Source: Vallicoccus soli (GTDB lineage Bacteria; Actinomycetota; Actinomycetes; Motilibacterales; Motilibacteraceae). From it: DNA of 64,000 nt. Location: NCBI RefSeq assembly GCF_003594885.1, contig NZ_QZEZ01000006.1, forward strand, positions 124,001 through 188,000, written 5' to 3'. Below are positions 1-64,000 of the stretch, piece by piece; position 1 is the first letter of the stretch; each line of letters starts with the position of its first letter. The position numbers and the translations under genes are program-made. The notes below the pieces were generated by a model. That model saw only the letters and a program-made list of their open reading frames with translations, searched no databases and had not been told where the DNA came from.

Positions 1-4
1 CGCG

Positions 5-19
5 TGAGGGTGCCCCTCA
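5..19. repeat. Inverted copy of the TGAGGGGCACCCTCA short repeat
   Basis: This 15-mer (TGAGGGTGCCCCTCA) is the exact reverse complement of the 15-mer present at 10133-10147 and 10266-10280. Further C-rich similarity follows to about 55. It marks a copy, in opposite orientation, of the interspersed repeat family found downstream of the sugar operon. The element may continue off the left edge. Confidence 0.5.
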
Positions 20-78
20 GCGGACCGGCGCAGCGGCGGGCACCCCTGCGCGCATCGCAGGCGACCCCCCGCCACCCC

Positions 79-107
79 TTGACGCACCGACCGCGGCTTC
101 CTAGTCT
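79..107 (+). promoter_or_regulatory. Housekeeping-type promoter of the xylanase gene
   Basis: A TTGACG -35 box (79-84) and a TAGTCT -10 box (102-107) are separated by 17 bp, the ideal sigma-70/HrdB spacing. The predicted transcription start is near 114, giving a leader of about 68 nt with a Shine-Dalgarno AGGAGAG at 170-176 before the ATG at 182. Confidence 0.65.
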
Positions 108-115
108 CTCGCAAT

Positions 116-135
116 GTTCCGGAAACTTCCGGAAC
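116..135. promoter_or_regulatory. Palindromic operator overlapping the xylanase transcription start
   Basis: GTTCCGGAA (116-124) and TTCCGGAAC (127-135) form a perfect 9-bp inverted repeat with a 2-bp spacer. It begins about 2 nt after the predicted transcription start, where a bound repressor would block initiation. The core GGAAAC-TTCC resembles the CGAAAnTTTCG boxes of actinobacterial xylan genes, but the repressor is not identified here. Confidence 0.6.
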
Positions 136-181
136 GTCGAGACGGGCGACCGGCAGCCCGCCCCACCGCAGGAGAGCACCC

Positions 182-1330
182 ATGAAGCCCACCCGCACCG
201 TCGCGGCCGTGCTCGGCGCGTCCGCCCTCCTCGCCGCGGTCCCCGCGGCCCTGCCCGCCACGGCCGCCCCCGCGGCCGAGCGCGCCGCCGCGGCGGCGCC
301 CGGCGGCCCCCTCGCGCTGCGCGACCTCGCGCCGGAGGGGTTCCGCATCGGCACCGCGGTCGCCGGCGGCGGCCACCACGTGGACCAGCCCTACCCGGAC
401 CCGTTCCCCAACGACCGGCAGTACCGCCGCCTCGTCGGGCAGCAGTTCAGCTCCCTCTCGCCCGAGAACCAGATGAAGTGGGAGTTCATCCACCCCGAGC
501 AGGGGACGTACCGCTTCGGGCCGGCCGACGAGATCGTGCGCTTCGCCCAGCGGCACGGGCAGGTCGTGCGCGGGCACACGCTGCTCTGGCACAGCCAGAA
601 CCCCGCGTGGCTCGAGGAGGGCGAGTTCACCAAGCCGCAGCTGCGCCGGATCCTGCGCGACCACATCCGCACCGTGGTCGGGCGCTACAAGGGCAAGATC
701 CAGCAGTGGGACGTCGCGAACGAGATCTTCCTCGACGACGGCAGCCTGCGCACGCAGGACAACATCTGGATCCGCGAGCTCGGCCCCGGCATCATCGAAG
801 ACGCGTTCCGCTGGGCGCACCAGGCCGACCCCGCCGCGAAGCTGTTCTTCAACGACTACGGCGTGGAGAGCGACAACGCCAAGAGCGACGCGTACTACGC
901 GCTCGTGCAGGAGTTCCAGGCCAAGGGCGTGCCGGTGGACGGCTTCTCCGTGCAGGCGCACCTCAGCACGCGGTACGGCTTCCCGGGCGACCTGCAGGCC
1001 AACCTGCAGCGCTTCGCCGACCTCGGGGTGGAGACGGCCGTGACCGAGCTGGACGTCCGCATGGACGTGCCGGTCGGGGAGCAGCCGACGCGGGCGCAGC
1101 AGGACCAGCAGGCGGACTACTACCGCCAGGCGCTCGAGGCGTGCCTCAGCGTCGAGGGCTGCGACTCGTTCACGCTGTGGGGCTTCACCGACAAGTACTC
1201 CTGGGTCCCGGTGTTCTTCCAGGGCGAGGGCTTCGCGACGGTCATGACCGAGGACTTCCGCCGCAAGCCGGCCTACTACGCGGTGGCCTACCGCCTGGCC
1301 GAGGCGAAGGCGTCGTACCCGCGCGGCTGA
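182..1330 (+). CDS. Secreted endo-1,4-beta-xylanase, GH10
   Basis: Hydrolyses internal beta-1,4-xylosidic bonds of xylan outside the cell. The 382-residue protein opens with a Sec signal peptide (KPTR, then an Ala/Leu core, cleavage near residues 29-32). A single GH10 barrel follows with no carbohydrate-binding module. The acid/base Glu is E181 in WDVANE and the nucleophile is E289 in VTELDVRM; other GH10 marks are GHTLLWHSQ and WGFTDKYSW near the C-terminus. The ATG is fixed by a good Shine-Dalgarno 6 nt upstream. It is a single-gene unit with its own promoter and palindromic operator and ends at a hairpin shared with the convergent neighbour. Family assignment is near certain; substrate preference within GH10 is inferred. 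Confidence 0.95.
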   Translation: MKPTRTVAAVLGASALLAAVPAALPATAAPAAERAAAAAPGGPLALRDLAPEGFRIGTAVAGGGHHVDQPYPDPFPNDRQYRRLVGQQFSSLSPENQMKWEFIHPEQGTYRFGPADEIVRFAQRHGQVVRGHTLLWHSQNPAWLEEGEFTKPQLRRILRDHIRTVVGRYKGKIQQWDVANEIFLDDGSLRTQDNIWIRELGPGIIEDAFRWAHQADPAAKLFFNDYGVESDNAKSDAYYALVQEFQAKGVPVDGFSVQAHLSTRYGFPGDLQANLQRFADLGVETAVTELDVRMDVPVGEQPTRAQQDQQADYYRQALEACLSVEGCDSFTLWGFTDKYSWVPVFFQGEGFATVMTEDFRRKPAYYAVAYRLAEAKASYPRG

Positions 1331-1345
1331 GAGAGCGCTTGCCGT

Positions 1346-1379
1346 ACCGCCCCGGGTCGCACCTGCGGCCCGGGGCGGT
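1346..1379. terminator. Bidirectional hairpin terminator
   Basis: ACCGCCCCGGG (1346-1356) pairs perfectly with CCCGGGGCGGT (1369-1379). The loop contains a further CGC/GCG pairing. It lies between the converging xylanase and phosphodiester glycosidase genes and has no U-tract, as is usual in very GC-rich actinobacteria. Confidence 0.6.
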
Positions 1380-1397
1380 CGCGTCCCGCGGTGCCCG

Positions 1398-3086
1398 TCA
1401 GCCCCGGCGGCGCGGGAGCACGAGCACGGCGTCGCCGACGGGCCGCTCGCCCGCGGCGTCCGACGGCCGGTTGACCACCTCGCCGCGCACCACGGCGGTC
1501 GTCGAGCCGCCGCCGTCGAGGTTGACCGCGTCGACGAGGCCGAGCGCCCGCGCCACGCGCGCCGTCTCGGTGAGGGACAGCCCCAGGCTCCCGGTCGAAC
1601 GGCCGTCCGCGGTGACGAGCACCGTGCGCCCCTGCCGGTCGACGCCGGCGAAGGTGCGCGGGTTGCGCTTCACCGCCCAGCCGTAGGCGAACGACGGGTC
1701 GTCGGGGCGCTCCATGCCGTCGCGCGCCGGCGTCACGTGCAGCCGCCCGTCCCGGACCAGCTCCGGCCCCCCGTTGACCACGGACGTCCCCGGCTGCAGC
1801 GGGAAGCGCTTGCCGTCATCGTCGCGCAGCAGCGTGCGGAGCCGCAGCGCCGCGCCGGGCCGGGCGAGCCCGCGCAGCGCGGCGGCCGAGGCGCCGGTGC
1901 CCTGCAACGAGGTCCACCCGGGGCGCAGCGCGGTGCCTCGCTCGGCCAGCACCGCCCGGACCCTGCCGCGCCGGTCGAGCACGACCTCGACGCCGGGGCC
2001 GCCCGGGGTGGTGGCGCCGAAGGCCGCCGTGAAGGCGACGACCTCGTCCGCGTCGGTGCACGTCCCGTCGTGCAGCGGCGCCGTGGTGGGCAGGTCGTCG
2101 AGCCCGCCGCAGTTCCGTACGAGGCCGGGGACCCGGTCGACGCCGTCGAGGCGCAGCGCCCGGCCGCCCGGGCCCTGCACCGAGCCGCGCCAGCCCAGCC
2201 GCTCCACGGCGGTGCGGCGGGCGTCCTCGCGCAGCACCAGCGCGGGCCGCTCGCCGACCGGCTCGCTGACCAGCCCGCGCCCGTACGCGCCGACCCCGGC
2301 CGGGTCGCCGGGCGCCCCCGCCGCCGGGTCGAGCACGAAGAAGCCGCCGTTGACGGCGGCCGTGGCGCCCGCCGAGCGGGCCAGGTCGCTCGTGGTCTCG
2401 CGCCGCTCGAGGTCGGGCCCGTACGTCGCGGTGAGGCTCCCGCGGAAGGTGCGCGGGTCGACGGTGAGCACCTCGAGCCGCCACGGGCCGCGGTCCCCGC
2501 GGTCCCCGTCCCACCCGGTCCAGACGACCGAGCCGCGGGCGCCGGCCGCGGCCACCGCGGCGGCGAGGGCGTCCGCCGCCGCCCGGTCGCGGGTCGCGCC
2601 GACGCGCACCCGCCAGCCCAGCGTCCCGCCGGGGGTGTCGGCGGTGGCCGGCCGCACCACCCGCTCGGCGCGCGCGTCGAGGCCCGCGGCCCGGAGCCGG
2701 GCGGCGGTGGCCCGGGCGTCGTCCCGGGGGGCGATCGCGGTGGCGGGCGCGTCGGGGTCGGGCGACGCGGCGTCCGGCACCGCGACCTCGACGGTCCAGC
2801 GCAGCGACGGGTCGGGCGCCCCCCGCACCACCGAGGTGCGCACCACACCGGGCTGCAGCCGCTGCGACGTGCGCACCTCGCGCAGCGCCGCCGGCCCGAG
2901 GGGGAGCGGGGGTGCGGCCTGCGCGCCCGCGACGGCGCCTCCGTCGGCGCCCTCGACGGGGCGGACGGCGGCCGGGGCGGCCGTCGGCCCGGCGGCGGCA
3001 GGGGCCGCGCCGGCGGCTGCGGCGCAGACCAGGGCGGCGAGGGCCGCGGCGGCGGCCGTACGGGGGCGGGGGGACGAGGCGGTCAT
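1398..3086 (-). CDS. Secreted phosphodiester glycosidase (NAGPA) domain protein with SPOR-like region
   Basis: The C-terminal half carries the NAGPA fold (DUF2233) that removes GlcNAc from phosphodiesters: AAVNGGFFVLDP near the middle and VNLDGGGSTTAVV near the end. Upstream of it is a region of about 100 residues (ATAARLRAAGLDARAERV ... ADALAAAVAAAG) like a SPOR peptidoglycan-binding repeat. An Ala-rich signal peptide follows MTASSPRPRT, so export to the wall is likely. I chose the ATG at 3086 over a start 36 nt upstream because a TACCGT -10 lies exactly 7 nt before it, giving a leaderless mRNA, and because the signal peptide begins there. The protein has 562 residues. A role in wall or exopolysaccharide turnover is inferred; its true substrate is unknown. 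Confidence 0.85.
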   Translation of the reverse strand: MTASSPRPRTAAAAALAALVCAAAAGAAPAAAGPTAAPAAVRPVEGADGGAVAGAQAAPPLPLGPAALREVRTSQRLQPGVVRTSVVRGAPDPSLRWTVEVAVPDAASPDPDAPATAIAPRDDARATAARLRAAGLDARAERVVRPATADTPGGTLGWRVRVGATRDRAAADALAAAVAAAGARGSVVWTGWDGDRGDRGPWRLEVLTVDPRTFRGSLTATYGPDLERRETTSDLARSAGATAAVNGGFFVLDPAAGAPGDPAGVGAYGRGLVSEPVGERPALVLREDARRTAVERLGWRGSVQGPGGRALRLDGVDRVPGLVRNCGGLDDLPTTAPLHDGTCTDADEVVAFTAAFGATTPGGPGVEVVLDRRGRVRAVLAERGTALRPGWTSLQGTGASAAALRGLARPGAALRLRTLLRDDDGKRFPLQPGTSVVNGGPELVRDGRLHVTPARDGMERPDDPSFAYGWAVKRNPRTFAGVDRQGRTVLVTADGRSTGSLGLSLTETARVARALGLVDAVNLDGGGSTTAVVRGEVVNRPSDAAGERPVGDAVLVLPRRRG

Positions 3087-3154
3087 GCCCGGCACGGTAG
3101 GGCGGGTCGACCACGTCGTCACCCCTCCCGGACGGCGTCCGGGTGAACGGGGTC

Positions 3155-3190
3155 TTGACAGGAGTTTGTTAGTCCACTCTATTAACCAAC
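3155..3190 (+). promoter_or_regulatory. Leaderless promoter and imperfect operator of the ROK sugar operon
   Basis: TTGACA (3155-3160) and TCTATT (3178-3183) are separated by 17 bp. The start codon follows the -10 box by 7 nt, so transcription should begin at or next to the GTG at 3191. Within this promoter GTTTGTTAG (3164-3172) and TTAACCAAC (3182-3190) form an inverted repeat matching at 7 of 9 positions. Being AT-rich in a GC-rich genome, it looks like the autoregulatory operator of the ROK repressor. Confidence 0.6.
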
Positions 3191-4327
3191 GTGACTCAGC
3201 TCTCAGCGCCGGGGCGGCCGCTCCGGCCGCGCGGCAAGCTCCTGCAGGAGGACGCGCGGCGGCACCACCGCGCGCTCCTGCTGCAGTCGCTGTTCCGCGA
3301 CGGCCCGGCCAGCCGGGCCGACCTCGCGCGGGCGACGGGGCTGACCCGGGTGACGGTCTCGGACCTCGTCGGCGGCCTCGTCGAGGAGGGGCTCGTCGAG
3401 GAGCTGGGGGCGCGGCCCGGGGGGCGCGTCGGCAAGCCCGCGACCCTCGTCGGGTTCGCCCCCGACGCTGCCGACGTCGTGTGCCTCGACCTGTCGGCCG
3501 ACGGCCGAGTGTGCGGGGCGCTCGTGGCGCCGACGGGGCGGGTCCGCCTGCGCCGCAGCGCGGCGGTCAAGGGGCGCCGCGGCGACGACGCCGTCGCGCT
3601 CGTCCTGCGCCTGGCGCGCGACCTCGTCGCCCTCGCCGAGCGGCCCGTCCTCGGCGTGGGCGTCGGCAGCCCCGGCGTCGTCGACCCCGGCGGCACGGTC
3701 CTCGACGCGCCCAACCTCGGCTGGCACGGCACCCCGCTGTCCCGGGCGCTGCACGAGCGGCTGGGGCTGCCGGTGCACGTCGCCAACGACGCCAACACCG
3801 CGGCGCTCGGCGAGCACACTTTCGGCCGCGCCGACAGCGGGCACCTCATGGTGCTGCGCGTCGGCACCGGCGTCGGGGCGGGCCTCGTGCTGGGGGGCGC
3901 GCTCCTGCACGGGCACGGCTCGGCCGCCGGCGAGGTGGGCCACGTCGTCGTCGACGAGGACGGCGAGGAGTGCGCCTGCGGGCGTACGGGGTGCCTGGAG
4001 ACCCTGCTCGCCGTCCCGCGGCTGCGGGCGCGGGTCGACGGGCTCGACCCGGCGGCCCGCGCGGACGCCCTGGCTGGCACCGGGCGCCGCCTCGGCGCCG
4101 CCCTCGCGCCGGTCGTCGGCGCGCTCAACCTGCGCCACCTCGTGCTCAGCGGCCCGCCCGACCTGCTCGACGGTCCGCTCGCCGGCGCGACCGCCGACGC
4201 CCTGCGCCGGCGCCTCATGCCGGTGGTCGGCGACGACCTCGTCCTGCGCACCTCCGACCTCGGCGAGGACGTCGTCCTCGTCGGGGCCGCCGTCCTCGTC
4301 CTCAACGCCGAGCTCGGCGTCTCCTGA
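3191..4327 (+). CDS. ROK-family transcriptional repressor
   Basis: NagC/XylR-like regulator of 378 residues. An N-terminal winged helix (about 25-80, ASRADLARATGLTRVTVSDLV) is followed by the two-lobed ROK sugar-binding domain with the GTGVGAGLVLGG loop and the zinc motif CACGRTGCLE. It is expected to repress the downstream importer genes until its sugar ligand appears. The GTG start is supported by a leaderless promoter ending 7 nt upstream. It heads a run of genes in one direction (binding protein 96 bp downstream, then overlapping permeases, GH3 enzyme and kinase), so it is probably a local, autoregulated repressor. The ligand cannot be read from the sequence; an amino sugar is suggested by the neighbours. 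Confidence 0.9.
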   Translation: MTQLSAPGRPLRPRGKLLQEDARRHHRALLLQSLFRDGPASRADLARATGLTRVTVSDLVGGLVEEGLVEELGARPGGRVGKPATLVGFAPDAADVVCLDLSADGRVCGALVAPTGRVRLRRSAAVKGRRGDDAVALVLRLARDLVALAERPVLGVGVGSPGVVDPGGTVLDAPNLGWHGTPLSRALHERLGLPVHVANDANTAALGEHTFGRADSGHLMVLRVGTGVGAGLVLGGALLHGHGSAAGEVGHVVVDEDGEECACGRTGCLETLLAVPRLRARVDGLDPAARADALAGTGRRLGAALAPVVGALNLRHLVLSGPPDLLDGPLAGATADALRRRLMPVVGDDLVLRTSDLGEDVVLVGAAVLVLNAELGVS

Positions 4328-4423
4328 CGCCGCCGCACCACCGCACCGCACAGCAGAACAGCACCCCTGCGCGACCGGCACCGTGCCGGCCCGCTGACGC
4401 CGCTCACACGAAGGAGCGATCGG

Positions 4424-5707
4424 ATGACCATCTCGAGGTCCCTGGCCGTCGGACTGGTGGCGGCCCTCGCCCTCACCGCGTGCGGCGGCGACGACGGCGA
4501 CGACGCCGCGCCTGCCGGGTCGGGCGGCACCCCGCAGGCCGCGGAGGTCAGGGTGTGGATCAACGGGCCGGACACGCCGCAGGAGGCGCGCGACTGGCTG
4601 AAGACGACGTTCGAGGACCAGCACCCCGGCTCGACGCTCGTCATCGAGGAGCAGCAGTGGGAGGGGCTGGTGGAGAAGCTCACGACGGCGCTCACCAGCC
4701 CGTCGGAGACGCCCGACGTCGTCGAGGTCGGCAACACCCAGGCCGCGACGTTCACGACCGCCGGCGCCTTCAGCGACCTCACCGGCGAGCTCGAGGCGCT
4801 CGGCGGTGACGACCTCCTCCAGGGGTTCGTCGAGGCCGGCAGCGCCGACGGCAAGACCTACGCGGTGCCCTACTACGCCGGGTCGAAGTACGTCTTCTAC
4901 CGCAAGGACCTGCTCGCGCGGGCCGGGCTCCAGGTGCCCACGACCCTCGACGAGTTCGTCGACACGGCGGTCGCGCTGAAGCAGGCCAACCCGGAGCCGG
5001 CGTCCTTCTCGGGCTTCTGGTTCCCGGGCCAGGACTGGCGCAACGGCGCGGCCTTCGTCTGGGCGGCCGGCGGCGACCTCGCGGTGCAGGAGGGCGGGAG
5101 CTGGCGGGGCGCCCTGTCCACCCCGGAGTCGCTGGAGGGCCTGCGCACCGCGCAGCGGCTGTTCACCGAGGCCTCCGGGGCGCCGAGGGACGGCAACGAG
5201 GCGGACCCGCAGGTGCCGTTCTGCGCCGGCGAGGTGGGCATGCTCTCGGCGCCGAGCTGGGTGCGGGGGCTGATCGAGGACCCGGAGGGCGGCTGCCCGG
5301 AGATGATGGAGCAGGTCGGCGTCTTCGCCCTGCCCGGCCCGGACGGCGGGCCCGCGCCGGTGCTCCTCGGCGGCTCGAACATCGCGGTGCCGGCGCAGTC
5401 CCCCGACCAGGAGCTGGCGAAGGACGCCGTCGCGCTGATGCTCAGCGAGGACTACCAGACCATCCTCGCCGAGAACGGCCTCACGCCGGCGCTCGAGTCG
5501 CTGTCCTCGGCGCTGGGCGACGACGAGTTCGCGCAGGCGACGATCGAGGCGGCGTCCAACGCCAAGCTCACCCCCGCCGCGGCCGGCTGGGCCAGCGTCG
5601 AGGGGTCGCGCGTCCTCGAGGACCTCTTCGTGGGCATCGCCGGCGGCGGGGACGTCGAGCAGCTCGCCCGCGAGGCCGACGCCAAGATCACCGAGGCGCT
5701 CGGCTGA
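4424..5707 (+). CDS. Sugar ABC transporter substrate-binding lipoprotein
   Basis: Extracellular solute-binding protein family 1, 427 residues. A lipoprotein signal ends in LALTAC with C20 as the lipidated residue, followed by an acidic/glycine linker. The mature part has the usual two-lobe features (YAVPYYAGSKYVFYRKDLL, then NGAAFVWAAGGDLAV, GGSNIAVPAQS). It captures an oligosaccharide and passes it to the two permeases encoded immediately downstream; the stop overlaps the next start by one base. The ATG has a strong Shine-Dalgarno (GAAGGAG). With a GH3 hexosaminidase-like enzyme and a ROK kinase in the same operon the ligand may be chitobiose-like, but this is context only. Confidence 0.92.
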   Translation: MTISRSLAVGLVAALALTACGGDDGDDAAPAGSGGTPQAAEVRVWINGPDTPQEARDWLKTTFEDQHPGSTLVIEEQQWEGLVEKLTTALTSPSETPDVVEVGNTQAATFTTAGAFSDLTGELEALGGDDLLQGFVEAGSADGKTYAVPYYAGSKYVFYRKDLLARAGLQVPTTLDEFVDTAVALKQANPEPASFSGFWFPGQDWRNGAAFVWAAGGDLAVQEGGSWRGALSTPESLEGLRTAQRLFTEASGAPRDGNEADPQVPFCAGEVGMLSAPSWVRGLIEDPEGGCPEMMEQVGVFALPGPDGGPAPVLLGGSNIAVPAQSPDQELAKDAVALMLSEDYQTILAENGLTPALESLSSALGDDEFAQATIEAASNAKLTPAAAGWASVEGSRVLEDLFVGIAGGGDVEQLAREADAKITEALG

Positions 5708-6636
5708 TGGCCACCACCGCTCCGCCGGCCGCCCCGCTGCGCCGGCCCGCGCTGTCCCGCCGGGCGCTGCCGTACGGGCTGCTCGTCCCCGCGGGCGTCG
5801 CGCTGGCCCTGGCGCTGGGCTACCCGCTGGTCCGGCAGCTGCTGCTGTCGACCCAGGACTACGGGCTGGCCCAGCAGTTCGGGCAGCCGGCGGAGCAGGT
5901 GGGTGCCGGGAACTTCCGCGAGCTGCTCACCGACCCCCAGCTCTGGCTGGTGGTCCTGCGCTCGGTGCTGTTCTGCGCGGTCAACGCGGCGCTGACGATG
6001 GCGCTGGGCACCGGCGTCGCGCTCCTCATGCGCGGCATGTCCCGGCCGGTGCGCGTCCTGGTGCAGAGCGCCCTGCTCCTCGCCTGGGCCATGCCCGTGC
6101 TCGCGGCGCTGACGGTGTGGCAGTGGATGTTCGACGCCCAGTACGGCGTCGTCAACGCCCTCCTCGTCGCTGCCGGCGCGGACTACGCCGGGCACTCGTG
6201 GCTCCTGGAACCGCTGTCCTTCTTCGCCGTGGCCACGGTCGTCGTCGTGTGGATGAGCGTGCCGTTCGTCGCCTTCACGGTGTACGCGGGCCTGACGCAG
6301 GTGCCGGAGGAGGTGCTCGAGGCCGCGCAGCTCGACGGGGCCGGCGCCTGGCAGAGGTTCCGCCACGTCCTCGTGCCGTCGGTGCGCCCGGTGCTGCTCG
6401 TCGTCGGCCTGCTGCAGGTGGTCTGGGACCTGCGCGTCTTCACGCAGATCTACGTCCTGCAGGGGGCAGGGGGCGTCGCGAGCGAGACCAACCTGCTCGG
6501 CACGTACGTCTACCGCCTCGGCATCGGCGAGGGCCGCTTCGGCCTCGCCGCCGCGGCCGCCGTCCTCATGCTCGTGCTGACGGCGCTGCTCACCTTCCCG
6601 TACGTCCGCGCGATGCTCCGCCAGGAGGAGTCGTGA
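5707..6636 (+). CDS. Sugar ABC transporter permease (MalF type)
   Basis: 309-residue inner-membrane permease with six hydrophobic segments and the EAA loop for ATPase contact (EEVLEAAQLDGAGAWQRFRHVLVPS, about residues 206-230). It forms a heterodimer with the next gene product to import the sugar delivered by the upstream lipoprotein. The ATG overlaps the previous stop by one base (translational coupling). No ATPase gene is present in this operon, so a shared MsiK-like ATPase encoded elsewhere must energise it. Confidence 0.92.
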   Translation: MATTAPPAAPLRRPALSRRALPYGLLVPAGVALALALGYPLVRQLLLSTQDYGLAQQFGQPAEQVGAGNFRELLTDPQLWLVVLRSVLFCAVNAALTMALGTGVALLMRGMSRPVRVLVQSALLLAWAMPVLAALTVWQWMFDAQYGVVNALLVAAGADYAGHSWLLEPLSFFAVATVVVVWMSVPFVAFTVYAGLTQVPEEVLEAAQLDGAGAWQRFRHVLVPSVRPVLLVVGLLQVVWDLRVFTQIYVLQGAGGVASETNLLGTYVYRLGIGEGRFGLAAAAAVLMLVLTALLTFPYVRAMLRQEES

Positions 6637-7544
6637 GCACCTCGACGCAGCCGCCGCCGGTCGTGGCGCCCCGCGAGGCCGTGCCGCCCGCGGTGCCCGC
6701 CCGCCGCCCGCCGCGGCGCCGGCGGCGCCACCGCCGCATCGCCGACGCCCTGGGCGTGCTCATCGCCCTGGCAAGCGTCTTCCCGGTCTACTGGATGGTG
6801 TCGTCCTCGTTCCAGCCCGGGCGCGACATCCGCTCGCCGGGCTCGTCGTGGCACCCGCTCGGCGGCACGCTCGACAACTTCCGCCGCGTGCTCGAGGGCG
6901 GCGGGTTCGTCTCCGCCCTGCGCACCAGCCTGGCGGTCACGCTCCTCACCGTGGCGGTCGCCCTGCTGTTCGCGTTCCTCGCCGCGCTGGCGGTGTCGCG
7001 CTTCCGGTTCCGCGGCAGGCGCTCCTTCGTCCTCGTGCTGCTCGCGATCCAGATGATCCCGGCCGAGGGGCTGTTCATCAGCCAGTACAAGATGCTCGAG
7101 GGGTGGGACCTGCTCGGGACGGTCACCGGGCTCACGCTGGTCTACGTGGCGAGCGTCCTGCCCTTCACGATCTGGACGCTGCGCGGGTTCGTCGCGGGGG
7201 TGCCGGTGGAGCTGGAGGAGGCGGCGATGGTCGACGGCTGCAGCCGCACGCGCGCCTTCTTCACCGTGACGTTCCCGCTGCTCGCCCCGGGGCTCGTCGC
7301 CACCGGCGTGTACGGCTTCATCCAGGCGTGGAACGAGTTCACCCTCGCCCTCGTCGTCATGACCCGCGAGGAGAACCGCACCCTGCCGGTGTGGCTGAGC
7401 ACCTTCACCGACACCAACCGCGGCACCGACTGGGGCGCGGTCATGGCCGGCTCGACGCTCATCGCCGTGCCCGTCGTCGTGCTCTTCCTGCTCGTGCAGC
7501 ACCGCATGGCCTCCGGCCTGGCCGCGGGGGCGGTGAAGGGGTGA
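6633..7544 (+). CDS. Sugar ABC transporter permease (MalG type)
   Basis: 303-residue partner permease. An Arg/Pro-rich cytoplasmic N-terminus (about 30 residues) precedes six membrane segments. The EAA loop is PVELEEAAMVDGCSRTRAFFTVTFPLLAPG, and the C-terminus LAAGAVKG is typical of MalG homologues. The GTG at 6633 overlaps the upstream stop by 4 nt (GTGA) and has a CCAGGAGGAG ribosome site inside the preceding gene. It acts with the upstream permease and binding protein as the membrane core of the importer. Confidence 0.92.
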   Translation: MSTSTQPPPVVAPREAVPPAVPARRPPRRRRRHRRIADALGVLIALASVFPVYWMVSSSFQPGRDIRSPGSSWHPLGGTLDNFRRVLEGGGFVSALRTSLAVTLLTVAVALLFAFLAALAVSRFRFRGRRSFVLVLLAIQMIPAEGLFISQYKMLEGWDLLGTVTGLTLVYVASVLPFTIWTLRGFVAGVPVELEEAAMVDGCSRTRAFFTVTFPLLAPGLVATGVYGFIQAWNEFTLALVVMTREENRTLPVWLSTFTDTNRGTDWGAVMAGSTLIAVPVVVLFLLVQHRMASGLAAGAVKG

Positions 7545-8980
7545 GCGCCGAGCTGGAGGGGCTGGCGCTGCGGGTGCAGCTGGCGGCGTTCCCCGGGACC
7601 GCGTACGACCCCGCCGCGGAGCGGCTGCTCGCCGCCGGGCTGGGCGGGACGTGCCTGTTCGGCAGCAACACCGCCGACGGGCCGCAGGCGGTGCGACGGC
7701 TCACCGACCGGGTGCACGCGCTGCGCCCGGGGGCCCTCGTCGCCGTCGACGAGGAGGCCGGCGACGTCACGCGGCTGCACGCCCGTACGGGGAGCCCGGT
7801 GCCGGGCGGCGCCGCCCTCGGCGCGGCGGACGACCCGGCGCTGACCCGCTCGGCCGCCGCGGAGGTCGGGCGGTCGCTCGTCGCGGCGGGCGTCGACCTC
7901 GACCTGGCGCCGGTCGCCGACGTCAACAGCGACCCGCGGAACCCGGTCATCGGCGTGCGCTCCTTCGGCGCCGACCCGGACCTCGTCGCCCGGCACACGG
8001 CCGCGTGGGTCGAGGGCCTGCAGGCCACCGGCGTCGCCGCGTGCGCCAAGCACTTCCCGGGGCACGGCGACACGGCGCTCGACAGCCACCTCGACCTGCC
8101 CACGGTGGCGGTGGGCCTGGACGTGCTGGAGCGCCGCGAGCTCGTGCCCTTCGCCGCGGCGGTACGGGCGGGCGCCGCGTCCGTGATGACGTCGCACGTG
8201 CTCGTGCTGGCGCTCGACCCGGACCGCCCGGCCACGCTGAGCCCCGCCGTGCTGGGGGTGCTGCGCACCCGGCTGGGCTTCGGCGGCGCCGTCGTCACCG
8301 ACGCGCTCGACATGGCCGGCGCCTCCGGAGGCGGACGCGGGGTCCCGCGGGCCGCGGTGCTGGCCCTGGCGGCGGGTGCCGACCTGCTGTGCCTCGGCGC
8401 CGACAAGGACGCCGCGCTCGTCGAGGCGGTGCGCGACGCGGTCGTCGCCGCGGTCCGCGGGGGCGAGCTCGCCGAGGAGCGGCTGCGCGACGCGGCGGCG
8501 CGGGTCGACGCGCTGGCGGACGGGGGCGCGCGTCGGGCCGGCTCCGCGGGCGTACCGGACGACGGGGCGTGGCAGGGGGCCGCGGCCCGGGCCGTCCGGG
8601 TCGAGGGGCGCTTGCCCGACCTGCGGCACGCGGTGCTCGTACGGCTGCGCTCGACGCCGTCGATCGCCGTGGGCGCGGTGCCGTGGGGGCTGCCCGCGGA
8701 CCTCGACGTGGACCCGCTCGACGAGGGCGCGGCGGGGCGCGTGCTGACCGCGGCGCACGGCCGCCCGCTCGTGGTGCAGGTGCGCGACGCCCACCGCGCG
8801 CCCGGTGCCGGGGCGCTGCTCGCCGCGCTCGCCCGGGCGCGACGGGACCTCGTCGTCGCCGAGCTCGGGTGGCCCGCGCCCGGCGCGGGCCGCGTCGCGC
8901 GGGTGTGCACCCACGGGGCCTCGCTCGCCTCGCGCGACGCGCTCGCCGGGGTGCTCCGCTCGGCCGGGTGGGGCCGGTGA
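7541..8980 (+). CDS. GH3 beta-N-acetylhexosaminidase-like glycoside hydrolase
   Basis: Cytoplasmic glycoside hydrolase family 3 enzyme, 479 residues, no signal peptide. The NagZ-like TIM barrel shows VAVDEEAGDVTRL, LDLAPVADVNSDPRNPVIG, CAKHFPGHGDT (the NagZ His/Asp loop) and VTDALDMAG holding the likely catalytic Asp. A C-terminal region of about 150 residues beyond the barrel is less conserved. It would split the imported N-acetylglucosaminide inside the cell. Its GTG overlaps the permease stop in GTGA, and its own stop overlaps the kinase start the same way, so it is strictly co-translated. Beta-glucosidase activity is an alternative, but the KHFPGHGDT loop favours hexosaminidase or N-acetylglucosamine phosphorylase. 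Confidence 0.88.
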   Translation: MSAELEGLALRVQLAAFPGTAYDPAAERLLAAGLGGTCLFGSNTADGPQAVRRLTDRVHALRPGALVAVDEEAGDVTRLHARTGSPVPGGAALGAADDPALTRSAAAEVGRSLVAAGVDLDLAPVADVNSDPRNPVIGVRSFGADPDLVARHTAAWVEGLQATGVAACAKHFPGHGDTALDSHLDLPTVAVGLDVLERRELVPFAAAVRAGAASVMTSHVLVLALDPDRPATLSPAVLGVLRTRLGFGGAVVTDALDMAGASGGGRGVPRAAVLALAAGADLLCLGADKDAALVEAVRDAVVAAVRGGELAEERLRDAAARVDALADGGARRAGSAGVPDDGAWQGAAARAVRVEGRLPDLRHAVLVRLRSTPSIAVGAVPWGLPADLDVDPLDEGAAGRVLTAAHGRPLVVQVRDAHRAPGAGALLAALARARRDLVVAELGWPAPGAGRVARVCTHGASLASRDALAGVLRSAGWGR

Positions 8981-10026
8981 GCGGCGCGGTGCTCGGCCTC
9001 GACGTCGGCGCGACCAAGACCCTGGGCGTCGCCGTCGGCCCCGACGGCCGGGTGCTCGCCCGCGAGCGGGTGCCCACGGGGCGCGGCGCCGCGGGCGTCG
9101 TCGCCGCGGTGGCCGCCGTGGTCGACGCGCTCGCGGCCGCGGTGCCGGCGGCGGCGCCCCGCGTCGGCCTCGGCGTCCCCGGGCTCGTCGACCCCGTCGC
9201 GGGCACGGTGGCGCACGCGGTGAACCTCGGCGTCGACGGCGTGCCCCTGCCGCTGCGGGCCCTCGTGCAGGAGCGGCTCGGCCGGCCCGTGGCCCTGGCG
9301 AACGACGTCAACGCGGCCGCCCTCGGCGCCACCGCGCTCGTGCCCGGGGGGCGCGCCGACCTCGCGTACCTGAGCATCGGCACCGGCCTCGCCGCCGGCC
9401 TCGTCCTCGGCGGGTCGCTGCGGGCCGGGGCGCACGGGGCCGCCGGGGAGGTCGGGCACGTGCCCGTCGACCCGTACGGCGCCCCCTGCCCCTGCGGCCA
9501 GCGCGGCTGCCTCGAGACCGTCGCGAGCGGTGCGGCCCTCGCCGCCGCCTGGCCGGTCGCGCCGGGCGAGCCGCCCGCGGCGGCGCTGTTCGCGGCCGCG
9601 GCCGCGGGCGACGCGGCGGCGGTCGCCGTGCGGGACCGCTTCGCCGGCGGCGTCGCCGCAGCCGTCCGCCTGCTGTGCCTCACCGCCGACGTCGACGCCG
9701 TCGTCCTCGGCGGCGGGGTCGCCCACACCGGCGAGCCGCTGCGCGTCGCCGTCGCCGCCGCCCTCGCGGCCCAGGCGGCCGGCTCGCCGTTCCTCGCCTC
9801 GCTCCGGCTCCCGGAGCGCCTGGTCCTCGTGCCCGGGGGCTACCCGGTCGCCGCGGTCGGCGCCGCGCTGCTCGCGGCGGGGGCGGCGGGTGCGGCGGGT
9901 GCGGTGGGTGCGGCGGGTGCGGTGGGTGCGGGCGTCACGGGTGGCCCGCTCGCGCCCGCGGAGGTGCCGGCCAGCGACATCCCCGGCGCCGCCGCTGCCC
10001 CCGTACCGCTGCCGCGGACGGTGTGA
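8977..10026 (+). CDS. ROK-family sugar kinase
   Basis: 349-residue kinase of the glucokinase/N-acetylglucosamine kinase type. It shows the ATP-binding LDVGATKTLG at the N-terminus, catalytic Asp in ANDVNAAA, GTGLAAGLVLGG, and the structural zinc site CPCGQRGCLE; it lacks an HTH domain. It would phosphorylate the monosaccharide released by the GH3 enzyme. The start overlaps the GH3 stop by 4 nt. The last 45 residues are low complexity (AAG/AVG tripeptides), encoded by a 9-bp DNA repeat, and are probably not part of the fold. In this context N-acetylglucosamine is the likeliest substrate, with glucose the alternative. Confidence 0.88.
   Translation: MSGAVLGLDVGATKTLGVAVGPDGRVLARERVPTGRGAAGVVAAVAAVVDALAAAVPAAAPRVGLGVPGLVDPVAGTVAHAVNLGVDGVPLPLRALVQERLGRPVALANDVNAAALGATALVPGGRADLAYLSIGTGLAAGLVLGGSLRAGAHGAAGEVGHVPVDPYGAPCPCGQRGCLETVASGAALAAAWPVAPGEPPAAALFAAAAAGDAAAVAVRDRFAGGVAAAVRLLCLTADVDAVVLGGGVAHTGEPLRVAVAAALAAQAAGSPFLASLRLPERLVLVPGGYPVAAVGAALLAAGAAGAAGAVGAAGAVGAGVTGGPLAPAEVPASDIPGAAAAPVPLPRTV
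9881..9942 (+). repeat. 9-bp tandem repeat inside the kinase gene
   Basis: About six units of TGCGGCGGG / TGCGGTGGG. The unit length is a multiple of three, so it adds AAG or AVG tripeptides to the kinase C-terminus without shifting frame. Such arrays vary in copy number by slippage. Confidence 0.7.
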
Positions 10027-10132
10027 GGCGGGCGGGTCCTGCCCGCGCGTCGCTGGGGGGTGCCGCCCCCATGAGGGGCACCCCCAGGCGGGGTTTCTCC
10101 CCTGAGGGGCACCCCCAGCGCCTCCTGGTGCA

Positions 10133-10240
10133 TGAGGGGCACCCTCAGCGCGCCGGACGAGGCATGCAGGTGCCTCACGAGGCCTGCAGGCCCCGTGAGG
10201 CACCCGTACGCCCGCTCCGCGTGGTCAACGGCGACGCCCG
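10133..10240 (+). repeat. Interspersed palindromic repeat, copy 1
   Basis: Begins with TGAGGGGCACCCTCAG, followed by GCGCGCCGGAC. It then has a GAGGC(AT)GCAGGTGCCT segment, GAGGCCTGCAGGCC, GAGGCACCCGTACG and ends at CGTGGTCAAC. Copy 2 starts 133 bp downstream in the same orientation with the same order of blocks; a third relative is at 46583-46662. Confidence 0.7.
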
Positions 10241-10265
10241 GCGCCCGGCTCGCCGGCGGCCCCCA

Positions 10266-10365
10266 TGAGGGGCACCCTCAGCGCGCCGGACAAGGCGTAC
10301 GCGTGCCTTGCGAGGCCTGCACGCCTCGCGAGGCACCCGTACGGGTGCCTTACGTGGTCAACAGG
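10266..10365 (+). repeat. Interspersed palindromic repeat, copy 2
   Basis: Same block order as copy 1: TGAGGGGCACCCTCAG, GCGCGCCGGAC, AAGGCGTACGCGTGCCT, GAGGCCTGCACGCCTC, then a perfect 20-bp palindrome at 10331-10350 (arm AGGCACCCGT), ending ACGTGGTCAAC. The second half is almost identical to the copy at 46583-46662, 36 kb away. Confidence 0.75.
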
Positions 10366-10378
10366 GCCCCCCGGGCGG

Positions 10379-10582
10379 TCACCCGTCGCGCCGCGCGTCC
10401 CCGGCGACGACATCGGCGGGGTCGGCGGTCTCGACCCGGTCGGTGGTGTCGGCGTGGTCGCCGGGGGCGACGGTGCCGGCGCGCTCGTCGTCGGTGATCT
10501 CGGAGGCGGCGGGGACGGCGTTGGCGCCGGGGAGGCCGCCGGTCTGGCCCAGGGTGCTGGCGTGCTCGTTCGCGTCGGTCAT
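10379..10582 (-). CDS. Small acidic hypothetical protein
   Basis: 67-residue hydrophilic protein with many Asp, Glu, Thr and Ala and no hydrophobic segment (MTDANEHAST..., ITDDERAGTVAPGDHADTTD). It is probably disordered, and no domain is recognised. A real gene is suggested by this balanced acidic composition, unlike the Arg/Pro-rich peptides of spurious frames here, and by TAGCGG lying exactly 7 nt before the ATG, the leaderless layout seen at many genes in this window. It is divergent from the aldo/keto reductase gene. It could still be a chance frame. Confidence 0.45.
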   Translation of the reverse strand: MTDANEHASTLGQTGGLPGANAVPAASEITDDERAGTVAPGDHADTTDRVETADPADVVAGDARRDG

Positions 10583-10676
10583 GGGCGCCCCGCTACCCCG
10601 TGGCGTGCGCGCCACCCCCGCGGGGAAGGGTGGCGCCGGACCCGCACGCCCCCAAGACGCGCCCCAGGAGGACCCC

Positions 10677-11711
10677 GTGGAGCACCGCACGCTCGGCCGC
10701 AGCGGCACGGCCGTGTCGACGTACGCGCTCGGCACGATGACGTTCGGCAACGAGACGGACGAGGCGGGGTCCCACGAGCAGCTCGACCGGTTCGTCGCGG
10801 CGGGCGGGACGCTCGTCGACACGGCGGACGTCTACACGCACGGCGCGTCCGAGGAGATCATCGGGCGCTGGTTCGCGTCGAGGCCGCGCGACGTCACCGA
10901 CCAGGTGGTGCTCGCGACCAAGGGCCGGTTCCCCATGGGTGAGGGCCCCAACGACCTGGGGCTGTCGCGCCGGCACCTGGCCCGGGCGCTCGACGGCAGC
11001 CTGCGCCGGCTCGGCCTGGAGGCGGTCGACCTCTACCAGGTGCACGCGTGGGACCCGCACACCCCGCTGGAGGAGACGCTGCGCTTCCTCGACGACGCGG
11101 TGTCCGCGGGCAAGGTGCACCACTGGGGGCTGTCGAACTACACGGGCTGGCAGGTGCAGAAGGCCGCCGACCTGGCGGACCGCCGGGGGTGCACGCCGCC
11201 GGTGACCCTGCAGCCGCAGTACAACCTGCTCGTGCGCGAGATCGAGTGGGAGATCGTCCCCGCCTGCCGGGAGAACGGGCTCGGGCTGCTGCCGTGGTCG
11301 CCGCTCGGCGGCGGCTGGCTCACCGGCAAGTACTCCCGCGACGAGCGGCCGACGGGCGCGACCCGGCTGGGCGAGGACCCGGACCGCGGGGTCGAGGGGT
11401 ACGACCGCCGCTCGTCCCAGCAGCGCACGTGGGACGTCGTCGAGGCGGTGCAGGAGGTGGCGCGGGGCCGCGGCGCGTCGATGGCGCAGGTGGCGCTGGC
11501 CTGGCTGCACGACCGGCCCGCGGTCACCTCGGTGATCCTCGGCGCGCGCACGACGCAGCAGCTGGAGGACAACCTGGGTGCCGCGGGGCTGCACTTGTCC
11601 GCCGAGGAGACCGCGCGCCTCGACGCGGCGAGCGACCCGGGGGCGGCGGACTACCCGTACGGCGTCCCGGGCGTCGAGCAGCGCAGCCGGAGCATCAGCG
11701 GTGGGCGCTGA
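10677..11711 (+). CDS. Aldo/keto reductase
   Basis: NADPH-dependent oxidoreductase of the AKR superfamily (voltage-channel beta-subunit/YajO-like group), 344 residues. The catalytic tetrad is visible: Asp and Tyr in VDTADVYTHG (about 47-56), Lys in VVLATKGRF and His in LYQVHAWD. The C-terminal NADPH-binding block is VILGARTTQQLEDNL. The GTG at 10677 is preceded by CCCAGGAGG. The gene overlaps the following HAD gene by 11 bp, so the two are co-transcribed; the physiological substrate is not evident. Confidence 0.93.
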   Translation: MEHRTLGRSGTAVSTYALGTMTFGNETDEAGSHEQLDRFVAAGGTLVDTADVYTHGASEEIIGRWFASRPRDVTDQVVLATKGRFPMGEGPNDLGLSRRHLARALDGSLRRLGLEAVDLYQVHAWDPHTPLEETLRFLDDAVSAGKVHHWGLSNYTGWQVQKAADLADRRGCTPPVTLQPQYNLLVREIEWEIVPACRENGLGLLPWSPLGGGWLTGKYSRDERPTGATRLGEDPDRGVEGYDRRSSQQRTWDVVEAVQEVARGRGASMAQVALAWLHDRPAVTSVILGARTTQQLEDNLGAAGLHLSAEETARLDAASDPGAADYPYGVPGVEQRSRSISGGR

Positions 11712-12327
11712 GCACCCGAGAGTCCTCGTCCTGGACCTCGGCGAGGTCCTCGCGACGCCGGCCACGCTGCTCGAGGAGCTGGGCGGCGTCCTCGGGGTCC
11801 CGGCCGCCGTGCTCGAGGGCCCCTACTGGGCGCACCGGGTCGCGTACGACGAGGGCGCGCCGCCGGAGGACTACTGGGCGGCCGTCGGGCGCGACCTGGG
11901 CCTCCCGCTCGACGAGGACCTCGTACGGCGGCTGACCGCGCAGGACGGAGCGCTGTGGACCCGGCTCCGGCCCGACGCCGAGGACCTGCTGGACCGGCTG
12001 GCCCGGGCCCGGGTCCGCACGGCGCTGCTGTCGAACGCGCCGGCGTCGCTGGCCGCGGTGGCCCGTACGCAGCCATGGGCGTCCGCCTTCGACCGGCTGT
12101 TCTTCTCCGGTGAGCTCGGTGTGGCCAAGCCCGACCCGGGCATCTACGCCCGCGTCGACGAGGAGCTGGGCACGGCGCCCGGCGACGTGCTCTTCGTCGA
12201 CGACCGGGAGGTCAACGTCGAGGCGGCGCGGGCGCACGGCTGGCGCGCCCACCTGTGGCGCGACCCGGCGGGCGTCGACCGCGTCCTGCGGGAAAACCTG
12301 TTCCCGGTCGAGGGCCCCGCTGCATAG
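11701..12327 (+). CDS. HAD-superfamily hydrolase
   Basis: Cytoplasmic phosphatase-like protein, 208 residues. The motifs are in order: motif I LDLGEVL (nucleophile Asp, but Gly-Glu replaces the second Asp of DxD, as in epoxide-hydrolase/YihX-type HADs), motif II LLSNAP, motif III GVAKPDPGIY and motif IV LFVDDREVNV. The GTG start lies inside the 3' end of the aldo/keto reductase gene, so translation is coupled. A sugar-phosphate or small-phosphate substrate is likely but unknown. Confidence 0.88.
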   Translation: MGAEHPRVLVLDLGEVLATPATLLEELGGVLGVPAAVLEGPYWAHRVAYDEGAPPEDYWAAVGRDLGLPLDEDLVRRLTAQDGALWTRLRPDAEDLLDRLARARVRTALLSNAPASLAAVARTQPWASAFDRLFFSGELGVAKPDPGIYARVDEELGTAPGDVLFVDDREVNVEAARAHGWRAHLWRDPAGVDRVLRENLFPVEGPAA

Positions 12328-12356
12328 CCTCCCGCTCTGCCCACGAGGAGGGAGAG

Positions 12357-13517
12357 ATGGAGAAGGTCACCGACACGCTGCTCAGCTGGGCCTCGGTCAT
12401 CGAGGACGCCACGCTGCAGCAGGCGATCACCGCCAGCACCATGCCGTTCATCCACCCGCACATCGCGCTCATGCCCGACGCCCACCTGGGCCTCGGCGCC
12501 ACCGTCGGCTCGGTCATCCCGACGCTGCGCGCCGTCATGCCCGCGGCGGTCGGCGTCGACATCGGCTGCGGCATGATCGCGGTACGCACCCAGTTCGGCC
12601 GCGACGACCTGCGCGACCGCGACCTGCGGGCCCTGCGGGAGTCGATCGAGCGGGCCGTGCCGCTGTCCGCGGGGGCGTACAACGAGCGCCTGACGGACAC
12701 CGCGGCCACCCGCGTCGAGCGGCTCGAGGCGCAGGCGGCGCAGGACTACGCCCGCTACGCGAAGAACTGGCGGCTGCAGCTCGGGACGCTCGGGTCGGGG
12801 AACCACTTCATCGAGGTGACGGTCGACGAGGAGGGCGTCGTCTGGCTGTTCCTGCACTCCGGGTCCCGCGGCGTGGGCAACAAGGTGGCCCAGCACCACA
12901 TCCGGGTCGCGCAGGAGCGCTGCGCGCAGCAGGGGACGGCGCTCCCGCACCGCGACCTCGCGTACCTCGAGGAGGGGACGCCGGAGTTCGACGCCTACAT
13001 CACCGACCTGCGGTGGGCGCAGGAGTTCGCGCTGCTCAACCGCGAGGAGATGATGGACCGCGTCGTCGGCTGCCTCTCCCGCGCGATGGGCGAGGACGTC
13101 GTCGAGCGCGAGCGCATCAACTGCCACCACAACTTCACGCAGGAGGAGACCCACGCCGGCGAGCGCGTCTGGCTGTCCCGCAAGGGGGCGATCGAGGCGC
13201 GCGAGGGGACGCCGGGGCTCATCCCCGGGTCCATGGGCACGGCCTCGTACGTCGTCGTGGGCAAGGGCGACGCCGAGGCGCTGCACTCCTCGCCGCACGG
13301 TGCCGGGCGGGCGTACTCGCGCTCCCGGGCGCGCAGGACGTTCACCCGGGAGCAGCTGCGCGAGGCCATGCGGGGGATCGAGTACCGCGACACCGACGCG
13401 TTCCTCGACGAGATCCCGCAGGCGTACAAGGACATCGACCGGGTCATGGCCGACGCCGCGGACCTCGTCGAGGTCCGGCACGTGCTGCGCCAGGTCGTGA
13501 ACGTCAAGGGCGACTGA
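12357..13517 (+). CDS. rtcB: RtcB-family RNA-splicing ligase
   Basis: GTP- and Mn-dependent ligase that joins RNA 2',3'-cyclic phosphate or 3'-phosphate ends to 5'-OH ends. The protein has 386 residues, in the usual bacterial range. Metal and nucleotide motifs are visible: VGVDIGCGMIAV (C71), GTLGSGNHFIEV, LFLHSGSRGVGN, INCHHNF, GLIPGSMGTASYVV and SPHGAGRAYSR, with H314 as the probable guanylylated His. The ATG at 12357 has a strong GAGGAGGGAG ribosome site, which decides against an in-frame start about 100 nt upstream. Neither an archease gene nor an RtcA gene is nearby. It may act in repair of tRNA or rRNA cleaved under stress. Confidence 0.92.
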   Translation: MEKVTDTLLSWASVIEDATLQQAITASTMPFIHPHIALMPDAHLGLGATVGSVIPTLRAVMPAAVGVDIGCGMIAVRTQFGRDDLRDRDLRALRESIERAVPLSAGAYNERLTDTAATRVERLEAQAAQDYARYAKNWRLQLGTLGSGNHFIEVTVDEEGVVWLFLHSGSRGVGNKVAQHHIRVAQERCAQQGTALPHRDLAYLEEGTPEFDAYITDLRWAQEFALLNREEMMDRVVGCLSRAMGEDVVERERINCHHNFTQEETHAGERVWLSRKGAIEAREGTPGLIPGSMGTASYVVVGKGDAEALHSSPHGAGRAYSRSRARRTFTREQLREAMRGIEYRDTDAFLDEIPQAYKDIDRVMADAADLVEVRHVLRQVVNVKGD

Positions 13518-13560
13518 CGCCGGCCGGGGGCCCGCACCGGGCCCCCGGCCCGGGCGTCAG
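13514..13560. terminator. Strong bidirectional hairpin terminator
   Basis: GGCCGGGGGCCCG (13522-13534) pairs perfectly with 13538-13550 across a 3-nt loop. Outer arms CTGACGC (13514-13520) and GCGTCAG (13554-13560) extend it with a small bulge. It covers the stops of the converging rtcB and oxidoreductase genes. Confidence 0.75.
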
Positions 13561-14558
13561 CGGTGCACGACCACCTTGCCGACCGTGCGGCCGGTCTCGA
13601 GGAGCCGGTGCGCCTCGCGCAGGCCCGCGGCGCTGAAGTCGTCGATGGCCGTGGTGAGCGTCGTGCGCAGCCGGCCCGCGTCGACGAGCGCCGCGGCCTC
13701 GCCCAGCACGCGGCCCTGCTCGGCCATGTCCGGCGTGCCGAACATGGCACGGGTGAACATGAGCTCCCAGTGCCAGGCGATGCTCTTCGCCTTCAGCGGC
13801 AGGAGGTCCAGCCCCACGGGGTCGTCGATGGCGACGACCTCGCCGAAGGGCTTGAGGACCTCGGCGAACGCCTCGACGTTCCCGGCCGAGTGCGGGGAGA
13901 ACAGGCGCTCGACCCCGTCGGGGGCGACGGCCCGCACCGAGGCGACGAGGTCGTGGTGGTCCACCAGGGCGTCCGCGCCGAGGCCCTGCACCCACTCGCG
14001 GGACTCCCGCTTGCCCGCGCCGCCGAGCACCCGCACGCCGGTCAGCTGCTTCGCGAGCTGCACGAGGACGGACCCGACACCGCCGGCCGCGCCGAGGACG
14101 AGGAGGTCGCCGGTGGAGCCGAGGCCCAGCCGGAAGCGGTCGAAGAGCGACTCCCAGGCGGTGAGCGTCGTCAGCGGCAGGGCGGCGGCCTCCGCCGGGG
14201 ACAGCGAGGTCGGGCGCGGCGCGACGATCCGCTCGTCGACGGCCTGCAGCTCGGCGTTCGACCCCGCGCGGGTGAGGTCGCCCGCGTACCAGACCTCGTC
14301 GCCGACGGCGAACCCCTCGACCTCCGGCCCGACCGCGCGCACGGTGCCGGCGGCGTCCCAGCCGAGGACCCGCGGCTGCTCCTGGGGGCCGAGGCCGCTG
14401 CGCACCTTGACGTCGACCGGGTTGACCGACACGGCCAGCACCTCGACGAGGAGGTCGCGCGGGCGCAGCTCCGGGACGGGCAGCTCGACGTCGACGAGGG
14501 CGCCGGGGTCGGTGACGGGCAGGCTGTCGAGCGCCGCGACGGCGCGCATGGTGGTCAT
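13557..14558 (-). CDS. Zinc-type alcohol dehydrogenase-like / quinone oxidoreductase
   Basis: MDR-superfamily reductase, 333 residues, of the NADPH:quinone oxidoreductase type. A GroES-like N-terminal domain (ELRPRDLLVEVLAVSVNPVD) precedes a Rossmann domain with LLVLGAAGGVGSVLVQLAK and VLGGAGKRESREWVQGLGAD. The catalytic and structural zinc cysteines of true ADHs are absent, so despite the family name it probably binds no zinc. The ATG has a GGAAGGA ribosome site 6 nt upstream. The neighbouring flavoprotein monooxygenase gene on the same strand suggests a shared role in oxidising or detoxifying small organic molecules (inference). Confidence 0.9.
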   Translation of the reverse strand: MTTMRAVAALDSLPVTDPGALVDVELPVPELRPRDLLVEVLAVSVNPVDVKVRSGLGPQEQPRVLGWDAAGTVRAVGPEVEGFAVGDEVWYAGDLTRAGSNAELQAVDERIVAPRPTSLSPAEAAALPLTTLTAWESLFDRFRLGLGSTGDLLVLGAAGGVGSVLVQLAKQLTGVRVLGGAGKRESREWVQGLGADALVDHHDLVASVRAVAPDGVERLFSPHSAGNVEAFAEVLKPFGEVVAIDDPVGLDLLPLKAKSIAWHWELMFTRAMFGTPDMAEQGRVLGEAAALVDAGRLRTTLTTAIDDFSAAGLREAHRLLETGRTVGKVVVHR

Positions 14559-14609
14559 GGTCGTCCTTCCGTGGTGAGGGGGCCGGCGCCGGGGTCGGCG
14601 CCGTGAGGG

Positions 14610-15671
14610 CTAGGCGGCCGCGGGCCGTCCGAGCAGGTCGAGGAGGTCGCGCACGACGGCCCGGCCGGCGCGGTTCGCGCCGATGGTGCTCGCCGACGGG
14701 CCGTACCCGACGAGGTGCACCCGCGGGTCGCGCGCGACCCGCGTGCCCTCCATCCGGATGCCGCCGCCGGGCTCGCGCAGCCCGAGCGGGGCCAGGTGCT
14801 CCAAGGCTGCGCGGAACCCGGTCGCCCAGAGCACCGCGTCGTACGGGCGCCGGGTCCCGTCCGGCCAGACGGCGCCGTCCTCGACGAGGCGCGCGGGCAT
14901 CGGCAGCCGGTCGAGCACGCCGGCGGCGCGGGCCGCCCGGACGTCGTCGGTGACCGGCAGCCCGGTGACGCTGACGACGCTCTCCGGCGGGCGCCCGGCG
15001 CGGACGGCCTCCTCCACCTGCGCGACCGCCGTCCGTCCCGCGTCGACGTCCCAGGGGGTCTCGCGCCACAGCGGGGGGCGGCGGGTCGCCCAGGTGGTGC
15101 GCGCGCCGACCGTCGCGAGGTCCATGAGGTGCTGCACCGCGGAGATGCCGCCACCGACGACGAGCACCCGCTCCCCCCGGAACGGCCCGGGCCCGGGGTA
15201 GTCGGCCGTGTGCAGTTGGCGCCCGCGGAAGGCCCCGCGACCGGGGAAGGCCGGCCAGAAGGGGCGCGTCCAGGTGCCGGTGGCGTTCACGAGCGCCCGC
15301 GCCGACCGCGTGCCGGCGGAGGACTCGACGAGCAGCCGGCCGTCCCCCGCCTCGCGCACCGCCGTCACGCGCACCGGGCGCAGGACCGGGAGCCCGAGGT
15401 CGCGCTCGTACGCGGCGAAGTACTCCGGGACGACCTCGGCCGCCGGACGGCAGGGGTCGGGGTCGCGCAGCGGGACGCCGGGGAGGTCGTGCACGTGGTT
15501 GGTCCCGGCCAGGCGCAGCGACGGCCAGCGGTGCGCCCACGCGCCCCCCGGCCGCTCGCCGGCGTCGAGCACCACGTACGGCACGGCGTACTTGCGCAGG
15601 AACCACGCGGTCGACAGCCCGGCCTGCCCGGCGCCGACCACGACGACGTCGGCGGAGCGGTCGGGGGTCAC
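14610..15671 (-). CDS. FAD-dependent flavoprotein monooxygenase-like oxidoreductase
   Basis: 353 residues with two dinucleotide-binding folds: VVVVGAGQAGLSTAW (FAD, residues about 9-23) followed by ERPGGAWAHRW, and RVLVVGGGISAVQHL (NADPH). This is the layout of CzcO/YdhS-type and Baeyer-Villiger-like monooxygenases. A GxWxR-like block (NATGTWTRPFWP) and DAVLWATGFR near the end agree. It is cytoplasmic. The start is a GTG 28 nt after the stop of the upstream small membrane protein gene, with which it is probably co-transcribed. The substrate is unknown. Confidence 0.88.
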   Translation of the reverse strand: MTPDRSADVVVVGAGQAGLSTAWFLRKYAVPYVVLDAGERPGGAWAHRWPSLRLAGTNHVHDLPGVPLRDPDPCRPAAEVVPEYFAAYERDLGLPVLRPVRVTAVREAGDGRLLVESSAGTRSARALVNATGTWTRPFWPAFPGRGAFRGRQLHTADYPGPGPFRGERVLVVGGGISAVQHLMDLATVGARTTWATRRPPLWRETPWDVDAGRTAVAQVEEAVRAGRPPESVVSVTGLPVTDDVRAARAAGVLDRLPMPARLVEDGAVWPDGTRRPYDAVLWATGFRAALEHLAPLGLREPGGGIRMEGTRVARDPRVHLVGYGPSASTIGANRAGRAVVRDLLDLLGRPAAA

Positions 15672-15699
15672 GTCCGCGCGAACGCGCGGGGCCCCCCGG

Positions 15700-16092
15700 C
15701 TAGTCCCGGGCGAGCCTGCGCGCCAGCCACAGCTCGCTGAGCGTGCCGGACAGGTCGAAGGCCGCCAGCCCCAGGCCCCGGCGCCCCGGCACCTGCCCGA
15801 GCAGCGTCGCGGCCAGCACGCACGAGCCGTTGACGGCGTCGGCCACGGCCATGGCCCGTACCCACCCGTCCGTGCGGCGCCCGGCGGCGAGCGCCGCGAG
15901 CGTGCCGGTGCCGAGGACGAGCTCGCGGGCCGCGACGACGTGGGCCACGCGGCGCAGCGCGGGCCGGTCGGGGACGCCGAGGGCGCGGGCGGGCACCTCG
16001 GGACGGGCCAGGAACCAGGCCGCGAAGCCGAGCCGGACGGCGGCGGCGAGGGGTGCGGCGAGGGCGTCGCCCGGCTGCGTGGTCGCGGTCAC
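15700..16092 (-). CDS. Small membrane protein of unknown function
   Basis: 130 residues with about three to four hydrophobic stretches (ALAAPLAAAVRLGFAAWFL, VVAARELVLGTGTLAAL, AVADAVNGSCVLAATLL). It resembles a widespread actinobacterial family of small integral membrane proteins often called hypothetical. It has no catalytic motif. The GTG start is divergent from the second sugar-binding protein gene, leaving an 84-bp shared promoter region. It precedes the flavoprotein gene by 28 nt, suggesting an operon. Confidence 0.7.
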   Translation of the reverse strand: MTATTQPGDALAAPLAAAVRLGFAAWFLARPEVPARALGVPDRPALRRVAHVVAARELVLGTGTLAALAAGRRTDGWVRAMAVADAVNGSCVLAATLLGQVPGRRGLGLAAFDLSGTLSELWLARRLARD

Positions 16093-16116
16093 ACGCGGGG
16101 GGTACCCGCATACTGT
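16088..16116 (+). promoter_or_regulatory. Possible promoter of the second sugar importer
   Basis: A TACTGT -10 box (16111-16116) lies 17 bp after a weak -35 match GTCACA (16088-16093). The start would fall near 16123, giving a leader of about 54 nt with GCAGGGAG before the ATG at 16177. GGGTACCC at 16100-16107 is a small palindrome in the spacer. Support is modest. Confidence 0.4.
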
Positions 16117-16176
16117 CCCGGCACGCGGGTCCAGACGTCGGGCCGCGATCGCCCTCCACCGACGCAGGGAGTCGAC

Positions 16177-17475
16177 ATGAGCGACCGGCACACCCCCCTC
16201 ACCCGCCGCCGGCTGATGCAGCTGGCCGGGACCGTCGGCGCGGGCTGGGCCGTCGCGTCCTGCGCCGGCCCGGGCAGCTCCGGCGGCGGCGCCGACGAGG
16301 CGCGCGACGAGCCGATCCCCACGGGCCCGGTGGAGGGCGAGGTCTCCTTCGCCCACTGGCGCGCCGAGGACCAGGCCGCGTTCGACCAGCTCATCGCCGC
16401 GTTCCGCCAGGAGACCGGCGTCACCGTGCGCCAGGACATCTCCCCGTCGAACGACTACCAGAGCACCGCGCTGCAGCGCGTGCGCGGCGGCGGCGTCGGC
16501 GACGTGCTCACGGCCTTCCGCGGGGCGCAGTTCAACGACATGGTCTCGGCCGGCGTGTACTCGGACCTGACCGACCAGGACGTCGTCGGGCAGTACGACA
16601 GCCAGCTCATCGAGGTCGGCCGGCAGGACGGCACCCAGTGGGGGCTGCCGTACCAGGTCGTCTTCAACATGCCGGTCGCCAACCTGGACCTGCTCGAGCG
16701 CGCCGGCGCCACCGGGGCGCCGCAGGACTGGCAGGGCTTCCTGGCGCTGTGCGAGGACCTGCAGGCGCTCGGCGTCGTGCCGATCGCGTGGCCCGCGGCC
16801 GCCCCCGGCGACGCGGGGCAGCTGCTCAACGCCATGGTCATGAACAACGCCCCGGCGGACGACATGTTCGTCCAGGTCGAGAGCGGCGACCTGAAGGTCA
16901 CCGACGAGTGGTTCCTCACGACCCTGCGCCAGTACGAGCAGCTCCGCCCGTTCTTCCAGCCGCGCGCGACCGGCACCGCCGTCGAGCCGGCCCAGCAGCT
17001 CTTCGCGAGCGGGCAGGCCGCGATGCTCGCCACGGGGTCGTACCACATCGCGCCGGTCCGGGCGCTCGGCGCGCAGTTCCCGATGGACCTCGTCGCGCCC
17101 ATCACGGTCCCGGCCGACCAGGCGAAGTACGAGGGCATCTACAACGCCACGTTCATCCTCGGCGTGAACACCGCCTCCGACGTGCGCCCCGCGGGCCTGG
17201 CGTGGGTGGAGTTCCTCAGCCGCCCGGAGAACGCCTCCGCGTACGCGAACGCGACCGCGCAGCACGTCACGGTGAGCGGGGCGACGTACGAGAACCAGGA
17301 CCTCGAGCGGACCTCGCCCTGGCTGACCCGCGACACGCTCCTCGCGCCGCGCTTCCAGTTCGACGACCTCGACGTGCGGGCCGCGGTGGAGAACGCCGCC
17401 GTCGCCGTCGTGGGCGGCACGAGCCCGGAGCAGGCCGCCGAGGAGGCCCAGCGCGTCGTCGACCAGGCGCAGTGA
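16177..17475 (+). CDS. Sugar ABC transporter substrate-binding lipoprotein (Tat type)
   Basis: Family 1 extracellular binding protein, 432 residues. The N-terminus combines a twin-arginine motif (RRRLMQLAG, residues 10-18) with a lipobox VASC, C29 being the lipidated residue, so it is likely exported folded by Tat and then lipidated. The mature part begins after an acidic linker at VSFAHWRAEDQAAFDQLIAAF, typical of oligosaccharide binders. It heads a three-gene operon with two permeases (4-nt overlap with the next gene). Substrate unknown; unlike the first importer there is no linked hydrolase or regulator. Confidence 0.92.
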   Translation: MSDRHTPLTRRRLMQLAGTVGAGWAVASCAGPGSSGGGADEARDEPIPTGPVEGEVSFAHWRAEDQAAFDQLIAAFRQETGVTVRQDISPSNDYQSTALQRVRGGGVGDVLTAFRGAQFNDMVSAGVYSDLTDQDVVGQYDSQLIEVGRQDGTQWGLPYQVVFNMPVANLDLLERAGATGAPQDWQGFLALCEDLQALGVVPIAWPAAAPGDAGQLLNAMVMNNAPADDMFVQVESGDLKVTDEWFLTTLRQYEQLRPFFQPRATGTAVEPAQQLFASGQAAMLATGSYHIAPVRALGAQFPMDLVAPITVPADQAKYEGIYNATFILGVNTASDVRPAGLAWVEFLSRPENASAYANATAQHVTVSGATYENQDLERTSPWLTRDTLLAPRFQFDDLDVRAAVENAAVAVVGGTSPEQAAEEAQRVVDQAQ

Positions 17476-18380
17476 GCCGGCTGCGCGCGCGGGGCCGGCG
17501 GCGGGCCTCCCGGATCCACCCGGCCCTCTACCTCTTCCCGCTGCCGGCGCTCGTCCTGTACGTCGTCTTCTTCGCCGTCCCCACGCTGCAGGCGGTGCAG
17601 TACTCCGTCACCGACTGGGACGGGTTCAGCCCGGACTTCGCGAACGTCGGCATCGCGAACTTCCGCGACGCGCTGACGGACGACGACCTCTTCCGGAACG
17701 CCGCGACGAACAACCTCAAGTTCATGCTCGTCGTGGTCGTGCTGCAGACGGCGTTCGCCCTGCTGCTCGCCCTGCTCCTGGCGCGCAACAGCCGCGGAGG
17801 GATCCTGCTGCGCGCGCTGTTCTTCTTCCCGACGATCCTGTCGTCGGTCTCCGTGGCGTTCATCTGGAAGTTCGTCTACGACCCGAACTTCGGCCTGGGC
17901 AACCGGTTCCTGGGGGCGGTGGGGCTCGACGGGCTGCAGTCGTCGTACCTCGGTGACGACGCGGCGGCGATCTACTGGGTGGCGCTGTCCCAGGTGTGGT
18001 TCCACGTGGGGCAGATGATGGTGCTGTTCATCGCCGGGCTGCAGGCGGTGCCCCGCGAGCTCTACGAGGCGTCCGCGATCGACGGGGCCGGGCGGTGGGC
18101 GCAGTTCCGCCACATCACCTGGCCGATGATCGCCCCCGCGACGACCATCGTCGTGGCGTACACGACCATCCAGTCGTTCCGGGCCTTCGACCTCATCCTC
18201 GGCCTCGGCGGCAACCCGCCGAGACCCAGCCTCGACATCCTGTCGACCCGCATCTACGCGACCTTCGTCAACTCCGAGTACGGCTACGCGGCGGCCGAGT
18301 CCCTGCTGTTCATGCTGCTCATCGCGGCGATCACGGTGGCCCAGCGACAGCTGCTGGGCCTGACGAGGGGGTCTGTCTGA
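17472..18380 (+). CDS. Sugar ABC transporter permease (MalF type)
   Basis: 302 residues, six membrane segments starting with LYLFPLPALVLYVVFFAVP. The EAA loop is PRELYEASAIDGAGRWAQFRHITWPM. The GTG overlaps the binding-protein stop as GTGA. It pairs with the downstream MalG-type permease. As with the first importer, no ATP-binding subunit is encoded nearby, consistent with a shared MsiK-type ATPase. Confidence 0.92.
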   Translation: MSRLRARGRRRASRIHPALYLFPLPALVLYVVFFAVPTLQAVQYSVTDWDGFSPDFANVGIANFRDALTDDDLFRNAATNNLKFMLVVVVLQTAFALLLALLLARNSRGGILLRALFFFPTILSSVSVAFIWKFVYDPNFGLGNRFLGAVGLDGLQSSYLGDDAAAIYWVALSQVWFHVGQMMVLFIAGLQAVPRELYEASAIDGAGRWAQFRHITWPMIAPATTIVVAYTTIQSFRAFDLILGLGGNPPRPSLDILSTRIYATFVNSEYGYAAAESLLFMLLIAAITVAQRQLLGLTRGSV

Positions 18381-19192
18381 TGCGCTACCAGCTCGGGCGC
18401 CGCGCGGTCCTCGCGGTCTGGGCCGCCCTCATCGTCGTGCCGCTCACCGTCGTCGTCTTCGGCACCTTCAAGACGACCGCCGAGCTCTTCGAGTCGCCGT
18501 TCTCCCCGCCCGGGTCGCTGACGCTCGGCAACTACCGCGCGGTCCTCGACGGGGCGCTCGGCACCGCGTTCGTCAACAGCGTCCTGGTCACCCTGGCCTC
18601 GGTGGCCCTGACCCTGCTGCTCGCGAGCCTCGCCGCGTACGCCTGCGCGCGCATCCCCGGCTGGGTGGGCTGGGTGGTCTTCGGGTTCCTCGTGCTCGGC
18701 ATGTCGGTGCCGGCGCAGGCGAACATGGTCCCCCAGTACGTCCTCTTCGACAGCCTCGGCCTGCTCGACAGCCGGCTCGGGCTCGTGCTCATCAACGTCG
18801 TCGTGACGCTGCCCGTCGCGGTGTTCATCCTCGGCGGCTTCATGCGCACCCTGCCGCGCGACCTCTACGAGGCGAGCGCCATCGACGGGGCCGGGCCGTG
18901 GCGGACGTACCGCTCCATCGTCATGCCGCTGGCCATGCCGTCGGTGGCGGCGACGGCGATCTTCCTCTTCGTCATCCACTGGAACGAGCTGCTCTACCCG
19001 CTGCTGTTCATCTCCTCGCCGGAGAAGCGGACGATCCCGCTGGCCCTGCTGAGCTTCCAGGGGGAGTACCTCACCGACTACCCGTTGCTCTTCTCCGGCG
19101 TCGTCGTCGCCTCGGCCCCGATCGTCCTGGTGTACGTCCTGCTGCAGCGCCACTTCGTCGCCGGCATGACCGCGGGCGCGGTCAAGGGCTGA
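18380..19192 (+). CDS. Sugar ABC transporter permease (MalG type)
   Basis: 270 residues with six hydrophobic helices, the EAA loop PRDLYEASAIDGAGPWRTYRSIVMPLA and the C-terminal GMTAGAVKG signature of MalG-like permeases. Its ATG overlaps the upstream stop by one base. It completes the membrane core of the second importer. Downstream, GGCCCCCGGGGGCC around 19216-19229 could form a weak terminator before the sigma factor gene. Confidence 0.92.
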   Translation: MRYQLGRRAVLAVWAALIVVPLTVVVFGTFKTTAELFESPFSPPGSLTLGNYRAVLDGALGTAFVNSVLVTLASVALTLLLASLAAYACARIPGWVGWVVFGFLVLGMSVPAQANMVPQYVLFDSLGLLDSRLGLVLINVVVTLPVAVFILGGFMRTLPRDLYEASAIDGAGPWRTYRSIVMPLAMPSVAATAIFLFVIHWNELLYPLLFISSPEKRTIPLALLSFQGEYLTDYPLLFSGVVVASAPIVLVYVLLQRHFVAGMTAGAVKG

Positions 19193-19310
19193 GCCCTCCG
19201 CCCCCCCGGCTGGCAGGCCCCCGGGGGCCACCGGTCGCGGACCGCTGGAAACCTGTCGGCGCGCTGTGGTGTGGTGGAGCCCACACACCAGCACGCACCA
19301 GGGAGCCGGC

Positions 19311-20324
19311 ATGACGGTCGTCGCGACGGGGCGGTCCACGGACCTCGACCCGCGCCTGCTCGAGCACCGCACCGAGCTGCGGGGGTACTGCTACCGCATG
19401 CTCGGGTCGGCGCACGACGCCGAGGACGCGGTGCAGGAGACGATGATCCGCGCCTGGAAGGGCCTCGACCGCTTCGAGGGCCGCTCCTCGCTGCGCTCCT
19501 GGCTCTACCGCATCGCGACGAACGTCTGCCTCACCATGCTCGAGGGCCGGGGCCGGCGCGCGCTGCCGATGGACCTCGAGGCCGGGCCCTTCCCGCCGGT
19601 CGCCGAGTCGCTCGGCAGCCCGGTCGCCGCCGGCACCTGGGTCGAGCCGGCCGCCGACAGCGCCGTGCTGCCCGCCGTCGCCGACCCCGCCGACCTCGTC
19701 GTCGAGCGCGAGTCGATCCGCCTGGCCTTCGTCGTCGCCCTGCAGCACCTGCCCCCGCGCCAGCGGGCCGTGCTCATCCTGCGCGAGGTGCTGCGCTGGT
19801 CCGCCGAGGAGGTCGCCGACCTGCTCGACACCACGACCGCCTCGGTCAACAGCGCGCTGCAGCGCGCCCGGGCGTCCATGGCCCGCAAGCCCGTGCCCCA
19901 GCAGCGCACCGAGCCCTCCCGCGAGGAGCACAAGGAGCTGCTCGCCCGCTACGTCGAGGCCTTCGAGCGCTACGACATCGAGGCCCTCGTCAAGCTGCTG
20001 CACGAGGACGCCACGCAGGACATGCCGCCCTACCGCCTCTGGATCCGCGGCCGCGCCGACATCGCGACCTGGATGCTGGGCCCGGGCGCCGCCTGCCGCG
20101 ACTCGCGGGTGCTCCCCGTGCAGGTCAACGGCACCGTCGGCTTCGTGCAGTGGAAGCGCGCGAAGGACGGCGACGGCTACGACGCCTGGGCCCTGCACGT
20201 CCTCGAGGTCGTCGGCGACAAGGTCGCCAGCGTGACCTCCTTCCTCGAGACCGACCTCTTCGCCCAGTTCGGCGTCCCCCTGCACCTCGACGCGGACCAG
20301 GAGATCGAGGTCGCCGCGGGCTGA
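19311..20324 (+). CDS. ECF sigma factor, SigG type with C-terminal SnoaL-like domain
   Basis: Extracytoplasmic-function RNA polymerase sigma factor, 337 residues. Region 2 (GYCYRMLGSAHDAEDAVQET, about 25-90) and region 4 (LPPRQRAVLILREVLRWSAE ... TASVNSALQRARA, about 145-195) are followed by about 130 residues of a SnoaL/NTF2-like domain (LLARYVEAFERYDIEALVKL). This fusion is typical of the mycobacterial SigG group, in which the extra domain replaces or supplements a separate anti-sigma factor. The ATG has a GGGAG ribosome site. No anti-sigma gene is adjacent. The stop codon sits in the first unit of a 15-bp tandem repeat. Confidence 0.9.
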   Translation: MTVVATGRSTDLDPRLLEHRTELRGYCYRMLGSAHDAEDAVQETMIRAWKGLDRFEGRSSLRSWLYRIATNVCLTMLEGRGRRALPMDLEAGPFPPVAESLGSPVAAGTWVEPAADSAVLPAVADPADLVVERESIRLAFVVALQHLPPRQRAVLILREVLRWSAEEVADLLDTTTASVNSALQRARASMARKPVPQQRTEPSREEHKELLARYVEAFERYDIEALVKLLHEDATQDMPPYRLWIRGRADIATWMLGPGAACRDSRVLPVQVNGTVGFVQWKRAKDGDGYDAWALHVLEVVGDKVASVTSFLETDLFAQFGVPLHLDADQEIEVAAG

Positions 20325-20365
20325 GCGGGCGCGGGCTGAGCGGGCGCGGGCTGAGCGGGCGCGGG
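20316..20365 (+). repeat. 15-bp tandem repeat spanning the sigma factor stop codon
   Basis: Three perfect copies of GCGGGCTGAGCGGGC (20316-20330, 20331-20345, 20346-20360) plus a 5-bp remnant. Each unit carries a TGA in the same frame, so the stop codon is present three times over. The protein end is the same whatever the copy number. Confidence 0.85.
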
Positions 20366-20427
20366 TGTCCGATTCGCGCACACGACGGGAGCACCCGTCG
20401 GCGTGGCCGGGCTTTGGCGCTCGCGCA

Positions 20428-20522
20428 TGTCCGCTTTGCGCACCCGACGGGGTCCCGGGGAGCGGCGTGTCGAGCCCCTCCGGTAGCGACACGCCGCGCT
20501 CTGCGTGCGCGAACCGGGACAT
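20428..20522. repeat. Double-hairpin repeat, copy A
   Basis: The outer arms TGTCCGCTTTGCGCAC and GTGCGCGAACCGGGACA are near-perfect complements. Inside them CGGCGTGTCG and CGACACGCCG form a perfect 10-bp stem around AGCCCCTCCGGTAG. The whole element can fold as one long interrupted hairpin. Confidence 0.8.
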
Positions 20523-20634
20523 ACCTACCGACGCCCCGCGCGCCCGCTGCACCAGCTCGTGCCACCGCCGCTCGTCGCCGGCCGGTGCCGTGATGCTGTT
20601 CCGGCGGACGCCCCGCAGCGGCGGCGCGTCCCCG

Positions 20635-20727
20635 TGTCCGGTTCGCGCACACGACGGGTCCTGGTGGAGCGGCGTGTCGAGCCCGACCGGCGGGGACACG
20701 CCGCCCTCTGAGTGCGCCGACCGGACA
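20635..20727. repeat. Double-hairpin repeat, copy B
   Basis: Same architecture as copy A. Outer arms are TGTCCGGTTCGCGCACAC at the left and GTGCGCCGACCGGACA at the right; the inner stem uses GCGGCGTGTCG and GGACACGCCGC with one mismatch. The loop AGCCCGACCGGCGG differs from copy A at several positions, which argues against a very recent duplication. Confidence 0.8.
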
Positions 20728-20849
20728 CCGGGGCGGTGCCCGTCCGCGGAGCTGCCCCCGGGGGCAGCCGCAGGTACCCGGCGCGGCACCGCGTGGACCC
20801 GCTGCCCGGGCGCGCGGCGCCCGCGCCGAACCCCGAGCGCGCCTCCGGG

Positions 20850-20944
20850 TGTCCGATCCGCGCACACGACGGGTCCGGGGAAGGGCGCGTGCGAGCCCCT
20901 CCGGCAGCGACACGCCGTCCTTCGTGTGCGCGAACCCTACACAC
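20850..20944. repeat. Double-hairpin repeat, copy C
   Basis: Same architecture: left arm TGTCCGATCCGCGCACAC, right arm GTGTGCGCGAACCCTACACA, inner block AGCCCCTCCGGCAGCGACAC. The left inner arm is degraded (GGGCGCGTGCG), so the inner stem is weaker while the loop sequence matches copy A closely. Confidence 0.75.
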
Positions 20945-21056
20945 GGGGCACGCCGGGCCCCGCCGCGCCTTGGCGTCCGCCCGGCGAGCTGCCCGTGCGG
21001 CGTCCCGCCTCCGACGAGCCGGCGCACCACCCCGGCGTCGAGCCCCGGGACCTCCG

Positions 21057-21977
21057 TCAGGCGCCCGGGCCGCGCGGCGGTGCGCCGAGCCCGTCGTCCC
21101 GGTGCAGCCACGCGAGCAGGTCCGCGGGGGCGAGCCCCGCGGCGCGCTCGCGGTAGCGCCGCACCCCCTCGGGGCCCAGCACCTCGCGCCCCGTGCCGGA
21201 GCGCCCCGAGCGGAAGAAGGCCGCGGGGTCGCGGAACACGCCCGGGGGTGCGGGCGCGAGGCGGTCCGCCCGGGCGCGCATCGTCTCCAGCCCCAGCCCG
21301 GCCAGCAGCGGGCCCCAGGCGGTCTCCGGTACGCGCACACCGAGGCGGGTGGCGAGCCGACGGGCCTCGCCGGGCAGGTCGTGGAGCAGGTCGTCGTAGT
21401 GCACGAGCACGACCTGCGACGAGGACCGCCGGGCCCACGCGTCGGCGAGGTGGTGCAGCACGCCGGGCAGCCCGTCGAGGTCGGTGCGCGGGTCGGTGTC
21501 GCGCTCCACCCACCTGCGCAGCCAGGCCTCGAGGTCCGGGCGGGGCCGCGACGGCACCGGCGGCCGTACGGGCGCCCCGGTGAGCTCCGCGAGCCGCTCC
21601 CGGTCGAGGTTCGCGCCCTGGTGGTGCAGCGAGACCGCGGCGTCGAGCGGGTCGCGGGCGACGACGACGTACGTGGTGCCGGGGTGCAGCGGGAGCCCGT
21701 CCAGGGGGGTGTGCGTCTTGAGCACCCGCCGGTGCGGCTGCGCGGCGAGCCGCCGGGCGAGGGCGTCGGTCGGCTCGACCGTCCAGTCGACCCACGGGGA
21801 GAGCTCGGCCAGCGGGGCGGGCAGGTCGGGCCCGTGCACCAGCGACAGGCAGAGCGCCTGCACCCAGGTCGTGCCGTGCTTGGAGCGGGTGCTGACGACG
21901 ACGTCGCCGTCCCGCGGCGGCACCGCCGCCCAGCGCGCGCTGTCCTCGTCGGGCGAGACGTACCGGACGGGGGTCAC
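21057..21977 (-). CDS. Sulfotransferase domain protein
   Basis: PAPS-dependent sulfotransferase of the cytosolic type (sulfotransfer domain 1), 306 residues. The 5'-phosphosulfate loop is STRSKHGTTWVQALC (about 29-43) and the 3'-phosphate site is VVVARDPLDAAVSLHH. KTHTPLDGLP fits the region around the catalytic residues. The acceptor is unknown. The GTG start overlaps the stop of the upstream HAD gene in a GTGA arrangement, so the pair is translated together. Bacterial members sulfate varied small molecules or glycans. Confidence 0.88.
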   Translation of the reverse strand: MTPVRYVSPDEDSARWAAVPPRDGDVVVSTRSKHGTTWVQALCLSLVHGPDLPAPLAELSPWVDWTVEPTDALARRLAAQPHRRVLKTHTPLDGLPLHPGTTYVVVARDPLDAAVSLHHQGANLDRERLAELTGAPVRPPVPSRPRPDLEAWLRRWVERDTDPRTDLDGLPGVLHHLADAWARRSSSQVVLVHYDDLLHDLPGEARRLATRLGVRVPETAWGPLLAGLGLETMRARADRLAPAPPGVFRDPAAFFRSGRSGTGREVLGPEGVRRYRERAAGLAPADLLAWLHRDDGLGAPPRGPGA

Positions 21978-22642
21978 GCCGGCTCCCCGAGCGGCGCGGC
22001 GAGCAGGTCCGCGAGCTCGCCGAGGTCGCGGAGCGAGGCGCCGGGCCGCGGCACGTCGCCCGCGAGCCCCTTGAGCGCGGCGACGCGCATCCCCGCCGCC
22101 CGCCCGGCGGCCAGTCCGGGGGCGCTGTCCTCCACGACGAGGCAGCGTCCCGGGGCGACGCCCAGCCGGCGGGCGGCGAGCAGGAAGCCCTCGGGGTCCG
22201 GCTTGCCGCGCTCCACGTCCTCGACGGTGACCAGCAGCGGCGGGTCGACGGCGCCCGCGCCCAGCCGGGCCGCGGCCAGCGGGCGGTCGGCGCTGGTCAC
22301 CACCGCCCAAGGGAGCCCGCGGCGCTCGAGGGCGGCGACGAGGGCCCCGGACCCCGGGGTGGCGACCACGTCGGAGAGGTCGTCGTACTGCAGAGCGAGC
22401 TGGCGCGCGGCGGCGGTCCGCACGGCCGCGTCGTCGAGGTCGGGCAGGAGGCGGCGGACCGTGAGGTCGGCGGGGCTGCCGTGCGCGTGCTCCAGCGCGG
22501 CCGAGGGCGCGACCCCGTGCTCCAGGGCCCAGGTCGCCCAGGCCCGCTCCACCGCCGCGTCCGAGTCCACGAGCGTGCCGTCCATGTCGAGCAGCACGGC
22601 GCCGAGGTCGGCGAGGGCTGCGGGCTGCTCCGGCGCGTCCAC
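21974..22642 (-). CDS. HAD-superfamily phosphatase (beta-phosphoglucomutase-like)
   Basis: 222 residues with a classic DxDGT motif I (VLLDMDGTLVDSD), a helical cap, motif II VVTSADRP, motif III ERGKPDPEGF and motif IV CLVVEDSAPGL. The arrangement is that of sugar-phosphate phosphatases and beta-phosphoglucomutases. The GTG at 22642 is chosen because a TAGCGT -10 box lies exactly 7 nt upstream, giving a leaderless message. It is followed by the overlapping sulfotransferase gene. A possible joint role would be removal of 3'-phosphate from the PAP by-product, but the sequence does not show this. Confidence 0.88.
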   Translation of the reverse strand: MDAPEQPAALADLGAVLLDMDGTLVDSDAAVERAWATWALEHGVAPSAALEHAHGSPADLTVRRLLPDLDDAAVRTAAARQLALQYDDLSDVVATPGSGALVAALERRGLPWAVVTSADRPLAAARLGAGAVDPPLLVTVEDVERGKPDPEGFLLAARRLGVAPGRCLVVEDSAPGLAAGRAAGMRVAALKGLAGDVPRPGASLRDLGELADLLAAPLGEPA

Positions 22643-22658
22643 CCGCCGGACGCTAGTG

Positions 22659-22701
22659 CACCGCGGCCGGCCGTCGCTCGGGGCGACGGCCGGCCGCGGT
22701 G
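22659..22701 (-). terminator. Perfect 19-bp hairpin terminator after the cellulase gene
   Basis: Arms at 22659-22677 and 22683-22701 are perfectly complementary (core CCGCGGCCGGCCGTCGC) around a 5-nt TCGGG loop. It lies 16 nt downstream of the GH6 stop on the minus strand. It also sits beside the leaderless promoter of the next gene, so it separates the two units. Confidence 0.8.
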
Positions 22702-22716
22702 GCTCGGAGGGGGCGC

Positions 22717-24000
22717 TCAGCCCTGGTCGCCGCGCAGGCTGGGCACGGCGAGGCGGACCAGCTCCACGGCCTGGCGGCGGAACCACTGCCCGGCCGCCGG
22801 GTCGACCTGGCGCCACACCGGGTCGACGACGTCGTTGCCGGTGCCGGTGCCGCGGCTGCACTGCCCGTCGGACTCGCCCGGCACCTTGATCCACACGTAC
22901 GCGTCGACGAGCGGGTCGCCGGTGCGGGTCGTCGGGCGCAGGCCGACGCCGCGGCCGGGCGGGTTGCACCAGTCCTGCGGGTCCGGGAAGGCGCCGGCCG
23001 GCGGCGTCCACGGGCCCTGGCCGTTGCGGCTCGTGTCGACGATGAAGTGCGCCATCTGCCGCGGGCGCATGCTCAGGCCCGCGGCCTCGTAGGCGGCCTC
23101 GTACGCGGCGTCGGTGCGGTCCCACGTGCTGACGTCGCTGGGGTCGGCCGGGTAGTACTGGCTGGCGCAGGTGCGGGGGTCCACGTCGCGGCGCTCGACG
23201 AGGTAGGCGCACTGCGAGATCCAGCGGCCGTACCGGACGAGGCGGTCCGTCCAGCGGTAGTTCGACGCGTTGACGAAGAAGCCGTCCGCCCGCTCGACAC
23301 CGGCCTTCACGAGCCGGTCGGTGATCTCGCCGACGCCGAGCCAGCCGTCGTGCGTGCCGTCGAGGTAGACCTTCGTGCGGGGCAGCGCCGTGAGCTGGTC
23401 GACGGCGTGGTTGAGCATCCGGAACCGCTCGGCCGCCGCGGTCTGCGCGTCGGCCTCGGCCGGCTGGCACCAGTCCTGCTGCCCGTCGAGCGTCGTGTAC
23501 CAGGGGATGATGCCGAGGCCGTCGGGCTCGACGGCGACGACCGCCTCGCGCCCGCCGATGCCGCGGGCGACCGCGTCCACCCAGGCCTCGTACTCCTCGA
23601 CGCTCGTCGCGCCGCCCGCGGAGTACTGCGCGCAGTCCCGGAACGGGATGTTGTAGAGCACGAGCACCGGCACGGCCCGCTGGGCCGCGGCGTCGCGCAT
23701 GGTGCGCTGCACGGAGCGCTGGACCTCGCGCGGGGTGCCGTCCTCGACCCAGACGGCGGTGGGGGTGTCGAGCACCTTCTGGATGAGGTTGGCCTCGGTA
23801 CGGCGCCCGTCGGCGCGCAGGTCGGCGACCTGCTCGACCGCGTCGGGGTTGGGCTCGGGCACGTAGAAGCGCGTGCCGGCGGGCGCGGCCGGGGCGGGCG
23901 CGGCCGTGGCGGGCGCGGCGCCGACGAGCGTGGCGGCCGCGAGCGTCGCGGTGAGACCGCCGAGCAGTCGGCGCACGGCGGACCGGGGAGTGGTGGTCAC
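22717..24000 (-). CDS. Secreted GH6 cellulase (endoglucanase/cellobiohydrolase)
   Basis: Glycoside hydrolase family 6 enzyme cutting beta-1,4-glucan with inversion, 427 residues. The Sec signal peptide is MTTTPRSAVRRLLGG plus an Ala-rich core, cleaved near residue 33. The catalytic module fills the rest, without a cellulose-binding domain. By family alignment D122 in YNIPFRDCAQYSAGG, D160 in VEPDGLG (general acid) and D378 in WIKVPGESDG correspond to the key Asp residues of Thermobifida Cel6A. Endo- versus exo-action depends on loop lengths that I cannot model. The GTG start has a GGAG ribosome site. Upstream lie a CebR-like box and a 16-bp palindrome; downstream is a strong hairpin, so it is a single-gene unit. 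Confidence 0.93.
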   Translation of the reverse strand: MTTTPRSAVRRLLGGLTATLAAATLVGAAPATAAPAPAAPAGTRFYVPEPNPDAVEQVADLRADGRRTEANLIQKVLDTPTAVWVEDGTPREVQRSVQRTMRDAAAQRAVPVLVLYNIPFRDCAQYSAGGATSVEEYEAWVDAVARGIGGREAVVAVEPDGLGIIPWYTTLDGQQDWCQPAEADAQTAAAERFRMLNHAVDQLTALPRTKVYLDGTHDGWLGVGEITDRLVKAGVERADGFFVNASNYRWTDRLVRYGRWISQCAYLVERRDVDPRTCASQYYPADPSDVSTWDRTDAAYEAAYEAAGLSMRPRQMAHFIVDTSRNGQGPWTPPAGAFPDPQDWCNPPGRGVGLRPTTRTGDPLVDAYVWIKVPGESDGQCSRGTGTGNDVVDPVWRQVDPAAGQWFRRQAVELVRLAVPSLRGDQG

Positions 24001-24099
24001 GGAGGGCTCCGGAGGGAGGGCGGGAGGTGAGCACCGGGAGGTGCCCAGCGATGGTGAGCCGCGTCACCCGGGCTGCGCAAGGGTTTCCGGGAGATTTCT

Positions 24100-24113
24100 T
24101 GGGAGCGGTTCCA
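24100..24113. promoter_or_regulatory. CebR-like operator upstream of the cellulase gene
   Basis: TGGGAGCGGTTCCA matches the TGGGAGCGCTCCCA box of the LacI-type cellulose repressors CebR/CelR at 12 of 14 positions, and lies 100 bp upstream of the GH6 start. In Streptomyces and Thermobifida this box controls cellulases and is released by cellobiose. The repressor gene is not in the window. Confidence 0.6.
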
Positions 24114-24162
24114 GAAGGGCTCGGAGTGTGGTCTCGCGCGGGGCTCCGCGAGCGCTGGGCAC

Positions 24163-24178
24163 GGTTCCACGTGGAACC
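24163..24178. promoter_or_regulatory. 16-bp perfect palindrome resembling a ParB-binding parS site
   Basis: GGTTCCAC followed by GTGGAACC is a perfect palindrome. Against the parS consensus TGTTTCACGTGAAACA it agrees at 12 of 16 positions, with the central CACGTG intact and symmetric changes at positions 1, 5, 12 and 16. It stands in the 204-bp space upstream of the cellulase gene. It may be a degenerate parS or an ordinary repressor operator. Confidence 0.45.
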
Positions 24179-24204
24179 TCTCCGACTCGGTCACGAGCGG
24201 GTCG

Positions 24205-25050
24205 TCACCAGGGCGACGGCGGTTCCGGGCTGTCCTCGGCCTCGGCGTCCGTCACCGGCAGCGCGCCCGCCGCGAACGCCTCGAGGTCGGGGCCGTCGAC
24301 CACCCGCGCGGCGACCGGGTCCGACGCGCAGCGCCGCGTGAGCTCGGCGACCGGCAGGGGGCGGCGGGATGCGAGCAGTACGAGGTTGCCGAACCGCCGG
24401 CCGCGCAGCACCGCCGGCTCGGCGACGAGGCAGACCCGCGGCAGCACGGCCGCGACCGTGGCGACCTGAGCGCGCGCGAAGCGCAGCGGCGGGCCGTCGC
24501 CGACGTTGACCGCCAGCACGCCGTCGTCGGCGAGCGCGCGCGCGGCGGTGCGCACCGCCTCGACGCTCGTGAGGCGGGCGGGGGTGCGGGCCCCGGCGAA
24601 GACGTCCGACACCACGAGGTCGGCGAGCCCCGGGTCCAGCCGCGCGAGGGCGTCCCGCGCGTCCCCGACGCGGACCTTGATCCGCCAGTCGCGCGGCCAG
24701 GGGAGGGCGCGGCGCACGAGCTGCACCAGCGCGGCGTCGACCTCCACCACCTGCTGGCGCGACCCCGGACGGGTCGCTGCGACGTACCGGGGGAGCGTCA
24801 GCCCGCCGCCGCCGAGGTGCACGGCGCGCACCGCCTCGCCCGGCGGGCGCAGCAGGTCCACGGCGTGGCCGATGCGGCGGACGTACTCGTAGGAGAGGTT
24901 GGTGGGGTCGCGCAGGTCCACGTGCGACTGGGGCGTGCCGTCGACGAGCAGCGTCCACGCCCCCGGCACGTCCTCCTCCAGGCGCGCCGTCCCGCCGTCG
25001 ACCGGGTGGGCGCCGGACGGGTCGTCGCGCTCCGGGCCTCGGCGCCCCAC
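24205..25050 (-). CDS. Spermidine synthase-like methyltransferase-fold protein
   Basis: 281 residues with the aminopropyltransferase/SAM-binding fold: VHLGGGGLTLPRYVAA (motif I), QVVEVDAALVQL (acidic residue for the ligand ribose), VRVGDARDALARL and DLVVSDVFAG. It lacks the fused membrane domain of many actinobacterial relatives and is soluble. The family includes true polyamine synthases and many uncharacterised members, so activity is uncertain. The GTG start is 5 nt after the stop of the upstream DinB-like gene, suggesting coupled translation. Confidence 0.8.
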   Translation of the reverse strand: MGRRGPERDDPSGAHPVDGGTARLEEDVPGAWTLLVDGTPQSHVDLRDPTNLSYEYVRRIGHAVDLLRPPGEAVRAVHLGGGGLTLPRYVAATRPGSRQQVVEVDAALVQLVRRALPWPRDWRIKVRVGDARDALARLDPGLADLVVSDVFAGARTPARLTSVEAVRTAARALADDGVLAVNVGDGPPLRFARAQVATVAAVLPRVCLVAEPAVLRGRRFGNLVLLASRRPLPVAELTRRCASDPVAARVVDGPDLEAFAAGALPVTDAEAEDSPEPPSPW

Positions 25051-25055
25051 CTGTG

Positions 25056-25631
25056 CTAGGGCCGGCGCCCGAGCAGGGCGAGCAACTGGTCCTGCGGATC
25101 GTCCGACGCGGGCTCCTGGCGCTCGCCGAAGAGCCCGCTCCCGCTGACCATCGCCTCGTTGTCCTGCGCCCAGCGCAGCGCGTGCCGCACCAGGCGCGGC
25201 TCGAGGCGCTCGTCGAGCCCGGCGCCGCGGGCGAGGTCCCACCCGTGCACCGTGAGGTCGAGGAGCATCTGGTCGGCGTACTCCCGCGCGGGGGCGTCCC
25301 CCGACGACAGGTGGACGGTGCTGTCCAGGTCGGCGGCGGACCACGCGGCGGCCGACCCCTCCTCGGCGCGGTCCCAGGCCCGCGCGGGGTCGTCGCCGAG
25401 CAGGTCGCCGTCGAAGCGGTCCCCGGCCTCCTCGACCGTGCCGCCCTCGAGCAGGTACGGCGCCCACAGGTGCTCGGACACGAGGTGGCCGACGAGGTCG
25501 CGCACGCTCCAGCCCTCGCACGGCGTCGGGGCGTCCCAGCGGTCGGCGGGCACGTGCGCCACCCGGTCCGTGAAGGCCTGCAGCCCGAGGAGCACGAGCT
25601 CGTGCCGGTCGGTGGTGCGCGGGTTCTCCAT
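25056..25631 (-). CDS. DinB-like metal-binding protein (TIGR03086 / mycothiol-transferase type)
   Basis: 191 residues with the maleylpyruvate-isomerase/DinB four-helix layout. TPCEGWSVRDLVGHLVSEH holds the first conserved His and MLLDLTVHGWDLARG the second, the probable metal ligands. Actinobacterial proteins of this family are thought to use mycothiol for transfer reactions. CAGGGT lies 6 nt before the ATG, consistent with a leaderless mRNA. It is co-directional with the spermidine-synthase-like gene (5 nt apart). The substrate is unknown. Confidence 0.85.
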   Translation of the reverse strand: MENPRTTDRHELVLLGLQAFTDRVAHVPADRWDAPTPCEGWSVRDLVGHLVSEHLWAPYLLEGGTVEEAGDRFDGDLLGDDPARAWDRAEEGSAAAWSAADLDSTVHLSSGDAPAREYADQMLLDLTVHGWDLARGAGLDERLEPRLVRHALRWAQDNEAMVSGSGLFGERQEPASDDPQDQLLALLGRRP

Positions 25632-25666
25632 GCCCGCACCCTGCCCCGGAGCGGCCGTCCTCACGC

Positions 25667-26239
25667 TCACGCCCCGGCGGGGCGCCCGAGCCCGTCGAGC
25701 ACCTCGGCGCCGGGCAGCGCCGCCACCAGCCGGCCGTCGAGCACGAGCTTGGAGCGGCGCAGCCCGCTGCCCACGACGACCGGCCCGGCGGCCGCCACCG
25801 CGCCGTCGACGAGCACCGGCCAGCCCGCGGGCAGGCCGACCGGCGTGATGCCGCCGTGCTCCATGCCCGAGCGCCCGACCGCGTCGTCCATCGGCGCGAA
25901 GGACGCGCGGCGCGCGTCGAGCCGCCGGCGCACGGCGCCGTTGACGTCGGCGCGGGTCGTGGCCAGGACGACGCAGGCGGCGAGCGTGGTGCGGTCCCCG
26001 CGGCGGCCGGCCACGACCACGCAGTTCGCCGACTCCTCCGGCCGCACGTCGTAGGCCGCGCAGAAGTCGGCGGTGTCCGCGAGCCCCGGGTCGATCTCGG
26101 CGACGAGCACCTGCGCGGCGAGCGCCGGGTCGGCGCGCAGCGCGGCGGCGACGGGCGGGGCCAGCAGGTCGGGGCGCTCGAGCGCGGGCGCGGTCGCCAG
26201 GCGGCTCTCGGGCAGCGGCGCGGTGCTCACGGCGCCCAT
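25667..26239 (-). CDS. YbaK/ProX-type aminoacyl-tRNA deacylase domain protein
   Basis: 190 residues of the YbaK/EbsC/ProX fold, which hydrolyses mischarged tRNA in trans (for example Cys-tRNAPro or Ala-tRNAPro). Visible features are ANCVVVAGRRGDRTTLAACVVLATTRADVNG with the conserved strand and Lys/Asn positions of the family partly changed, EHGGITPVGLP (family GGxxPxG) and VVVGSGLRRSKLVLDG. The Lys usually found in the VVxAGxK segment is Arg-rich here, so editing activity is uncertain. ATG at 26239 is preferred; an in-frame GTG lies 9 nt downstream. Confidence 0.82.
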   Translation of the reverse strand: MGAVSTAPLPESRLATAPALERPDLLAPPVAAALRADPALAAQVLVAEIDPGLADTADFCAAYDVRPEESANCVVVAGRRGDRTTLAACVVLATTRADVNGAVRRRLDARRASFAPMDDAVGRSGMEHGGITPVGLPAGWPVLVDGAVAAAGPVVVGSGLRRSKLVLDGRLVAALPGAEVLDGLGRPAGA

Positions 26240-26428
26240 GCTCCCAGCGGCCCCCGCACCCGGGGTCGCGGGACCGGGGTCGAGGGGCCGGCGCCCTGTG
26301 GGGGCCCGACAACGGCGGCAGGAGGACCTTGTGCCGGCGCCCGTGCGGGTGCCGGGTCCGCGGTGCGGCAGGCTGAGGCCCGCACCAGCCCCGGCTGGAC
26401 CAGCACCCCGTACCGGAAGGCCACACCG

Positions 26429-27040
26429 ATGACCACACCCTCCTGGGCGCCGCTGCCCGCGCGCCGCGCCGTGCTCGCCGACGTGCTCACCGCCCGCCTC
26501 GGGGCCAGCCCGCTGGCGCGCGACGCCGCGCTCGTCGCCGCCGCGGCCGGCCTCACCGGCCTGGCCGCGCAGGTGGCGATCCCGCTGCCGTTCACGCCGG
26601 TGCCGCTGACGATGCAGACCTTCGCCGTGCTCGTCACCGCGGCGGCGCTGGGCTGGGCCCGCGGCCTGGCGTCGATGGCGCTCTACGCGCTGCTCGGCAT
26701 GGCCGGCGTGCCGTGGTTCGCCGAGGGCGCCTCCGGCGTCGGGGGCCCGACCTTCGGCTACGTCGTCGGCTTCGTGCTCGCCGCCGGCGTCGTCGGCGCG
26801 GTCGCCCGCCGCGGCGCGACCCGCACCGCCGCCGGCACGGCGCTCGCCATGGTGGCGGGGACCCTCGCGGTCTACGCCGTCGGCGTGCCCTGGCTCGCGG
26901 CGACGACGCCGCTCGACCTGGCCGGTGCCGCGTACGACGGTGCGGTGGTCTTCCTCGCCGGCGACGCGGTCAAGGCGCTGGCCGCGGCCGGGCTGCTGCC
27001 GGCCGCCTGGGCGCTCGTGGAGCGCGCGCACCGGCGCTGA
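26429..27040 (+). CDS. bioY: Biotin transporter substrate-binding membrane protein BioY
   Basis: 203-residue S-component of an energy-coupling-factor biotin transporter with about six membrane helices. The family signature is present in FTPVPLTMQTFAVLV and in GMAGVPWFAEGASGVGGPTFGYVVGF. It captures biotin; in some bacteria BioY works alone, otherwise with BioM/BioN. No bioMN or biotin synthesis gene is in this window. The ATG has a GGAAGG ribosome site. Its last 71 bp overlap the 3' end of the WhiB gene on the other strand. Confidence 0.92.
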   Translation: MTTPSWAPLPARRAVLADVLTARLGASPLARDAALVAAAAGLTGLAAQVAIPLPFTPVPLTMQTFAVLVTAAALGWARGLASMALYALLGMAGVPWFAEGASGVGGPTFGYVVGFVLAAGVVGAVARRGATRTAAGTALAMVAGTLAVYAVGVPWLAATTPLDLAGAAYDGAVVFLAGDAVKALAAAGLLPAAWALVERAHRR

Positions 27041-27329
27041 CCGCCCGGGCGGTGCCCTCGGGGCGGGTCGCCCGGCGCAGGTCGACCTCGCTCATCCCGC
27101 CCCAGACGCCGTACGGCTCCTGCACCCCCAGCGCGTGGCGCAGGCAGGCAGCGGCGACGGGGCACCGCCCGCAGTACGCGTGCGCAGCCGCCTCCCGCCG
27201 GAGGCGGCTGTGCCCGCGCTCGTCGTCGGCGGCGAAGAACAGGGACGGGTCGGCGTCGCGGCACGCGGCGTCGCGCTGCCAGTCCCAGGCGTGCAGCAGC
27301 GCGCCCGGCAGGTCCTCCGGCGGTACCAC
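26970..27329 (-). CDS. WhiB-family iron-sulfur transcriptional regulator
   Basis: 119 residues. The four [4Fe-4S] cysteines are C23, C53, C56 and C62 (ACRDAD and YCGRCPVAAAC), followed by the G(V/I)WGG turn in YGVWGGMSEVDLR and a basic Arg/Ala/Pro-rich tail. The C23-C53 spacing is longer than in most WhiB proteins. WhiB proteins usually act by binding region 4 of the primary sigma factor and sense redox or nitric oxide. The GTG start has a strong GAGGAGG ribosome site. The tail overlaps the bioY gene, which converges on it; the tail may therefore be shorter in function than in length. Confidence 0.9.
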   Translation of the reverse strand: MVPPEDLPGALLHAWDWQRDAACRDADPSLFFAADDERGHSRLRREAAAHAYCGRCPVAAACLRHALGVQEPYGVWGGMSEVDLRRATRPEGTARAVSAGARAPRAPRRPAAARPRPAP

Positions 27330-27414
27330 GGCCCCGACCTCCTCGCACGCTCCGCGGGACGGGGTCGATGCTGCAGGGGTCAGCGGCGCCGGGGGAAGGC
27401 CCGGACGGGGGACG

Positions 27415-27681
27415 TCACGCGGTGTTCACGCCCGCGACCCCCGGGCGCCGCGCGGCCAGGCCCGCGACGAGCGCGTCGACGAGGGCGGGGACGTCGGCCG
27501 CCGCGAGGCGGAAGGTGGCGGTGCAGCGCTCGCCGCGCCAGACGCTGAGCACCACGAGGTCGTCCTCGTCGTGCCAGGAGACGCGCAGCGCCCGGTCGCC
27601 GCCGCGCTGGTCGAGCAGGACGGTCCCGCGCCGCGGCGCGGGCCGCAGCGGCAGCACCTCGGCGTCGGACCGCTCCGTCAT
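27415..27681 (-). CDS. Conserved hypothetical protein, 88 residues
   Basis: Small soluble alpha/beta protein (VLLDQRGGDRALRVSWHDED, LVVLSVWRGERCTATFRL, ADVPALVDALVAGLA). Its pattern of alternating strands with a C-terminal helix resembles a common actinobacterial family without known function. TACCGT lies 6 nt before the ATG, fitting leaderless transcription. It is isolated between the WhiB gene (same strand) and the DNA glycosylase gene (divergent). Confidence 0.7.
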   Translation of the reverse strand: MTERSDAEVLPLRPAPRRGTVLLDQRGGDRALRVSWHDEDDLVVLSVWRGERCTATFRLAAADVPALVDALVAGLAARRPGVAGVNTA

Positions 27682-27901
27682 GGCCCGACGGTACGCGCGC
27701 CGGGCTCGTCGGGGAAGGGCGCCGGACGGGAGGGCCCGGACGTGCGACCGGCGCCGGTCCTGGGCCCCTCCTCCCGGGACCGGCGCCGGGGCCGGTGGCG
27801 ACGCGGCCGGGCTCCCCCCTCCGGGGCCCGGCCGCGCTCGCACCCCTCCTGTCGGCGGCGGCCCTGGGCACCTGAGGGGTTCGTCGGCGAGACTTGGCGG
27901 C
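27682..27901. other. 220-bp divergent spacer with GC-rich hairpins
   Basis: No gene seen. ACCGGCGCCGGT (27749-27760 region) is repeated as CCGGCGCCGG about 35 bp later, and further G/C-block inverted repeats occur up to 27840. GAGACT at 27889-27894 stands 7 nt before the glycosylase GTG and is its likely, weak, -10 box. Confidence 0.45.
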
Positions 27902-28762
27902 GTGCCGGAGCTGCCCGAGGTCGAGGCCCTCGTCGACGTGCTCGCCGAGCGCGCCGTCGGCCGGGTCGTCGCCCGCGTCGACGTCGCCGCGATCAACGTC
28001 CTCAAGACGTACGACCCGCCGCCCACCTCGCTCGGCGGCCTGGAGGTCACCGGCGTCACGCGGCGGGGGAAGTTCCTCGCGCTCGACGTCTCCGGCCTCT
28101 GGCTCGTCGTGCACCTCTCGCGCGCCGGCTGGCTGCAGTGGAAGGACGCGCTGCCGGCGACGCCGCCGCGACCGGGCAAGGGACCGCTGGCGCTGCGCCT
28201 GCACCTCGACGACGGCTCGGGCTTCGACCTCACCGAGGCCGGGACGCAGAAGCGGCTCGCGGTCTACGTCGTGCGGGGGCTGGAGGAGGTGCCGGGGATC
28301 GCCCGCCTCGGCATCGACCCGCTGTCGGAGGGCTTCACCGTCGACGCGCTCGCCGGGCTGCTCGCCGGGGCGCGCCAGCAGGTCAAGGGCGTGCTGCGGG
28401 ACCAGGCGGTCATCGCCGGGATCGGGAACGCGTACAGCGACGAGGTGCTGCACGTCGCGCGGCTCTCGCCGTACAAGCTCGCCGCCTCGCTCAACACCGA
28501 GGACGTCCGCACGCTGCACGCCGCGATCGTGGACACGCTCGCCGACGCGGTGCGCCGCTCGCGCGGCCTGGCCACCGGCAGGCTCAAGGCGGAGAAGAAG
28601 GTCGGGATGCGGGTCCACGGGCGCGCGGGCGAGCCCTGCCCGGTGTGCGGCGACACCGTGCGGGAGGTGTCCTTCGCCGACCGGTCGCTGCAGTACTGCC
28701 CGACCTGCCAGACCGGGGGGCAGGTCCTCGCCGACCGGCGGCTGTCCCGGCTGCTGAAGTAG
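27902..28762 (+). CDS. Fpg/Nei-family DNA glycosylase
   Basis: 286-residue base-excision repair enzyme. The N-terminus VPELPEVEALVD supplies, after loss of the initiator residue, the catalytic Pro and Glu of the Fpg/Nei family. The helix-two-turn-helix is VIAGIGNAYSDEVLHVARL, and the C-terminal zinc finger is CPVCGD with YCPTCQTGG. It removes oxidised bases and cuts the abasic site. Sequence alone does not separate Fpg (8-oxoguanine) from the actinobacterial Nei-like proteins; TxxPxR-type finger details (TCQTGGQ without the usual final Arg) favour a divergent member. The start is fixed by the required PELPEVE terminus. Confidence 0.92.
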   Translation: MPELPEVEALVDVLAERAVGRVVARVDVAAINVLKTYDPPPTSLGGLEVTGVTRRGKFLALDVSGLWLVVHLSRAGWLQWKDALPATPPRPGKGPLALRLHLDDGSGFDLTEAGTQKRLAVYVVRGLEEVPGIARLGIDPLSEGFTVDALAGLLAGARQQVKGVLRDQAVIAGIGNAYSDEVLHVARLSPYKLAASLNTEDVRTLHAAIVDTLADAVRRSRGLATGRLKAEKKVGMRVHGRAGEPCPVCGDTVREVSFADRSLQYCPTCQTGGQVLADRRLSRLLK

Positions 28763-28783
28763 GCCGTCCGGCCGCGGCGCGGC

Positions 28784-28993
28784 TCAGCGGCCGGCGGGCC
28801 CGTCCTCGCGCGACAGGGCGTCCGCGACCGGGTCCTCGCCCGGGCCGCTGCTGCTGCCGGCGGCGGGCGCGACCCCGGCGGCGCCCGCCGCCAGCGCGGC
28901 GGCCTCGTCGCGGCAGACGGGGCACGGCCCGGCCTGCTCCGGCGGGAAGAGGGCGCCGCAGCGCGGGCAGGCCTGGGCGGGGGCTTCGGGCAC
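28784..28993 (-). CDS. Small zinc-ribbon protein
   Basis: 69 residues. CPRCGALFPPEQAGPCPVC gives two CxxC knuckles for one zinc ion, followed by an Ala/Gly-rich and then acidic tail with no fold evident. The GTG is placed by a TACCGT -10 box 6 nt upstream (leaderless). Function unknown; zinc ribbons of this kind occur in many small nucleic-acid- or protein-binding adaptors. It lies directly upstream of nothing on its strand and converges with the glycosylase gene. Confidence 0.6.
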   Translation of the reverse strand: MPEAPAQACPRCGALFPPEQAGPCPVCRDEAAALAAGAAGVAPAAGSSSGPGEDPVADALSREDGPAGR

Positions 28994-29025
28994 GCCCCGA
29001 CGGTACGGCGGGCCGGGCCGCCGGC

Positions 29026-29316
29026 TCAGCCCCGGGGCCGGTCCGCGTGGCCCAGGTCGCGCTCGGGGGCGACCCGGTCGCGGACCCGCCGCTTGAGCTC
29101 GACGACGTCCGGGAAGCCGCCGTCCGCCCGGCGGTCCCAGACCGGGGCGCCGCCGGCCTCGACGCGGAACACCCCGCCGGTGCCGGGCACGAGCGCCACC
29201 TCGCCGAGCTCGGTGGTGAAGGTCTGCAGCAGCTCCTGGGCGTACCAGGCCGCGCGCAGCAGCCAGCCGCACTGGGTGCAGTACGTGATCGCGACCCGCC
29301 GCTCCTCGTCCGCCAC
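29026..29316 (-). CDS. SelW/SelT/SelH (Rdx) family thioredoxin-like protein
   Basis: 96 residues with the Rdx fold. The redox motif is TYCTQCGWLLRAAWYAQELL, where CxxC replaces the Cys-x-x-Sec of animal selenoprotein W. GEVALVPGTGGVFRVEAGG and the C-terminal GGFPDVVELKRRVRD are family typical. It probably acts as a thiol oxidoreductase, partner unknown. The GTG start follows CAGGAT by 6 nt. The next gene on the same strand is the zinc-ribbon gene, 32 nt downstream. Confidence 0.88.
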   Translation of the reverse strand: MADEERRVAITYCTQCGWLLRAAWYAQELLQTFTTELGEVALVPGTGGVFRVEAGGAPVWDRRADGGFPDVVELKRRVRDRVAPERDLGHADRPRG

Positions 29317-29404
29317 GCCCCCATCCTGCCCTCGCCCCGGTCCGCGACGGCGTCACGTCCCCGCAACGAGGAAGGGTGCCTGCGGAAACGAGGCCTCCCT
29401 AGCG

Positions 29405-29429
29405 TCCGGTCCGCCCCTCTCGGACCGGA
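29405..29429 (+). promoter_or_regulatory. Hairpin in the leader of the amidase gene
   Basis: TCCGGTCCG (29405-29413) and CGGACCGGA (29421-29429) form a perfect 9-bp stem with a 7-nt loop. The right arm reaches into the Shine-Dalgarno GGAAGGA (29427-29433), so folding would partly hide it. It could be an operator in DNA instead. Confidence 0.5.
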
Positions 29430-29438
29430 AGGACCCCC

Positions 29439-31088
29439 GTGACCCGTACGACCCCCGCGCGCACCCGCCGCGCCGCCGTCGCGCTCGCCGCCGCCGCGGC
29501 CCTCACCGCGGCGCCCGCGCTGCACGGCTCCACCGCCAGCGCGGCCCCCGCCGCGTCCTCGGCGGCCGCCCTCCTCGACGACCGCACCGTCGCCCGCGAC
29601 GTCGTGACGATGGGCGTGGAGGAGCTCGGCGAGCTCCTCGCGGAGCGCCGCGTGACGAGCGTGCAGCTCGTGCGCGCGTACCTCGACCGCATCGAGGCCT
29701 ACGAGGAGGCGTACGCCGACCAGCCCGGCGTGAACGCGGTCATCGCCGTGAACCGGCGGGCGGTCGCGCAGGCCCGGCTGCTCGACGCCGAGCGCCGCGC
29801 GGGTGAGGTCCGCGGCCCGCTGCACGGCATCCCGATCCTCGTCAAGGACAACTACGACACCGGCGACATGCCGACGACGAACGCCTCCGAGGCCCTCGAG
29901 GGCACCCGGCCGCCCGACGACGCGACCCAGGTCGCGCTGCTGCGCGCGGCCGGCGCCATCGTCGTGGCCAAGACCAACCTGCACGAGTACGCGGCCGGCA
30001 TCACGACGATCAGCTCCCTCGGCGGGCAGACCCGGAACCCGTACGACCAGACCCGCAACCCCGGCGGCTCCAGCGGCGGGACGGGCGCGGGCGTGGCCGC
30101 GAGCTTCGCGGCGATCGGGATGGGCTCGGACACCTGCGGCTCGATCCGCATCCCGGCCGCTCAGAACAGCCTGGTCGGCCTGCGCCCGACGCTCGGGCTG
30201 TCGAGCCGCGACGGGATCATGCCGATGTCGGCCACGCAGGACGTCGGCGGCCCGATCGGGAGGTCCGTCACCGACGTCGCGCTCGTCATGGACGCCACGG
30301 CGGGCTACGACCCGAAGGACCCGGTGACCGCGGCGTCGGTGGGCCTGGTGCCGGAGACGTACACGGCCTCGCTCGACGAGGACGCGCTCGAGGGCAAGCG
30401 GATCGGCCTGGTCACCGACCTGCTGGGGTCCTCGGCGGCCGAGCGCCCGACGACGCGCCTGGTCCAGCGGGCCGCGCAGGACATGCGCGAGCTGGGTGCG
30501 CGGGTCGTGCGGCTGCCGGCGCAGCCGGAGGTCGTCGCCTCGCTGGGCGCGTCGGGGGTCATCGCGGAGGAGATGGAGCGCGACCTCGACCGCTACCTGG
30601 CCCAGCCCGGCATCCGCTTCCCGAAGGGGCTCGCGGCGCTCGAGGCCCCGCGGGACGCGGTGACGGTGGCCGACATCGCCGCCTCGGGCGAGGTCGCGCC
30701 GAGCGTGCTGCCGTTCATCACCTCGCTCGTGGGCACCAAGGCGCCCGACGACGCGTACACGCAGAAGCTGCTCACCCGCGCCGAGCTGCAGCACCAGGTC
30801 CGCGAGCTCATGGACGCGCACGACCTCGACGCGCTCGTCTACCCGACGATCAAGCAGCCGGCGGTGCCCGTCGGGGAGAGCCAGCCCGGCTCGAACTGCG
30901 CGATGTCGGCGCAGACCGGCTTCCCGTCGCTGAGCGTGCCCGCGGGCTACACCGCCGAGGGCCTGCCGGTCGGCGTCGAGCTGCTCGGCCTGCCCTTCAG
31001 CGAGCCCCAGCTGCTGGCCATGGGCTACGCGTACGAGCAGGCCACGCAGCACCGGGTGCCCCCGACCTCCGTCCCGCCGCTCGGCTGA
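29439..31088 (+). CDS. Secreted amidase (amidase signature family)
   Basis: 549 residues. A Sec signal peptide (TRTTPARTRRAAVALAAAAAL, cleaved near residue 36) leads to an amidase-signature enzyme with the Ser-cisSer-Lys triad: Lys in ILVKDNYDT, cis-Ser in NPGGSSGGTGAG and nucleophile Ser in DTCGSIRIPA. The Gly/Ser-rich signature is complete, so it should be active on an amide or peptide-amide outside the cell; similar secreted members hydrolyse peptide amides. The GTG start has the ribosome site GGAAGGA 5 nt upstream. It ends at a perfect hairpin terminator and appears to be a single-gene unit. Confidence 0.92.
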   Translation: MTRTTPARTRRAAVALAAAAALTAAPALHGSTASAAPAASSAAALLDDRTVARDVVTMGVEELGELLAERRVTSVQLVRAYLDRIEAYEEAYADQPGVNAVIAVNRRAVAQARLLDAERRAGEVRGPLHGIPILVKDNYDTGDMPTTNASEALEGTRPPDDATQVALLRAAGAIVVAKTNLHEYAAGITTISSLGGQTRNPYDQTRNPGGSSGGTGAGVAASFAAIGMGSDTCGSIRIPAAQNSLVGLRPTLGLSSRDGIMPMSATQDVGGPIGRSVTDVALVMDATAGYDPKDPVTAASVGLVPETYTASLDEDALEGKRIGLVTDLLGSSAAERPTTRLVQRAAQDMRELGARVVRLPAQPEVVASLGASGVIAEEMERDLDRYLAQPGIRFPKGLAALEAPRDAVTVADIAASGEVAPSVLPFITSLVGTKAPDDAYTQKLLTRAELQHQVRELMDAHDLDALVYPTIKQPAVPVGESQPGSNCAMSAQTGFPSLSVPAGYTAEGLPVGVELLGLPFSEPQLLAMGYAYEQATQHRVPPTSVPPLG

Positions 31089-31110
31089 CCCGGGGACCCG
31101 CGCACCCCGG

Positions 31111-31146
31111 CCCCGCGCCCGAGCGCCGACGCGCTCGGGCGCGGGG
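31111..31146 (+). terminator. Perfect 16-bp hairpin terminator
   Basis: CCCCGCGCCCGAGCGC (31111-31126) pairs perfectly with 31131-31146 around a CGAC tetraloop. It is placed 23 nt after the amidase stop and just before the next gene. Confidence 0.8.
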
Positions 31147-31155
31147 TCGGGCAGC

Positions 31156-31734
31156 ATGGACGGGGTGAGGACGGGCGGGTGGGCGGCGGCGGCCGCGCTG
31201 GTGGCCGCGGCGCTCGTCGGCGGCGCGGTCGCCTCGCCGGGCCTCGACGGGCTGCGCCCCGCGCCCGAGCCCTACCCGGCGGACCTGCCCGCGGCGGCGG
31301 CGGCGTACGCGGGCCCGGCGACCGGCTGCGACCTGCCCGACCCGACCGGCACCGGCGGGTGCGTCACCGGGGCGACGGCCTGGATGCTCGAGCAGGTCGG
31401 GGCCGCCTTCGGCGACCTGCCCACCACCTGCTGGGACGAGCACGCGTGGAACCCCTCGAGCGACCACCCGCGCGGCAGGGCGTGCGACACGACCATCGGC
31501 CGGCTCGGGGAACGGCCGGGGCCGCGCGGGGTCGAGCGGGGCTGGCGCCTGGCGCGGTGGCTCGTGGCCAACGCCGAGGCCCTGCAGGTCCGGTACGTCA
31601 TCTGGCAGGGCCGGATCTGGTCGCAGCGACGCGGCGACGACGGGTGGCGGCCCTACGACGGCGGCGGGGTGTACGACCCCGGGGACCCGACCGGCGGGCA
31701 CTTCGACCACGTGCACGTCTCGCTCACCGCCTGA
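31156..31734 (+). CDS. Secreted peptidase-M15-like (ARB_07466 C-terminal type) protein
   Basis: 192 residues: a short signal peptide or membrane anchor (GWAAAAALVAAALVGGAVA), then a domain found at the end of many actinobacterial wall proteins. SSDHPRGRACDTTIG and HFDHVHVSL carry the His/Asp/His pattern of LAS-type zinc peptidases, and RYVIWQGRIWS is family typical. It probably binds or trims peptidoglycan in the wall. The ATG at 31156 is given; however a CAGCAT box ends 7 nt before the in-frame GTG at 31165, so a leaderless start there is equally possible. Confidence 0.75.
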   Translation: MDGVRTGGWAAAAALVAAALVGGAVASPGLDGLRPAPEPYPADLPAAAAAYAGPATGCDLPDPTGTGGCVTGATAWMLEQVGAAFGDLPTTCWDEHAWNPSSDHPRGRACDTTIGRLGERPGPRGVERGWRLARWLVANAEALQVRYVIWQGRIWSQRRGDDGWRPYDGGGVYDPGDPTGGHFDHVHVSLTA

Positions 31735-31743
31735 GCGGCAGCC

Positions 31744-31932
31744 TCACCGCGCCGGCCCCCCGGGCTCCTCCTCCGGCGCCGCGGGGAGCGAGGACGGCGG
31801 GCGCACCGCGTAGCCCCGCCGGCGGCGCAGCGCGGCGGCCCGCGCGCGGTCGTCGAGCAGCTCGCGCCGGCGGCGGGCCCGCTGGGCCGCCTCGGCGCGC
31901 TCGGTCGCGTCCCGTCGTGCCTCCGCGGCCAC
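31744..31932 (-). CDS. Small charged hypothetical protein
   Basis: 62 residues, rich in Arg, Ala and Glu in the first half (a probable helix, EARRDATERAEAAQRARRRREL) with a Pro/Glu tail. No domain recognised. The GTG is preceded by a strong GGAGGGGG ribosome site at proper distance, which supports translation. It converges with the M15-like gene (9 bp between stops) and follows the diguanylate cyclase gene on the same strand. Confidence 0.5.
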   Translation of the reverse strand: MAAEARRDATERAEAAQRARRRRELLDDRARAAALRRRRGYAVRPPSSLPAAPEEEPGGPAR

Positions 31933-32041
31933 CGACCCCCTCCGGGCGCGGCGCGGACCCGCTGCCCGCGCCTGCTGCCCTCGATGCTCCCCCGGACGCG
32001 GGACGAACCACCACCCACCCGGCGTACGCCACCCGGTCGGG

Positions 32042-32908
32042 TCAGCGGCGGCGCTGCTTGACCTCGTACATGCGCCGGTCGGCCTCCTCGAGCAGGGCGT
32101 CCACCGGCACCTCCTCGGTCGCGACCGCGACGCCGACCGAGACGCCCACCCGCACGGTCCTGCCGTCCACCCGGTGCTCGCCGTCGACCGCGCGCTCGAC
32201 GCGGCGCACGAGCACGTCGGGCGGCAGCCCGCCCGCCGGTCCCTCGCAGAGCACCACGAACTCGTCGCCGCCGAGGCGGGCGACGGTGTCCTCGGGCCGG
32301 ACGACCGCCCGCAGCCGCTGGGCGACCGAGGCGAGGAGGCGGTCGCCCACGGCGTGCCCGTGCTCGTCGTTGACGCGCTTGAACCCGTCGAGGTCGCACC
32401 ACAGCAGCAGCACCTCGCCGGGGTGCCGGGCGCGGCGGGCCAGCGCGTGCTGGAGCCGGTCGCGCAGCAGCCGGCGGTTGGGCAGGCCGGTGAGCGGGTC
32501 GTGCAGCGCCTGCTCCCGGAGCAGGCGCTGCGCCTCGCGCAGGTCCGTCGTCTCGCGGTACAGGCAGACGACGAGGCCGTCGACGGCGCGCGCGTGCACG
32601 GTGAAGGAGCGCCCGACGAGCGACGGGTCGCTGGCGTCGGGGAACTCCACGTCGGTCGTCATCGCCCCGCCCTCGGCGAGCAGCCGGCAGAAGCGGGGGA
32701 AGAGGGTGGCGTCGGGGCCGTACACGTCCAGCAGCCCGCGCCCGGCGAGGGGCTGCCCCGCCGTCGCGTCCGCCCGCGCGTTGACGACGAGGTGGCGCAG
32801 GTCGACCACCGCCCCCGCGGCGTCGAGCACCGGCTCGAGCACCACGACGCCGAGGGCCTCGTGCTGCAGCAGCGCCACCGCCAGCGCGTGCTCGACGCCC
32901 GGCTCCAC
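32042..32908 (-). CDS. PAS-like/GGDEF diguanylate cyclase
   Basis: 288-residue soluble protein. The N-terminal 120 residues look like a PAS sensor domain (VVVLEPVLDAAGAVVDLRHL ... VCLYRETTDLREAQ). A GGDEF domain follows (HDPLTGLPNRRLLRDRL, WCDLDGFKRVNDEHGH), with an intact active site GGDEF at 213-217 and an inhibitory I-site RPED at 204-207. It should make cyclic di-GMP and be product-inhibited. No EAL or HD-GYP partner is near. The GTG at 32908 is used; no earlier in-frame start is credible. It is followed by a small gene and preceded by the PadR gene, all on the minus strand. Confidence 0.9.
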   Translation of the reverse strand: MEPGVEHALAVALLQHEALGVVVLEPVLDAAGAVVDLRHLVVNARADATAGQPLAGRGLLDVYGPDATLFPRFCRLLAEGGAMTTDVEFPDASDPSLVGRSFTVHARAVDGLVVCLYRETTDLREAQRLLREQALHDPLTGLPNRRLLRDRLQHALARRARHPGEVLLLWCDLDGFKRVNDEHGHAVGDRLLASVAQRLRAVVRPEDTVARLGGDEFVVLCEGPAGGLPPDVLVRRVERAVDGEHRVDGRTVRVGVSVGVAVATEEVPVDALLEEADRRMYEVKQRRR

Positions 32909-32958
32909 CGGCCCACCACCTCGTCCCGTGCCGCCCGCGCGCGGCGAGGGACCAGAAC

Positions 32959-33819
32959 CTAGCGCCCCGGAGGGCCGTCCGGGGCGCTGTCGTCGCCCTC
33001 GGCCCTGCCGCCGCTCGCGCCGCCGGGGCCGCCGGGACCCCCGGCACCGCCGGGACCGCCGGGACCGTCGGCCAGGAGCAGGTAGAGCGCGCGCCGCGCC
33101 TCGGCGAGCACCTGCAGCGCGGCCTGCGACTGCGCGCGGTCGCCGCGCACGAGGACCTGGCGCACCGCCCCGTGCAGCTCGTGCAACGCGCCGCGCAGGT
33201 CCGGCCCGGTCTCCTCGCCCGCGAGCTCGGCGAAGGGGTCGCCCCAGCCCGCGCGCTGCTCCTCGACGTGCGCACGGCCCGCCTGCGTCAGCGCCACGAG
33301 CTTGCGCCCGCCGTCGGCGGTCACCGTCACCAGGCCCTCGTCCTCGAGCTGCGCGATCGTCGGGTAGACGGCACCGGGGCTGGGCCGCCAGGCGCCCCCG
33401 GTGCGCTCGGCCATCGCCTGCATGACCTGGTAGCCGTGCATCGGCTGCTCGGCGAGCAGCAGCAGCATGGCGATGCGCACGTCGCCGCGCTGCGCGCGCC
33501 CCCGCCCGGGGCGCCCGCGGTGCCGCCCGCGCGGTCCCGGCCCGCCGGGACCCCCCGGCCCGTCGGGACCCCCCGGACCGCCGGGCCCCCCGGGGCCACC
33601 ACCGGGTCCCGGCGGGCCGGACGGCCCGCCCGCCCAGGCACCGCCGCCCGCCCAGGGGCCGCCGCCCGCCCAGGACCCCCAGGGCCCGCCGTGGCGGCCG
33701 TGCCCCCCGCGCCCGTGCTCGTCGTGCGGCCCGTCGTCGTGGTGCCGGCGGCGCCACGGGCCGTACGCGCGCTGCGCCCGGCCCTCCCCGCCCCACCACC
33801 GCTGGTCGTCGCTCCTCAT
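32959..33819 (-). CDS. PadR-family regulator with collagen-like N-terminal extension
   Basis: 286 residues, twice a normal PadR. Residues about 1-105 are His/Trp/Gly-rich followed by Gly-Pro/Gly-Gly-Pro triplets. The PadR winged helix follows at about 112-190 (VRIAMLLLLAEQPMHGYQVM, GAWRPSPGAVYPTIAQLEDEGLV), then a helical dimerisation region. A second Gly-Gly-Pro stretch sits near the C-terminus. PadR proteins repress genes for detoxification or membrane stress. The ATG has an AGGAGG ribosome site. A perfect 16-bp palindrome 32 bp upstream overlaps the probable -10 region, pointing to autorepression. The Gly-rich segments are encoded by repetitive GGxCC DNA and may vary in length. Confidence 0.88.
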   Translation of the reverse strand: MRSDDQRWWGGEGRAQRAYGPWRRRHHDDGPHDEHGRGGHGRHGGPWGSWAGGGPWAGGGAWAGGPSGPPGPGGGPGGPGGPGGPDGPGGPGGPGPRGRHRGRPGRGRAQRGDVRIAMLLLLAEQPMHGYQVMQAMAERTGGAWRPSPGAVYPTIAQLEDEGLVTVTADGGRKLVALTQAGRAHVEEQRAGWGDPFAELAGEETGPDLRGALHELHGAVRQVLVRGDRAQSQAALQVLAEARRALYLLLADGPGGPGGAGGPGGPGGASGGRAEGDDSAPDGPPGR

Positions 33820-33850
33820 CGGAGCCTCCTCTCGCGAGTCGTTGATGCAC

Positions 33851-33866
33851 TCACGATATATCGTGA
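33851..33866 (-). promoter_or_regulatory. Perfect 16-bp PadR-type operator
   Basis: TCACGATA and TATCGTGA form a perfect palindrome whose TATAT centre is strikingly AT-rich here. On the minus strand it overlaps a candidate -10 (TATATC or TATCGT) 15-17 bp after TTGTCG. A PadR dimer bound here would block its own promoter; the divergent Nudix side may be affected too. Confidence 0.7.
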
Positions 33867-33890
33867 CGGTGACGTCGACAAGAGGTCGAG

Positions 33891-34007
33891 ATGAGCACGG
33901 GGCCGGGAACGCCGACGGCCACCCGCGCGGCAGGGCGCGGGTGGCCGTGGTGGGTCGGTCCGCCAGTCGCCTCTCGGCGAGTGGCCGCTCGTGGCGGCTG
34001 GTGGTGA
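33891..34007 (+). other. Possible Trp-rich leader peptide and hairpin upstream of the Nudix gene
   Basis: A 38-codon frame starts with ATG after an AAGAGG ribosome-like site and contains five Trp codons (GWPWW in the middle, WW just before the stop). A perfect 13-bp hairpin, CGGCCACCCGCGC (33916-33928) with 33935-33947, overlaps it. The layout recalls an attenuation leader, but the downstream gene is not a tryptophan gene, and TGG codons arise easily in such GC-rich stems. The remainder of the 272-bp divergent spacer shows no other gene. Confidence 0.25.
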
Positions 34008-34091
34008 GGCCCGGGGACATGGATCGGACCGACCGCCCCGTACAAGCACCCCGGGGCCCCGGTTGTTCCCCGCGGCTGCTGGGATCGTCCG

Positions 34092-34511
34092 GTGCAGCAG
34101 GTCGTCGTCGGGCTCCTCGTCGAGGACGGCCGCGTGCTCCTGGCCCTGCGCAGCCGCGCCCGGCGGGCCCACCCCGGGCGGTGGGCCCTGCCGGGCGGCC
34201 ACGTCGAGCCCGGCGAGGCGCCGGGCGCCGCGCTGGTCCGCGAGCTGCACGAGGAGCTCGGGATCACCGTCCTCGCCCACGACCCGGAGCCCCTGCACGT
34301 GCTCGCGCCCGGTCTCGACGCGGGCGGGGCCACGGCGCTGTCCGTGCACCGCGTGCGGCGGTGGCGCGGCGAGCCGGCGAACCTGCTGCCGGGGGAGCAC
34401 GACGCCCTGCGCTGGTGCGGGTCCGCCGCCCTGGAGCGCCTCGCCCTGGCCCACCCGGAGCACCGCGCGCTCCTCCTCGCCGCCGCCGGCCACGGCGCGG
34501 CCGCGGGCTGA
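34092..34511 (+). CDS. Nudix hydrolase
   Basis: 139 residues. The complete Nudix box GHVEPGEAPGAALVRELHEE (about 37-56) binds Mg and positions the pyrophosphate of a nucleoside diphosphate derivative. The N-terminal VVVGLLVEDGRVLLALRS and ALPGG strands are typical of MutT-like housekeeping members. The exact substrate is unknown. The GTG start lacks a ribosome site, while TGGGAT lies 6 nt upstream, so the message may be leaderless. Converges with the DHFR-like gene. Confidence 0.88.
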   Translation: MQQVVVGLLVEDGRVLLALRSRARRAHPGRWALPGGHVEPGEAPGAALVRELHEELGITVLAHDPEPLHVLAPGLDAGGATALSVHRVRRWRGEPANLLPGEHDALRWCGSAALERLALAHPEHRALLLAAAGHGAAAG

Positions 34512-34528
34512 GGCGCGGCGGCGGGGGC

Positions 34529-35068
34529 TCAGCCCTGCGCCGGCCGGTACACGAGGTGCAGCACGCCGGTCGGCAGCGCCGTGGACGACACGAGCTCGAG
34601 CGGCGCGCGCTCGACGCCGTCGGTCCAGCGGCGCTCGCCGCTCACCACCACCGGGTCGACGAGCAGCTCCAGCTCGTCGAGGAGCCCCGCCCCGAGCAGC
34701 GAGGCGACGGTGCGCAGGCTCCCCGACATGCCGATCGTGCCCTCGGTGCGCTCCTTGAGCGCCCGCACGTCGTCGAGGCTGCGCAGGATCGTCGTGCCCT
34801 CCCAGTCAGCCCGCTCCAGCGTGGTCGACAGGACGTACTTGGTGGCGGGGTTGATGAAGGCGCCGAACTCCTCGGGGTCGGTGTTCGACGGCCAGTACTG
34901 CGACCACTGGTCGTAGAGCCCGCGGCCCATGAGGTACGCCTCGCAGCGCGCCGTGTGCGCGTCGACGACCTTCCCCATGGCCTCGTCGAAGTACGGGAAG
35001 TGCCACTGGTCGGGCCGCTCGGCGGACCCGTCGAGGGTGGTGAAGAGGCTGGCGGCGATGCGTCCCAC
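34529..35068 (-). CDS. Dihydrofolate reductase/RibD C-terminal family protein
   Basis: 179 residues with the RibD-C/DHFR fold: MGRIAASLFTTLDGSAERPD at the N-terminus (family SLDG), AYLMGRGLYDQ, KYVLSTTLERADWEGTTIL, and GTIGMSGSLRTVASLL as the NADPH loop. Such YyaP/YwjB-like proteins are probable NADPH-dependent reductases of unknown substrate, not true folate enzymes. GTG start with a GGGAG ribosome site. It lies just downstream of the phosphodiesterase gene on the same strand. Confidence 0.88.
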   Translation of the reverse strand: MGRIAASLFTTLDGSAERPDQWHFPYFDEAMGKVVDAHTARCEAYLMGRGLYDQWSQYWPSNTDPEEFGAFINPATKYVLSTTLERADWEGTTILRSLDDVRALKERTEGTIGMSGSLRTVASLLGAGLLDELELLVDPVVVSGERRWTDGVERAPLELVSSTALPTGVLHLVYRPAQG

Positions 35069-35129
35069 GGTCGGTGCTCCCTGCGGTGTCGGTCGGTACG
35101 GCGGGGCAGACCGCCGACCGTACGGGGAC

Positions 35130-36290
35130 TCATCGCCCGCGCGGGTCAGGCGCGCGGCCCCCGCGGGGGGTCGTACGCCCGCGGCAGGCGCAGCCCCGCG
35201 TCGACGAGCACTCGCGCAGCACGTCGGGGCGGTCGGTGATGATCCCGTCCACCCCGAGGCGCAGCAGGCGGCGCATGGTCGGGGCGTCGTCGATGGTCCA
35301 GGGGACCACCCGCATGCCCTCGCGGTGGGCGGCGTCGACGAGCTCGCGGGTCGTGAAGGGGACGTACCCGGGCGTCCGGACGCCGCCGCCCTGGGGGTCG
35401 CCGTGCACCGGCGAGACGGCGTCGGCGCCGAGGTGCGCGGCCGCGGCGACGTACGCCTGCTGCAGGGAGCGGCGCCCCGAGAGGGTGAAGTCGTCGATGT
35501 CGAGCCCGCCGAGCCAGGGGCTCGCGCCCTCCACCCCGGCCTGGAGGAACTGCTGGCCGTTCGTGAGCGCCACGAGCGGCAGGCGCGGCGCGACCTGGCG
35601 CATGCGGCGCAGCGCGCCCCAGTCGAACGACTGGACCGTCACCTGGTCGGCGATGCGCGCGCGACGGACCTCGGCGGCGACGACCTGCACGAACCGCTCG
35701 CGCGGCGCGGTCTCCTCCGGCGCCCCCGCCTCGACCTTCGTCTCGACGTTGAGCGTCACGCCGCGCGCCCGGTAGCGGTCGACGAGGTCGAAGACCTCGC
35801 GCAGCAGCGGCATCCGCGCGCCCGGGGCGAGCCGCTGCCCGGGGAAGGCCGCGAGCCGGAGCGAGCCGCAGTCGAGGGTGCGGACCTGGGCCAGGGTGAG
35901 GGTGGTGACGTACTTGCCGACGTACGGGAACTCGGGGTCGCCGGGGACGGCGGGCGCGGTGTCGCGGCACTTCGCCGCGGAGACCTGCCGGTCGTGCGTG
36001 ACGACGGCCTGCCCGTCCTCGGTGATCTGCACGTCGAGCTCGAGGGTGCTGACGCCGAGCTCCAGGGCGTTCGCGAACGCCGGCAGCGTCGACTCGACGA
36101 CCAGCCCGAGCCCGCCGCGGTGGGCCTGCAGGTCGAACGAGCGGCTCGGGTGGTCCGGCCGGGCGGCGGCCGGCGTGGCCGCGGCGAGCGGGGCGGCTGC
36201 CGCCAGCGCGGTGGCGACGGCCACGGCGCGGAGCCGGCGGGCGGGGCGGGGGGTCAGCGGAGTGCGCACGCGAGGCATCGCAGCGTGCAC
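35130..36290 (-). CDS. Secreted glycerophosphodiester phosphodiesterase, probable frameshift near the C-terminus
   Basis: GDPD-family TIM-barrel enzyme that releases glycerol-3-phosphate from phospholipid head groups outside the cell. Sec signal (RPARRLRAVAVATALAAAAPL), then FDLQAHRGGLGLVVESTLPAF with the catalytic His, LELDVQITEDGQAVVTHD with metal and second His, and VTLNVETKVEAG; the barrel closes at GVDGIITDRPDVLRE. As read, the protein ends in a Cys/Arg-rich tail (CSSTRGCACRGR...). A single extra base near 35211 would instead continue as VLVDAGLRLPRAYDP and stop at 35146, which looks natural. Start could be the GTG at 36290 or the ATG at 36278. Confidence 0.88.
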   Translation of the reverse strand: MHAAMPRVRTPLTPRPARRLRAVAVATALAAAAPLAAATPAAARPDHPSRSFDLQAHRGGLGLVVESTLPAFANALELGVSTLELDVQITEDGQAVVTHDRQVSAAKCRDTAPAVPGDPEFPYVGKYVTTLTLAQVRTLDCGSLRLAAFPGQRLAPGARMPLLREVFDLVDRYRARGVTLNVETKVEAGAPEETAPRERFVQVVAAEVRRARIADQVTVQSFDWGALRRMRQVAPRLPLVALTNGQQFLQAGVEGASPWLGGLDIDDFTLSGRRSLQQAYVAAAAHLGADAVSPVHGDPQGGGVRTPGYVPFTTRELVDAAHREGMRVVPWTIDDAPTMRRLLRLGVDGIITDRPDVLRECSSTRGCACRGRTTPRGGRAPDPRGR

Positions 36291-36357
36291 GGGTGTCGGG
36301 CGGGTGGACCGGGACGGACCGGGTCGTGTCGGGCGCGCGTCGGTCGTCCGGCAGCGC

Positions 36358-36750
36358 TCAGCCGGCCTCCGCGCAACCGCTGCGGCCCGGGGGCCCCGCC
36401 TGGCCCGGGCGGTGGGCCTGCCCCAGCCGGATGACGTGGTCGAGCTTGTCGCGCGTCGCCGTCAGCTGCTCGAGCTGGGCCTGCACGCGCTCGCGCTCGG
36501 CGAGCAGCCGCTCGTGCATCTCGTCGGTGAGCACGCCGTGCTCCAGGCAGGGCAGGATCCGCAGGACGGCCCCGCTGCCGAGGCCGGCGGCGTACAGGTC
36601 CTGGATGAACCTGACCCGCTCCACCGCTCCTGGCGGGTAGTCCCGCTGGCCGCCGGGGGTGCGTGCGGGGACCAGCAGGCCCTGCTCCTCGTAGTAGCGC
36701 AGCGCCCGCACGCTGACCCCCGCCCGTGCGGCGACCTCCCCGATGCGCAC
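36358..36750 (-). CDS. MerR-family transcriptional regulator
   Basis: 130 residues. The N-terminal winged helix is MRIGEVAARAGVSVRALRYY-type with EEQGLLVPARTPGGQRDY, then a dimerisation coiled coil (ERLLAERERVQAQLEQLTATRDKLDHVI). No metal-binding cysteine cluster is present apart from one Cys at LPCLEHG and one at the tail, so it belongs to the organic-ligand group rather than the mercury type. GTG start with GGAGGACAG. It is divergent from an SDR gene whose promoter has the long spacer and dyad expected for MerR activation. Confidence 0.88.
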   Translation of the reverse strand: MRIGEVAARAGVSVRALRYYEEQGLLVPARTPGGQRDYPPGAVERVRFIQDLYAAGLGSGAVLRILPCLEHGVLTDEMHERLLAERERVQAQLEQLTATRDKLDHVIRLGQAHRPGQAGPPGRSGCAEAG

Positions 36751-36773
36751 CTGTCCTCCGCCCGCTCCTGGAC

Positions 36774-36805
36774 TTGCACCTGACGTCGACGTGAGGTCTT
36801 AGCGT
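36774..36805 (+). promoter_or_regulatory. MerR-type promoter of the SDR gene
   Basis: TTGCAC (36774-36779) and TAGCGT (36800-36805) are separated by 20 bp instead of 17, the long spacer that MerR activators correct by twisting DNA. The spacer holds an inverted repeat ACCTGACGT/ACGTGAGGT (36778-36797, 8 of 9 matching). The ATG follows the -10 box by 7 nt, so the SDR mRNA is leaderless. Confidence 0.7.
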
Positions 36806-36812
36806 ACGCGGC

Positions 36813-37502
36813 ATGACCACCGCACTCGTCACGGGCGCCGGCCGCGGCCTCGGCCGCCACTTCGCCGCCGAGCTCCTCGCCAGGGGGGCGACGGTGTACG
36901 CCGGCGCCCGCGACCCCGGGACCCTCGACCTGCCCGGGGCCCGCCCGGTCGCCCTCGACATCACCGACCCCGACGCCGTCGCCGCGGCCGCCGCCCTGGC
37001 CGGCGACGTCGACCTGCTCGTCAACAACGCCGGGATCTCGACCGGCGCGCAGCTGCTCGGCGACCTTGAGGGCGTGCGCGCCGAGATGGACGTCAACCTC
37101 TGGGGGACGCTGTCGATGGTCCGCGCGTTCGCGCCCGTGCTCGCGGCCAACGGCGGCGGGACCGTCGTCAACGTCGCGTCCGCGCTGTCCTGGTTCTCCG
37201 CGCCGGGGGCGGGGGCGTACGCGGTCTCGAAGGCCGCGAACTGGAACATGAGCAACGCGCTGCGCCTGGAGCTCGCGGCGCAGGGCACGCAGGTCACCTC
37301 CGTCCACCTCGGCCTGGCCGACACCGACATGGCCAGGGGCGTCCAGGGGCCGAAGACCGACCCGGCTGTGGTCGTGCGCAGGACGCTGGACGCCGTGGAG
37401 GCCGGCGAGCTCGAGGTCGTCGTCGACGCGTGGAGCGCCATGGTCAAGGCGTCGCTGGCCGGGGACCCCCGCGCCTTCTACGCCCGCTTCCTGCCGGCCT
37501 GA
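36813..37502 (+). CDS. Short-chain dehydrogenase/reductase
   Basis: Classical SDR of 229 residues. The cofactor loop TGAGRGLGRHF is at about 7-17, VNNAGIS in the middle, active Ser in NVASALS and the YxxxK pair in AYAVSKAA. ARDPG after the second strand suggests NADP(H). The substrate is unknown. The gene is read from a MerR-type promoter divergent from the regulator, so it is probably the regulator's main target, induced by the compound the enzyme reduces (inference). Confidence 0.92.
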   Translation: MTTALVTGAGRGLGRHFAAELLARGATVYAGARDPGTLDLPGARPVALDITDPDAVAAAAALAGDVDLLVNNAGISTGAQLLGDLEGVRAEMDVNLWGTLSMVRAFAPVLAANGGGTVVNVASALSWFSAPGAGAYAVSKAANWNMSNALRLELAAQGTQVTSVHLGLADTDMARGVQGPKTDPAVVVRRTLDAVEAGELEVVVDAWSAMVKASLAGDPRAFYARFLPA

Positions 37503-37510
37503 CGGCCGCG

Positions 37511-37544
37511 GGGGCCGGCGGGCGGCACGGGCACCGCCGGCCCC
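37511..37544. terminator. Bidirectional hairpin terminator
   Basis: GGGGCCGGCGG (37511-37521) pairs perfectly with CCGCCGGCCCC (37534-37544). It fills most of the 48-bp gap between the converging SDR and epimerase-like genes. Confidence 0.65.
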
Positions 37545-37550
37545 GGCGCG

Positions 37551-38630
37551 TCAGGCGCGCGCCCCTCGCGGCGGCAGCACCCGCTCCGCCCGCAGCCGCT
37601 CCAGCAGCTCGACGTAGCGGTCCTCGCTGTCCAGGCACTCGCCGAACCCGGCCTGCCGCAGCTTGACCGTCGAGCTGACGTTGTCGAAGCCCGAGGACCA
37701 GATGAAGTCCGCGAACGGCCACTGCACCAGGTCGTCCCACGGCGTGGGGCGCAGCCCGTACCGGTCGACGAGCCGGCGCCACACCGGCTCCTTGTCCGCC
37801 ATCGCGTCGACCAGCGGCGTGCGCAGCGGGTGGCCGACGTCGACGCCGAACGCGTCCGCGAGGCGCGGCCACAGGTTCTCCCACCGGTACTGGTCGCCGT
37901 TGGTCACGTTGAACACCTCCCCGTCGGCGGCGGGGCTCTCCCCGGCCCACACCGTCGCCCGCCCGAGCAGCTCCGCGTCGGTGGACTGGTAGAGCGCGCC
38001 GTACGCCTCGCGGGTGCCGGGGAACGCGAGCGGCGTCCCGGTGGCCGCGCAGACGGTCCCGTAGGCCGCGACCGCCATGAGCAGGTTCATCGGGTTGCCG
38101 GTCGCGTAGCCGATCACCGCCTCCGGGCGCAGCATCGTCACCGCGAAGCCGTCGCGCTCCCCGCGCCCGCGCAGCACGTCCTCCTGCGCGTAGTAGAAGT
38201 TCGGCGCGAGCAGCCGCGGGTCGGACTCCTTCGCCGGCGTCCTGAACGCCCCGAGGTGGGCGCCGTACGCCTTGCCGCCCTGGTAGAGCGTCACGTGCTG
38301 CAGCCGCCCGTGCCGCTGCGCCAGGTCCAGCGCGCCCTCGAGCAGCGCCACGTTCGGCGCGACGAGGGCGGCGGGCGGGCCGGCCTCGACGTACGCCGCG
38401 AAGACGAGGTGCGTCACGTCGTCGACGCCGTCGAGCGCGCCGGGGGAGGACAGGTCGACCGCGCGGTGCTCCACCCCCTCGGGCAGGTCGGACGGGCGCC
38501 GGCGGCTCACGCCCACGACGCGGTGCCCGCGCCGGGCGTGCTCGATCGCCGCGTGGCGGCCGATGACGCCGCCGACCCCCGCCACCAGCACGGTGCCGGC
38601 GGTACGGGACGAGGTGCTGGGGTCGGTCAC
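37551..38630 (-). CDS. NAD(P)-dependent SDR of the PRISE (progesterone 5-beta-reductase-like) type
   Basis: 359 residues, extended SDR. The N-terminal VLVAGVGGVIGRH binds the cofactor, and SRRRPSD suggests NADPH. YQGGKAYGAHLG and PNFYYAQEDVL match the family signature of plant PRISE/iridoid-synthase-like enzymes, which reduce activated C=C bonds; the Tyr of FYYAQED is the catalytic one. The N-terminal GTG overlaps the stop of the upstream DinB-like gene by 4 nt, so they are co-translated. The bacterial substrate is unknown (enone reduction is inferred). Confidence 0.85.
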   Translation of the reverse strand: MTDPSTSSRTAGTVLVAGVGGVIGRHAAIEHARRGHRVVGVSRRRPSDLPEGVEHRAVDLSSPGALDGVDDVTHLVFAAYVEAGPPAALVAPNVALLEGALDLAQRHGRLQHVTLYQGGKAYGAHLGAFRTPAKESDPRLLAPNFYYAQEDVLRGRGERDGFAVTMLRPEAVIGYATGNPMNLLMAVAAYGTVCAATGTPLAFPGTREAYGALYQSTDAELLGRATVWAGESPAADGEVFNVTNGDQYRWENLWPRLADAFGVDVGHPLRTPLVDAMADKEPVWRRLVDRYGLRPTPWDDLVQWPFADFIWSSGFDNVSSTVKLRQAGFGECLDSEDRYVELLERLRAERVLPPRGARA

Positions 38631-39247
38631 ACGGGTCGCGGTACCCGCTCAGGGGCCGTCCACCACGGGTCGCGCCCGGCGAGCCCGAGCGCGCGGTGGA
38701 GCGCCGGGGCGCCCCGCGGGACGGGGACGACCGGCCCGAAGAGGCCTTCGGGCGCGGGCTCGTCGTCCGGCCGCGAGGCGGTGAGGAAGGCGAGGACCGT
38801 CGCGGTGCTCGCCGGGTCGCACCGGAACGGCTGGCCGGTCGCGCGGGCGAGGTCCCAGCCGTGGAGCACGAGCTCGTCGAGGGCGACGAGCAGCATGACG
38901 TCGGCCGGCAGGGTCACCCCGCCGGCCGTCGCCTCGCCCTCGAGCGCCCCGGGGGCGCTCCAGGCCCTGGCCAGCTCGTCGAGCGCGGCGGGCAGCCGGT
39001 CGCGCCACCGCGGGTCGAGCCGCTCGGCGGTGGAGCCGCCCGGCGCGGCCTCGCCGCCGTCGGGCAGCGGCTCCCCGCGCGCGCAGGCGGTGAACGCCAG
39101 GGACAGGCCGAGCAGGTGGTCGAGCAGGGCCGCGACCGGGTAGCGGTCGCACGGGGTCGGGCCGGCGAGGTGCTCCGCGCGCACCCCGGGGAGCAGGCGG
39201 GCGACCTCGCGCGCGGCGGGGCCGAGGTCGGGCGTGGCGTCGCTCAT
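38627..39247 (-). CDS. DinB-like metal-binding protein (TIGR03086 type)
   Basis: 206 residues. LAGPTPCDRYPVAALLDHLLG and LVALDELVLHGWDLARATGQ carry the two conserved His of the mycothiol-dependent maleylpyruvate-isomerase/DinB superfamily, as in the second family member at 25056-25631. The pairing with a PRISE-type reductase (4-nt overlap) suggests the two act on the same electrophilic compound, one by reduction and the other by thiol transfer; this is inference. The ATG at 39247 is divergent from the next gene, 88 bp away. Confidence 0.85.
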   Translation of the reverse strand: MSDATPDLGPAAREVARLLPGVRAEHLAGPTPCDRYPVAALLDHLLGLSLAFTACARGEPLPDGGEAAPGGSTAERLDPRWRDRLPAALDELARAWSAPGALEGEATAGGVTLPADVMLLVALDELVLHGWDLARATGQPFRCDPASTATVLAFLTASRPDDEPAPEGLFGPVVPVPRGAPALHRALGLAGRDPWWTAPERVPRPV

Positions 39248-39335
39248 GGCCGTACGACCCCGCGGCCCGGCGGTTCTCATCGGGCGGCCGGGCGCGGCCC
39301 GGTTGGCCCCGCCGCGGCGGGGGAACGGCACCGGC

Positions 39336-40361
39336 ATGGCAGACGAGGGCGGGAAGTACGTCAACCCGGGCGGGGAGTTCTCCCGGGACCAGAACTACAT
39401 CACCACGCGGATCACCCGCGACGGCCGCGACGGCTACCCCGTGGAGCCGGGCCGGTACCGCCTCGTCGTCAGCCGGGCCTGCCCGTGGGCGAACCGCTCG
39501 AGCATCGTCCGCCGCCTCCTCGGCCTGGAGGACGCGATCTCGCTGGGGATCTGCGGCCCGACGCACGACGCCCGCAGCTGGACGTTCGACCTCGACCCGG
39601 GCGGGCGCGACCCCGTGCTCGGGTACGAGCGCCTCCAGGAGGCGTTCTTCGCGCGCTTCCCGGACTACCCGCGCGGCATCACCGTGCCGGCGCTCGTCGA
39701 CGTGCCGACCGGCGCGGTCGTCACCAACGACTTCCCGCAGATGACGATCGACCTGTCGCTGGAGTGGGCCGAGCACCACCGCGAGGGAGCGCCCCTGCTC
39801 TACCCCGAGCACCTGCGCGAGGAGATCGACGAGGTCAACCGGCACGTGTTCCGCGACGTCAACAACGGCGTCTACCGCTGCGGGTTCGCCGGGACGCAGC
39901 AGGCGTACGAGAAGGCGTACGACCGGCTCTTCCACCGCATGGACTGGCTGAGCGAGCGGCTGGCCGGTCAGCGGTACCTCGTCGGCGACACCATCACCGA
40001 GGCCGACGTCCGGCTCTTCACGACGCTCGTGCGGTGGGACCCCGTCTACCACGGGCACTTCAAGTGCAACCGGCAGAAGCTGACCGAGATGCCGGTGCTG
40101 TGGGCCTACGCGCGGGACCTCTTCCAAACGCCCGGCTTCGGCGACACGATCGACTTCGACCACATCAAGCGGCACTACTACGAGGTCCACCGCGACATCA
40201 ACCCGACGGGCGTCGTGCCCAAGGGCCCGGAGCTCGACGGCTGGCTGACCCCGCACGGGCGCGAGGAGCTGGGAGGGCGCCCGTTCGGCGACGGCACGCC
40301 GCCGCCCCCGCCGCGCCCGGCGGAGGTCGTCCCGCCGGAGCACACGCCGCTGGCCGCGTAG
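39336..40361 (+). CDS. Glutathionyl-hydroquinone reductase-like (ECM4/YqjG) protein
   Basis: 341 residues of the xi-class GST/ECM4 family. The catalytic Cys is in SRACPWANRSSIVRR, GITVPALVD and TNDFPQMTIDL complete the thioredoxin-like half, and the helical C-domain has YLVGDTITEADVRLFTTLVRWDPVYHGHFKCN. The family reductively removes a thiol from glutathionyl-hydroquinones; since actinobacteria use mycothiol, a mycothiol-conjugate is the likely substrate. ATG at 39336, although the frame is open for about 100 nt upstream. The next gene starts 12 nt downstream. Confidence 0.9.
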   Translation: MADEGGKYVNPGGEFSRDQNYITTRITRDGRDGYPVEPGRYRLVVSRACPWANRSSIVRRLLGLEDAISLGICGPTHDARSWTFDLDPGGRDPVLGYERLQEAFFARFPDYPRGITVPALVDVPTGAVVTNDFPQMTIDLSLEWAEHHREGAPLLYPEHLREEIDEVNRHVFRDVNNGVYRCGFAGTQQAYEKAYDRLFHRMDWLSERLAGQRYLVGDTITEADVRLFTTLVRWDPVYHGHFKCNRQKLTEMPVLWAYARDLFQTPGFGDTIDFDHIKRHYYEVHRDINPTGVVPKGPELDGWLTPHGREELGGRPFGDGTPPPPPRPAEVVPPEHTPLAA

Positions 40362-40373
40362 CGGGGCCGCGCG

Positions 40374-40760
40374 GTGGACCTGGAGAAGGTGGTCTTCGGC
40401 TTCTTCGTGCTGCTGGCCGCCACCCTGAACTTCGGCTTCTTCATCGGCCCGCTGGACGACCCGTCCGTCCACAACGTGTACGAGCTGTTCGCGGCCGTCG
40501 TCGTGAACCTCGTCGCGACCGTGCTCAAGTTCGGCGACCGCACGCAGATCGGCGCGGTGCACCTGGCCACCAGCCTCGTCGCCGACCTGCAGCTCATCGC
40601 CGCCGCGGCGGTGTGGGGGTACGCGACGCAGGTGTCGTCGGAGGGCGTGACGCCCGAGGCGATGGCGAGCATCGTCTCGCTCTCCGGCGGCGCCCTGCTC
40701 GCCAACCTCGTCTCGGTCGTGCTGCTCGTGGTCGAGACCGTGTCGTTCCACCGCCGCTGA
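40374..40760 (+). CDS. DUF6394-like small membrane protein
   Basis: 128 residues with three to four hydrophobic helices (VVFGFFVLLAATLNFGFFIG, LFAAVVVNLVATVLKFG, LLANLVSVVLLVVETVSF). The charged motif KFGDRTQIGAVHLATSLVADLQLI lies between helices. It belongs to a family of unknown function often next to ion channel genes. Here it precedes a potassium-channel/RCK gene by 15 nt, so it may be an accessory subunit. GTG start; no clear ribosome site. Confidence 0.75.
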   Translation: MDLEKVVFGFFVLLAATLNFGFFIGPLDDPSVHNVYELFAAVVVNLVATVLKFGDRTQIGAVHLATSLVADLQLIAAAAVWGYATQVSSEGVTPEAMASIVSLSGGALLANLVSVVLLVVETVSFHRR

Positions 40761-40775
40761 GCCGCGCCGGCCGCC

Positions 40776-42470
40776 ATGTCGAACCCGACGGTCTTCCTCG
40801 TCCTGCGGAGGATGCGCACGCCGCTCATCGTGCTCATCGTCATCTTCGCGGTGAGCGTGCTCGGGCTGACGCTCATCCCCGGAGTGGACGCGGAGGGGCA
40901 GCCGCGACGCATGGGCTTCTTCGAGGCCTTCTACTTCATGAGCTACACGGCGACGACGATCGGCTTCGGCGAGCTGCCGTACCCGTTCACCGGGGCCCAG
41001 CGCCTCTGGGTCGTCGTGACGATCTACCTGACCGTCATCGGGTGGGCGTACGCCATCGGCAAGCTCCTGTCGCTGCTGCAGGACCGCGCTTTCCGCGAGG
41101 CGCTGGCGCTGCGCCGCTTCCGCCGCGGCGTGGCCCGGATGCGCGAGCCGTTCCTGCTCGTGGCCGGCTACGGCCGTACCGGCGAGCTGCTGGGCCGGGG
41201 CCTGGACGACCTGGGACGCCGCTTCGTCGTCGTCGACATCGCGCCGGAGCGCGTCGAGACGCTGGACCTCGGCTCGTACCGCGCGGACGTGCCCGGCCTC
41301 GTGGGGGACGCCCGCGACCCCGGGCGCCTCGTGGCCGCCGGCCTCGGCCACCCGTGCTGCGAGGGGGTGCTCGCGCTCACGAACGACGACGAGGCGAACC
41401 TCGCGGTGACGATGTCGGCGGCGCTGCTGCGCCCCGACCTGCCGGTCGTCGCGCGCGCCACGACGCCCGCGATCGAGGACCGCATGCACGCCTTCGGCAC
41501 GCCGACGGTCGTCAACGCCTTCGACCGCTTCGGCGACAAGCTCCGCCTGGCGGTACGGGCGCCGTCGACGTACCGGCTGGTCTCGTGGCTCGAGTCGGGC
41601 CCGGGCGCCGAGCTCCCGCCGCTCGTGGCCGCGCCGCAAGACGGGCCGTGGGTCGTCTGCGGGTCCGGCCGCTTCGGGTACGAGGCCACGCTCGACCTGC
41701 TCGCCGAGGGGCTGCCCGTCACCGTGGTCGACCTCGACCCCGAGCGCGTCCCGCCGCCGGGCGCCACCGCCGTCGTCGGTGACGCGTCGGACCCCGAGGT
41801 GATGGAGCGCGCCGGTGTCGAGGAGGCCGCGGGCTTCGTCGCGGCCACCGACAACGACACGACCAACCTCTCGCTCGTCGCCGCGGCGGTCCGGCTGAAC
41901 GCCGACCTCTACGTCGCCGCGCGCGAGAACGAGGCGGCCAACGCGCCGCTGTTCGCGGCCATGCGGGTCGACGCCGTCCTCGTGCCGTCGGAGGTCGTGG
42001 CGCACGACGTGTACGCCCAGCTCAGCACCCCGCTGCTGTGGCGCCTCCTGCAGGAGGTGCCGCGCCGCGACGACGCCTGGGCGGCCGCCCTGGTCGAGCG
42101 CCTCGCGGAGCGCTGCGGCGCGACGCTGCAGGAGCTGTGGAAGGTGCGGCTGCGCCCGGAGGAGGCGCCGGCGGTCGTGCCGCTGCTCGCCGACGGGCCC
42201 GTGCCCCTCGGGGACCTGCTGCGCGACCCGGACGACCGGGAGCGCCGCCTCGACGTCGTGCCGCTGCTGCAGCTGCACGAGGGCGGGGTCGTCGTCGAGC
42301 CGGGCGACGACCGGCCCGTCGCCGCCGGGGACGAGCTGCTCCTCGCCGCCCGGGCCCCGGCCCGCCGCGGCCTGGAGACGACCCTCGCCGTCGAGGCGGC
42401 GGCGCTGCACGTCCTGCAGGGCCGGCGGGTGCCCGCGGGCTGGGTCTGGCGCCAGCTCTCCCGCCGCTGA
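40776..42470 (+). CDS. Two-helix potassium channel fused to two TrkA-N (RCK) domains
   Basis: 564 residues. TM1 is at about 17-35 and TM2 at about 78-98; between them lies a pore loop with filter TTIGFGE (residues 60-66), a variant of the TVGYGD filter. Two Rossmann-type RCK domains follow: LLVAGYGRTGELLGRGL with VVDIAPERVETL (about 124-250), and WVVCGSGRFGYEATLDLL with VVDLDPERV (about 290-410). The C-terminus has TrkA-C-like segments (VPLLQLHEGGVVVEPGDDRPVAAGDELL). It probably conducts K+ under control of a nucleotide or Ca2+. It is co-transcribed with the small membrane protein. Confidence 0.9.
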   Translation: MSNPTVFLVLRRMRTPLIVLIVIFAVSVLGLTLIPGVDAEGQPRRMGFFEAFYFMSYTATTIGFGELPYPFTGAQRLWVVVTIYLTVIGWAYAIGKLLSLLQDRAFREALALRRFRRGVARMREPFLLVAGYGRTGELLGRGLDDLGRRFVVVDIAPERVETLDLGSYRADVPGLVGDARDPGRLVAAGLGHPCCEGVLALTNDDEANLAVTMSAALLRPDLPVVARATTPAIEDRMHAFGTPTVVNAFDRFGDKLRLAVRAPSTYRLVSWLESGPGAELPPLVAAPQDGPWVVCGSGRFGYEATLDLLAEGLPVTVVDLDPERVPPPGATAVVGDASDPEVMERAGVEEAAGFVAATDNDTTNLSLVAAAVRLNADLYVAARENEAANAPLFAAMRVDAVLVPSEVVAHDVYAQLSTPLLWRLLQEVPRRDDAWAAALVERLAERCGATLQELWKVRLRPEEAPAVVPLLADGPVPLGDLLRDPDDRERRLDVVPLLQLHEGGVVVEPGDDRPVAAGDELLLAARAPARRGLETTLAVEAAALHVLQGRRVPAGWVWRQLSRR

Positions 42471-42528
42471 CCCGCTCCCCGGCGCGGTGCCGCAGGATGG
42501 TGCCGGACCGCCGTACGAGGAGGAGACG

Positions 42529-44001
42529 ATGGACCTCGGGCACGACCTGCGCTTCGGCGCGTTCCTGCCGCCGGTGGCGGAGCAGGCGGACGCCGTGCTG
42601 GCCCTGTCCGGGCTCGTGGAGGACCTGGGGCTCGACGTGCTCGCGTTCCAGGACCACCCGTACCAGCCGGGCTTCCTCGACACGTGGACCCTGCTCTCGT
42701 TCCTCGCCGCCCGGACGCACCGCGTGACGCTCGCCCCGGTGGTGGCCAACGTCCCGCTCCGCCCGCCGGCGGTGCTCGCGCGCTCGGCCGCGTCGCTCGA
42801 CGTGCTGAGCCACGGCCGGGTCGAGCTCGGGCTCGGCGCGGGCTACTTCCTCGACGCGATGGCGTCCATGGGCGCGCCGCGGCGGAGCGCCCTGGAGAAC
42901 GTCGAGGCGCTCGACGAGGCCATCCGGGTCGTCCGCTCGCTGTGGGAGCCCGGCCCGCCGGTGACCTTCGAGGGGCGGCACTACCGGCTCGACGGCGCCC
43001 GCCCCGGGCCCGTCGCGCCGCACCGCATCGGGATCTGGGTGGGCTCGTACAAGCGCCGCATGCTCGAGCTCACCGGCCGCCTCGCCGACGGCTGGGTGCC
43101 CTCGTCCGCGTACGCCTCGCCGGACGAGCTGGTCGGCATGACCCGGCGGCTCGACGCGGCCGCCGTCGACGCGGGGCGCGACCCGGCGGACGTGCGGCGC
43201 ATCTACGTCGTGCAGGGGAGCTTCGGCCGGGGGAGCGGCTTCCTCAAGGGGCCGCCGCGGGCCTGGGCCGAGCAGCTCGCCGGGCTGGCGCTGGAGCTGG
43301 GGACGAGCACCTTCGTCGTGGGGCCGGGGCAGGACACCGCGGGCGACCTGCAGCGGTTCGCCGAGGAGGTCGCCCCCGCGGTGCGCGAGATCGTCGCCGC
43401 CGAGCGCGGCCGGGAGGAGGCGCCGCCCGCCGCGCAGGAGGGTGCCAGCGACGCCGTCGCCGTCACCGCGGCGCACGAGGCGCAGCGCATGGTGGAGGAG
43501 GAGGAGCCGGTCAGCGCCGTCGGGCGCGCCGGGCAGCAGACCCTCGTCGCCGTGCACGCCCACCTGCGCCAGGAGCTCGCGCAGCTGCGGGACGTCGTGC
43601 GGCAGGTCGCGGAGGGCCGGCGCAGCGCGGCCTCCGCGCGCTCGCACCTCAACCAGCTGAGCATGCGCCAGAACTACTGGACCCTCGGCTCGTTCTGCGC
43701 CGCGTACTGCCGGGCGGTCAGCGTCCACCACGCCATCGAGGACGCCCGCATGTTCCCGGACGTCCTCGCCGCCGACGCCTCGCTCCAGCCGGTCGTGGAC
43801 AAGCTCAGCGCGGACCACGAGGCCATCGCGGGCGTGCTCGTCGACGTCGACGACGCGCTCGTCGCGATGATCCGCGACGAGGACCGGCTCGACGCGGCGT
43901 CCGCAGCCGTCGAGCGGCTCGCCGACGTGCTGCTCACGCACCTGGACTACGAGGAGGAGCAGCTGCTCGGGCCGATCGGGCGGCTGTCGATCCAGGTGTG
44001 A
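42529..44001 (+). CDS. Luciferase-like (LLM) flavin oxidoreductase fused to a hemerythrin domain
   Basis: 490 residues in two parts. Residues 1-290 are an F420/FMN-dependent luciferase-like monooxygenase barrel (LRFGAFLPPVAEQADAVL, LSHGRVELGLGAGYF, IWVGSYKRRMLELTGRLADGWV). After a Glu/Ala-rich linker (about 291-335), residues 336-485 form a hemerythrin-like four-helix bundle with candidate iron ligands H343, H400/H401, E404, H430, E431, H471 and E475 (HAHLRQEL, HHAIEDARMFP, DHEAIAG, HLDYEEEQ). An O2- or NO-sensing or -supplying diiron domain attached to a flavin/deazaflavin enzyme is implied. ATG at 42529 has a strong GAGGAGGAG ribosome site. Its stop overlaps the next gene. Confidence 0.88.
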   Translation: MDLGHDLRFGAFLPPVAEQADAVLALSGLVEDLGLDVLAFQDHPYQPGFLDTWTLLSFLAARTHRVTLAPVVANVPLRPPAVLARSAASLDVLSHGRVELGLGAGYFLDAMASMGAPRRSALENVEALDEAIRVVRSLWEPGPPVTFEGRHYRLDGARPGPVAPHRIGIWVGSYKRRMLELTGRLADGWVPSSAYASPDELVGMTRRLDAAAVDAGRDPADVRRIYVVQGSFGRGSGFLKGPPRAWAEQLAGLALELGTSTFVVGPGQDTAGDLQRFAEEVAPAVREIVAAERGREEAPPAAQEGASDAVAVTAAHEAQRMVEEEEPVSAVGRAGQQTLVAVHAHLRQELAQLRDVVRQVAEGRRSAASARSHLNQLSMRQNYWTLGSFCAAYCRAVSVHHAIEDARMFPDVLAADASLQPVVDKLSADHEAIAGVLVDVDDALVAMIRDEDRLDAASAAVERLADVLLTHLDYEEEQLLGPIGRLSIQV

Positions 44002-45056
44002 GCCCCGTGGAGACCGCTCTCCTGCGCCTCGTGGCGCAGCGCCTCGCCGGCCTGCGCGAGGCCACGCCGGTCGACGCCGTCCGCCGGCTCGCGGCCGCGC
44101 AGGGGCAGGACCCGCCGGGGGCCCTGCTGTCGGTCGCGCTGCGGTGCGGGGCGCGGACGCTGGAGCCGGTGCGGGAAGCGCTTGCTCGACGTGAGGTCGT
44201 GACGACGTGGCCGATGCGCGGGACCATGCACGTCGTCGCCGCGGAGGACGTCGGGTGGCTGCTGCAGCTCGGCGCGGCGCGCGTCGAGGCGGCGTCGGGC
44301 CCCCGCCGGGCGGAGCTGGGGCTCGGCGACGACGACCTGCGGCGTGCGCGGGAGGTGGCCGAGGAGGCGCTCACCGGCACCGCCCTGCCGCGCACCGCGC
44401 TGTTCGCCGCGTGGGAGGCCGGCGGGGTCGCCACGGGCGGCCAGCGCGGCTACCACCTCGTACGCCACCTCGCCCACACCGGCGTGCTCTGCCTCGGACC
44501 GCCGCTGGAGCGGGGGCAGGCCCTCGTGCTGGTCGAGGAGCACCTCGGCCCCCTCGAGCGGCTGCCCCGCGACGAGGCGGTCGACCGGCTGGTGCTGCGC
44601 TACTTCCTGGGCCACGGCCCGGCGACGGTCGCGGACCTGGTCCGCTGGGCGGGCGTACCCGCGGGGGAGGTGCGGGCGGGCCTCGCCCGCGTGGGCGACC
44701 GGCTGCTGCGCGTGCGGGACGGCCGCCGCGAGCTCTGGCTCGACCCCGCCGTGCCCGACCTGCTGGCCGCCCACCGCCGCGACGCCGGCCGGGTGGTCCT
44801 GCTGCCCGGCTTCGACGAGCTCGTCCTCGGCTACGCCGACCGCACCGCCACCGTGCCCGCAGAGCACGCCGGGCGCATCGTCCCCGGCGGCAACGGCGTC
44901 TTCCGCCCCACCGTCGTCCACCGCGGCGTCGCCCTCGGCACCTGGCGCGCGGGTGGCGGTGGCGGCGTCGACGTCGACGTCGAGCCCTTCGACCCGCCGC
45001 TCCCGCCCGCCGTCGTGCGCGGGGTGGCGCGGGCCGCCGCCGCCCTCCCGCGGTGA
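43998..45056 (+). CDS. Winged-helix AlkZ-like DNA glycosylase family protein (HTH_42)
   Basis: 352 residues of the AlkZ/AlkX superfamily with tandem winged helices. RLAAAQGQDPPGAL contains the Gln-x-(Gln/Asp) motif region used for base excision in AlkZ; WPMRGTMHVV, GYHLVRHLAHTGVLCLGP, GHGPATVADLVRWAG and VVLLPGFDELVLGYADR are family features. Members excise alkylated or crosslinked bases, often from self-made antibiotics; here the substrate is unknown. The GTG overlaps the preceding LLM-hemerythrin stop (GTGA), linking the two functionally. Confidence 0.88.
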   Translation: MSPVETALLRLVAQRLAGLREATPVDAVRRLAAAQGQDPPGALLSVALRCGARTLEPVREALARREVVTTWPMRGTMHVVAAEDVGWLLQLGAARVEAASGPRRAELGLGDDDLRRAREVAEEALTGTALPRTALFAAWEAGGVATGGQRGYHLVRHLAHTGVLCLGPPLERGQALVLVEEHLGPLERLPRDEAVDRLVLRYFLGHGPATVADLVRWAGVPAGEVRAGLARVGDRLLRVRDGRRELWLDPAVPDLLAAHRRDAGRVVLLPGFDELVLGYADRTATVPAEHAGRIVPGGNGVFRPTVVHRGVALGTWRAGGGGGVDVDVEPFDPPLPPAVVRGVARAAAALPR

Positions 45057-45074
45057 CCGCGCGGGGAAGGCGCA

Positions 45075-45114
45075 CGGGTGCTCCACGGGGCAGCGACGCC
45101 ACGCGGAGCACCCG
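45075..45114. terminator. Bidirectional hairpin between convergent genes
   Basis: CGGGTGCTCC (45075-45084) pairs perfectly with GGAGCACCCG (45105-45114) across a 20-nt loop. It lies between the AlkZ-like gene and the flavoprotein disulfide reductase gene. Its tail GCGGGCGTGCCTCGCGCGGTCATCA is a diverged relative of the interspersed repeats at 10.1-10.4 and 46.6 kb. Confidence 0.55.
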
Positions 45115-45135
45115 CGGGCGTGCCTCGCGCGGTCA

Positions 45136-46563
45136 TCACGGAGCCGCCGGCCGCGCCACCACCCCGCCGTGCGGCGCGACGAACGCGGCGGCGGCGACCC
45201 GCAGGGCGACGCCGTACGTGGGGTAGGCGGCCGTCGTCAGGGCGAGTCGGGCGACGGTGGTGCGCGCGGCCACGGCGAGGGCGCCCGCGGCGACGAGCTC
45301 GCCCGCGCCCGGGCAGACCGCGGTCATGCCGACGACGCGGGCCGCCGCCGCGACGCCGAGCGGGCCGGGGGCGGCGACGAGGGTCAGGAAGCCCTCGGTG
45401 CGCCCGGCGCAGCGCGCGCGGTCGACGGCGGACATCGGCACGGTCACCACGCGGGCCTGCGCGCCCCAGCGGGCGTGCGCCTGCGCCTCGGTGAGGCCGA
45501 CGTGCGCCACCTCCGGGTCGGTGAACGTCACCCACGGCACGCGGTCCTGGCGCCAGCGCCCGGGCAGGGCGGCGCGGGACGGCCGCCGGGTCAGGGAGAG
45601 CAACAGCCCCCCGGCCGCGGCGCGGGCCTGGTCGTCGGCGACGTGGGTGTACGCGAGCGGCGAGGCGCAGTCGCCCACCGCCCACACGTGCGGGTTGGTG
45701 CGCGAGCGCAGGCGGTCGTCGACGAGCACCCGCCCGTCCGGGCCGACGGCCACGCCCGCCGCGTCCAGCCCGAGCCCCGCCGTCTCGGGCGAGCGCCCGG
45801 TGCACACGAGCAGGTGCGTGCCGGCGACCCGCGCCCCGTCGTCGAGGTGCAGGACCGGGCCCGGGTCGACGCCGACGACGCGGGCGCCGAGCCGCAGGTC
45901 GACGCCGTCGTCGCGGAGCACCGCCGCGACGACCTCGCCCGCGGCGGGCTCGTCGCGGGGCAGCAGGCGCGGGCCGGACTGGACCAGCGTCACGCGTACC
46001 CCCAGCGCCGCGAACGCCTGCGCCAGCTCGCACCCGACCGGCCCCCCGCCGAGCACGAGCAGGTGCCCGGGCGCCTCGGCGAGGTCCCAGACGGTCTCGC
46101 TCGTCAGGTGTGGCACGCCGCCGACGACGTCCGGGACCCGGGGGCGCGCACCGGTGGCGACGACGTACCGCCGCCCGCGCAGCACCCGCCCGCCCACCTC
46201 GACCTGACCGGGCCCGGTGAAGCGGCCGCGGCCGGTCACCAGGTCGACGCCCTGGCGCGCGAGGACCTCCGGCGACTCGTCCTCGTAGACCTCCTCGCGC
46301 ACGCGCCGGGCGTGGGCGAGCGCCGCGGGCAGGTCGGCCCGCACGTCCGCCTCCACCCCGCGCGGCCCGGCCCGGCGGGCCCGCCGCGCGGCCCGCGCGG
46401 TCTCCAGCAGCGTCTTGCTCGGCACGCAGCCGGTCCAGGTGCAGTCCCCGCCGGGGCGCTCCGGCTCGACCAGGGCGACCGTGCGGCCCGCGGCCGCCAC
46501 CGCCCGCGCCGCGCCGAGGCCGCCGGTGCCCGCGCCGAGCACCACCACGTCGTACGACTCCAC
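45136..46563 (-). CDS. Class I pyridine nucleotide-disulfide oxidoreductase (mercuric reductase/lipoamide dehydrogenase-like)
   Basis: 475-residue flavoprotein. FAD loop VVVLGAGTGGLGAARAV, redox pair in GGDCTWTGCVPSKTLLE (Cys-x4-Cys), NAD(P) loop HLLVLGGGPVGCELAQAF, and WAVGDCASPLAYTH for FAD. The C-terminal dimerisation domain lacks the HPT-E motif of true lipoamide dehydrogenases and mycothione reductases in the form I can recognise (TTAAYPTYGVAL instead), so the disulfide substrate is uncertain. Of two adjacent GTG codons I chose 46563, six nt after GGAGG; the one at 46569 would overlap that ribosome site. Confidence 0.88.
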   Translation of the reverse strand: MESYDVVVLGAGTGGLGAARAVAAAGRTVALVEPERPGGDCTWTGCVPSKTLLETARAARRARRAGPRGVEADVRADLPAALAHARRVREEVYEDESPEVLARQGVDLVTGRGRFTGPGQVEVGGRVLRGRRYVVATGARPRVPDVVGGVPHLTSETVWDLAEAPGHLLVLGGGPVGCELAQAFAALGVRVTLVQSGPRLLPRDEPAAGEVVAAVLRDDGVDLRLGARVVGVDPGPVLHLDDGARVAGTHLLVCTGRSPETAGLGLDAAGVAVGPDGRVLVDDRLRSRTNPHVWAVGDCASPLAYTHVADDQARAAAGGLLLSLTRRPSRAALPGRWRQDRVPWVTFTDPEVAHVGLTEAQAHARWGAQARVVTVPMSAVDRARCAGRTEGFLTLVAAPGPLGVAAAARVVGMTAVCPGAGELVAAGALAVAARTTVARLALTTAAYPTYGVALRVAAAAFVAPHGGVVARPAAP

Positions 46564-46582
46564 CGTCACCCTCCGTCGGTCG

Positions 46583-46662
46583 CCGTGCGAGGCGTACGGG
46601 TGCCTGACCAGGCCTGCACGCCTCGTGGGGCACCCGTACGGGTGCCCCACGTGGTCATCGAC
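46583..46662 (+). repeat. Interspersed palindromic repeat, distant copy
   Basis: Fills the gap between two minus-strand genes. The order GAGGCGTACGGGTGCCT, AGGCCTGCACGCCTCG, then a perfect 28-bp palindrome at 46624-46651 (arm CGTGGGGCACCCGT), ending ACGTGGTCATCG, is the same as in the second half of the copy at 10266-10365. It may also serve as terminator for the alcohol dehydrogenase gene. Confidence 0.75.
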
Positions 46663-46674
46663 AGGACCCTCGCG

Positions 46675-47718
46675 TCACGGGCGCAGCAGCACCTTCACCG
46701 CCCGGCGCTCGTCCATCGCGGCGTAGCCGTCGGCCACGCGGTCCAGGGGCAGCTCGAGGTCGAAGACGGGGCCGGGGTCGAGCTGGCCGGCGAGGACGTC
46801 CTCGAGGAGCTCGGGGAGGTAGCGGCGGACGGGGGCGACGCCGCCGCGCAGGCCGACGTTGGCGCCGAACATAGCCCGCAGCGGCGCCTCGCCGTAGGGG
46901 ACGCCGACGTAGCCGACGGTCGCGCCGGGGCGGGCGCTGCGCACGGCCTGCTCCATCGACTGCGACGTGCCGACGCACTCCAGCACCGCGTCGGCGCCGA
47001 CGCCGCCGGTGAGCTCGAGGACGCGCTCCACGCCCTCGTCGCCGCGCTCCGCGACGACGTCGGTGGCGCCGAAGCGGCGCCCGAGGTCCTGGCGGGGGGC
47101 GTGCCGGCTCATGAGGACGACCCGCTCCGCGCCGAGCCGGGAGGAGGCGAGCACGCCGCAGAGCCCGACGGCGCCGTCGCCCACGACCACGACGGTGGAG
47201 CCCTCGCGGACCCCCGCGGCCAGGGCGGCGTGGTGCCCGGTACCCATGACGTCGGACAGGGCCAGCAGGGCGGGGACGAGCGCCGGGTCGGGCGGCTCGG
47301 GCGTGGGGACGAGGGTGCCGTCGGCCTGCGGCACGCGCACCCGCTCGCCCTGCCCGCCGTCCACGAGGAGGCCCTCCCGGTCGGGCGAGCCCCAGCCGCC
47401 GCCGTGCAGGCAGGAGGTCTGGAAGCCGGCGCGGCAGTGCACGCACGTGCCGTCGCTCCAGACGAACGGCGCCACGACGAAGTCGCCGGGGGCCACCGAG
47501 CCCACGTCGGCGCCGACCTCCTCCACGACGCCCACGAACTCGTGGCCGATGCGGATGCCGGGGGGCCGCTCGGCGACGCCGCGGTAGGGCCACAGGTCGG
47601 AGCCGCAGATGCAGGAGGCCACGACCCGCACCACGGCGTCGGTCGGGGCCTGCACGGCGGGGTCGGGGACGTCGGCCAGGGACACCTGGCGGGGCGCGTC
47701 GAGGAGGGTCGCTCGCAT
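46675..47718 (-). CDS. Zinc-dependent alcohol dehydrogenase
   Basis: 347-residue MDR enzyme. Catalytic zinc ligands Cys in CICGSDLWPY and His-Glu in GHEFVGVVEE; structural zinc region GTCVHCRAGFQTSC has three cysteines rather than four, so that site may be weak. The Rossmann part VVVVGDGAVGLCGVLASSRLGA and VVLMSRHAPR suggests NADP(H). It resembles the threonine/alcohol dehydrogenase-like enzymes that act on diverse aldehydes. CAGCAT lies 7 nt before the ATG (leaderless pattern). The MarR gene ends upstream of nothing on its strand here but is 37 bp away and may be co-transcribed. Confidence 0.9.
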   Translation of the reverse strand: MRATLLDAPRQVSLADVPDPAVQAPTDAVVRVVASCICGSDLWPYRGVAERPPGIRIGHEFVGVVEEVGADVGSVAPGDFVVAPFVWSDGTCVHCRAGFQTSCLHGGGWGSPDREGLLVDGGQGERVRVPQADGTLVPTPEPPDPALVPALLALSDVMGTGHHAALAAGVREGSTVVVVGDGAVGLCGVLASSRLGAERVVLMSRHAPRQDLGRRFGATDVVAERGDEGVERVLELTGGVGADAVLECVGTSQSMEQAVRSARPGATVGYVGVPYGEAPLRAMFGANVGLRGGVAPVRRYLPELLEDVLAGQLDPGPVFDLELPLDRVADGYAAMDERRAVKVLLRP

Positions 47719-47755
47719 GGGCCCGATGCTGCCCCGCCCCCGGGCGGGCCAGTCG

Positions 47756-48232
47756 TCAGCGCATGAGGTCGTTGAACCGCCCGAGCAGCCGGGCGAAGGC
47801 CTCGAGGTCCTCCTCGGACCAGGGGGCCAGCAGCGTGGTGAGCCGCTCGTGCCGCGCGGCGCGCACGGCGGCGAGGCGCCGCGCCCCGTCCGGCGTGAGC
47901 GCGATGACCGACGCCCGCGCGTCCTCGGGGTCCGTCGTGCGGGCGACGAGGCCGACCCGCTCGAGCATGGCGACCTGCCGGCTGACCGTGGGCTTGCCCA
48001 CCCCGTAGTACGTGGCGAGGTCGGTCACCCGGGAGCCCCCGGTGTCGCTGATCCGCACGAGCAGGCCGTAGACCGACGGCTCGAGGTCGGGGTGCATCTC
48101 GCGGGCCGTCTCCGCGTTGACCCGGCGCAGCAGCCGCACGAAGCTCACGAGCTGCTGCTCGACGTCGGCGATCCGCGGGCTGGGGACGTCGGTCCCGGCG
48201 GGCCCCGCTGCCCCCTGCTCGGTGCTGCTCAC
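47756..48232 (-). CDS. MarR-family transcriptional regulator
   Basis: 158 residues with the MarR winged helix (SVYGLLVRISDTGGSRVTDLATYYGVGKPTVSRQVAMLERVGLVARTTDPEDARASVIALTPDG-type order, about 52-115). The wing DPEDAR is characteristic. It probably represses the alcohol dehydrogenase gene next downstream and/or itself, with release by a phenolic or oxidant ligand (inference). The GTG is placed by a TAGCCT -10 box exactly 7 nt upstream, so the message is leaderless. The divergent rhodanese gene begins 34 bp away, so promoters overlap. Confidence 0.9.
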   Translation of the reverse strand: MSSTEQGAAGPAGTDVPSPRIADVEQQLVSFVRLLRRVNAETAREMHPDLEPSVYGLLVRISDTGGSRVTDLATYYGVGKPTVSRQVAMLERVGLVARTTDPEDARASVIALTPDGARRLAAVRAARHERLTTLLAPWSEEDLEAFARLLGRFNDLMR

Positions 48233-48266
48233 GCCGCGGAGGCTAGCCGGTGCGAGGATCGGGCGC

Positions 48267-48599
48267 GTGGCGATGACCCGTGTCCCGGCCGTGCGGCCCG
48301 AGCAGGTGCCCGACGGCGTCCCCGTCCTCGACGTCCGCGAGGACGACGAGTGGGCCGCCGGCCACGTGGAGGGCGCGCTGCACGTGCCGCTCGCCGAGCT
48401 GCCGGCCCGGCTGGCGGAGGTCCCCGGCGACCGCGACGTCCTCGTCGTGTGCCGCAGCGGCGGGCGCTCCGCGCAGGCGGTCGCGTGGCTCAACGCGCAG
48501 GGGCTCTCGACGGTGAACCTGTCCGGCGGCATGCACGCCTGGGAGGCGGCGGGCCGGCCGATGGTCGCCGAGGGGGACCACGAGCCGTACGTCGGCTGA
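48267..48599 (+). CDS. Single-domain rhodanese (sulfurtransferase)
   Basis: 110 residues. LDVREDDEWAAGHVEGALHVPLAEL and the active loop VVCRSGGRSAQAVAWL, with the catalytic Cys followed by RSGGRS, define a GlpE/PspE-like rhodanese; LSGGMHAWEAAG closes the fold. It carries persulfide sulfur in the cytoplasm. GTG at 48267 is favoured because GAGGAT precedes it by 7 nt; an ATG lies two codons downstream. It shares a short promoter region with the divergent MarR gene and may be under its control. Confidence 0.88.
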   Translation: MAMTRVPAVRPEQVPDGVPVLDVREDDEWAAGHVEGALHVPLAELPARLAEVPGDRDVLVVCRSGGRSAQAVAWLNAQGLSTVNLSGGMHAWEAAGRPMVAEGDHEPYVG

Positions 48600-48686
48600 C
48601 CCGCCGCCCGAGCCGCCCGCGCGACACGTCGAGCGGGCTCTACGCGCCTCTCGGGCCAGGGCTAGACGGGCCCATAGGCTCCGATC

Positions 48687-49889
48687 GTGGACCCCGTCCG
48701 GAACCCGTACGCCCCCGGCGCCGGTCAGCGCCCGCCCGAGCTGGCCGGCCGCGACCGCGAGCTCGCGCAGTTCGACGTCGTGCTCGAGCGGGTCGCCCGC
48801 GGCCGCCCCGAGCGCAGCCTCGTCCTGACCGGCCTGCGCGGCGTCGGCAAGACCGTCCTGCTCAACGCCCTGCGCTCGCAGGCGATCCAGCGGCTGTGGG
48901 GCACCGGCAAGGTCGAGGCCCGCCCCGACCAGTCGCTGCGCCGGCCCGTGGCCAGCGCCCTGCACATGGCCGTGCGCGAGGTGGCCCCGCGCCACCGCGA
49001 CCCGGAGCGGGTCGACGCGTTCCTCGGGGTGCTCAAGGCCTTCGCGCTGCGCGACCCCGCCCCGCCCAAGGGCGCGGCGAGGAGCTGGCAGCCGGGCATC
49101 GACGTCCCCGCGGCCCGCGGGCGCGCCGACTCGGGGGACATCGAGATCGACCTCGTCGAGCTGCTGTCCGACGCCGCCGCGGTCGCCCGCGACGTCGGGG
49201 TCGGCATCGCGCTCTTCGTCGACGAGATGCAGGACGTGCCCCCGGACGACGTGTCGGCCCTGTGCGCGGCGTGCCACGAGCTGTCCCAGACCGGGGCGCC
49301 GCTCATCGTGGTCGGCGCGGGCCTGCCGCACCTGCCCGCGGTGCTCTCGGCGAGCAAGTCGTACAGCGAGCGGCTGTTCCGCTACCTCCGCATCGACCGG
49401 CTCGACCGGCAGGCCGCCGACCTCGCGCTCGTGCTGCCGGCGAAGGAGGAGGGGGTCGAGTTCGACCAGGGCGCCCTCGACGAGCTCTACGCCGCGACCG
49501 ACGGCTACCCCTACTTCGTGCAGGCGTACGGCAAGGCCGCCTGGGACCTCGCTCCGGTCTCGCCGGTCACCGCGCAGGACGTGCGGGTGGCCGCGCCCGA
49601 GGCCGAGGAGGAGCTGGCGGTGGGGTTCTTCGGCAGCCGGTACGAGCGCGCCACCCCGGCCGAGCGGGAGTACATGCGGGCCATGGCCGACCTCGCGGTC
49701 GAGCGGCACGCCGGGGCGGACGGCCCGGTGCCGACGTCCGCCGTGGCCGAGGCGCTCGGGCGCAAGCCGTCGAGCCTGAGCCCGGCGCGCGACGCGCTGC
49801 TGAAGAAAGGCCTGGTCTACAGCGGCGAGCGCGGGTCCATCGCCTTCACCGTGCCCCACTTCGGCCGCTACCTGCGGGCGCACGGGTGA
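48687..49889 (+). CDS. Orphan AAA-type ATPase with C-terminal winged helix
   Basis: 400 residues. Walker A GLRGVGKT at 49-56, Walker B IALFVDEMQD with D179/E180, sensor-1-like IVVGAGLPHLP, and an Orc1/Cdc6-like or STAND-like helical lid (GYPYFVQAYGKAAWD). A C-terminal winged helix at about 330-395 (VPTSAVAEALGRKPSSLSPARDALLKKGLVYSG) suggests DNA binding. Such ATPases occur widely in actinobacteria without known role, sometimes on mobile DNA. No toxin, nuclease or integrase is adjacent. The GTG start follows TAGGCT by 6 nt (leaderless). A perfect hairpin lies 20 bp after the stop. Confidence 0.82.
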   Translation: MDPVRNPYAPGAGQRPPELAGRDRELAQFDVVLERVARGRPERSLVLTGLRGVGKTVLLNALRSQAIQRLWGTGKVEARPDQSLRRPVASALHMAVREVAPRHRDPERVDAFLGVLKAFALRDPAPPKGAARSWQPGIDVPAARGRADSGDIEIDLVELLSDAAAVARDVGVGIALFVDEMQDVPPDDVSALCAACHELSQTGAPLIVVGAGLPHLPAVLSASKSYSERLFRYLRIDRLDRQAADLALVLPAKEEGVEFDQGALDELYAATDGYPYFVQAYGKAAWDLAPVSPVTAQDVRVAAPEAEEELAVGFFGSRYERATPAEREYMRAMADLAVERHAGADGPVPTSAVAEALGRKPSSLSPARDALLKKGLVYSGERGSIAFTVPHFGRYLRAHG

Positions 49890-49908
49890 GCCGATCGGGC
49901 CGTCTGGC

Positions 49909-49936
49909 GCTCTCTAGCGGACGCGCTAGAGAGCGG
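49909..49936 (+). terminator. 12-bp perfect hairpin after the ATPase gene
   Basis: CGCTCTCTAGCG (49909-49920) and CGCTAGAGAGCG (49925-49936) pair fully around a GACG loop. It can be the terminator of the ATPase gene, or an operator for the cupin gene whose TAGGGT -10 box is 28 bp further on. Confidence 0.6.
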
Positions 49937-49977
49937 TATCGGCGCCGAGGGGGGACCGGCGACCTAGGGTGCGGGGC

Positions 49978-50418
49978 ATGGAGCGGGCGACGCGGGTGGA
50001 GGAGGCGGGCGTGAGCAGCGAGGTGGTGGCGCGCGCGGTGAGCGGGCCGTGCCGGGAGGACCCGAGCGGCGAGGCCGTCGTCGACCACCGGCCCTGGGGC
50101 AGCTTCGAGCGGCTCTGCCACGGCGAGGAGGTCACCGTGAAGATCATCGCGGTCGACCCCGGGCACCGGCTGAGCCTGCAGCGCCACCGGCTGCGCGACG
50201 AGTACTGGACCGTGCTCGACGTCCCGCTCCTCGTGGAGGTCGACGGAGCCCTGACCCGCTGCGAGCCCGGGGACAAGGTGTGGATCCCGCGGGGCAGCAC
50301 CCACCGGGTCTCCAACCCCGGCGAGGTCCGCGGCCGGTTCCTCGAGATCGCGTACGGCACCTTCGACGAGGACGACATCGAGCGGCTGGCCGACGACTAC
50401 GCCCGGGACGTGCACTAG
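49978..50418 (+). CDS. Stand-alone mannose-6-phosphate isomerase type II cupin domain
   Basis: 146 residues. HRPWGSFERL, VKIIAVDPGHRLSLQRHRLRDEYWTVL and GDKVWIPRGSTHRVSN are the beta-barrel and metal-binding features of the cupin domain normally fused to GDP-mannose pyrophosphorylase (ManC/AlgA type). Here it stands alone. It may isomerise mannose-6-phosphate or act on a related sugar. The ATG is fixed by TAGGGT 7 nt upstream (leaderless), in preference to a GTG 9 nt earlier that overlaps the -10 box. Mannosyltransferase-like genes lie a few kb downstream. Confidence 0.85.
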   Translation: MERATRVEEAGVSSEVVARAVSGPCREDPSGEAVVDHRPWGSFERLCHGEEVTVKIIAVDPGHRLSLQRHRLRDEYWTVLDVPLLVEVDGALTRCEPGDKVWIPRGSTHRVSNPGEVRGRFLEIAYGTFDEDDIERLADDYARDVH

Positions 50419-50512
50419 CGCACACCCGCCGTCCCGTCCAGCCCCGGGTCGTTTCCGGAGGGTGACCGCGGGGCACTCCCTGTCCGGTGGCGGTCGAGGG
50501 GAAGAGGCGTAC

Positions 50513-50956
50513 GTGCGCACAGCGTCCGAGGGGGTCGTCCTGACGTCCACGGTCCTCGTCCCGTTCACCGCGTCGAGCGTCGGCGCGGCCCGGCGCGAGC
50601 TGTCCAGCGAGCTGCGGGCGCGCCACGTGCCCGAGCACGTGGTCGACGACGCCGTCCTCGTCCTGAGCGAGATCCTCAGCAACGCGCTCAAGCACGCGCG
50701 GCCGCTGCCCTCCGGCCGGCTGCGGGTGCGCTGGACGACGACGCCGCGCTCGGTCCAGGTCGCCGTGACCGACGGCGGCGCCCCGACCCGCCCGCACGCC
50801 GGCACGAGCACGATGTCGGCGACCGGCGGGCGCGGGCTGGGCATCGTGGACGACCTGGCGAGCGACTGGGGCGTGCTCGACGAGGCCGGGACCATCACCG
50901 TCTGGGCGGTCGTGGACGACCAGCAGCAGCAGGGCGGCGGCGCCGCGCGGCGCTAG
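50513..50956 (+). CDS. Anti-sigma factor-type serine kinase / HATPase domain protein
   Basis: 147-residue GHKL ATPase of the RsbW/SpoIIAB type. N-box ILSEILSNALKHARP (about 60-75), G1 box VTDGGAPTRP and G2 box GGRGLGIVDDLASDW. Such soluble proteins are common in actinobacteria and control sigma factors through anti-anti-sigma partners or serve as regulators of unknown output. No partner gene is adjacent. I prefer the GTG at 50513, after GGGGAAGAGG, to the in-frame GTG at 50462. Confidence 0.85.
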   Translation: MRTASEGVVLTSTVLVPFTASSVGAARRELSSELRARHVPEHVVDDAVLVLSEILSNALKHARPLPSGRLRVRWTTTPRSVQVAVTDGGAPTRPHAGTSTMSATGGRGLGIVDDLASDWGVLDEAGTITVWAVVDDQQQQGGGAARR

Positions 50957-51053
50957 GATCGCCAGCCGGTCCGCCCGGTGGGCGTGCGCGACCCCCGCGG
51001 CGCCGGGGCGGGCCGTGCCCGCACCCGCCACCCCTCCCGAGGAGCCCCCCCGC

Positions 51054-52022
51054 ATGGGCAAGAAGGCCGCACGCCGCGCCGCCGTGACCGCCCCCGTCCT
51101 CGCCCCGGACGAGGAGGTCCCCGTCGTCGGCGGGCGCGAGCCGTGCCCCTGCGGCTCCGGGCGCCGCTACAAGGCGTGCCACGGCCGCGGGGCGGGCCGT
51201 GCGGCGGACGCCCTGGTGCGCCGCCCCTTCGAGGGCGTCCCCTCCGAGTGCGACTGGGTGGCCCTGCGCGAGGTGGTCCCGGCGGCGACCTCGCCGCTGG
51301 CGCTGGCCCCGGAGCACGCGGTGGAGGGCGTCGAGGTCCGCCTGGCCACCGTCCTGCCGATGGCGTGGCCGGCGCTGCGCCGCGAGAGCGGCGAGGTGCT
51401 CGTCGGGCTGCAGACCCAGGCGGGCTCCGGCGACGTCAGCCGCGACGTCGCCCACGCGCTGCTCCGCGCCCTCGCCGCCGAGCCGGGCACGCCCGTCCCG
51501 CCGGCCGGCCTGCCCGGGCCGGGGCCGCGCCTGCAGGACGTCCTCGACCCGTCGGCGCCGCTGCGGGTCACCGTGCACGAGGGCTTCGACTTCTGGGTCG
51601 AGGGCGCCGACGGCGGGCCCGAGGTCGCGGCCAGCCTGGAGCGGGCCAACGCCGCGGTCGTCCCGACCGAGCGGCTGACGAGCGTCGAGGCGGCGTACTG
51701 GTGCCGGCTGCGCGACCGCGCCCACCTGCGCTGGGTGCTGCCCCACCCGGAGGAGGCCCTGCTCGACGCGCTCGCCCGGCTGCACGCCGCCGGTGCCTCC
51801 GGGCTCGGCGGGGGCACCCGCTTCGTCGGCTCCTTCCGCGCCCACGGCCTGCTGGTGCCGGTCTGGGACCTGCCGCTGGACTCCTCGGCCGAGGCGCTCG
51901 AGGAGCCGGCCGAGGCCTGGGGCCGCCGGCTCGACGAGGCCCTGGCGAGCAGCGCGCCGCTGACCGAGGCCGAGCGCGGGGCCCGCGCGGGGCTGCTGAA
52001 CCGCCAGCTTACGCTGCGCTGA
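51054..52022 (+). CDS. DUF5926 family protein with SEC-C zinc motif
   Basis: 322 residues. After a basic start (MGKKAARRAA), the SEC-C motif REPCPCGSGRRYKACHG at about 32-48 provides a CxC...C/H zinc site, as at the end of SecA. The remaining 270 residues are a conserved actinobacterial domain of unknown function. ATG with a GAGGAG site decides against an in-frame start 39 nt upstream. A TAGGAT box at 50954-50959 could give an 88-nt leader. SEC-C proteins are usually tied to translation or protein export; no direct evidence here. Confidence 0.88.
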   Translation: MGKKAARRAAVTAPVLAPDEEVPVVGGREPCPCGSGRRYKACHGRGAGRAADALVRRPFEGVPSECDWVALREVVPAATSPLALAPEHAVEGVEVRLATVLPMAWPALRRESGEVLVGLQTQAGSGDVSRDVAHALLRALAAEPGTPVPPAGLPGPGPRLQDVLDPSAPLRVTVHEGFDFWVEGADGGPEVAASLERANAAVVPTERLTSVEAAYWCRLRDRAHLRWVLPHPEEALLDALARLHAAGASGLGGGTRFVGSFRAHGLLVPVWDLPLDSSAEALEEPAEAWGRRLDEALASSAPLTEAERGARAGLLNRQLTLR

Positions 52023-52239
52023 GGCCCGCTGCGGGCAGGCCGTTGCACGGTCAAGTTCCGGTCAAGGAGCCGGTGGGGCGCCACCGAACGCACCTCCGCT
52101 GCCGTAGGTTCCTGCTCACGGCCCGGTCGCTGCTGCATCCCCCGTCGGTAGCGGCCGGGCCCTCCAACGCCCCGCACCCGCACCGTCCCGGCGCGCCGCG
52201 CGGGCCGGGCCCCCGGGGCCAGCACCTACCCTGGGCCGC

Positions 52240-52959
52240 GTGCAGAGCGTCGCCGTCGTCATCCCCGCCAAGGACGAGGCGCAGCGCATCGCCGCGACCG
52301 TCCGTGCCGCCGGGGAGCTCCCCGGGGTGGACCTCGTCGTCGTCGTCGACGACGGCTCGAGCGACCGCACCGGCGAGCTCGCCGCCGCCGCCGGCGCCAC
52401 CGTGGTGCGCCACCCCGTCCCGCACGGCAAGGCCGGGGCCATGGAGACCGGGGGCGAGCTCGTCCGGGTCCTCGAGGCCCGCGACGGCGCGACCGCGCCC
52501 CGCGCCCTGCTCTTCCTCGACGCCGACCTCGAGGCGTCGGCCGCGGCCGCCGGCCCGCTCGTGCCGCCGGTGCTCGCCGGCGCCGCCGACATGACCATCG
52601 CCGTGCTCCCGCCCCAGCGCCGCGCCGGCGGCGGGCACGGCCTCGTGGTCCGGCTCGCCCGCGACGGCATCCGCGCCGCGACCGGGTGGGAGGCGACCCA
52701 GCCGCTGTCCGGCCAGCGCTGCCTGACCCGCGAGGCGTTCGAGGCGGCGCTGCCCCTCGCCCCGGGGTTCGGCGTCGAGACCGGGCTCACCGTCGACCTG
52801 CTGCGCCGCGGCCTGCGGGTGCGCGAGGTGGAGGTCGACCTGCACCACCGCGTCACGGGCACCGACCTGCGCGCCCAGCTGCACCGCGCCCGGCAGTGGC
52901 GCGACGTCGCGCGGGCCCTCGCCGCGCGCCGCGTGGTCCCGCGCCGTGCCCGCGGCTGA
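52240..52959 (+). CDS. Glycosyltransferase family 2
   Basis: 239 residues, GT-A fold: VAVVIPAKDEAQRIAATV at the N-terminus, VVVVDDGSSDRTGELA for nucleotide binding, LLFLDADLEASA as the metal-binding DxD, and GQRCLTREAFEAALPLAPGFGVETGLTVDLLRRG as acceptor side, like polyprenyl-phosphate glycosyltransferases. It may load dolichol-type lipid carriers with a sugar for the GT-C enzymes encoded next. GTG start with TACCCT 7 nt upstream (leaderless). The gene overlaps the following mannosyltransferase gene by 14 bp. Confidence 0.88.
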   Translation: MQSVAVVIPAKDEAQRIAATVRAAGELPGVDLVVVVDDGSSDRTGELAAAAGATVVRHPVPHGKAGAMETGGELVRVLEARDGATAPRALLFLDADLEASAAAAGPLVPPVLAGAADMTIAVLPPQRRAGGGHGLVVRLARDGIRAATGWEATQPLSGQRCLTREAFEAALPLAPGFGVETGLTVDLLRRGLRVREVEVDLHHRVTGTDLRAQLHRARQWRDVARALAARRVVPRRARG

Positions 52960-54535
52960 GCCGCCCGCGGCCCCGCCGCCCGGGGCCCCGCCGCCCGGGG
53001 ACCCGCCGCCGGTGGCCCCGCCCCCCGGGGACCCGCACGGGGGCGGGAGGCGCCGCACGGGCGGCGGCGCGGCGCTCGCGCTCGTCGGCCTGTCCGTCCT
53101 GCTCACCGCGGCCGTCGGCCTCCTCGGCCCGTCCGTCGCGGTGCCCGACCCGGGGCCGGGCGCGTTCCCGCTGCACCTGGCGGCGGACCCGCACCCCTGG
53201 CTCGTCACCGCCCTGCACGCCGGTGCCGTCGGCACCGGTGCCGCCGGGCTCGCGCTCGCCCTGCGCGCGCTGCGCCGCGGCTGGCGGCCCGACCCGCGGC
53301 GCCTGCTCGCCGCCGGCGCCCTCGCCGCGGCGGCGCTGGCCCTGCTCCCGCCGCTCGGCTCCGCCGACCACCTGAGCTACGCCGCCTACGGGCGGATCGC
53401 GGCGCAGGGCGGCGACCCGTACGCCGACCCGCCCGACGCCTGGCGCGGGGGCACCGACCCGGTGGCGTCGGCGGTGGAGGAGCCGTGGCGCGCGACGACC
53501 TCGGTGTACGGCCCCGTGGCCACCGCCGAGCAGGCGCTGGCCTCCGCGCTCGGCGGCGCGGGCCTCGGCGCCACGGTGACGTGGCTGGCGCTGCTCAACG
53601 CCGCGGCGGTGGTCGGTGCCGGCGTGGTCCTGCTCCGCACGGCGCGCCGCGACCCGGTCCGCCGCGCCCGCGCCGTGCTGCTGTGGGCGCTGAACCCGCT
53701 CGTGCTGCTGCTCGTCGTCGCCGGCGCGCACGTGGACGGGCTGGCGGTGGCGCTCGGGGTGGCCGGCCTCGCGGCCCTGCGCCGCTCGCCGCTGCTCGCC
53801 GGGGCGCTGCTCGGGGCGGCGGCCGGCACCAAGGCCTCGACCCTCCTGCTCGCGCTCGCCGCGGCCTGGGCGGTGCGGGCGGCCCCGCGCGACCTCGCCC
53901 GGCTCGCGGCCGGCGGCGCGCTCGTCCTGCTGCCCGCGTACGCCCTCGCCGGCCCGCACGCGCTCGACCAGCTGCGCGCGGCGTCGCGGTACGTCTCCCT
54001 CGGCAGCCCCTGGCACCTGCTCGAGGGCACCCTCGACGGCGCCCTGGGCAGCGAGCTGTCCCGCCCCCTCATCGGCCTCGGCGCCTGGGCGCTGACCGCG
54101 CTCGTCGCCCTCGCGCTGGCCCGGCTGGTCCCCGCCCCGCCGGCGGCGGACCGGGTGCAGTCCGCCGCGCGCGCCGGCGCGCTGCTCTGCGGGGCCTGGG
54201 TGCTGTGCGCCCCCTACAGCCTGCCCTGGTACGACGCCGCCCTCTGGGCGCCGCTCGCCCTGCTGCCGGCCAGCGCGCTCGACCTGGTCGCGCTGCTGCG
54301 CACCACCGGGGCGGCCCTCGCGTACGTGCCCGGGCGCAGCGTCCCGGGCGACGCCGTCCACGACGCGGTGCTCGCCTGGCGCTCCGTCGTCACCCCCTGG
54401 CTGGGGCTGGCCCTGCTGCTGCTGGTGCTCCACCTGGCGCTGCGCCGCCCGGGCCGCCCGGGCCGCCCGGGCCGCCCGGCCCTCCCGGGCCGCCAGTCGG
54501 GCGAGCGCCCGCGTCCGCCTGCACGAGCGCGCTGA
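52946..54535 (+). CDS. GT-C polyprenol-phosphate mannosyltransferase-like membrane protein
   Basis: 529 residues with a Pro-rich cytoplasmic N-terminus (about 35 residues), about 12 membrane helices and an Arg-Pro-Gly tail. GSADHLSYAAYGRIAAQGGDPY after the second or third helix holds the acidic residue usual in GT-C enzymes of the MptA/MptB group that elongate mannan with polyprenyl-phosphomannose. The GTG lies inside the end of the GT2 gene, so the two are coupled. The last 146 bp overlap the 3' end of the convergent membrane-phosphatase-like gene within a repetitive GC tract. Confidence 0.82.
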   Translation: MPAAEPPAAPPPGAPPPGDPPPVAPPPGDPHGGGRRRTGGGAALALVGLSVLLTAAVGLLGPSVAVPDPGPGAFPLHLAADPHPWLVTALHAGAVGTGAAGLALALRALRRGWRPDPRRLLAAGALAAAALALLPPLGSADHLSYAAYGRIAAQGGDPYADPPDAWRGGTDPVASAVEEPWRATTSVYGPVATAEQALASALGGAGLGATVTWLALLNAAAVVGAGVVLLRTARRDPVRRARAVLLWALNPLVLLLVVAGAHVDGLAVALGVAGLAALRRSPLLAGALLGAAAGTKASTLLLALAAAWAVRAAPRDLARLAAGGALVLLPAYALAGPHALDQLRAASRYVSLGSPWHLLEGTLDGALGSELSRPLIGLGAWALTALVALALARLVPAPPAADRVQSAARAGALLCGAWVLCAPYSLPWYDAALWAPLALLPASALDLVALLRTTGAALAYVPGRSVPGDAVHDAVLAWRSVVTPWLGLALLLLVLHLALRRPGRPGRPGRPALPGRQSGERPRPPARAR

Positions 54536-56777
54536 CGCACGCGGCGAGCACGAGCGGCAGGGCCACGACGAGCCCGGCCGCGGGCACCGCGACGCCGGAG
54601 TCGTTGACCAGCGCGCCGACCACGAGCGCGGTCGTCGCGCCGACGACCGCGGGCCGCAGCCCGGGGGCGCGCTCGTACGCCAGCTCCAGGGCCGCGGCCC
54701 GCCACTTCACCGGCCGCATGAGGACGAGCACGAGGAACGCCGCGCCCAGCGGGACGAGGCTCGAGAGCCACGGGTTGACGCGCAGGATGGAGATGTTCGC
54801 GTCGACCTTGCGCACCACCACCTGCCAGGCCTCGCCGTCGAGGACCTGCTGGACGAACCGGCCGAGGTGCGTCGGGGTGGGCCGGGTCCAGTCGACGACG
54901 GCGAGGACGGCCACGGTCACGGCGCCGAGCAGCAGGACGGCGACGAGCCGGCGCAGCGTGACCCGGATCCCCGCCAGCGTCATGGCGAGCAGCGCGAAGC
55001 CCGGGACGATCGCGATGACGCCGCCGAAGTCGGCCCCCCGCACGCCGATCACCGGCACGGCGACGAGCCCGGCCGCGACCGCGACGAGCCCCGCCTCGCT
55101 CCGCCGGCCGCGGCGCACCAGCGGCTGCGCGACGACGGCGGTGGCGATGGTGCTCGCCGCGGCGAAGAGCGCGAACGGGACGTTGCCGAAGCCGTAGAAC
55201 CGCCCGGCCACGAGCGGCGAGTAGCCCATGAGCGAGCTCAGCTGCAGCTGCGACCCGGTGACGATGTCGGCGCCGAGCACGACCGCGGTGACGACGGCGA
55301 CGAAGCCCATCGGCCCCACGACCGAGCGCCGCCACGGCCCGAGCAGCGCCGCGGCGGTGAGCACCGCCATCCAGCCGAGCACGGCGGCCACGAGGACGAC
55401 GACGGGGTGGTCCTGGCGCCACCACGGCACGGTCTGGGCGAGGAAGGTCGCCACCGGCATGGCGCCGAAGGCCAGCGCGGCGGCGCGGGTGCCGCGCAGC
55501 ACCGTCCCGCGGTCCGCGGCCCACCGCCGGCGCAGGGCGACCGCCGCGCCGCCGTACAGGACGATCTGGCTGCCGACGAGGACGGTGAAGTACGGCCCCC
55601 GCGCCGCGTCGGCGACCTGCGCCGCGGTGTCGAGGTCGCGCAGCTCGTCGACGGCCTCCGCGGGCGGCGGGCGGTCCCCGGCGGGGCGCACCTCCTGCCC
55701 CACCGCCGCGGTCGGCTGCGGCACCCCGAGCTGCTGGAGCAGCGTGGGCAGCACGTCGGTGAGCTGCGCCAGGCCGAGCCGGCGGGTCGAGGTGGTGGTG
55801 AGCCAGGCGTCCTCGTACGGCCCCCCGGACGCGACCAGGACCGACAGGTGCGGGTCGGCCGGGGCGGCGTCGCCGGGACCGGCGACGAGGACCACGGCGT
55901 CCTCGGGGGCCGCGTCGAGGACCTCCGCGAGCCGGGCGTCGGCGGCGGCCGCCTGCTCCGCGCGCGGCGGCACCGGCCCGGGCCCGAGGAGCCCGGGCTC
56001 GACGACCGCGCCCGCGTCGACGACGGTGAGCGGGCACGCCGTGAGGTCGCCGGTGGCGAGCGCGGCGTCGCCGGGGAGCCACCGGCCGACCCGGCCCCGC
56101 TGGTCGGCGAGGGCGAGGGCGGCGCCGTCCCCGACGGCGGTGGCGCACGTGCCGGTCGCGGCCAGGCGCTGCGCGAGCAGGCCGACCACGGCGCCGTAGT
56201 CGTCCGCCCGCGCCCGCTCGACGAGCGCCGGCACGCCGGGGACGACCGCTCCGCCGCCAGGCTCCGGCGCGGGCTCGGGCACCGGCGCGCAGGCGGGGGG
56301 CGGGCCCGGGTCGGGGGCGTCGGGCGCGGGGTCCTCCGGCGCCTCGGGGGCGGGCACGGCGACGCGCTGCCCCGCCCCGACCACGAGCCAGCCGTCCGCG
56401 GGGCAGGTCACCGGGCCGCGCACCGACTTCACCGACAGCGCGGCGACGGCGCCCTCGCCCGCCAGCCGCCACAGGGCGGGGGTGGTCGCCGCGTCGACGT
56501 CCTCCCAGCGCAGCCCGGGCACGCCCACGAGCACGACGGGGCGCGGGCCGGTCGCGCCGGGGGCCGGGCTCGCCGGCCCGGGCGTCGCGGGGGCGGGCGT
56601 CGCGGGGGCGGGGCCGGCGGGGGGCGTGGACGCGGCGGCGCCGCCGGCCAGGAGCGGCAGGGCGAGCAGCGCGACGAGCCCGGCGAGCACCGCGGCGAGC
56701 AGGGGAGGGAGCACCGCGGCGAGCACGGGGGCGAGCACGGCGGGCACCGCGGCGAGGGTCCGGCGCAGCGCTTCCAC
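54390..56777 (-). CDS. Alkaline-phosphatase-fold membrane protein
   Basis: 795 residues. An N-terminal membrane segment (about 10-45) is followed by a Pro/Ala-rich linker, then an extracytoplasmic domain of about 300 residues (VVLVGVPGLRWEDVDAATTPALWRLA ... VVLVAGPGDAAPADPHLSVLVASG) like the start and middle of alkaline-phosphatase/sulfatase-fold proteins. The nucleophile and metal ligands are not all recognisable. About ten membrane helices follow, and the last 40 residues are Gly-Gly-Pro-rich. It belongs to an uncharacterised actinobacterial family near envelope glycosyltransferase genes. GTG with TAGCCT 7 nt upstream (leaderless). The tail lies in the overlap with the convergent gene. Confidence 0.75.
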   Translation of the reverse strand: MEALRRTLAAVPAVLAPVLAAVLPPLLAAVLAGLVALLALPLLAGGAAASTPPAGPAPATPAPATPGPASPAPGATGPRPVVLVGVPGLRWEDVDAATTPALWRLAGEGAVAALSVKSVRGPVTCPADGWLVVGAGQRVAVPAPEAPEDPAPDAPDPGPPPACAPVPEPAPEPGGGAVVPGVPALVERARADDYGAVVGLLAQRLAATGTCATAVGDGAALALADQRGRVGRWLPGDAALATGDLTACPLTVVDAGAVVEPGLLGPGPVPPRAEQAAAADARLAEVLDAAPEDAVVLVAGPGDAAPADPHLSVLVASGGPYEDAWLTTTSTRRLGLAQLTDVLPTLLQQLGVPQPTAAVGQEVRPAGDRPPPAEAVDELRDLDTAAQVADAARGPYFTVLVGSQIVLYGGAAVALRRRWAADRGTVLRGTRAAALAFGAMPVATFLAQTVPWWRQDHPVVVLVAAVLGWMAVLTAAALLGPWRRSVVGPMGFVAVVTAVVLGADIVTGSQLQLSSLMGYSPLVAGRFYGFGNVPFALFAAASTIATAVVAQPLVRRGRRSEAGLVAVAAGLVAVPVIGVRGADFGGVIAIVPGFALLAMTLAGIRVTLRRLVAVLLLGAVTVAVLAVVDWTRPTPTHLGRFVQQVLDGEAWQVVVRKVDANISILRVNPWLSSLVPLGAAFLVLVLMRPVKWRAAALELAYERAPGLRPAVVGATTALVVGALVNDSGVAVPAAGLVVALPLVLAACVSALVQADAGARPTGGPGGPGGPGGPGGPGGAAPGGAPAAAGPAPARG
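54445..54492. repeat. 9-bp GC repeat in the convergent overlap
   Basis: About five units of GGCCGCCCG. On the plus strand they encode Arg-Pro-Gly repeats at the end of the mannosyltransferase-like protein, and on the minus strand Gly-Gly-Pro repeats at the end of the phosphatase-fold protein. Both frames tolerate changes in repeat number. Confidence 0.75.
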
Positions 56778-56903
56778 CCGCCCCAGGCTAGGCGGCGCGC
56801 GGGGTCGGGCGCCGCGGGCGCCCCGCGCTGCGCCCCGCGGCGCCCGTCGGGGAGGATCGGGCGCGGGCCGGGCCGTCGCCCCCGGCCCGGGAGGGGTGGG
56901 CGC

Positions 56904-57836
56904 GTGCGCACGAGGACCGCCGGGGCCGGGGGCGCCCTGCTCGTCACGGCCGGCGCGGTGCTCTGGGGCACCGACGCGCTCTTCCGCAGCGACCCGGCGC
57001 GCGAGCTCGACGCGGCGACGGTCGTGCTCTGGGAGCACGTGGTGCTCGTCGCCGTGACGGGCGCCGCGCTGCCGGGGGCGGTCGCGGTGCTGCGCCGCGC
57101 GGGCTGGCGCGCCGTGCTCGCGGTCGCCGTCATCGGCGTCGGCGCCTCCGCGGTGGCGACGCTGCTCTTCACCCAGGCGTTCCGCGACGACCTCGTCACG
57201 CCCGTCCTGCTGCAGAAGGCGCAGCCCCTCGTGGCCGTGCTCGCCGCGTGGCTGCTGCTCGGCGAGCGGCCAGGGCGGGCGTACGGGCCCTTCCTGCTCG
57301 CCGGCCTGGCCGGGGCCTGGCTCATCGCCTTCCGCGACCCGCTCGACGTGAGCGTGGCCGAGGCCCGCCCCGCGCTGCTCGGCCTCGGCGCGGCGGTGCT
57401 GTGGGCGCTCGGCACGGTCCTCGGGCGCTACCTCGCGCCGTCCTTCGCGCCCCGCCAGCTCACGGCGCTGCGCTTCGCGGGCGGCCTCGTCGGGGCGGCG
57501 GCCATGGCGGCGCTGCTCGGCGCGGACCTCGCGGTGCGCGCCGACCAGGCCCCGACCATCGCGGCGCTGGCGCTCGTGCCGGGCCTGCTCGCCCTGCTCC
57601 TCTACTACCGGGGGCTGCGCACGACGCCGGCGATGGTGGCGACGCTGTGCGAGCTGGCGTTCCCGCTGACGGCGGCGCTGGTCCCCGTCCTCTTCCTCGG
57701 CGCCGACCCGCTGAGCGGCACGCAGGTGCTGGGCGTGGCGCTCGCCGCCGCGGTCGTGGTGGGCCTGTCGGTGGCGGGAGCCCGACCGCGGACCCGCGTC
57801 GTGGAGGCCCCGCCGCGCACGCCGGTGCCGGCCTGA
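56904..57836 (+). CDS. EamA-family (DMT superfamily) transporter
   Basis: 310 residues with ten hydrophobic helices in two EamA repeats (LLVTAGAVLWGTDALF ... FLLAGLAGAWLIAF; then LLGLGAAVLWALGTVLGRYL ... LGVALAAAVVVGLSVAG). Drug/metabolite exporters of this class carry amino acids, metabolites or drugs; the substrate is unknown. The GTG has a GGGAGGGG ribosome site. The next gene begins 8 nt downstream and is probably co-transcribed. Confidence 0.9.
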   Translation: MRTRTAGAGGALLVTAGAVLWGTDALFRSDPARELDAATVVLWEHVVLVAVTGAALPGAVAVLRRAGWRAVLAVAVIGVGASAVATLLFTQAFRDDLVTPVLLQKAQPLVAVLAAWLLLGERPGRAYGPFLLAGLAGAWLIAFRDPLDVSVAEARPALLGLGAAVLWALGTVLGRYLAPSFAPRQLTALRFAGGLVGAAAMAALLGADLAVRADQAPTIAALALVPGLLALLLYYRGLRTTPAMVATLCELAFPLTAALVPVLFLGADPLSGTQVLGVALAAAVVVGLSVAGARPRTRVVEAPPRTPVPA

Positions 57837-57844
57837 GGCTCGCG

Positions 57845-59020
57845 GTGCGCCGGGCCCTGCCGCACCTCGTCGGGGCGCTGCTGCTCGCCGCCCTGGCCTG
57901 GGCGCCGGTGCGCGCGGCGCTGCTGGCGCCGTGGTGGGAGCGCCTGGTGGACCTGCGGGTCTACCGCGAGGCGGGGCAGTCGCTGCTCGCGGGGGAGCCG
58001 CTCTACGAGCACCTGACGCCGGTGCCCGACCTGCTGCCGTTCACGTACCCGCCGGTGGCGGCCCTCGGCGCGCTGCCGCTGGCCCTGCTCCCCGCGGGGG
58101 TCGTCGACGTCGCCTGGACGCTCGGGCAGGTCGCCCTGCTCGTGCTCGTGGTGCACCTGGCCTGGGCCCCGCTGCTCGCGCGGGCGGGGCGGTGGCGGCC
58201 CGCGGCGCTCGGCGCGCTCGCGGGGGCCGCCTGCCGGCTGCAGCCGGTCGAGGACGGGCTGGCCTTCGGGCAGGTCGGGGTGCTGCTCGTCGCCCTGTGC
58301 CTCGCCGACCACCGGCGCCGGCGCCCCGGGGCGCTCGTCGGCGCGGCGACCGCCCTCAAGCTCACCCCGGGCGTCTTCCTCGTGCACCTGTGGGTCGCCG
58401 GCCGACGCCGCGCCGCGCTGACGGCGCTCGCCACCGCGGCGGCGCTGACCGTGCTCGCCGCCCTCGCGCTGCCCGAGGCGTCCTGGGACTACTGGACCCG
58501 GGCGCTGCTCGACAGCGACCGGCTCGGCGCCAACGCGGGGACCTCCAACCAGGCGCTGCGGGGGGTGCTCCTGCGCCTCGGCCCGGGCGGCGCCGCCGGC
58601 ACCGCCCTCTGGCTGGCCGCCGTGGCGGCGGTGGCCTGGTACGGCTTCCGCGCCGCGGCCCGCGCCGCCCGTGCCGGTGACGAGGTGCGGGCGGTCGCGC
58701 TCGTCGGGCTGCTCTCGGTGCTGCTCAGCCCGGTGGCCTGGATCCACCACCTGGCCTGGGTCGTCGTCGCGCTCGGCGCGCTGGCGGGGGACGGGCGCTC
58801 GTGGCGCCGGGTCGCGGCCGCGGCGGCCGCCGCGGCGCTCTTCGCGCTGCCCCTGCCCTGGACCGGCGTCGCGGTGCTGGTCGGCGACGGGCCGCAGTGG
58901 TGGGGGCGGCTGCTGCAGCAGGCGTACTGCCTGGGCGCGCTCGCGCTGCTCGTGGTGCTCGGGCAGCGGGGCCGCGACCGGCGGCGGCTCAGAGCGCGCC
59001 GGCCGCTTCCAGCCCCGTGA
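57845..59020 (+). CDS. GT87-type (DUF2029) mannosyltransferase-like membrane protein
   Basis: 391 residues, about ten membrane helices. WWERLVDLRVYREAGQSLLAGEPLYEHLTP just after helix one is the GT87 signature with the acidic catalytic residue of D-R-xYR type; LPFTYPPVAALGALP, NAGTSNQALRGVLLRL and WIHHLAWVVVALG complete the family. Relatives (PimE-like) add alpha-1,2-mannose to phosphatidylinositol mannosides or lipoglycans from polyprenyl-phosphomannose. GTG start 8 nt after the transporter stop. The last 32 bp overlap the convergent TMEM165-type gene. Confidence 0.85.
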   Translation: MRRALPHLVGALLLAALAWAPVRAALLAPWWERLVDLRVYREAGQSLLAGEPLYEHLTPVPDLLPFTYPPVAALGALPLALLPAGVVDVAWTLGQVALLVLVVHLAWAPLLARAGRWRPAALGALAGAACRLQPVEDGLAFGQVGVLLVALCLADHRRRRPGALVGAATALKLTPGVFLVHLWVAGRRRAALTALATAAALTVLAALALPEASWDYWTRALLDSDRLGANAGTSNQALRGVLLRLGPGGAAGTALWLAAVAAVAWYGFRAAARAARAGDEVRAVALVGLLSVLLSPVAWIHHLAWVVVALGALAGDGRSWRRVAAAAAAAALFALPLPWTGVAVLVGDGPQWWGRLLQQAYCLGALALLVVLGQRGRDRRRLRARRPLPAP

Positions 59021-59597
59021 CGGCGGCGAGGACGAGGCAGACGCCGGCGGCGACCCGGCGGATGGTGGAGAGCCGGACCCGCGCGAGCAGCGCGCGCCCG
59101 AGCAGCACGGCGATGCCGGCGATGGTGACGAGCGCGAGCCAGGCCCCGGCGAAGACGCTGACCGGGTCGCCGTAGCGGGCCGCGAGCCCCGCGGTGAGCA
59201 ACTGGGACAGGTCCCCCCACTCGGCGAGGAAGAGGACGAGGAAGCTCGCCCCGGCCGCGCGCAGCCCGCCGGCGCGCGCGGGCCCGCGCCCGGCGAACTC
59301 CTCCTCCGCCTCGGCCTCGTCCTCGTCGGCGCTGCCGGCGGTGCGCCACAGCAGCACCGCGCCGGCGAGGAACAGCAGCGCGGCCGCGGCGATGACGGGC
59401 CGCTGCGGCAGCAGCGAGAGCAGGCCGCCGGCGGTCACGGCGATGACCGTCTGCACGAGGAAGGCCGCCGAGACCCCGATCCACACCGGCAGGGCCGGGT
59501 AGCGCGTGGACAGCACGAGGGTCGCGACCATCGTCTTGTCGGGGAGCTCGACGGGGAGCAGGAGGGCGAACGCGGTCGCCGCGACGAGGAGGTCCAT
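58989..59597 (-). CDS. TMEM165/GDT1 (UPF0016) family cation transporter
   Basis: 202 residues, six to seven helices in two repeats. The paired family motifs E-x-G-D-(K/R)-(T/S) appear as ELPDKTMVATLVLSTRY, with Pro in place of Gly, and as EWGDLSQLLTAGLAARYG, with Leu in place of the basic residue. An acidic cytoplasmic loop (DEDEAEAEEEF) separates the repeats. Members move Mn2+ or Ca2+ against protons. The variant motifs could shift selectivity. Mn2+ homeostasis would suit neighbouring glycosyltransferases, but this is speculative. Confidence 0.88.
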   Translation of the reverse strand: MDLLVAATAFALLLPVELPDKTMVATLVLSTRYPALPVWIGVSAAFLVQTVIAVTAGGLLSLLPQRPVIAAAALLFLAGAVLLWRTAGSADEDEAEAEEEFAGRGPARAGGLRAAGASFLVLFLAEWGDLSQLLTAGLAARYGDPVSVFAGAWLALVTIAGIAVLLGRALLARVRLSTIRRVAAGVCLVLAAVTGLEAAGAL

Positions 59598-59630
59598 CGC
59601 GGCCCATCCTCCCCGACGCCCCCGCCGCGA

Positions 59631-60794
59631 TCATGCGCGGGCGGCGGCCGCGGCCTCCTCGAGCACCGCGCGCTCGGCCCGGCCGAGCGCCCGCGCGGCG
59701 GCGGCGACGTCCTCCCACTCCGGCTGCGCGGTGACGACCGCGCCGTGGAGGAGGCCGAGCTTGACCCGGACGCGCTCCCCGCCCACCCGCACCTCGCGGA
59801 AGGCCCGCTCGAGCGCGTGCTTGGCGACCCGCTGCTCGCGCAGCCCGAGGGTGGTGGTGCCGGTGAACACCGCGCGCCGGCAAGCGGCGGCGCGCTCGGG
59901 GGCGCACAGGACCGAGAGCGTGTGCGCCGGCCGGCCCTTCTTCATGAGCACCGGGGTGAGCCACGCGTCCGACGCGCCCGCGGCGAGCAGCGCGGCGAGC
60001 ACCCCGGGCCACAGCCGGGGGTCGAGGTCGTCGACGTTCGTCTCGAGCAGCACCGCGTACGGGGTCCCGTCCCCCTCCTCGAGGGGCGTCCCCAGCACCG
60101 CGCGCAGCGCGTTGGGACGCCCCGGCAGGTCGCGGCCGCCCGCCCCGGTGCCGACGGCGGCGACCACGAGCGGGGGCATGGGGCCCCAGCCGGTGACGTG
60201 CTCGGCGAGCAGCGCGGCCCCGGTGGGGGTGCACAGCTCCACGTCGACCGGCCCGCCGTGGGCGGGCACCGCGCCGTCGGCGAGGAGGCGCAGCACCGCG
60301 GGTCCGGGCACGGGCAGGACGCCGTGCGCCGCCCGCACGGTGCCGCCGCCCAGGGCCACGGGCGTGCTGCGGACCTCGGCGCCCAGGGCGTGCAGCCCCC
60401 AGCAGGCGCCGACGACGTCGACGAGCGCGTCGACGGCGCCGACCTCGTGGAAGTGCACCTCCTCCGGGGCGGTGCCGTGCACGGCGGCCTCGGCCCGGGC
60501 GAGGCGGCCGAAGACCGCGGCGGCGCGGTCGCGCACCGGCCCCGGCAGGTCCGCTGCGTCGAGCAGGGCGATCACGTCGGCGAGCCGGCGGTGCGGCTGG
60601 TCGGGGCCGGGGCGGACGTGGACGCGGGTCGCCCGCAGACCCGCCCGGTCCACCGGCTCGGCGGCCACCTCGACGTCGACGCCGAGGGCCGCGACCAGCG
60701 CCGCGAGGTCGAGCGCGCCGAGGTCGTGCAGCGCGCCGAGCAGCATGTCGCCGCTCGCGCCGCTGCCGGCGTCGAGCCAGAGCAGCCGGCTCAC
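59631..60794 (-). CDS. larC: Nickel-pincer cofactor nickel chelatase LarC
   Basis: 387 residues. LLWLDAGSGASGDMLLGAL, EEVHFHEVGAVDALVDVVG (metal-binding His/Glu), VELCTPTGAALL and VLLETNVDDLDPRLWP are LarC hallmarks. LarC inserts Ni, using CTP, into the pyridinium-3,5-bisthiocarboxylate mononucleotide that serves lactate racemase and related enzymes. Both LarC1- and LarC2-like portions are present in one frame, so no programmed frameshift is needed. The GTG overlaps the upstream larB stop by 4 nt. larE and larA are not in the window. Confidence 0.93.
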   Translation of the reverse strand: MSRLLWLDAGSGASGDMLLGALHDLGALDLAALVAALGVDVEVAAEPVDRAGLRATRVHVRPGPDQPHRRLADVIALLDAADLPGPVRDRAAAVFGRLARAEAAVHGTAPEEVHFHEVGAVDALVDVVGACWGLHALGAEVRSTPVALGGGTVRAAHGVLPVPGPAVLRLLADGAVPAHGGPVDVELCTPTGAALLAEHVTGWGPMPPLVVAAVGTGAGGRDLPGRPNALRAVLGTPLEEGDGTPYAVLLETNVDDLDPRLWPGVLAALLAAGASDAWLTPVLMKKGRPAHTLSVLCAPERAAACRRAVFTGTTTLGLREQRVAKHALERAFREVRVGGERVRVKLGLLHGAVVTAQPEWEDVAAAARALGRAERAVLEEAAAAARA

Positions 60795-61552
60795 CCGGCC
60801 GCCCGCCGGGCGACGCGCGCGGCGAAGAGGCCGGCGCCGAAGCCGTTGTCGATGTTGCACACGACCACGCCCGGCGCGCACGAGCTGAGCATCCCGAGCA
60901 GCGCGGCGAGGCCGCCGAAGGCGGCGCCGTACCCGACGCTGGTGGGCACCGCCACCACCGGCACCCCGGTCAGCCCGCCGACGACGCTGGGCAGCGCGCC
61001 CTCCATGCCGGCCACGACGACGAGGCAGTCGGCGGCGTCGAGCTCGTCGCGGACGGCGAGCAGCCGGTGCAGCCCGGCCACGCCGACGTCGTCGACCCGG
61101 CGCACCCCGGCGCCGGACACCCGCGCGACGAGGGCGGCCTCCGCGGCGACCGGCGCGTCGGTCGTGCCCGCGGCCACCACGACGACCGAGCCCCGCGGCG
61201 CGGGCAGGTCGCCGAGCGCCGCGCAGCGGGCCTGGGCGTCGAGCAGCGCCCCCGGGTGCGCGGCGGCGACGGCAGCCAGGGCTTCGGCGTCGAGGCGGGT
61301 GGCGAGGGCCGGCCGGTCCGGGTGGGCCGCGCGGAGCCGGCCCAGGATCTCGACCACCTGCGCGGGGGACTTGCCCTCGCCGTACACGACCTCGGGGTCG
61401 CCGGTGCGCAGCGCCCGGTGCGTGTCGAGGCGGGCGTAGCCGAGGTCGTCGACGCCGGCCAGCGGCGCGGCCAGCCGCCGGAGCGCGGCGTCGACGTCGA
61501 CGCCCCCGGCGGCGACCTCCGCGAGCAGGGCCCGCACGTGCTCCCGGTCCAT
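60791..61552 (-). CDS. larB: Nickel-pincer cofactor biosynthesis protein LarB
   Basis: 253 residues. The C-terminal PurE-like domain carboxylates nicotinic acid adenine dinucleotide in the first step of the pincer cofactor: SVVVVAAGTTDAPVAAEAA, DDVGVAGLHRLL, VVVAGMEGALPSVVGGLTGVPVVAVPTSVGYGA and CNIDNGFGAG. The N-terminal segment has YGEGKSPAQVVEI. I prefer the ATG at 61552 because TAGCGT lies exactly 7 nt upstream (leaderless); a GTG 9 nt earlier would overlap that box. It forms an operon with larC. Confidence 0.93.
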   Translation of the reverse strand: MDREHVRALLAEVAAGGVDVDAALRRLAAPLAGVDDLGYARLDTHRALRTGDPEVVYGEGKSPAQVVEILGRLRAAHPDRPALATRLDAEALAAVAAAHPGALLDAQARCAALGDLPAPRGSVVVVAAGTTDAPVAAEAALVARVSGAGVRRVDDVGVAGLHRLLAVRDELDAADCLVVVAGMEGALPSVVGGLTGVPVVAVPTSVGYGAAFGGLAALLGMLSSCAPGVVVCNIDNGFGAGLFAARVARRAAG

Positions 61553-61597
61553 GGCTGGCACGCTAGTGCGCGGGCCGCCGTCCGGGCGCCCCGGGAC

Positions 61598-61637
61598 GAG
61601 GGGGTGCCGGGCGACCCGGCCCGCGCCGCACCCCCTC
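61598..61637 (-). terminator. Hairpin between the phosphoesterase and lar genes
   Basis: GAGGGGGTGC (61598-61607) pairs with GCACCCCCTC (61628-61637), with CCGGG/CCCGG pairing possible inside the loop. It is downstream of the metallophosphoesterase gene and upstream of the larB promoter, so it insulates the two units. Confidence 0.6.
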
Positions 61638-61672
61638 CTCCCGCGGTGGTCGTGCGCGCAGGGCCCCGGTGC

Positions 61673-62845
61673 TCACCAGCCCCGGGGCAGCGGCAGCGGG
61701 TCGGCGCTCTGGTCGTCGGCGGCGAGGTCGATGCCGAGGTCGGCGGCGAACACGTTCCGCGTACCCGCGACGAGCCCGTCGAGGCGCTCGTCGAGGTCGA
61801 GCACCCGCGCCCCGCGCAGCCGGTTGCGCTCCTCGCCGCCGAGGCCGTACGTCCCGAACCCGGTGCCGGGGCCGTAGCCGAGGAGGATGCCGTAGTAGTC
61901 GCCGACGTACGTGTTGACGTGGTCGTGGCCGCAGAGGACCGCCCTGACGTCGCCGCGGTGCTGCAGGGCGGCGTACATGCCGGAGTTGAAGGGCCCGGGG
62001 CACTCGTCCTCGTTGCGCTCGCCGACGATGCCGTGCTTGGCGACCGCGCGCGCGTGGTCCGCCCCGGTGCGGCTGTCCGGGCTGGCGAACCACATGTGCC
62101 GGTGCTCCCACAGCGGGATGTGGCAGTAGAGGACGCCGGGCACGGGGCCGCCGTGGCGGCGCTCCAGGGCCTGCGACTGCTCGAGGTACCAGCGCACCTG
62201 GTCCGCCCGGATCCAGTCCCACGTCGGGTAGCCCTCGAAGTCCTGGCCGGCGATCTGCTCCGGGGCGTAGCGCCCGCTGTCCACGAGCCACACGGCGGCG
62301 GCGGGGCGCCCGCCGCGCGAGCCCTGCACGAGGACGACGCCGTTGCCGGTGCCCGTGACGCCGCTCGCGCCCTTCGGGTTGACGTTCCAGCGGTAGCGGC
62401 GGAAGAAGCGCAGCATCTCGGCCTCGTCGACGCCCGCCTGCTCCAGCGAGTCCTCGTCGTGGTTGCCGAAGGTCGCGGCCCACGGGATGCGGCGCTGCTC
62501 CATCTGCTGCACGACGTTGTTGAGCGCCTGCTGCACCTCGCGGCGGTCCGTCGGCCCGCCGGTGATGTTGTCGCCCACGAGGACGACGAGGTCGGGCTGC
62601 TCCTGGTCGAGCACCCGGCCCATGAGCTCGAGGGTGCGCCGGTCCGTGCGCTGGTCGTCCTGGGTGTCGTTGAACTGGACGATCCGGAAGCGCCCGTCGC
62701 GGCCGAAGCGCAGCCGCGGGTCCGGCGCGGCGGCCGCTGCCGGGGCGGCGGCGCCCGGCGCCGCCGCCTGCCCGACCCCCGCCAGCGCGAGGGCACCGGC
62801 CCCCGCCTTCAGCGCGCTCCTGCGGTCCACGCCCTGTCCCTGCAC
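61673..62845 (-). CDS. Secreted (Tat) metallophosphoesterase
   Basis: 390 residues of the calcineurin-like phosphoesterase superfamily. A twin-arginine signal (VDRRSALKAGAGALALAG) leads to metal motifs FNDTQDD (the usual DxH is DTQ), VGDNITGG, ATFGNHDEDS, YCHIPLWEH and LCGHDHVNTY. This pattern is close to purple-acid-phosphatase-like/Dcr2-type proteins, a fold for hydrolysing phosphate mono- or diesters outside the cell. The GTG start has a GAGGAG site. It is a single-gene unit with a hairpin downstream. The Gln in motif I may alter metal use. Confidence 0.88.
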   Translation of the reverse strand: MQGQGVDRRSALKAGAGALALAGVGQAAAPGAAAPAAAAAPDPRLRFGRDGRFRIVQFNDTQDDQRTDRRTLELMGRVLDQEQPDLVVLVGDNITGGPTDRREVQQALNNVVQQMEQRRIPWAATFGNHDEDSLEQAGVDEAEMLRFFRRYRWNVNPKGASGVTGTGNGVVLVQGSRGGRPAAAVWLVDSGRYAPEQIAGQDFEGYPTWDWIRADQVRWYLEQSQALERRHGGPVPGVLYCHIPLWEHRHMWFASPDSRTGADHARAVAKHGIVGERNEDECPGPFNSGMYAALQHRGDVRAVLCGHDHVNTYVGDYYGILLGYGPGTGFGTYGLGGEERNRLRGARVLDLDERLDGLVAGTRNVFAADLGIDLAADDQSADPLPLPRGW

Positions 62846-62955
62846 GTCCGGCTCCTCGTCGTCGCTGCCTGCGGTCGTGCGTACGCTCGCGGTCCCGCGT
62901 GAGGGCCGCGTGGCCCCCCGGGTGCCGGTGCGTGAACGCCGGGCACCGCGCTGCC

Positions 62956-62970
62956 TACGCTGTGCGCGTG
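62956..62970 (+). promoter_or_regulatory. Leaderless promoter of pheA
   Basis: TACGCT (62956-62961) is followed 6 nt later by the GTG at 62968. A weak -35 candidate GTGAAC lies at 62932-62937. Transcription should begin at or one base before the start codon. Confidence 0.55.
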
Positions 62971-63903
62971 CCTGGGACCCCGACCGCCCGCTACGCCTAC
63001 TTCGGCCCGGAGGGCACGTTCACCGAGCAGGCGCTCCGCACGCTGCCCGCGGCGGGCCGCGCGGTCCTCGAGCCGCTGCCGACCATCACCGCAGCGCTCG
63101 ACGCGGTGCGCGCGGGCGACGCCGACGCGGCGATGGTGCCCATCGAGAACAGCGTCGAGGGGGCGGTGTCGACGACCCTCGACGCGCTCGCCACGGGCGA
63201 CCCGCTCATGGTCCTGCGCGAGGTGCTCCTGCCGGTGCGGTTCGTGCTGTGCGCCCGGAGCGGGACAGCGCTTGCCGACGTCCGTACGGTGGCGAGCCAC
63301 CCGCACGCGCTGGCCCAGTGCCGGGGGTGGATGTCGGCGACGCTGCCGCAGGCCGACGTCGTGCCGGCGGCCTCGACGGCGGCAGCGGCGCAGGCCGTCG
63401 CGCAGGACGCGGCCTTCGACGCCGCGATCTCCTCGCCGCTGGCGGCCGACCGGTACGCCCTCGAGGTGCTGGCCGACGGCATCGGCGACGTGCGCGACGC
63501 GGTGACCCGCTTCGTGCTCGTCGGCCGCCCGGGCGGCGCGCCCCTCCCCACGGGGCACGACCGCACCACCGTCGTCGCGTACATCGCCGACGACCACCCC
63601 GGCGCGCTCCTCGAGGTCCTCACGGAGTTCGCCGTGCGCGGGGTGAACCTCACCCGGATCGAGTCGCGCCCGACGGGGGAGCGGCTCGGCCGCTACTGCT
63701 TCTCCATCGACGCGGAGGGCCACGTGGACGACGCCCGGGTCGGCGAGGCGCTCATGGGCCTGCGCCGCGTCTGCGCGGACGTGCGCTTCCTCGGGTCGTA
63801 CCCGCGGGCCGACGCCGCGCGCCCGGGCACCGCGCCGGACGACGCCGGGTTCCGCGACGCGCAGGCGTGGCTGGCGCGGGTGCGGGAGGGACGCACCACC
63901 TAG
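62968..63903 (+). CDS. pheA: Prephenate dehydratase
   Basis: Converts prephenate to phenylpyruvate in phenylalanine synthesis. 311 residues, the monofunctional actinobacterial type. The catalytic part has YAYFGPEGTFTEQAL, MVPIENSVEGAVSTTLD, ASHPHALAQCRGW and the VTRFVLVG (TRF) motif. The C-terminal ACT domain VVAYIADDHPGALLEVLTEF and LTRIESRPTGE carries the ESRP phenylalanine-binding motif for feedback inhibition. The GTG start is fixed by the leaderless promoter. In several actinobacteria pheA is near the replication origin. Its stop overlaps the stop of the converging partial gene. Confidence 0.95.
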   Translation: MPGTPTARYAYFGPEGTFTEQALRTLPAAGRAVLEPLPTITAALDAVRAGDADAAMVPIENSVEGAVSTTLDALATGDPLMVLREVLLPVRFVLCARSGTALADVRTVASHPHALAQCRGWMSATLPQADVVPAASTAAAAQAVAQDAAFDAAISSPLAADRYALEVLADGIGDVRDAVTRFVLVGRPGGAPLPTGHDRTTVVAYIADDHPGALLEVLTEFAVRGVNLTRIESRPTGERLGRYCFSIDAEGHVDDARVGEALMGLRRVCADVRFLGSYPRADAARPGTAPDDAGFRDAQAWLARVREGRTT

Positions 63904-64000
63904 GCGCCGGTCGCGGCGTCGGGCGCGTCGAGGAAGGCCGTCACGGCGTCGAGCACCATCGCGGTGCGGCCGAGGCCCGTGAAGTGGGTCGTCCCCGGGA
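63900..64000 (-). CDS. 3' end of a probable alpha/beta hydrolase gene (partial)
   Basis: The last 32 codons of a minus-strand gene that continues beyond the right edge: PGTTHFTGLGRTAMVLDA followed by VTAFLDAPDAATGA and a TAG stop. HF near the beginning followed by VLDAVTAFLDAP resembles the catalytic His and closing helix of alpha/beta hydrolases (Gly-x-x-His-F...V..FL). Only the end is visible, so the family is tentative. The stop codons of this gene and pheA overlap on opposite strands. Confidence 0.55.
   Translation of the reverse strand, partial: PGTTHFTGLGRTAMVLDAVTAFLDAPDAATGA

Follow-up and report, generated by a model that had tools for sequence, protein, structure and literature searches.

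What would a protein that joins a luciferase-like (LLM) flavoenzyme barrel to a hemerythrin (Hr) bundle do in an actinobacterium, and does it act together with the DNA glycosylase relative encoded immediately downstream? Both questions are raised by a locus in Vallicoccus soli (contig NZ_QZEZ01000006.1, positions 124,001 to 188,000), within a window of 64,000 nucleotides that comprises the whole stretch of DNA analysed; its features are collected in Table 1. The frame encoding the fusion protein, P0001, follows a ribosome-site-like stretch (GAGGAGGAG, 42517-42525) and contains no stop between the two domains; residues 9-227 match Bac_luciferase (PF00296; 145.7 bits against a Pfam cut-off of 27.9) and residues 337-480 match Hemerythrin (PF01814; 52.3 bits against 25.3). 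Bac_luciferase is the sole N-terminal Pfam match, and a ScdA_N domain is absent. In the AlphaFold2 model (mean pLDDT of 87.7), barrel and bundle are confidently predicted and are connected by a disordered linker (pLDDT of <50 across residues 297-324), the length of which differs between relatives. The first-pass annotation, made from the sequence, had placed both domains in one frame, and this is borne out by the open frame, the Pfam matches, and 35 full-length relatives, which rule out a frameshift or chimera as the origin of the fusion.

Table 1. Features of the P0001-P0002 locus, in window coordinates
Feature	Position	Strand	Evidence
LLM-hemerythrin fusion gene, P0001, 490 aa	42529..44001	+	Open frame, Pfam, full-length relatives, AlphaFold2
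Luciferase-like TIM barrel (residues 1-295), classed as F420-type from its closest structures	42529..43413	+	VIA-align, NCBIfam
Variable linker, residues 296-329, mostly disordered	43414..43515	+	pLDDT, relatives' lengths
Hemerythrin-like four-helix bundle, residues 330-488	43516..43992	+	Pfam, alignments, YtfE profile match
CxxxC pair C390/C394, directly before HHxxE	43696..43710	+	Alignment of Hr domains
AlkZ-like (PF06224) DNA glycosylase relative P0002, 352 aa, GTG start	43998..45056	+	Pfam, PDB match
QGQ codons, P0002 residues 35-37, aligned with AlkZ catalytic QAQ	44100..44108	+	Alignment to 5uuj

The LLM-Hr fusion is genuine, far beyond chance, and conserved. The class was represented by 394 genomes, and in 36 of them, the host's among these, a profile search recovered both domains in one frame; a separate scan located further fusions in Streptomyces uncialis, Allonocardiopsis, Sphaerisporangium, and one Dormibacterota metagenome-assembled genome. 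Both domains are of known kinds; the protein that joins them is widespread in actinobacteria and seems to be undescribed. The first-pass annotation knew of no described system with this combination, and our literature search, which covered few subscription journals, likewise found no paper that describes the architecture; hemerythrin is not mentioned in the main F420 review. Copies on Streptomyces megaplasmids are annotated only as LLM class flavin-dependent oxidoreductases.

The neighboring gene does encode a DNA glycosylase relative, as had been proposed: P0002 matches PF06224 at 172.7 bits (cut-off, 25.9; E value, 2.1e-50) and AlkZ itself (5uuj) in a PDB sequence comparison (E value, 3.3e-17), and its frame overlaps that of P0001 by 4 nucleotides. 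P0002 shares full-length similarity and the Q-x-Q motif with AlkZ and the AlkZ-like HTH_42 glycosylases; the motif of AZL glycosylases is (Q/H)-aliphatic-Q (PMC9040887), whereas P0002 keeps both catalytic glutamines and has glycine at the middle, aliphatic position. The first-pass annotation had coupled this gene to the fusion as a single module that would detoxify a reactive agent and repair the DNA damage that the agent causes, a suggestion to which the overlap and the repair of alkylated bases by AlkZ relatives (PMC9040887) lend some appeal. The pair is unlinked, however, in all relatives tested: no AlkZ-like neighbor was present at the 36 other fusion loci, and no fusion was present at the 19 loci of P0002 relatives. 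The flanks compared were 0.8 to 1.5 kb for most loci, enough to reveal an adjacent gene, and the host genus was represented by the host genome only. Carriers of the fusion were not significantly enriched in AlkZ-like genes (6/32 versus 29/265; p = 0.24), and where a genome had both genes, they were on separate contigs or separated by about 50 kb or more. With neither linkage nor significant co-occurrence in the relatives tested, a defence module that includes AlkZ is very improbable; the two-way linkage and co-occurrence tests lead us to reject the coupling, and P0002 is probably a separate, standalone AlkZ-type base-repair enzyme that lies next to the fusion by chance here and is perhaps co-transcribed with it in this genome.

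For the function of P0001 itself, the cofactor of the barrel is the first consideration. Structural comparison of the barrel with VIA-align gave Z scores of 32.9 for Mer (8qpl_A; root mean square deviation of 1.9 over 268 residues) and 32.0 for FGD (5lxe_B), with FMN enzymes slightly lower at about Z 30 to 31, and the segment that follows strand 2 contains a D-H pair that aligns with Mer. The best NCBIfam matches of the barrel are all F420-dependent LLM families, as is every family that matches widely across the 36 members. P0001 shares both the barrel fold and its best sequence matches with the F420-dependent LLM oxidoreductases (Mer, FGD, TIGR03619, and TIGR03560); it differs from them in falling below the curated cut-offs (135.4 against 166.9 for TIGR03619 and 133.2 against 231.4 for TIGR03560), in carrying an additional C-terminal Hr domain, and in residing in a host without FbiC. 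We favor an F420-type over an FMN-type barrel. LLM-only homologues that lack the Hr domain, at identities of 48 to 55%, also exist; therefore, the chemistry of the barrel does not require the iron domain.

The supply of F420 is less straightforward. FbiA and FbiB are complete in the host (G000:C5:151426-153098; locus L133, 6830-9640 and 8128-9333), but FbiC, CofG, and CofH were not found in its genome, either with family models or with the FbiC protein of a relative as the query, so that F420 could not be made there by the known route, and host F420 biosynthesis is an ambiguous test of the cofactor. Across the class, CofE was present in 35/36 carriers of the fusion and in 285/358 noncarriers (p = 0.006, with kinship ignored), and a hand count found CofE without CofG in 58 of the 394 genomes. 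That combination was commoner in carriers: FbiC (CofG/CofH) was missing from 15 of the 35 CofE-positive carriers, the host among them, compared with 43 of the 285 CofE-positive noncarriers (p = 2.6e-4, with shared ancestry ignored). FbiC is patchy even within genera, being present in genome G257 and absent from G157, and present in G313 and absent from G050. The occurrence of CofE without CofG suggests salvage of Fo or an unrecognised Fo synthase; for the strains that lack FbiC, the choice lies between these two explanations and a barrel that works with FMN.

The C-terminal domain carries what is plausibly a complete set of six diiron ligands. Residues H343, H400, H401, E404, H430, H471, E475, and E476 were invariant in 54/54 aligned Hr domains, and the same eight were invariant in a separate alignment of the 36 LLM-Hr members. 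The ligands listed by the first-pass annotation (H343, H400/H401, E404, H430, H471, and E475) stand, with the exception of E431, which is glutamate in only 14 of the 36 members and is ruled out as an iron ligand. Escherichia coli YtfE was the best PDB match of the Hr profile, and its six iron ligands (H84, H129, E133, H160, H204, and E208; PMC9268430) align one-to-one, such that the four-histidine, two-bridging-glutamate arrangement of the RIC/YtfE proteins is placed in P0001, position by position. A pair of cysteines that the first-pass annotation overlooked lies close to these residues: C390 was invariant (54/54), C394 was present in 53/54 Hr domains, and the CxxxC pair was complete in 35 of the 36 LLM-Hr members. 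YtfE also has a cysteine pair, at a different place, and P0001 lacks the ScdA_N domain (DfCCgG) of the RIC proteins and is fused to an enzyme barrel instead. Comparison of folds is by itself weak evidence for this domain. VIA-align ranked two uncharacterised structures, 2p0n (Z score, 14.9) and 3cax, at the top, with DcrH-Hr (Z score, 11.7) and others among generic helical bundles; 6q09 gave a Z score of 11.4, and a Foldseek search with the Hr domain alone gave no match below an E value of 0.001. The 2p0n structure is also matched by the Hr profile at the sequence level, and the predicted hemerythrin identity of the domain rests on the Pfam and profile matches.

Hemerythrins that carry O2 bind their irons through five histidines, one glutamate, and one aspartate. 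One might suppose that the Hr domain binds O2 and delivers it to a luciferase-like monooxygenase that depends on FMN: monooxygenases of the FMN type are numerous among LLM proteins, FMN enzymes match the barrel almost as well as F420 enzymes do, the host is without FbiC, and a fifth histidine (HxxxH motif), as in O2-carrying hemerythrins, occurs in 19/36 members of the family. In P0001, however, the position of that histidine is occupied by A434 and that of the terminal aspartate by E476, so an O2-carrier-type ligand set can be rejected for this protein, and both sequence and structure point to an F420-type barrel. An O2-supplying role is consequently improbable.

The same type of Hr domain is found on a second, unrelated F420 enzyme. 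The signature CxxxC-x5-HHxxE was present in 107 of 110 related Hr domains, a frequency biased by the gathering of the set through similarity to P0001, and in 16 of 18 sampled proteins with this signature the Hr domain was fused to F420H2_quin_red (PF04075). These Ddn-like, F420H2-dependent quinone reductase fusions of the Actinomycetota (PF04075 plus PF01814) have the signature and ligand set of P0001 but an N-terminal domain of unrelated fold, a split beta-barrel as opposed to a TIM barrel. In a tree built without an outgroup, the Hr domains of the LLM fusions fall well apart from those of the Ddn fusions; sister status of the two groups is not implied. The cysteine pair is absent from the two other Hr proteins of the host. 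Because one Hr signature recurs on F420 enzymes of two unrelated folds, the two kinds of fusion lend themselves to a clear comparative experiment.

Considered together, the Ddn-type fusions with the same Hr domain, the F420-type barrel, and the YtfE-like ligands lead us to favor, with somewhat less than an even chance of its being correct, a self-contained redox enzyme: a diiron reductase or peroxidase that draws its electrons from a (deaza)flavin and acts on NO, peroxide, or O2. We infer its metal content, cofactor, electron flow, and substrate as follows. The barrel would bind F420H2 (a reduced deazaflavin) or FMNH2 (a reduced flavin), from which electrons would pass to the diiron site of the C-terminal bundle, and the diiron site would reduce or detoxify a small molecule, for which NO, peroxide, and O2 are candidates; the CxxxC pair, which adjoins the iron ligands, may pass electrons or hydride between cofactor and metal. 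The presence of CofE in nearly all carriers counts in favor of an F420-fed diiron site, as does the precedent of FprA, the F420H2 oxidase of methanogens, in which F420, flavin, a 2Fe site, and O2 are coupled (PMC8498797). Against it stand the lack of FbiC, the existence of LLM-only homologues, the lack of a conserved neighboring gene that would hint at a substrate, and a chemical constraint: as an obligate hydride donor, F420H2 would need a mediator for the one-electron reduction of iron.

The main rival to this proposal treats the barrel as an ordinary F420 or FMN oxidoreductase that acts on an organic substrate and the Hr domain as an accessory, a regulatory or protective sensor or scavenger of NO, O2, or peroxide that switches or shields the barrel and lies off the electron path. 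This reading, which is kept alive by the LLM-only homologues, is possible but rather unlikely. The long, disordered linker, variable among relatives, is in keeping with it, and Hr domains are commonly sensory (PMC9388753); on the other hand, this Hr type is attached to F420-type domains of two different folds and has an invariant cysteine near the metal ligands, and both features fit a redox role better than that of a generic sensor.

Among known systems, the mycobacterial hemerythrin-like proteins (Rv2633c, Mka HLP, and the NO peroxidase), which set a precedent for NO chemistry at a diiron site (PMC8913304), share the four-helix diiron bundle with P0001, as the 6q09 match reflects; they are single-domain proteins, in contrast to P0001, and use an additional tyrosine ligand (PMC8913304). 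With FprA, P0001 has only a logic in common, from F420H2 or flavin through a diiron site to a reduced small molecule, which in P0001 is proposed; the metallo-beta-lactamase and flavodoxin domains of FprA are both missing from P0001. The broader idea, that the Actinobacteria have independently built an analogue of FprA, an F420H2- or FMNH2-driven diiron reductase of NO, O2, or peroxide, by placing one CxxxC-Hr type on both LLM and Ddn folds, is doubtful. If the barrel does feed the diiron site, these proteins would be hemerythrins with a built-in reductase and would constitute a new route from the F420 or flavin pool to defence against nitrosative and oxidative stress in the Actinomycetota. F420-deficient Mycobacterium tuberculosis is reported to be hypersensitive to oxidative stress (PMC3567243), a phenotype that makes an F420H2-coupled diiron enzyme directly testable.

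The gene neighborhoods of the fusion vary. Genes for a DUF6394 protein and then a potassium-channel/TrkA_N protein (40374-42470) lie directly upstream of P0001, possibly on a shared transcript, and the pair is not kept in the relatives examined. Conserved operon partners were not evident among 11 larger loci, save for synteny inside a single genus and for a GST-like gene that the host has in common with one Actinacidiphila locus. In the host (39234-40361) as in Actinacidiphila soli (locus L029, 4842-5906), this gene, probably of the ECM4 type, is located 5' of the fusion; the A. soli fusion gene (L029, 5998-7522) is frame-broken, being either a pseudogene or the product of sequencing error. 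On the Streptomyces megaplasmid NZ_CP109587.1 (locus L168, 4510-9449), which has no AlkZ gene there, the fusion adjoins genes for an MFS transporter, a MarR regulator, and a second LLM protein, an arrangement that recurs on one or more further plasmids of Streptomyces (among them that of locus L169).
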